NCBI RefSeq assembly: GCF_020217005.1
Contig: NZ_JAIWOI010000307.1
Coordinates: 1-16,955, forward strand
Length of the DNA: 16,955 nucleotides
Source of the DNA: Rheinheimera sp.
GTDB lineage: Bacteria > Pseudomonadota > Gammaproteobacteria > Enterobacterales > Alteromonadaceae
Direction of reading: 5' to 3'
This document shows, in pieces, positions 1 to 16,955 of the stretch; the stretch's first letter is position 1; each line of letters begins with the position of its first letter. Under the pieces are notes generated by a model. The model ran no database searches and was not told the origin of the DNA. It worked only from the letters and a program-made list of their open reading frames with translations. Made by a program: the position numbers and the translations under genes.

Positions 1-220
1 TTCTCCTATGGTAGGTTCCTTCTACCGCGCCGCATCTCCAACGTCCAAAGCTTTTGTTGAAGTAGGCCAGAGCGTTAAAGTAGGTGATACTCTGTGTATT
101 ATCGAAGCGATGAAGATGATGAACCAAATCCAGTCTGACAAGGCCGGTGTGGTGACACAAATTCTGGTAGAAAACGGCGAGCCGGTTGAGTTTGACCAGC
201 CATTATTTGTGATCGAATAA
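1..220 (+). CDS. accB: Biotin carboxyl carrier protein of acetyl-CoA carboxylase, C-terminal part
   Basis: This is the biotinyl domain of the acetyl-CoA carboxylase carrier protein. It carries CO2 on biotin from AccC to the AccA/AccD transferase for malonyl-CoA synthesis in the cytoplasm. The open frame enters from the left edge (codons from base 2), so the ATG at 8 is internal: the preceding codons read Ser-Pro, and the normal family motif is (A/S)PMVGxFYR. The biotin-attachment motif EAMKMMN is present, with the target lysine at bases 113-115, and the protein ends in the usual VIE. accC starts 16 bp after the stop, the standard accBC operon. The N-terminus and promoter lie outside the window. 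Confidence 0.97.
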
Positions 221-236
221 GTTAAAAGGCAGACTC

Positions 237-1580
237 ATGCTAGAAAAAGTACTGATCGCCAACCGGGGTGAAATTGCACTGCGTATTTTACGTGCGTGTA
301 AGGAACTCGGTATCAAAACGGTGGCTGTGCATTCCACAGTAGACCGCAATCTGAAACACGTGCTGCTGGCCGACGAGACCATTTGTATTGGTCCTGCGCC
401 GTCCCCACAAAGTTACTTAAATATTCCTGCGCTGATTGCAGCCGCTGAAGTGACCAATGCCCAGGCGATTCACCCTGGTTATGGTTTCTTAGCTGAACGT
501 GCTGACTTTGCGCAGCAAGTGGAAGAAAGTGGTCTGGTGTTTATCGGCCCACGTCCGGAGTCTATCCGTTTAATGGGTGACAAGGTTTCTGCCATCGAAG
601 CGATGAAAAAAGCCGGTGTACCTTGTGTACCGGGTTCTGACGGCGCAGTCGGCGATGACGACGAAGTCAACAAAGCCATAGCTAAGCGTATTGGTTACCC
701 GATTATCGTTAAAGCCGCTGGTGGTGGTGGTGGTCGTGGTATGCGTGTAGTGCGCAGTGAGGACGAATTAGTCTCCTCTATCGCAATGACCAAAAACGAA
801 GCGGGCGCGGCCTTTGGTAATGACATGGTGTACATGGAAAAATTCCTGGAAAACCCACGTCATATCGAAATTCAGGTGTTGGCGGACGGCCAGGGCAATG
901 CCATTCACTTAGGTGAACGTGACTGTTCTATGCAACGTCGCCACCAGAAAGTGGTAGAAGAAGCGCCAGCTCCGGGCATTACTCAGGAACTGCGTAACTT
1001 CATCGGCGGTCGTTGTGTGCAGGCTTGTATCGACCTGAACTACCGTGGTGCTGGTACTTTCGAATTCCTGTTTGAAGACGGCGAGTTTTATTTCATCGAA
1101 ATGAATACCCGTATTCAGGTAGAACACCCTGTGACAGAGATGATCACTGGTGTCGACTTAATTAAAGAACAGCTGCGCATCGCCTCTGGCATGCCACTGA
1201 GCATTAAGCAGTCTGACATTGTGATCCGTGGTCATGCCGTGGAATGCCGTATCAACGCTGAAGATGCCAAGACCTTTATTCCGTCACCAGGCACCATCAC
1301 CCGCTTCCACCCACCAGGTGGCAACGGTGTGCGTTGGGATTCGCATATTTACGCGGATTACACAGTGCCGCCTAACTACGATTCTATGGTCGGTAAGCTG
1401 ATCACTTACGGTGAAAACCGTGATATAGCGATAGCCCGTATGCGTAATGCATTAAGCGAACTGTTGGTCGGTGGCATCAAAACCAATATCGAACTGCACA
1501 AGCTGATTATGACAGACGAGAACTTCAATAAAGGTGGAACTAACATCCACTATCTTGAACATAAACTCGGTTTAAAATAA
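237..1580 (+). CDS. accC: Biotin carboxylase subunit of acetyl-CoA carboxylase
   Basis: AccC uses ATP and bicarbonate to carboxylate biotin on AccB, the first half of the acetyl-CoA carboxylase reaction. The 447 residues match the usual length. Visible are the N-terminal IANRGEIA motif, an ATP-grasp domain with K159 and the glycine-rich loop GGGGGRG (162-168), the [13 protein letters not shown] stretch with C230 and K238, and the metal/catalytic motif [11 protein letters not shown] (E288, N290, R292), with E276 upstream. These positions coincide with the known E. coli residues. The ATG at 237 has AAGG a few bases upstream and follows accB closely, so both are co-transcribed. A large palindrome (1595-1646) starts 14 bp after the stop. 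Confidence 0.98.
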
Positions 1581-1594
1581 GCCTGAAAATGATA

Positions 1595-1668
1595 AAAATG
1601 GGGTCAGATCACATTATTTTTGGATAATGTGATCTGACCCCATTTTCATTTTGATCTGACCCCATTTT
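1595..1668. repeat. Palindromic repeat copy 1, with an extra half copy
   Basis: Perfect 23-bp inverted arms (1595-1617 and 1624-1646) enclose a 6-base centre. The shared arm is AAAATGGGGTCAGATCACAT followed by TA. A third, same-sense partial right arm (TGATCTGACCCCATTTT, 1652-1668) follows and runs into a longer T tract. RNA read rightward could fold into a strong hairpin, so the element could act as a terminator or mRNA stabiliser behind accC. Copies 2 and 3 are at 6746-6806 and 12682-12739. This looks like a dispersed REP/MITE-type element; that identity is inference. Confidence 0.85.
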
Positions 1669-1715
1669 TTTTTGCTACAATCCGCGCCAATTTCCAGAAA
1701 GTGAAGAGCAACGCC

Positions 1716-2600
1716 ATGCCATGGATCCAATTACGCGTAAACAGCACTGAAAAACAGGCCGAGCAGGTCAGCGATATGCTGATGAGCTGGGGCGCACAAG
1801 CTGTCAGTTTTGTCGACGCCAAAGACACCCCGATTTACGAACCTATGCCGGGTGAAGTCTTGTATTGGGAAAATACTGTGGTGGTGGGTCTGTTTGATGC
1901 TGAACATAAAATGGACAAAGTAGTTCGCCAGTTAGAAAAAGCCGCCATTTTTAAAAATGGCGTGCAATACAAACTGGAACAACTGGAAGACAAAGACTGG
2001 GAAAGAGAATGGATGGATAACTTCCACCCTATTCGTTTTGGCCAAAGATTATGGGTCTGCCCAAGCTGGCGCGACATTCCGGATCCTACTGCCGTCAATG
2101 TGATGCTCGACCCTGGCTTGGCTTTTGGTACCGGCACTCACCCAACTACAGCGCTTTGTATGGAATGGCTGGATGCGCAGGAACTGTCGCAGAGTTTAGT
2201 GGTCGATTTTGGCTGTGGCTCAGGCATTTTAGGTATTGCAGCATTAAAGCTGGGTGCTAAGCGTGTGGTGGGTATCGATATTGACCCTCAAGCTATTGAA
2301 TCCAGTCTGGCCAATGCCACCCGTAACGGTGTAGAGCAACAAATTGAGCTGTATTTGCCGAAGGATCAACCTGCTTCATTACACGCCGATGTAGTGGTGG
2401 CCAATATTCTGGCAGGCCCACTGGCGGAGTTAAGTGGCATTATCAGCGCTTATGTACGGCCCGGTGGTTTGCTGGCATTGTCAGGTATTCTGGAAAGTCA
2501 GGCTCAGTCGGTAATCGATGCTTATTCAGCAGAATTTGAGTTTGACCCCGTGGCGGTTAAAGAAGAATGGGTGCGCTTAACGGCGCGTAAGAAGGTTTAA
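1716..2600 (+). CDS. prmA: Ribosomal protein L11 methyltransferase
   Basis: PrmA uses S-adenosylmethionine to trimethylate amino groups of ribosomal protein L11. The N-terminus MPWIQLRVN matches the family start, so I use the ATG at 1716 rather than the in-frame GTG at 1701; this gives 294 residues, the normal length. The N-terminal substrate-recognition domain is followed by [12 protein letters not shown] (134-145), the SAM-binding loop [11 protein letters not shown] (163-173), an acidic strand end (GIDID, 186-190) and the VANILAGPL motif (228-236). It lies downstream of accC across the palindrome, as in related genomes. The expected downstream dusB-fis pair is absent here. Confidence 0.96.
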
Positions 2601-2680
2601 TATCTTATCTATCGGCTAAGTAGTTGGAGTTGCACAGCGGCGCAGTTAACAAAGCTGCGGCTTCGATTACGACTGTTATA

Positions 2681-2703
2681 CAGGCGACCTGCCCGGTCGC
2701 CTG
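2681..2703. repeat. GC-rich inverted repeat between convergent prmA and pspC-like gene
   Basis: Nine-base perfect arms (CAGGCGACC at 2681-2689, GGTCGCCTG at 2695-2703) enclose a 5-base loop. It lies between the convergent ends of prmA and the small pspC-like gene, where a shared terminator would be expected. No clear T tract follows on either strand, so intrinsic termination is uncertain. The rest of 2601-2720 shows no gene. Confidence 0.5.
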
Positions 2704-2720
2704 TCCTCGAAGACTTCATA

Positions 2721-2927
2721 TCAGTACACCCAACGTTCTGGCAGTATTAAAGCCGCAGCTATATAAGCAACCAGCACCGCTACTGGGAAATATAACGCCA
2801 TCACCACCACTAAAGCACGGATAACCCAAATCGGCTGATCGTAATAGGCGGCAAAACCTGCACATACACCAGAAATTTTGCGTTTCGCCTTGTTTACAAA
2901 CCAGGCACTTTTATCATTGTTCCGCAT
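2721..2927 (-). CDS. Small PspC-domain membrane protein
   Basis: A 68-residue protein that is essentially one PspC domain: a basic N-terminal segment with the family signature KRKISGVCAGFAAYYD, then a hydrophobic membrane segment (about residues 34-60: IRALVVVMAL through AALIL), ending PERWVY. PspC proteins sit in the inner membrane and signal or relieve envelope damage in the phage-shock response; this one lacks the long C-terminal region of classical PspC. The ATG at 2927 is preferred because GGGGAG (2935-2940) is 7 bases upstream; an in-frame TTG at 2942 lacks this support. It starts 4 bp after the stop of the 31-codon gene, so translation is probably coupled, and it is the last gene of a sigma-54-type unit. 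Family certain, role inferred. Confidence 0.88.
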   Translation of the reverse strand: MRNNDKSAWFVNKAKRKISGVCAGFAAYYDQPIWVIRALVVVMALYFPVAVLVAYIAAALILPERWVY

Positions 2928-2931
2928 CACA

Positions 2932-3027
2932 TCACTCCCCAACTCTATTAATTACCGCTTTATCCAGCATCCACATCAAACCCGCTAAAGCCCAGACCAC
3001 CACAATGTTAATCACAATGAGCGACAT
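2932..3027 (-). CDS. 31-residue single-span membrane peptide upstream of the PspC-domain gene
   Basis: A short frame, ATG at 3027 and TGA at 2932-2934, encodes a peptide starting MSLIVINIVVVWALAGLMWM and ending in a charged tail (LDKAVINRVGE). The first 20 residues are almost wholly hydrophobic, so one membrane span is expected. A good ribosome site (AGGAGAAGG on the minus strand, just right of 3027) precedes the ATG. The stop overlaps the ribosome site of the pspC-like gene, the pattern of translational coupling. Its position resembles pspB before pspC, but the peptide is far shorter than PspB and I do not recognise it. Coding status rests on context, ribosome site and hydrophobicity. Confidence 0.68.
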   Translation of the reverse strand: MSLIVINIVVVWALAGLMWMLDKAVINRVGE

Positions 3028-3057
3028 GTCCTTCTCCTCTATATTTAGCGGCGCCCT

Positions 3058-3132
3058 TTAGATCTCGTCGGCAGCCCAGCTACCTACAATGCCAAACCAC
3101 GCTAAAACAACCATCAGTGCTACCATTTCCAT
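3058..3132 (-). CDS. Tandem membrane micropeptide, copy 1 (promoter-distal, most diverged)
   Basis: This 24-codon gene encodes a peptide with pattern ME-M-VALMVVLAWFGIVGSWA-ADEI: a short acidic start, a hydrophobic span (about residues 3-21) with two tryptophans (W12, W19) and small residues G14/G17, and an acidic D-E-I end. TGAGGAAAG precedes the ATG at 3132. It differs from copy 2 at 10 of 75 bases, yet only residues 3 (M/I) and 21 (A/V) change; seven other codons change synonymously. That is direct evidence of selection on the protein. It is the last of three copies and lies 30 bp before the 31-codon gene. Function unknown; a small inner-membrane stress peptide is the likeliest reading. 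Confidence 0.82.
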   Translation of the reverse strand: MEMVALMVVLAWFGIVGSWAADEI

Positions 3133-3195
3133 TTTAACTTTCCTCAGTTTTATTTCGGTTTTAAATACTTACTATTATTTATCTGTGCTTAGCCG

Positions 3196-3270
3196 TTAGA
3201 TTTCGTCTACAGCCCAGCTGCCAACAATACCGAACCAAGCTAATACAACCATCAGTGCTACTATTTCCAT
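3196..3270 (-). CDS. Tandem membrane micropeptide, copy 2
   Basis: The middle copy of the 24-residue peptide begins MEIVALMVV and ends VDEI, with the same W12, G14, G17 and W19. Its ribosome site TGAGGAAAG lies at the same distance as in copy 1. It differs from copy 3 at only two of 75 bases (V4A, plus a synonymous glycine change). The 63-bp spacer behind it (3133-3195) is nearly identical to the one between copies 2 and 3 (3271-3333), so the duplication unit included the spacer and ribosome site. The frame has too few codons for routine gene callers. Function unknown. Confidence 0.82.
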   Translation of the reverse strand: MEIVALMVVLAWFGIVGSWAVDEI

Positions 3271-3333
3271 TTTGACTTTCCTCAGTTTTCTTTAGGTTTT
3301 AAATACTTACTATTATTTATCTGTGCTTAGCCG

Positions 3334-3408
3334 TTAGATTTCGTCTACAGCCCAGCTGCCAACAATGCCGAACCAAGCTAATACAACCATCAGTGCTGCT
3401 ATTTCCAT
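3334..3408 (-). CDS. Tandem membrane micropeptide, copy 3 (promoter-proximal)
   Basis: The first copy to be transcribed: ATG at 3408, stop TAA at 3334-3336, 24 residues beginning MEIAALMVV and ending VDEI, with the same hydrophobic span and tryptophan pair. Its ribosome site GGGAGAG differs from that of copies 1 and 2 because the duplicated unit ends at this point, which marks this copy as the one next to the original leader. The predicted start of the sigma-54 transcript is about 57 bases upstream. A single inner-membrane span with an acidic C-terminus is expected. I do not recognise the family. Confidence 0.82.
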   Translation of the reverse strand: MEIAALMVVLAWFGIVGSWAVDEI

Positions 3409-3475
3409 TTTGACTCTCCCAAGTATTTGTTAGTGGTTAAATTCATCATCAGCTTCTCTGTTGATATCTATACAT

Positions 3476-3491
3476 TGCAGCTGTTATGCCA
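3476..3491 (-). promoter_or_regulatory. Sigma-54 (-24/-12) promoter of the micropeptide/PspC unit
   Basis: On the minus strand 3491-3476 reads TGGCATAACAGCTGCA, matching the RpoN consensus TGGCAYRNNNNTTGCW at every defined position but one (C for the first T of TTGC). The essential GG and GC are exactly 10 bases apart. The predicted transcription start near 3465 leaves a leader of about 57 bases before the first micropeptide. Phage-shock operons are classically sigma-54/PspF driven, which fits the downstream pspC-like gene. The activator's binding site was not identified. Confidence 0.72.
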
Positions 3492-3750
3492 ACTTAAAAA
3501 TAAATTATAAATATATGTTTTTTATGATTATTTTTAAGAAAAACCAAAATATCTCGATAGCTCAAATTTCATCCAAAACACAAAAATAGTATTTTTAACC
3601 ACTTTTTAGTTGATTTAAAAACGTACAATTGTGGCTAAATTCAGGCGCGTAAATGCCGCAGGATGGCGCTAAAGAAGAGTCTGAATAGTGGCAGAAATAA
3701 AGGGGGCGACAGGAGCAAACAGGACAACGGAAAAGGATTTAAAAAAACAA
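3492..3750. other. Non-coding region upstream of the sigma-54 promoter
   Basis: I see no convincing gene in this stretch. The part next to the promoter (about 3492-3630) is strongly AT-rich with runs of A and T, the composition expected where IHF bends DNA and an enhancer-binding protein acts upstream of an RpoN promoter. I found no perfect IHF consensus here. The part from about 3640 to 3740 is purine-rich on the + strand and unexplained. Confidence 0.5.
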
Positions 3751-3776
3751 AACCCGGTACGACTTAAGACCGGGTT
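3751..3776 (-). terminator. Rho-independent terminator of the 88-aa gene unit
   Basis: Arms AACCCGGT (3751-3758) and ACCGGGTT (3769-3776) enclose a 10-base loop. Read on the minus strand the stem is followed by a U-rich run (complement of 3741-3750, seven A's). It ends transcripts coming from the 88-aa gene at 3892-4158, and the stop codon of the 41-codon frame lies in its loop. Confidence 0.8.
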
Positions 3777-3889
3777 GAGGTAGGAATATCAAAGGGGGGT
3801 AATAACCAATGCCAGATCACGGACACTAAGCCAACACTAACAACGGGCAATAAAAACAGCCCCAACAACCCTAATGTTAAGCTCAGCAT
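3764..3889 (-). CDS. Possible 41-residue hydrophobic peptide, coupled to the 88-aa gene
   Basis: ATG at 3889 begins two bases after the stop of the 88-aa gene; the peptide starts MLSLTLGLLGLFLLPVVSVG and runs to a stop at 3764-3766. Residues 2-30 are strongly hydrophobic with two tryptophans (W26, W28), followed by PPFDIPTSTRS. AAGGTGG, inside the last codons of the upstream gene, can serve as the ribosome site, so translation would be coupled. The stop lies in the terminator loop, so the frame exactly fills the space between gene and terminator. No homologue is recognised. This is a plausible small membrane protein, not a proven one. Confidence 0.5.
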   Translation of the reverse strand: MLSLTLGLLGLFLLPVVSVGLVSVIWHWLLPPFDIPTSTRS

Positions 3890-3891
3890 CC

Positions 3892-4158
3892 TTAATCCAC
3901 CTTAGCAACCGCAATCACCGTCTCTTTTTCAGTTTCAGTGTCGCTTACCAGGCTAGTTGCCAGTTCAGCCAAAGCTTTTTGACTTTGTTGCACTATGGCA
4001 ATTTTTAACTCAGCCATTTGCTGATTCATCAATTCAGCGGCAAAAGTGCTGACAGCTTGTGCATTGACTGAAGGCAGGTTCAGCTCGTTGGCTTGTACGG
4101 ATGGAGTAGCAGCAAAAGCTGTACTGCTAACAAAAACTAAAGCGGCAAGTGTTTTCAT
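3892..4158 (-). CDS. Small exported protein of unknown function
   Basis: This 88-residue protein has a clear signal peptide: MKTLAALVFVSSTAFA, with a likely signal peptidase I cut after AFA (residue 16). The mature part of about 72 residues is rich in Ala, Gln, Glu and Leu, with a probable amphipathic helix (about 33-67, containing MNQQMAELKIAIVQQSQKAL), and ends in a Thr/Glu-rich tail. There are no cysteines or metal motifs. AAAGGAG stands 8 bases before the ATG at 4158. A sigma-54-like promoter lies at 4201-4216 and a terminator at 3751-3776, so it forms a short unit of its own. It is probably periplasmic. I do not recognise a family. Confidence 0.78.
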   Translation of the reverse strand: MKTLAALVFVSSTAFAATPSVQANELNLPSVNAQAVSTFAAELMNQQMAELKIAIVQQSQKALAELATSLVSDTETEKETVIAVAKVD

Positions 4159-4200
4159 GGTCGTGCTCCTTTAATGAGTAGTGAAGTTCACTAAATCTAT

Positions 4201-4216
4201 TTCAAGGTGCGTGCCA
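4201..4216 (-). promoter_or_regulatory. Sigma-54-like promoter of the exported-protein gene
   Basis: The minus strand reads TGGCACGCACCTTGAA. This matches TGGCAYRNNNNTTGCW throughout except A for the C of the -12 GC, which is normally a conserved base. The -24 block is perfect. A start near 4190 would leave a leader of about 32 bases before the ATG at 4158. With a similar site 725 bp away and an IHF consensus just upstream, a real RpoN promoter is likely but weaker on sequence than the first. Confidence 0.6.
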
Positions 4217-4232
4217 TACTGAAAATAATTTT

Positions 4233-4245
4233 CAAGTCACTGATT
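4233..4245 (-). promoter_or_regulatory. IHF-consensus site upstream of the sigma-54-like promoter
   Basis: The minus strand reads AATCAGTGACTTG, fitting the IHF consensus WATCARNNNNTTR at all defined positions. It lies roughly 43-55 bp upstream of the predicted start, where IHF bends DNA in RpoN promoters such as psp. The consensus is short, so chance is possible. Confidence 0.45.
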
Positions 4246-4304
4246 TAAATTGATTTATTATGAAATTGGTGGCTCAACCTAAAATTCTAATAAATCGGAA
4301 AAAC

Positions 4305-4333
4305 AAAAAAGTGGTGAAATTCACCACTTTTTT
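4305..4333 (-). terminator. Rho-independent terminator of dusA
   Basis: A palindrome with 14-base arms (AAAAAAGTGGTGAA at 4305-4318, its complement at 4320-4333) lies 20 bp beyond the dusA stop. The stem core GTGGTGAA/TTCACCAC is followed on the minus strand by a run of U's. The same structure could stop transcription in both directions. Confidence 0.85.
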
Positions 4334-4353
4334 GAAGTTTGGTAAGCCGATAA

Positions 4354-5355
4354 TTAAAGCTGAGGCACTTTTTTCAGCGCATCCAGCATCACCTGTGGAC
4401 CACTACTTGGCAGATGACCTATTTCGCTTAAATGCCTGCGCCACAGACGGGCGCCAGGTACCCCCTGGAACAGACCAAGCATATGCCGTGCTATATGCCA
4501 GAAGCGTGCTCCTTGCGCCATTTGACGCTCGATATAAGGTAACATCAACTCCACCACCTGATGTGGTGTGGGCACAGTGCGTGGATTGTTATAAATAGCG
4601 GCATCAATTTGTGCCAACATCAAAGGGTTCGCATAGGCTTCACGTCCAACCATAACCCCATCCACGTGCTGCAAATGCGCTAAACAATCTGCCAGCGTTT
4701 TAACACCTCCATTAATAGAGATATCTAAATGCGGGAAATCCTTTTTCAACTGATACACCCGTTCGTAATCCAGTGGCGGAATTTCACGGTTTTCCTTCGG
4801 ACTTAACCCACTTAACCAGGCTTTACGGGCGTGTACGATAAACTGCTTACAGCCTGACTCGGCTATAGTGCCAACAAAGTCGACTAAAAACTGATAGCTG
4901 TCCTGATCATCAATCCCAATACGGCTTTTTACTGTAACGGGAATATCCACCACTGCACGCATCTCGTTGATACAAGCAGCGACCAACTCAGGTTTGGCCA
5001 TCAGGCAAGCACCGAACATACCGTTTTGCACTCTGTCTGAAGGACAGCCTACGTTAATATTAATAGCATCGTAACCCCGTTCCTGACAAAGCTTAGCGCT
5101 GTGCGCCATATCTTTAGGATCAGAACCACCCAGCTGCACGACCACAGGGTGTTCTTCTTCATTGAATGCCAGGTAATCACCCTGTCCATAAATGATGGCA
5201 CCTGTGGTAACCATCTCAGTGTAAAGCACCGCATGTTCCGACAATAATCGATGAAAATAGCGACAATGCTTGTCCGTCCAATCCAGCATAGGAGCAATGG
5301 AGAAACGGTGATCGATAATCACAGGCTTTGAAGGTGAAGTAGTCGAACTAGTCAT
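4354..5355 (-). CDS. dusA: tRNA-dihydrouridine synthase A
   Basis: DusA is an FMN/NADPH enzyme that reduces uridines 20/20a in the D-loop of tRNAs. The TIM-barrel begins [18 protein letters not shown]. It carries the catalytic cysteine in [13 protein letters not shown] (C104 from the chosen start), [12 protein letters not shown], the [16 protein letters not shown] signature, SINGGVKTL and [12 protein letters not shown] for flavin binding, and the [17 protein letters not shown] region near the C-terminus. With the ATG at 5355 it has 333 residues, close to E. coli DusA. An upstream in-frame ATG at 5433 would add 26 residues that do not look like the family. The ribosome site is weak at either start. 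It is transcribed alone and divergent from zur. Confidence 0.95.
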
Positions 5356-5651
5356 ATAACGGCTGCCATCAGTTGATCTGTTACTTTTCGTCGCCCTGAG
5401 ACCAGGGTGTTGAAAAATCGCGCGAGTATACACCAGAACAGCAGATTTTTCTGCGTAGAACCTTTGAAAAACGCTACAGATTGCTTGCTAAGCACTGGCT
5501 TAGTGCGTTGTGCAGTAAGTTAAAGCTATAGCTACTATCATCTGGCACTGCAGCTCACTTTAAGATTGCGCATTGAAATAGCTCAAGCGGGGCTGGAGTG
5601 GGCAAACTTATGTGATAAACTGCCGTTATTGCCATGGGAATGAGCTGAGTT
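5356..5651. other. Divergent intergenic region dusA/zur
   Basis: This 296-bp stretch must hold both dusA and zur promoters. I see a small inverted repeat (CTAAGC at 5488-5493, GCTTAG at 5498-5503) but no gene and no confident -35/-10 pair. No clear Zur box was found. Confidence 0.4.
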
Positions 5652-6092
5652 ATGTCGATTGAATCTTTGGTCACCAGAGCCCGTCATATTTGCGATGTGA
5701 ACGGTGCACGCTTTACCACTATCCGTGAAAAGGTGTTCCGTTTACTGGCTGGCACACACGGCGGCATTGGCGCTTACGAATTGCTGGAGCAACTCAAAGC
5801 AAGTGAACCTGCGGCTAAACCAGCCACAATTTACCGTGCCTTGGACTTTTTGACCGAGCAAGGTTTTATTCATAAAATTGAATCCAGTAATGCTTTTTTG
5901 CTGTGTCATCACTTTGAACAACATCATCCGGCGCAGTTATTGATTTGCGATCAATGTGGCCATGTGGACGAATTACACTCGTCCCCATTACAGCAAGAAT
6001 TTGTAAAATTAGCCTCAGAAAAAGGCTTTTTAATTCAAAGACAAACTGTGGAAGCTCATGGAAGTTGTCAAAGCTGTCTGAAAAAAGCGTGA
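5652..6092 (+). CDS. zur: Zinc uptake regulator, Fur family
   Basis: Zur is a zinc-sensing dimeric repressor of zinc uptake genes. The 146-residue protein has an N-terminal winged helix (FTTIREKVFRLL, then KPATIYRALDFLTEQGFIHKIES with the family-typical recognition segment) and a C-terminal metal/dimer domain. Cysteine pairs C99/C102 (ICDQC) and C139/C142 (CQSC) form the structural zinc site, and FLLCHHFEQHH (from 82) with EAHGSC (134-139) supplies sensor-site ligands (C85 and histidines). The YRALDFL...VEAHG arrangement matches Zur rather than Fur. It is shorter than E. coli Zur because the His-rich tail is missing. No znuABC genes are adjacent. Confidence 0.93.
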   Translation: MSIESLVTRARHICDVNGARFTTIREKVFRLLAGTHGGIGAYELLEQLKASEPAAKPATIYRALDFLTEQGFIHKIESSNAFLLCHHFEQHHPAQLLICDQCGHVDELHSSPLQQEFVKLASEKGFLIQRQTVEAHGSCQSCLKKA

Positions 6093-6279
6093 AATGGCTG
6101 AATCCGCTTGACGCATTCGGGTCTGACTGGCTATTTTAGTGAGCATAATTGAACAAAATTGCAAAAAAATTGGAAAAATTCATACCAAAACAATAAGCTA
6201 GACTTGTGTTATACGTCATAGCCACCTAACCTTGAAGTTGGCAATGCAATCAGGTCCAGACTCTGAACAGGCTAATTAA

Positions 6280-6744
6280 ATGAATGTTGAGTATGTAAAT
6301 CCGTTTCTCTCTTCGTTAGTCAATGTGTTAGGCACCATGGCCAATACCAAAATTGTGCCTGGTCAACCCAGATTAAAGAAAGACGAACAGGCGCGCGGTG
6401 AAGTATCAGGTTTGATTGGTATGATAGGCCCTACTACCAAAGGGTCGTTCTCAGTCACCTTTGAAGAATCTTTAGCGCTGGAAATTATGTCCAGAATGTT
6501 GGGTGAACGACCTGACAGTATTAACGAAGAAGTCACAGACATGGTGGGTGAAATCACCAATATGGTGACTGGCGGTGCTAAACGTATTCTGGGTGAGAAA
6601 GGCCACGAATTCAGTATGGCAACACCTGTTGTCGTATCAGGCAAAGGCCACACTATTACCCACAAGACGACTGGCGCGAAAATTCTGATGCCCTTTGATT
6701 CAGATTTCGGCAAAGTTTTTATTGAAGTCAGCTTCGACGAATAA
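6280..6744 (+). CDS. cheX: CheX-family CheY-P phosphatase
   Basis: A 154-residue CheX-like protein. CheX dephosphorylates the chemotaxis response regulator CheY-P to reset the flagellar signal. The active-site signature ExxN is in GEITNMVTGGAK (E91, N94), followed by the typical GG(A)K segment. The N-terminal helix (MNVEYVNPFLSSLVNVLGTM) and the central strand VSGLIGMIGPTTKGSFSVTF match the family fold, and the length is normal. It stands alone, convergent with alr, and the shared palindrome at 6746-6806 starts right behind the stop. No che genes are nearby. Such stand-alone CheX proteins are common in polar-flagellated gammaproteobacteria. The ribosome site is weak (ACAGG about 12 bases upstream). 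Confidence 0.88.
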   Translation: MNVEYVNPFLSSLVNVLGTMANTKIVPGQPRLKKDEQARGEVSGLIGMIGPTTKGSFSVTFEESLALEIMSRMLGERPDSINEEVTDMVGEITNMVTGGAKRILGEKGHEFSMATPVVVSGKGHTITHKTTGAKILMPFDSDFGKVFIEVSFDE

Positions 6745-6745
6745 G

Positions 6746-6806
6746 ATAAAAATGGGGTCAGATCACATTGTTAACAGTTAACAATGTGATCTGACCCCAT
6801 TTTTAT
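6746..6806. repeat. Palindromic repeat copy 2, between convergent cheX and alr
   Basis: Two perfect 30-base arms (6746-6775 and 6777-6806) are separated by one base. The outer part is the shared arm AAAATGGGGTCAGATCACAT; the centre TGTTAACAGTTAACA is private to this copy. It begins two bases after the cheX stop and its right arm contains the alr stop codon (6803-6805), so it sits exactly where a bidirectional terminator is needed. Confidence 0.9.
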
Positions 6807-7879
6807 TTCAGATAACGGAATTCAACTCTGCTGGTGATATTACACAGCAGCTCGTAAGGAATGGTCTGCACCCGCTCTGCGATTTCTTCGACAGGTAAAT
6901 CAGCGCCCCATAACAATACTTCATCACCAATCTGTACATCGGCATGGCCGATATCGACACTGGTCATATCCATTGAAACACGGCCTACTATTGGATAGCG
7001 CTGACCTTTAATCAGTACAGGACAGCCATTGCTGGCCGCTCGTGGATAACCATCGCCATAACCTACGGCCACTACAGCTAAGCGGGTGTCAGCTGGCGCA
7101 GTCCAGGTGCCACCATAGCCCACTTTATCGCCCTGCTTCACCTCACGCACTGCAATAACGCTGCTGCTAAAGCTCATCACGGCTTTTAATTGATGCTGTT
7201 CTGCCCTGCCCTGCTCCATAGGCGAAACACCGTACAAAGCCAAACCAGGACGGATCCATTGACCATGGCTTTGTGGCCAGGCCAGAGTGCCAGCAGAATT
7301 GGCCAGGCAATGTTCACCCGCCAAACCTTCGACCGTTTTCATAAAGAGATCAATTTGCTGTTGGGTACTATCCACATCCGGTTCGTCGGCGCTGGCAAAG
7401 TGCGTCATCAGGCGCATCGGCTGTATCACATTAGGGCATTGACTAAGCTTTTGATAAGCATCCAGAAACTCTTCTGGCAATAAACCTAAACGGTGCATAC
7501 CGCTGTCCATTTTCAACCAGACATGCACAGGCGAATCCAGTTCAGCAGCCACTAAAGCTTCAACCTGACTTGGATGGTGCACTACGACCTGTAAGTTACT
7601 GGCAACCACTTGTGGCAGCTCGTCGGCATGGAAAAAACCTTCCAGCAGTACTATAGGTTTGACTATACCGCCAGCGCGCAGCATCAAAGCTTCATCAATA
7701 CGGGCCACACCAAAAGCACTGGCATCTTTCAGTTGTTCAGCTACTTTCAGTAACCCATGGCCATAAGCGTTGGCTTTCAGCACTGCCAACACTTTACTAT
7801 CAGGAGCTGCAGCACGCAGCTGCTGTAAATTATGCAATAAGGCTGCTAAATCAATACGGGCCTGCGGACGGCGACTCAT
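6803..7879 (-). CDS. alr: Alanine racemase
   Basis: Alr is a pyridoxal-phosphate enzyme converting L- to D-alanine for peptidoglycan. In 358 residues it has the PLP motif AVLKANAYGHG with K35 (Schiff base) and Y39, the second catalytic base Y255 in KVGYGGTW, the phosphate-binding region (NSAGTLAWP, RPGLALYG) and the C-terminal beta domain with GRVSMDMTSVDIG and LLCNITSRV. Its ATG shares one base with the dnaB stop (TAATG), so translation is coupled to dnaB. The dnaB-alr pair is a conserved arrangement. The stop codon lies inside the palindrome shared with cheX. Confidence 0.97.
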   Translation of the reverse strand: MSRRPQARIDLAALLHNLQQLRAAAPDSKVLAVLKANAYGHGLLKVAEQLKDASAFGVARIDEALMLRAGGIVKPIVLLEGFFHADELPQVVASNLQVVVHHPSQVEALVAAELDSPVHVWLKMDSGMHRLGLLPEEFLDAYQKLSQCPNVIQPMRLMTHFASADEPDVDSTQQQIDLFMKTVEGLAGEHCLANSAGTLAWPQSHGQWIRPGLALYGVSPMEQGRAEQHQLKAVMSFSSSVIAVREVKQGDKVGYGGTWTAPADTRLAVVAVGYGDGYPRAASNGCPVLIKGQRYPIVGRVSMDMTSVDIGHADVQIGDEVLLWGADLPVEEIAERVQTIPYELLCNITSRVEFRYLK

Positions 7880-9270
7880 TAATACTCGTCCTCAAAACGG
7901 GCTGTGCCTGCATAATTGTCAAAACGTGAATAACGACCATGGAAAGTCAGGCGAATACGACCTATAGGACCGTTACGTTGTTTACCTATGATGACTTCGG
8001 CAGTACCTTTATCCGGGCTGTCATCGTGATAGACCTCGTCACGGTAGATAAACATAATTAAGTCGGCGTCCTGCTCAATAGAACCGGATTCACGTAAGTC
8101 GGAGTTAACTGGCCGCTTGTCAGCACGTTGTTCCAAACTACGGTTTAGCTGTGATAAAGCCACCACAGGCACTTTTAACTCTTTGGCTAAAGCTTTGAGT
8201 GAACGCGAAATTTCGGCAATTTCTAAAGTCCGGTTTTCCGATAAACCCGGTACTGTCATCAGCTGCAGGTAGTCGACCATGATCATACTCAGACCACCGT
8301 GTTCACGGGCGACCCGACGGGCACGGGAACGCACTTCCGTAGGTGTTAAGCCCGAGGCGTCATCGATATACATTTTGCCTTTGCTGTTCAGCAATTCGAT
8401 GGCCGAAGATAAACGCGCCCAATCTTCGTCATCCAGCTGACCTGTCCGCACTTTGGTTTGGTCAATACGGCCTAAAGACGCCAGCATCCTCATCATAATT
8501 TGTTCGGACGGCATCTCTAAGCTGAAAATAAGCACAGGTTTGTCGCTGGTGATAGCTGCGTGTTCACATAGGTTCATCGCAAAAGTGGTTTTGCCCATAG
8601 AAGGTCGGGCCGCAACTATGATCAGATCGGACGGCTGCATGCCGTTGGTCATTTTATCCAGATCCATATAACCGGTGGAGACCCCTGTCAAACCACCTGA
8701 ACTAGGGTTGCGGAACAGCTCGTCAATTTTATCTATGGTTTTCGACAAAATGCTGTTGATAGGTTCGGGGCCTTCATTCGAGTTAGCGCGCTGCTCAGCA
8801 ATTTTAAAGACTTTAGTTTCAGCAAAATCTAATAGCTCAGCGCTGTTGCGGCCTTGCGGGTCGTAACCTGCATCGGCAATGTCGTGTGCTACAGCTATCA
8901 TATCCCGCACCACAGCGCGTTCACGCACTATCTCGGCATAGGCGAGTATATTGGCGGCACTTGGGGTGTTTTTTGCAATCTCGCCTAAATAGGCAAAACC
9001 ACCTACGTCGGCCAGTTGCTGATTACGCTCTAAATCTTCGGATACCGTAATTAAGTCGATCGGCTGGTTAGCTTCAGCCACCCGTGACATAGCGGAGAAA
9101 ATAAAGCGATGTGAACGTAAATAAAAATCCTGCTCAACCACTTTTTCTGAGACTTTGTCCCAGGCATCATTATCCAGCATCAAGCCACCCAGTACGGATT
9201 GCTCGGCTTCGATGGAATGTGGCGGCATTTTTACCGCAGCGACTTGTTTGTCTCTTTGCTTATTATCCAT
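7879..9270 (-). CDS. dnaB: Replicative DNA helicase
   Basis: DnaB is the hexameric ATP-dependent 5'-3' helicase at the replication fork. From the ATG at 9270 it has 463 residues. An N-terminal DnaG-interacting domain (PPHSIEAEQSVLGGLMLDN, residues 16-34) is followed by the linker helix and the RecA-type motor with Walker A ARPSMGKT (221-228), Walker B (MIMVDYLQLM), the SQLNRSLEQR region and the arginine-finger area (DLIMFIYRDEVY, KQRNGPIG). An in-frame start at 9318 would add 16 residues unlike the family. No intein is present. It is followed directly by alr. A MITE-like element lies upstream, between it and rplI. Confidence 0.97.
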   Translation of the reverse strand: MDNKQRDKQVAAVKMPPHSIEAEQSVLGGLMLDNDAWDKVSEKVVEQDFYLRSHRFIFSAMSRVAEANQPIDLITVSEDLERNQQLADVGGFAYLGEIAKNTPSAANILAYAEIVRERAVVRDMIAVAHDIADAGYDPQGRNSAELLDFAETKVFKIAEQRANSNEGPEPINSILSKTIDKIDELFRNPSSGGLTGVSTGYMDLDKMTNGMQPSDLIIVAARPSMGKTTFAMNLCEHAAITSDKPVLIFSLEMPSEQIMMRMLASLGRIDQTKVRTGQLDDEDWARLSSAIELLNSKGKMYIDDASGLTPTEVRSRARRVAREHGGLSMIMVDYLQLMTVPGLSENRTLEIAEISRSLKALAKELKVPVVALSQLNRSLEQRADKRPVNSDLRESGSIEQDADLIMFIYRDEVYHDDSPDKGTAEVIIGKQRNGPIGRIRLTFHGRYSRFDNYAGTARFEDEY

Positions 9271-9361
9271 AACACCAGAAGTTCTAGAAATTGCGACAGG
9301 CTTGTATACCCACGGCATAGCAGCTCTGCATGGGAGCGATAGCCTACCATTAAAGCATGTA

Positions 9362-9560
9362 AATACCCAAGTAACTTCAAGATGCAGAATTCAGCGGGCT
9401 GATAAAAGCGCTTTTAGACCCGCCCTTATAGGAATCGCTGGGCGATTGCACTGCGGTGTTAGCCTGTCTCACAAGGTAGTCGACATTGCTTCGCCAAGCT
9501 GCCTTGCATTGCAAGCGCCCAACGGCTCTGAAACTCGCATCTTGAGGTCACCTGGGTATA
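9362..9560. mobile_element. MITE-like element with 23-24-bp terminal inverted repeats
   Basis: The left end ATACCCAAGTAACTTCAAG (from 9363, continuing ATGC to 9385) and the right end (GCATCTTGAGGTCACCTGGG from 9537, ending TAT at 9559) are inverted repeats with about 20 of 23 matches. The 150-bp interior has no gene but several hairpins, for example AATCGC-TGG-GCGATT and CTTGC-ATT-GCAAG. The ends are flanked by TA-rich bases. It resembles non-autonomous elements I have seen in related marine gammaproteobacteria. It lies between rplI and dnaB, so it may shape their transcript ends or dnaB transcription. Confidence 0.7.
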
Positions 9561-9625
9561 ACAGTTTGGAAAAATCAGTAAAGCGGAATTTTTTTAACTT
9601 ATAACGGAAGGGACTGCGGAAGGAA

Positions 9626-9651
9626 TTGGGCACACAAAACTGTGTGCCCAA
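9626..9651 (-). terminator. Hairpin terminator behind rplI
   Basis: Perfect 11-base arms (TTGGGCACACA at 9626-9636 and TGTGTGCCCAA at 9641-9651) enclose an AAAC loop, 9 bases after the rplI stop. The following U-run on the minus strand is poor, so termination may be partial, or the stem may protect the mRNA end. Confidence 0.6.
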
Positions 9652-9659
9652 AAGGCCTA

Positions 9660-10112
9660 TTAAGCCTCAGCAACCACTACTACTTTGATAGTAGCTGTTA
9701 CTTCTGCGTGTAACTGCAGTGCGATGTTGAATTCGCCAGTTTCACGGATAGTACCGTTAGGTAACTTCACTTCTGCTTTCGTTACTGCAACACCTGCAGC
9801 AGTGATAGCATCAGCGATATCGCGTGTACCAACTGAACCGAACAACTTGCCTTCGTCACCAGCTTTAGAAGCTAAAGTCACTTCAGCCAGAGCAGCGATT
9901 TTCTCAGCACGAGCTTGAGAAGCTGCTAAAGTTTCAGCCAGTTTGGCTTCTAACTCAGCACGACGCTGTTCAAATTTTTCGATGTTAGCTTTGGTCGCTG
10001 GAACTGCTTTTCCTTGTGGGAATAAGAAGTTACGAGCATAACCAGATTTAACAGTTACGTTGTCGCCTAAACCACCCAGGTTAGCGACTTTGTCCAACAG
10101 AATAATTTCCAT
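9660..10112 (-). CDS. rplI: 50S ribosomal protein L9
   Basis: L9 binds 23S rRNA near the L1 stalk of the large subunit. The 150-residue protein has the N-terminal RNA-binding domain ([22 protein letters not shown], then [14 protein letters not shown]), a long connecting helix ([20 protein letters not shown]) and the C-terminal domain with [16 protein letters not shown]. It is the last gene of the rpsF-priB-rpsR-rplI operon. The length is standard. Confidence 0.98.
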
Positions 10113-10151
10113 TGTAATACCCTCTCTGTATACGGTTTAACCAGTCGCTGC

Positions 10152-10379
10152 TTAGCTGTGTGAATCGCTGTATGGTAACAAGGCCAGGTAGCGGGCGCGT
10201 TTGATAGCGCGAGCTAATTGACGTTGATACTTAGCGCTGGTACCAGTGATACGGCTTGGGACAATTTTGCCACTTTCAGTGACATAATTTTTTAACGTAG
10301 CTGTATCTTTGTAATCGATCTCAATCACGCCTTCTGCAGAGAAACGGCAGAATTTACGGCGACGGAAATAACGAGCCAT
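10152..10379 (-). CDS. rpsR: 30S ribosomal protein S18
   Basis: S18 pairs with S6 on the platform of the small subunit. The 75 residues start [13 protein letters not shown] and contain the family core [20 protein letters not shown] and [30 protein letters not shown]. Length and sequence are typical of gammaproteobacteria. It lies 10 bp after priB, in the same transcript as rpsF. Confidence 0.98.
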
Positions 10380-10389
10380 GAAATTTCTC

Positions 10390-10695
10390 CTAACTTAATA
10401 TTTCAATCTGTTGGGCATGCAACACCAGTTTAGACTGACCGCTGCGGCTCTGATGACGGTTTAAAAAACCTGACACCCGAACTTTGTTTCCCAGTTTCAA
10501 ATTGTGAGTTTGTTGCGCTAACCCGGCTCCGGCACAGACTACTTGTAGTCTGACATAAGCCTGACGGTTAAAACCGGCTTCCTGCTGCACCGATTGGTGC
10601 TCAATCACTAAATAACTGTGAGGAATACCGGCCGGACTTTCGCTGTGGTCGACTTGACGGCAGATAGTGCCAGTCACGACCAGGCTATTGTCCAT
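10390..10695 (-). CDS. priB: Primosomal replication protein N
   Basis: PriB is a small OB-fold protein that joins PriA and DnaT in restarting stalled replication forks. The 101 residues align with E. coli Pri[69 protein letters not shown] place the start at the ATG at 10695 because family members begin there; the TTG two codons upstream has no separate support. It starts 7 bases after the rpsF stop, so coupling is likely. Its place between rpsF and rpsR is the normal one. Confidence 0.95.
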
Positions 10696-10702
10696 CTGCA
10701 AA

Positions 10703-11080
10703 TTACTCGTCGTTTGCTACCAGCTCATCTGAATCACGAGGAGCACGGTCACGACGTTCTTCACGTACCTTGGCCATTGGTGATGGCTCAGTCACGGCAG
10801 TGTTAGTGCGCATGATCAGGTTACGCAATACAGCGTCGTTGAAGCGGAAGTTAGTTTCCAGCTCGTCAATTACTGCCTGTGGCGCTTCTACGTTCATCAG
10901 AACATAGTGAGCTTTGTGCAGCTTTTCGATTGGATAAGCTAATTGACGACGGCCCCAGTCTTCTAAGCGGTGAATTGAACCACCAGCTTCTTTGATCGCG
11001 CCAGTGTAACGCTCGATCATTCCTGGAACTTGTTCACTTTGATCTGGGTGAACCATAAACACGATTTCGTAATGACGCAT
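10703..11080 (-). CDS. rpsF: 30S ribosomal protein S6
   Basis: S6 forms a heterodimer with S18 on the small subunit platform. The 125-residue protein starts [21 protein letters not shown], contains the [20 protein letters not shown] core and the [16 protein letters not shown] strand, and has an acidic C-terminal tail ending [10 protein letters not shown], the region where RimK-type glutamylation occurs in some species. GGAG is 7 bases before the ATG at 11080. It is the first gene of the operon. Confidence 0.98.
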
Positions 11081-11115
11081 TGTAGCTCCTTACGGTTAGT
11101 TAGCCTCGGGTGAGC

Positions 11116-11159
11116 TCGACCAGACTCGCATAGAGGCAAGGAACGTTCTGGATGGTCGA
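11116..11159 (-). promoter_or_regulatory. Structured leader of the rpsF operon
   Basis: On the minus strand TCGACCATCCAGA and TCTGGTCGA pair, with four unpaired bases on one side, closing a loop of about 22 bases. It lies between promoter and rpsF. Many bacteria have an S6:S18-binding leader RNA at this point, which represses the operon. I cannot confirm the conserved binding motif here, so autoregulation is an inference from position and stem. Confidence 0.4.
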
Positions 11160-11168
11160 AGGGGCGGT

Positions 11169-11197
11169 ATTCTAGGGGTTTCTTGCTGTTAAAACAA
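11169..11197 (-). promoter_or_regulatory. Sigma-70 promoter of rpsF-priB-rpsR-rplI
   Basis: The minus strand has -35 TTGTTT (11197-11192), a 17-base spacer and -10 TAGAAT (11174-11169). The stretch after the -10 is GC-rich (ACCGCCCC), as in stringently controlled ribosomal promoters. The predicted start near 11162 places the leader stem at the 5' end of the mRNA. Confidence 0.65.
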
Positions 11198-11312
11198 GCA
11201 GCAGCACAGATTTTTATCAGGCTATGGCCTCAATTTTCCGGGGATATTGCTATTTTTCACAAAAGCCCCCATAACATTTTCAACTGAGCAAGAAATACAC
11301 AGGAATAAAGCC

Positions 11313-12677
11313 ATGAGTTTCAGAACAGAACGCGACAGTATGGGTGAAGTGCAATTGCCGGCAGATGCCTTATATCAGGCGCAAACTCAACGTGCTTTGG
11401 ATAACTTTCAAATCAGCACTTTGACTATGCCGCCGTCTTTTATCAAAGCTGTACTGCGGGTCAAACAAGCCGCTGCTGCCGCTAACCTTGAGTTGAAGTT
11501 ACTGCAACCAGAGATTGCTGCAGCTATTCATAAAGCGACAGAACAGCAACTGCTTGAACTGGATATGGCGCACTACCCTATAGACCTGTTTCAGACCGGC
11601 TCAGGCACCAGCACCAATATGAATGTGAATGAAGTGCTGGCTACCTTAGCAAGCACAAGCTCAGGCCAGACTATCAGTCCTAACGATCATATTAATCTCG
11701 GCCAAAGCAGTAATGATGTGATCCCAACAGCTATTCATTTAAGCGCGGCGCTCGCTAATCATCAATTGATTGGGACACTTACTCAGCTCGAAGCCATCAT
11801 AGTGACTAAAGCAAAGGAGATTGGTTTTATCGTCAAAACAGGGCGCACACATTTGATGGATGCGATGCCTGTGACTTTTGCACAGGTGTTATCCGGCTGG
11901 CAGGCTCAAATCGCCCATGCACGTCAGCAACTGGAGTTCGCTCAGCAACAGGTATTGGCATTAGCTCAGGGCGGCACTGCGGTAGGAACAGGAGTGAACG
12001 CGCATCCGGAATTTGCTGCCTTGTTTTGTCAAAAGCTCAGTAGCCAAACAGGTTTAAAATTCAAACCCAGCTCTAACTTCTTTTTCAGTTTAGGCTCGCA
12101 AGACTCTATTGTAGCTTTATCAGGCGCGACCAAAGTGCTGGCTGTGGCTTTAATGAAAATAGCCAATGACTTACGCTGGATGAATTCAGGCCCGCTGGCA
12201 GGTTTAGGCGAAATTGCCCTGCCAGCTTTGCAACCAGGCTCCTCCATTATGCCGGGTAAAGTGAATCCGGTGATCCCTGAAGCTGTGGCCATGGTGGCGG
12301 CTCAGGTGATTGGCAACGATGCCACTGTTACTGTGGCTGGCCAGTCGGGTAACTTTGAGCTCAATGTGATGTTGCCCGTCATAGCCCATAACATCTTACA
12401 AAGCCTGGAGCTGTTAAGTTCGGCAAGTTCTGCTTTAGGCGAAAAAGCCATAGCGGGTTTTACAGTGCAAACAGACAAGATAAACGAAGCATTGTCGCGT
12501 AATCCTATTCTGGTCACAGCACTCAATCCATTGATTGGCTATCTAAAAGCGGCAGATATTGCCAAGCAGGCGTACAAAGAAAAGCGTCCTGTGATAGATG
12601 TGGCAGTGGAACAAACCAGTTACAGCAGAGCAGAGTTAGAAAAGTTATTAGATCCAGCCCTTTTAAGTCAGGGTTAA
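11313..12677 (+). CDS. fumC: Class II fumarate hydratase
   Basis: FumC reversibly hydrates fumarate to L-malate in the TCA cycle without an iron-sulfur cluster. The 454 residues carry QTGSGTSTNMNVNE (94-107), QSSNDVIPTAIH (131-142), TGRTHLMDAMP (176-186), GGTAVGTGVN and the fumarase/aspartase signature GSSIMPGKVNP (309-319) with catalytic S311. The start at 11313 has AGGA nine bases upstream and begins MSFRTERDSMGEV, the family N-terminus; an earlier in-frame start at 11247 is not supported. The loop before HPND is shorter than in E. coli FumC, and the text around PVIPEAVAMVAAQVIGND resembles the actinobacterial type more than the enterobacterial one. Fumarase is the best call; another superfamily activity is possible. 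Confidence 0.88.
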   Translation: MSFRTERDSMGEVQLPADALYQAQTQRALDNFQISTLTMPPSFIKAVLRVKQAAAAANLELKLLQPEIAAAIHKATEQQLLELDMAHYPIDLFQTGSGTSTNMNVNEVLATLASTSSGQTISPNDHINLGQSSNDVIPTAIHLSAALANHQLIGTLTQLEAIIVTKAKEIGFIVKTGRTHLMDAMPVTFAQVLSGWQAQIAHARQQLEFAQQQVLALAQGGTAVGTGVNAHPEFAALFCQKLSSQTGLKFKPSSNFFFSLGSQDSIVALSGATKVLAVALMKIANDLRWMNSGPLAGLGEIALPALQPGSSIMPGKVNPVIPEAVAMVAAQVIGNDATVTVAGQSGNFELNVMLPVIAHNILQSLELLSSASSALGEKAIAGFTVQTDKINEALSRNPILVTALNPLIGYLKAADIAKQAYKEKRPVIDVAVEQTSYSRAELEKLLDPALLSQG

Positions 12678-12681
12678 CACT

Positions 12682-12739
12682 TAAAATGGGGTCAGATCAC
12701 ATTAGTTATGCGTAACTTATGTGATCTGACCCCATTTTA
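12682..12739. repeat. Palindromic repeat copy 3, between convergent fumC and rlmB
   Basis: Arms of 27 bases (12682-12708 and 12713-12739) with one T-T mismatch (12703/12718) enclose TGCG. The outer arm is the same AAAATGGGGTCAGATCACAT as in the other two copies. It begins five bases after the fumC stop and ends at the base before the rlmB stop codon (12740-12742). As with copy 2, it fills the gap between convergent genes. Confidence 0.9.
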
Positions 12740-13474
12740 TTACTGTCGCTGACGCACAGCTTCAAATAAACAGATACCGGTCGCGACCGATACGTTTAAG
12801 CTGGAGACCGAGCCAAACATGGGGATCTTCATCAGCGAATCACAATGCTCTCGGGTCAGACGGCGTAAACCATCGCCTTCAGCGCCCATAGCGATCGCCA
12901 AAGGGCCATTGAGCTTGGTCTGATAAATGGTAGTTTCAGTTTCACCAGCCGCACCTACCACCCAAATACCTGCGTCTTTTAATTCACGGATAGTACGGGC
13001 TAAGTTAGTCACCGTAATAAAAGGCACTACTTCAGCAGCACCACAAGCCACTTTACGCACCACAGGAGTCACTTTGACTGAACGGTCTTTAGGAGCGACC
13101 ACTGCATGCACTCCAGCCGCATCAGCACTACGTAAAATAGCACCTAAGTTATGTGGGTCGGTAATGCCATCTAAAATCAGAATAAAAGGACTGGATTGCT
13201 CAGAGACAATGCGGGCTAAATCCTGTTCGGTGCCGGTTTGCTGAGCGCGGGCTCTGGCCACTACGCCCTGATGCTGCGCGCCATTGACCTTTTCATCCAA
13301 AGCTTTGCGGTTGCAGTACTGCACTGACACGCCAAAATCACGGGCGAATTTCAGCAAAGGCTGTAAACGCTGATCGTCTTTGTCTTTTAAGATAAAAAGT
13401 TCAAGAACATCTTCCGGCGCACGTTCAAATAACGCACTTACCGCATGAATACCAAATACAAAATCTGCGCTCAT
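12740..13474 (-). CDS. rlmB: 23S rRNA 2'-O-methyltransferase (G2251)
   Basis: RlmB is a SPOUT-class (TrmH family) enzyme that methylates the 2'-OH of G2251 in the 23S P-loop. The 244 residues show the N-terminal substrate-binding domain ([13 protein letters not shown]) and the knotted SAM-binding domain: [34 protein letters not shown] and [18 protein letters not shown]. The ATG at 13474 has GAGG just upstream and fits the family start; the frame upstream to 13510 runs into the rnr terminator-like stem. It follows rnr by about 100 bp, the conserved rnr-rlmB order. Confidence 0.96.
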
Positions 13475-13494
13475 CGCAACCTCAATTGAAATAG

Positions 13495-13519
13495 CAAAGC
13501 CCGGTAACACCGGGCTTTG
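13495..13519 (-). terminator. GC-rich hairpin between rnr and rlmB
   Basis: Perfect 11-base arms (CAAAGCCCGGT at 13495-13505, ACCGGGCTTTG at 13509-13519) enclose AAC. It lies between the rnr stop and the rlmB start. Only a weak U-rich stretch follows on the minus strand, so it may be a partial terminator or processing stem setting the rnr/rlmB ratio. Confidence 0.6.
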
Positions 13520-13574
13520 GTTTAACTGTTGGCTAGTGTAACAAAAACACCAACTTCTTGCTGTTGTTACTTAG

Positions 13575-15977
13575 CTACTTACGCTTACGCGGTGCTTTAC
13601 CGGGTCTTGGACCAGCAGGGCTTTTAGCCGCTGGTTTTTTCGCTGCAGGCTTTTTACCCGCTGGTTTCTTGCCCGCTTTAGCTGGAGCAGTTTGTTCAAT
13701 TCCGGCTTTGCGGGCGCCTTTTTTGCGCATCGAGGCTTTTTCTTCCGCTGGTGTCATAGCGGCTTTTTTACTGGCACTGATTTTACGATTGGAGGTCGTG
13801 CGTTTTTCCATACCCACTATGCCCAAATCAATTTTGCGGGCTTCCAGATTCACCGCCAGCACTTTGACTTCAATCAGATCGCCCATTCGATATTGCACAT
13901 TGCTATGCTCACCACGAAGCACCTGACGCTCAGTATCAAAGTGGTAGTAATCATTCTGAAGCGAAGTGACATGCACTAAACCTTCGATATAAAGATCTGT
14001 GATCCGGACAAACAAACCAAAGTTTGTCACAGTCGACACCACACCTTTGAAACTGTCGCCAATATGATCCTGCATGTACTCACATTTCAGCCAGTCCGCA
14101 ACTTCACGGGTTGCATCGTCAGCACGGCGCTCTGTCATCGAACATTGTTCACCCAAAGGATGAATTTGTTTTTCAGTATAGCCTTTAGGCCCAGTCACTT
14201 TCTGACCCTGAGTTTGCAAAATGGCTTTAATAGCACGGTGCAACACCAGATCCGGATAACGACGAATAGGCGAGGTAAAGTGCGCATACGCTTCTAACGC
14301 CAGACCAAAATGCCCCAGGTTATCGCCCTGATACACTGCCTGCTTCATCGACCGCAACATAGTGGTTTCAATCAGCTCTTTATCCGGCCTGTCCTGCAGT
14401 TTTTGCAAAGTCAGCATCAGATCCAAAGGTGTGGGTTCCACTGGCAGATTGGCTTCAATACCTAACTCAGCCAGGAACCGTCTGAAGTTGGCAAAACGAT
14501 CACCATCCGGACGCTCATGCACACGGAACAGGGCAAAAGCCTCATGTTTTTCTATCAGTTTAGCAGCCGACACGTTGGCTAAAATCATACATTCTTCGAT
14601 GATCTTATGTGCTTCGTTACGGTGAATTGGCACTATCTGCTCAATTTTACGATGACTGTTAAAGATAAAACGAGTTTCCACCGTCTCAAATTCAATAGCA
14701 CCACGTTCAGCCCGTACTTTCGCCATTTGTTTATACAGCGAATACAGGTTGTCGATATTGGTTAAGTTGGCTTCGTACTGCTGCCGTAACTTTGGATCGC
14801 CTTCTAAAATAGCGTGAACCTTGTTGTACGTCAGACGGGCACTGGAATGCATCACAGCTTCATAAAACTGGTAACCGTCCAGTTTGCCTTGTTTGCTGAT
14901 ATGCATTTCAGCGACAAAACAAAGCCGGTCTGTATGCGGATTCAGTGAACATAAACCGTTGGATAACACTTCAGGCAGCATGGGGACTACGTGATCCGGG
15001 AAGTACACCGAGTTACCACGGTCCAGCGCTTCTTTATCCAGTGGAGTATCAGGCAATACATAAGCACTTACGTCCGCAATAGCGACCCATAAATGCCAGC
15101 CGCCATCGGCTTTACGTTCACAGTAGACCGCGTCATCGAAGTCACGGGCATCTTCACCATCTATAGTAATTAAACCCAATTGCGTCAGGTCAACACGCCC
15201 AGCTTTGGCTTCTTCCGGTACTTCTGTGCCATAACCCGCCACTTGCTGTTCAACAGCTTTAGAAAACTCGTGGGGGATCTGGTGGTTACGAATAGCGATT
15301 TCGATTTCCATACCAGGCGCCATATGTTCGCCCAGCACTTCAATCACCTTACCTACCGCATTGACTCTTTTGCTTGGACGTTGGCTGATTTCCACCAACA
15401 CCACCTGACCATGACGGGCTGCACCTTCTTCACCTGGTGGTATCACAATGTCCTGGCTCAAACGCGGATCGTCCGGTACCACAACACCTAAAGCGAAATC
15501 TTTAAAGTAGCGGCCCACTATAGGTTCATTACGTGGTTCTAAAATGCGGACTATACGGGCTTCGATTTTGTCGCGGCTGGAAAAATCGCTTTTTGATGCC
15601 AGCACCACGTCGCCATGCAGCAGACGTTTCATTTCAAAATTAGGGATAAACCAGTCTGGCCCACCTTGTTCCAGCTTTAAGAAGCCAAACCCATCGCGGT
15701 GACCTAATACTGTACCTTTGACTAAATCCAGGTCGTCAACCAGACCATAACGTTTGCTTTTGTTAAACAGCAACTGGCCGTCACGTTCCATGGCACGTAG
15801 ACGTTTTTTTAGCGCAAACAGCGCTTCATCGTCTGTCAGCTTTAATTCAGCGGCTAACTCTTCAAAGTAGGCAGGTTGTTGCCGCTGCTTTAAGTGTTCG
15901 AGGATAAATTCCCGACTTGGGATGGGGTTTTCATATTTTTCTTGCTCACGCGCAAGATGCGGATCTTTGACCGTCAT
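13575..15977 (-). CDS. rnr: Exoribonuclease R
   Basis: RNase R is a processive 3'-5' exonuclease that degrades structured RNA, mRNA decay products and faulty rRNA. The 800 residues comprise an N-terminal helix-turn-helix (about 20-80, IPSREFILEHLKQR onward), two cold-shock/OB domains (about 85-240), the RNB domain with active-site aspartates D273, D279, D281, D282 in TIDGEDARDFDD, the HFGLALEAYAHFTSPIRRYPDL motif, an S1 domain (GVVSTVTNFGLFVRI) and a Lys/Ala/Pro tail with repeated KKPAGKKPAAKKPAAK. In E. coli this basic tail takes part in tmRNA/SmpB-linked regulation. The ATG at 15977 has GAGAA upstream and family-like residues EKYENPIPSREFI. It is followed by rlmB. Confidence 0.97.
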   Translation of the reverse strand: MTVKDPHLAREQEKYENPIPSREFILEHLKQRQQPAYFEELAAELKLTDDEALFALKKRLRAMERDGQLLFNKSKRYGLVDDLDLVKGTVLGHRDGFGFLKLEQGGPDWFIPNFEMKRLLHGDVVLASKSDFSSRDKIEARIVRILEPRNEPIVGRYFKDFALGVVVPDDPRLSQDIVIPPGEEGAARHGQVVLVEISQRPSKRVNAVGKVIEVLGEHMAPGMEIEIAIRNHQIPHEFSKAVEQQVAGYGTEVPEEAKAGRVDLTQLGLITIDGEDARDFDDAVYCERKADGGWHLWVAIADVSAYVLPDTPLDKEALDRGNSVYFPDHVVPMLPEVLSNGLCSLNPHTDRLCFVAEMHISKQGKLDGYQFYEAVMHSSARLTYNKVHAILEGDPKLRQQYEANLTNIDNLYSLYKQMAKVRAERGAIEFETVETRFIFNSHRKIEQIVPIHRNEAHKIIEECMILANVSAAKLIEKHEAFALFRVHERPDGDRFANFRRFLAELGIEANLPVEPTPLDLMLTLQKLQDRPDKELIETTMLRSMKQAVYQGDNLGHFGLALEAYAHFTSPIRRYPDLVLHRAIKAILQTQGQKVTGPKGYTEKQIHPLGEQCSMTERRADDATREVADWLKCEYMQDHIGDSFKGVVSTVTNFGLFVRITDLYIEGLVHVTSLQNDYYHFDTERQVLRGEHSNVQYRMGDLIEVKVLAVNLEARKIDLGIVGMEKRTTSNRKISASKKAAMTPAEEKASMRKKGARKAGIEQTAPAKAGKKPAGKKPAAKKPAAKSPAGPRPGKAPRKRK

Positions 15978-16034
15978 GTTTTCTCTTTTTCACTAATTCA
16001 GCCTGCAGTGTAGCAGTCGCAGGTGAATTTTTCA

Positions 16035-16652
16035 CTACAATGGCTTTTTAGCCCTCGTTAGCACAGCACCAGGCATTTTTTTGGCCAACTGAGCTAACAG
16101 CTGTTGCACCTCTTGGTGCGTTTTTGTGTCGGCGATCACTGAGTGATGCAGCCAACGGTAACAATCTTCCATATCCAATGGACTGGCGTCGCCTTTGATT
16201 AACATTTGGGCAAACCGTATTTGCGCTTTTAAATTGCCTAATCCTGCGGCTTCACGCAGATAGACGACAGCTTTGCTATTGTCCTGCTGCACAAAACGGC
16301 CAATGTGATAATAACGCCCTACTTGCTCTAATGCTTCAGGTAATCCCTGAGAGGCGGCTTGTTGCATTAAATCCCAGCCACGTTCGACGTCTTTTTTCAC
16401 GCAAACACCAAAAGCCAACATATCTCCGTACAAAAACTGATAAGCTGGCACTTTCATCACGTCTGCTCTGGCCTGTATATCGCTGACCAGTTGACACTCG
16501 TCTTTTTGTACTCGCTGCAAATGGGTGTTTTGTTTAATTAAATCCAGCAGTTCATCCTGAGTATAAAGTTGCACTACAGCCACTTCCTGAGCTCTCAGAG
16601 GTGAATGTAACAGCAAAAGAACTGAACTTAAGACTAAAAAACCAAACTTCAT
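16035..16652 (-). CDS. motX: Sodium-driven flagellar motor protein MotX
   Basis: MotX is a periplasmic protein of the T-ring of polar flagellar motors; with MotY it holds the PomA/PomB sodium stators. The 205 residues begin with a signal peptide (MKFGFLVLSSVLLLLHSPLRA, cut about residue 21), then VQLYTQDELLDLIKQNTHL. Sel1-type repeats follow: GWDLMQQAASQGLPEALEQVG, KAVVYLREAAGLGNLKAQI and DCYRWLHHSV. Cysteines are C53, C84 and C164. The first-block sequence (ARADVMKVPAYQFLYGDMLAFGVC, in parts) matches Vibrio MotX closely. It lies upstream of rnr, as I recall from Shewanella. No clear flagellar sigma-28 promoter was seen. Confidence 0.93.
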   Translation of the reverse strand: MKFGFLVLSSVLLLLHSPLRAQEVAVVQLYTQDELLDLIKQNTHLQRVQKDECQLVSDIQARADVMKVPAYQFLYGDMLAFGVCVKKDVERGWDLMQQAASQGLPEALEQVGRYYHIGRFVQQDNSKAVVYLREAAGLGNLKAQIRFAQMLIKGDASPLDMEDCYRWLHHSVIADTKTHQEVQQLLAQLAKKMPGAVLTRAKKPL

Positions 16653-16815
16653 AATTACCCCAGGCTATAGCCATTCATCTGTACATACTCGGATAAAATC
16701 TATACAAAAATCAGGCCATCGCAAAAGACAGTGTTCTGACACCAGCATATCCTGTTTAGTTCGCAGAGCAAAATAGCTCCTGCCCCCGGATAACAAAAAG
16801 GTCGGGAACCTTTTT
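16653..16815. other. motX upstream region
   Basis: Most of this stretch shows no gene. It ends with a hairpin AAAAAGGT (16795-16802), loop CGGGA, ACCTTTTT (16808-16815), directly before the 70-bp repeats and at the position where each repeat has its own AAAACGGC/GCCGTTTT hairpin. It looks like a diverged first unit border. Confidence 0.5.
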
Positions 16816-16955
16816 CACTCACATCATCCATGACGTTCGCCTTCGGCAGCTAAAGCTGTGCAAAACGGCTATCCTGCCGTTTTATCACTCACATCATCCA
16901 TGACGTTCGCCTTCGGCAGCTAAAGCTGTGCAAAACGGCTATCCTGCCGTTTTAT
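16816..16955. repeat. Tandem 70-bp repeat, two full copies up to the window edge
   Basis: Units 16816-16885 and 16886-16955 are identical as read. Each starts CACTCACATCATCCATGACG, contains the stable CTTCGG tetraloop motif (GCCTTCGGC), CAGCT-AA-AGCTG and a hairpin AAAACGGC-TATCCT-GCCGTTTT. The array probably continues to the right. 70 is not a multiple of three and stops interrupt the frames I read, so it is not a protein repeat. The structure suggests dispersed or tandem palindromic DNA; function unknown. Confidence 0.85.

Follow-up and report, generated by a model that had tools for sequence, protein, structure and literature searches.

The phage-shock (Psp) response occurs widely among bacteria, yet some of its parts are still unclear. 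In E. coli, PspA is described as releasing PspF on inner-membrane damage (PMC9239133), and PspF as binding upstream of both pspA and pspG (PMC3709507). The order of genes around pspG in E. coli K-12 is zur, yjbL, yjbM, dusA, pspG, pspH, qorA, dnaB and alr. PspG is a small hydrophobic product. Its role has been described as not fully understood (PMC9239133). Two other groups of small membrane peptides have to be considered beside it. Among the type I toxins, Zor was discovered through a search for tandemly duplicated small hydrophobic proteins, and most of these toxins are described as carrying positive residues towards the C-terminus, IbsC, ShoB and DinQ being exceptions (PMC8309996). YohP, a small E. 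coli membrane protein, is described as lowering the membrane potential, and its production as raising PspA and PspC (PMC12719787).

Here we describe an array of 24-codon frames in Rheinheimera sp. The window analyzed is a stretch of 16,955 nucleotides, one contig within a genome of 3.92 Mb, and its features are collected in Table 1. In this window dusA is followed by the operon that carries the array, and alr, dnaB and a zur-like gene (157 bits, slightly below the cut-off of 167) are found nearby. A preliminary description of the same DNA had noticed the three short frames, and this observation holds; it had missed their strand, the operon partners, the sigma54/PspF-type promoter, the position downstream of dusA and the restriction to one clade. 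We propose that the array is probably the front of an accessory Psp operon, which would be induced by PspF and sigma54 and would deliver several doses of a membrane micropeptide under inner-membrane stress.

Table 1. Features of the array locus in the window, with their positions, strand and supporting evidence.
Feature	Position	Strand	Evidence
Mini-PspC, PspC domain alone, 68 aa	2721..2927	-	Pfam PF04024, 52.1 bits (cut-off 25)
31-aa single-span peptide	2932..3027	-	After the array in 12/12 array genomes; pN/pS 0.17
24-aa peptide, promoter-distal copy, MEMVALMVVLAWFGIVGSWAADEI	3058..3132	-	ORF listing, genus search
24-aa peptide, middle copy, MEIVALMVVLAWFGIVGSWAVDEI	3196..3270	-	ORF listing, genus search
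24-aa peptide, promoter-proximal copy, MEIAALMVVLAWFGIVGSWAVDEI	3334..3408	-	ORF listing, genus search
Conserved leader, 66 nt, sigma54 site to first start codon	3409..3474	-	Mean pairwise identity 0.92 in 12 genomes
Sigma54-type promoter, TTGGCATAACAGCTGCAA, GG-N10-GC	3475..3492	-	12/12 array genomes
Probable PspF enhancer box, CTAAAAAGTGGT	3598..3609	-	First base at -117 relative to the sigma54 site; fits CYAANAAGTRGY
Probable terminator, parts ORF41 from the operon	3741..3776	-	Stem-loop then T-run; folded stretch at -11.7 kcal/mol
ORF41, 41-aa hydrophobic peptide, upstream neighbour	3764..3889	-	12/12 array loci; pN/pS 0.10
ORF88, short protein, signal-peptide-like start (by eye), upstream neighbour	3892..4158	-	ORF listing
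dusA, locus anchor	4354..5433	-	NF008774, 530.5 bits (cut-off 269)

The DNA repeat of the window consists of three units of 138 nt whose starts lie 138 apart, at 100, 90 and 71% identity to the first. The three frames of 24 codons exist as previously described, and the ribosome site attributed to each was found at all three copies, being of the GGAG or GAGG type; a ribosome-site-like stretch precedes every frame of the operon. The residues that had been singled out (W12, W19, G14, G17 and the DEI end) are correct. The peptide had been read as single-span, which agrees with its hydropathy (GRAVY 1.68, best 18-mer 2.23). It lacks K and R, and contains three acidic residues. The exact 138-bp period is a feature of the window genome, whereas relatives have periods of 118, 132, 136, 139, 140 or 141; the period is thus not conserved across the carriers (118-141). 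The preliminary description had recognized no family, and none of the three copies of the window matched one up to E = 1 in Pfam or NCBIfam. The 24-aa and 31-aa peptides were also without Pfam match up to E = 1, and no model of Pfam or NCBIfam, PspB included, was matched by either. Judged by these searches, the peptide of the window copies is a new family.

The promoter-distal and middle copies differ at 10 bases. The residue changes at two codons only (3 and 21), and seven others differ synonymously; these counts are exactly as first reported. Of the 10 changes, 8 are synonymous (15.3 sites) and 2 nonsynonymous (53.7 sites), with a binomial P of 1.7e-4 against uniform change. The selection on the peptide that had been claimed from this pair is purifying, as the pooled pN/pS of the 24-aa frame is 0.107-0.125 (about 0.11) against 1.8 and 1.0 in the remaining two sense frames. 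Variable sites are distributed 4/3/16 over codon positions 1, 2 and 3, and the uninterrupted copies comprise 26 different DNA sequences, which specify 11 peptides. The mini-PspC core has a pN/pS of 0.10, and the values for ORF41 and the 31-aa peptide are given in Table 1. The preliminary description had called for a count of homologous copies with their substitution ratio, and had held that stops or frameshifts at the neutral rate would speak against genes. That pattern was not observed. We counted 31 copies in 12 of the 22 genomes of the genus; one copy contains a stop and none differs in length, with inter-copy spacers that vary from 43 to 66 nt. Because copies are present in 12/22 genomes, 30 of 31 are uninterrupted, their length is constant and pN/pS is about 0.11, we consider from this comparison that the array is made of real micropeptide genes. 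The interrupted copy is the second of four in genome G118 (locus L134), where a TGA stands at the W19 codon; the other three copies are uninterrupted.

The order 24-aa array, 31-aa peptide and mini-PspC was found in 12/12 array genomes. The 31-aa peptide shares W12, W19 and D22 with the 24-aa peptide, position for position. This coincidence was noticed before the shuffle test, in which it was reached with a frequency of 0.003-0.005 at that offset and of 0.02-0.04 for the best of 20 offsets, so that a common origin of the two peptides is suggestive only. The last gene of the operon encodes a PspC domain alone: as a full-length PspC equivalog (NCBIfam TIGR02978) it scores 50.2 bits, below the cut-off of 104. 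A relative of this mini-PspC (E ≤ 1e-8) was detected in 22/22 genomes of the genus. Elsewhere in the genome of the window, the end of pspA (cut by the contig end) stands together with genes for PspB and PspC, both above an NCBIfam cut-off, and PspF was above its curated cut-off in 22/22 genus genomes. On the upstream side, an A/T-rich region lies between the sigma54-type site and the probable terminator, a structure absent from a simple terminator scan that allowed loops of 3-8 only. Neither ORF41 nor ORF88 belonged to a family above cut-off in Pfam or NCBIfam. ORF88/ORF41-like pairs are also present in genomes without the array, and in five loci from other genera (L098-L100, L114, L115).

The sigma54-type site has the form TTGGCA[TC]A[AG]CAGCTGCAA and occupies a fixed place in 12/12 array genomes. 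A similar site is seen in the 10 array-free genomes, where the last TGGCA ahead of mini-PspC is followed by TG[AT], resembling TTGGCATGATTCTTGTA in front of pspG in E. coli. In 11/12 array loci, a box of the form CYAANAAGTRGY was found at -117/-118, for an expectation of 0.00045 per locus from shuffles; the twelfth locus (G123) has CTAAAAAATGGT instead. The same form occurs at three kinds of reference sites, namely the E. coli pspF-pspA interval (in opposite orientation, 88 bases from TTGGCA), the region ahead of pspG in E. coli (74 bases to the promoter) and the region upstream of pspA in 3/3 Rheinheimera genomes looked at (97 bases). The distances between box and promoter thus differ, with 74, 88 and 97 at the reference sites against 117-118 at the array. 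The consensus was drawn with the site of the window in view, but the three reference site kinds alone yield a form that the box of the window fits. A strict match to CYAANAAGTRGY was seen in only 2 of the 10 loci without the array, both in opposite orientation. From their form, we read the boxes as putative PspF enhancer sites. A link of the array to envelope stress, which the preliminary description had mentioned as a test condition only, is supported. The DNA upstream of the promoter has an identity of 0.64-0.69, against 0.92 in the leader. This leader is about as conserved as the coding frames and may hold a regulatory element. A sigma54-like match, TGGCAGCTGGGCTGCA, also occurs inside some peptide frames (10 among 31 copies); it was rejected as a by-product of the codons and is absent from the copies of the window.

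Carriers contain 2-4 copies of the 24-aa gene, never one, in the 12 genomes. Copies were recognized by their first residues, and no interval was long enough to conceal another. The carriers form one group in the DusA tree with a support of 97/93; this tree comprised 20 of the 22 genus genomes (G131 and G133 omitted) and one long-branched outgroup, and was drawn with a midpoint root. Mini-PspC is retained in all 10 array-free genomes, where a TGGCA-type promoter precedes it. Beyond the other side of the operon, prmA (1701-2597 in the window) was found in 12/12 array genomes. The stretches retrieved from 8 array-free genomes did not show prmA, so the array and this rearrangement may share a branch. 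Mean identity is 0.72 for the spacers and 0.91-0.94 for the frames. Within a genome, spacers are 95-100% identical in 7/8 pairs (64% in the eighth, from G134), against a mean of 64% between genomes, so the copies are either recent duplicates or homogenised. Coding copies hardly differ in this way, being 93% identical within a genome and 92% between genomes. A hairpin, GCTGAT-N4-ATCAGC, can be drawn between peptide genes, for example at 3384-3401 and 3524-3541 of locus L132; on the opposite strand it was classed as terminator-like by the scan.

The array was also sought more widely. Among 118 genomes of the family, the 24-aa peptide was found in the genome of the window and in G111, with two weak matches, in G101 (E = 0.03; no PspC frame seen by eye at this locus) and in G009 (E = 0.09, inside a frame of 357 codons). 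In 295 family genomes, the 31-aa profile gave 8 strong matches, all of them from array genomes. A further 24 matches were weak (E 0.001-0.1); 22 of these had loci, none of which showed a PspC motif. A scan of species-genome contigs with the 24-aa alignment, which detects only relatives keeping one of two conserved stretches, returned 71 pattern stretches, of which 9 loci were confirmed: 7 from named Rheinheimera and 2 from gammaproteobacterial MAGs. Viral contigs gave 8 pattern stretches, none of them confirmed, and plasmids gave no pattern match. The closest named carriers are Rheinheimera, R. mesophila first. The array was not found in another genus in the genomes and contigs searched, and within this sampling it is restricted to one Rheinheimera clade. 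Kinship of the 31-aa peptide with a 40-aa frame placed before mini-PspC in genus g18 (3 genomes) was considered and not demonstrated: there were 7 identities each, and the shuffle frequency was 0.003-0.007 when residues moved freely and 0.05-0.15 when span and tail were kept apart. Among the matches listed in a search of titles and abstract openings of open-licence PMC articles, none reported the 24-aa peptide or a tandem micropeptide array in a Psp operon, and a word search of PMC9239133 and PMC11237479 gave no mention of Rheinheimera.

What the peptide does is the least certain step of our proposal, and two modes of action other than protection have to be weighed. The presence of the array in a Psp-type operon would be compatible with an action like that of YohP, also a small membrane peptide tied to the Psp response: the peptide would lower the membrane potential, bringing the cell to quiescence and reinforcing the response in a feed-forward manner. 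However, causation would be reversed between the two cases, as YohP induces Psp and here Psp would induce the peptide. Neither a tandem array nor a Psp operon is described for YohP in the parts of PMC12719787 consulted. We regard this action as unlikely, even though it is the main alternative to the protective effector that we favour. Less likely again are peptides that act as type I toxins do (Ldr, Ibs, Zor), with an antisense RNA to silence each of them. The small size, hydrophobicity and tandem copies do resemble Ldr (long direct repeat) and Zor, and tandem copies of a short hydrophobic peptide are the likeness with the Ldr, Zor and Ibs group. But the peptide of the window is acidic, has no K or R, and is encoded within a shared sigma54 operon with PspC, and no Rfam match was obtained in the window at gathering scores. 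Also, a simple consensus scan of low power detected no antisense sigma70-like site in three loci: it returned one site in the window (sense), none in L134, and one in L132 (sense, beyond the array).

Two further explanations were weighed. In an array of structured or regulatory RNA, the frames would be incidental. A 6-bp hairpin is possible in 16/19 spacers and 10/12 genomes, one hairpin pair is changed on both sides in G135 (the other changes are one-sided wobble changes), and the leader is highly conserved. Nevertheless, G120 and the two spacers of the window lack the hairpin, G119 has one pair disrupted, and the shuffle z-scores of the 16 hairpins extend from -4.0 to -0.15. The concentration of frame variation at third codon positions, spacers far more variable than the frames, and the lack of an Rfam match in the window also argue against RNA as the conserved product, and we consider this explanation very improbable. 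A protein of tandem repeats encoded on the opposite strand is hardly credible. Two antisense frames are indeed open across all 31 copies, and stop-free stretches reach 118 codons in G111 and 102 in G122, but in the 351-bp array of the window the longest antisense stretch free of stops has 45 codons, and 14/19 periods are not multiples of three. The pN/pS of the antisense frames is 2.6, 0.30 and 2.4, and the frame at 0.30 has its third positions in common with the sense frame.

We return to the accessory Psp operon as the preferred explanation. Damage to the inner membrane would free PspF from PspA, and PspF bound about 117 bases upstream would activate the sigma54 RNA polymerase at TTGGCA-N6-CTGCA. 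A single message would then carry 2-4 copies of the 24-aa peptide, one 31-aa peptide and the protein made of the PspC domain only. Tandem copies would raise the dose of peptide relative to mini-PspC, and a dosage role of the repeated copies, as suggested in the preliminary description, is plausible. Given their hydrophobicity, the peptides are expected to insert in the inner membrane, where they would most likely act as membrane-protective Psp effectors. They could pack through a W/G face against mini-PspC, PspA or each other, or could stiffen the bilayer at damaged sites. A more far-reaching idea, possible but clearly tentative, is that the 24-aa and 31-aa peptides are Psp components of a new class, micropeptide subunits that go back to a single ancestral gene, assemble with the core PspC in a dose set by tandem copy number, and replace PspG at its ancestral locus. 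With Pfam PF09583, PspG was found in 0/118 family genomes, including that of the window, and the control was found in E. coli.

A compact operon with several 24-aa copies beside a lone PspC domain would offer a small system for the study of how Psp membrane components function. Our observations also suggest that the promoter and enhancer of a regulator can lead to genes which routine callers miss for their shortness, and such short genes would be worth seeking upstream of mini-pspC in other genera. Relatives of mini-PspC (E ≤ 1e-9) were present in 79/147 family genomes searched. The search returned 30 loci, 25 of them outside the genus, of which 24 were read (L122 left out). A hydrophobic frame of 30-45 aa was seen by eye before mini-PspC in 10 of these 24 loci (L098-L100, L110-L112, L114, L115, L117, L118), and no small hydrophobic frame was seen there by eye in the other 14. 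Loci L098-L100, L114 and L115 are dusA loci, and in L110, L111 and L112 the C-terminal part of PspA precedes the hydrophobic frame. The frames in L110-L112, L117 and L118 are possibly overlooked Psp components.

Among known systems, the pspG locus of E. coli is alike in several respects. Like pspG, the operon follows dusA and has zur, dnaB and alr in its vicinity; its TTGGCA promoter is similar, a putative enhancer box of the same form stands upstream, and its products are small and hydrophobic. The differences are one longer PspG in E. coli against several 24-aa peptides, a 31-aa peptide and mini-PspC here, and a box at 74 bases from the promoter there against 117 here. The PspB-PspC pair offers a second comparison: the operon ends in a PspC domain (PF04024) and has a small hydrophobic frame before mini-PspC, as pspB precedes pspC elsewhere in the genome. 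Mini-PspC is however without the region that follows the domain, and the 24-aa and 31-aa peptides match no model of PspB. Very small hydrophobic frames next to a PspC core are found repeatedly, and the array of Rheinheimera seems to be a more elaborate form of this arrangement. This kind of operon is already known in outline, and the tandem micropeptide array is a new variation of it.
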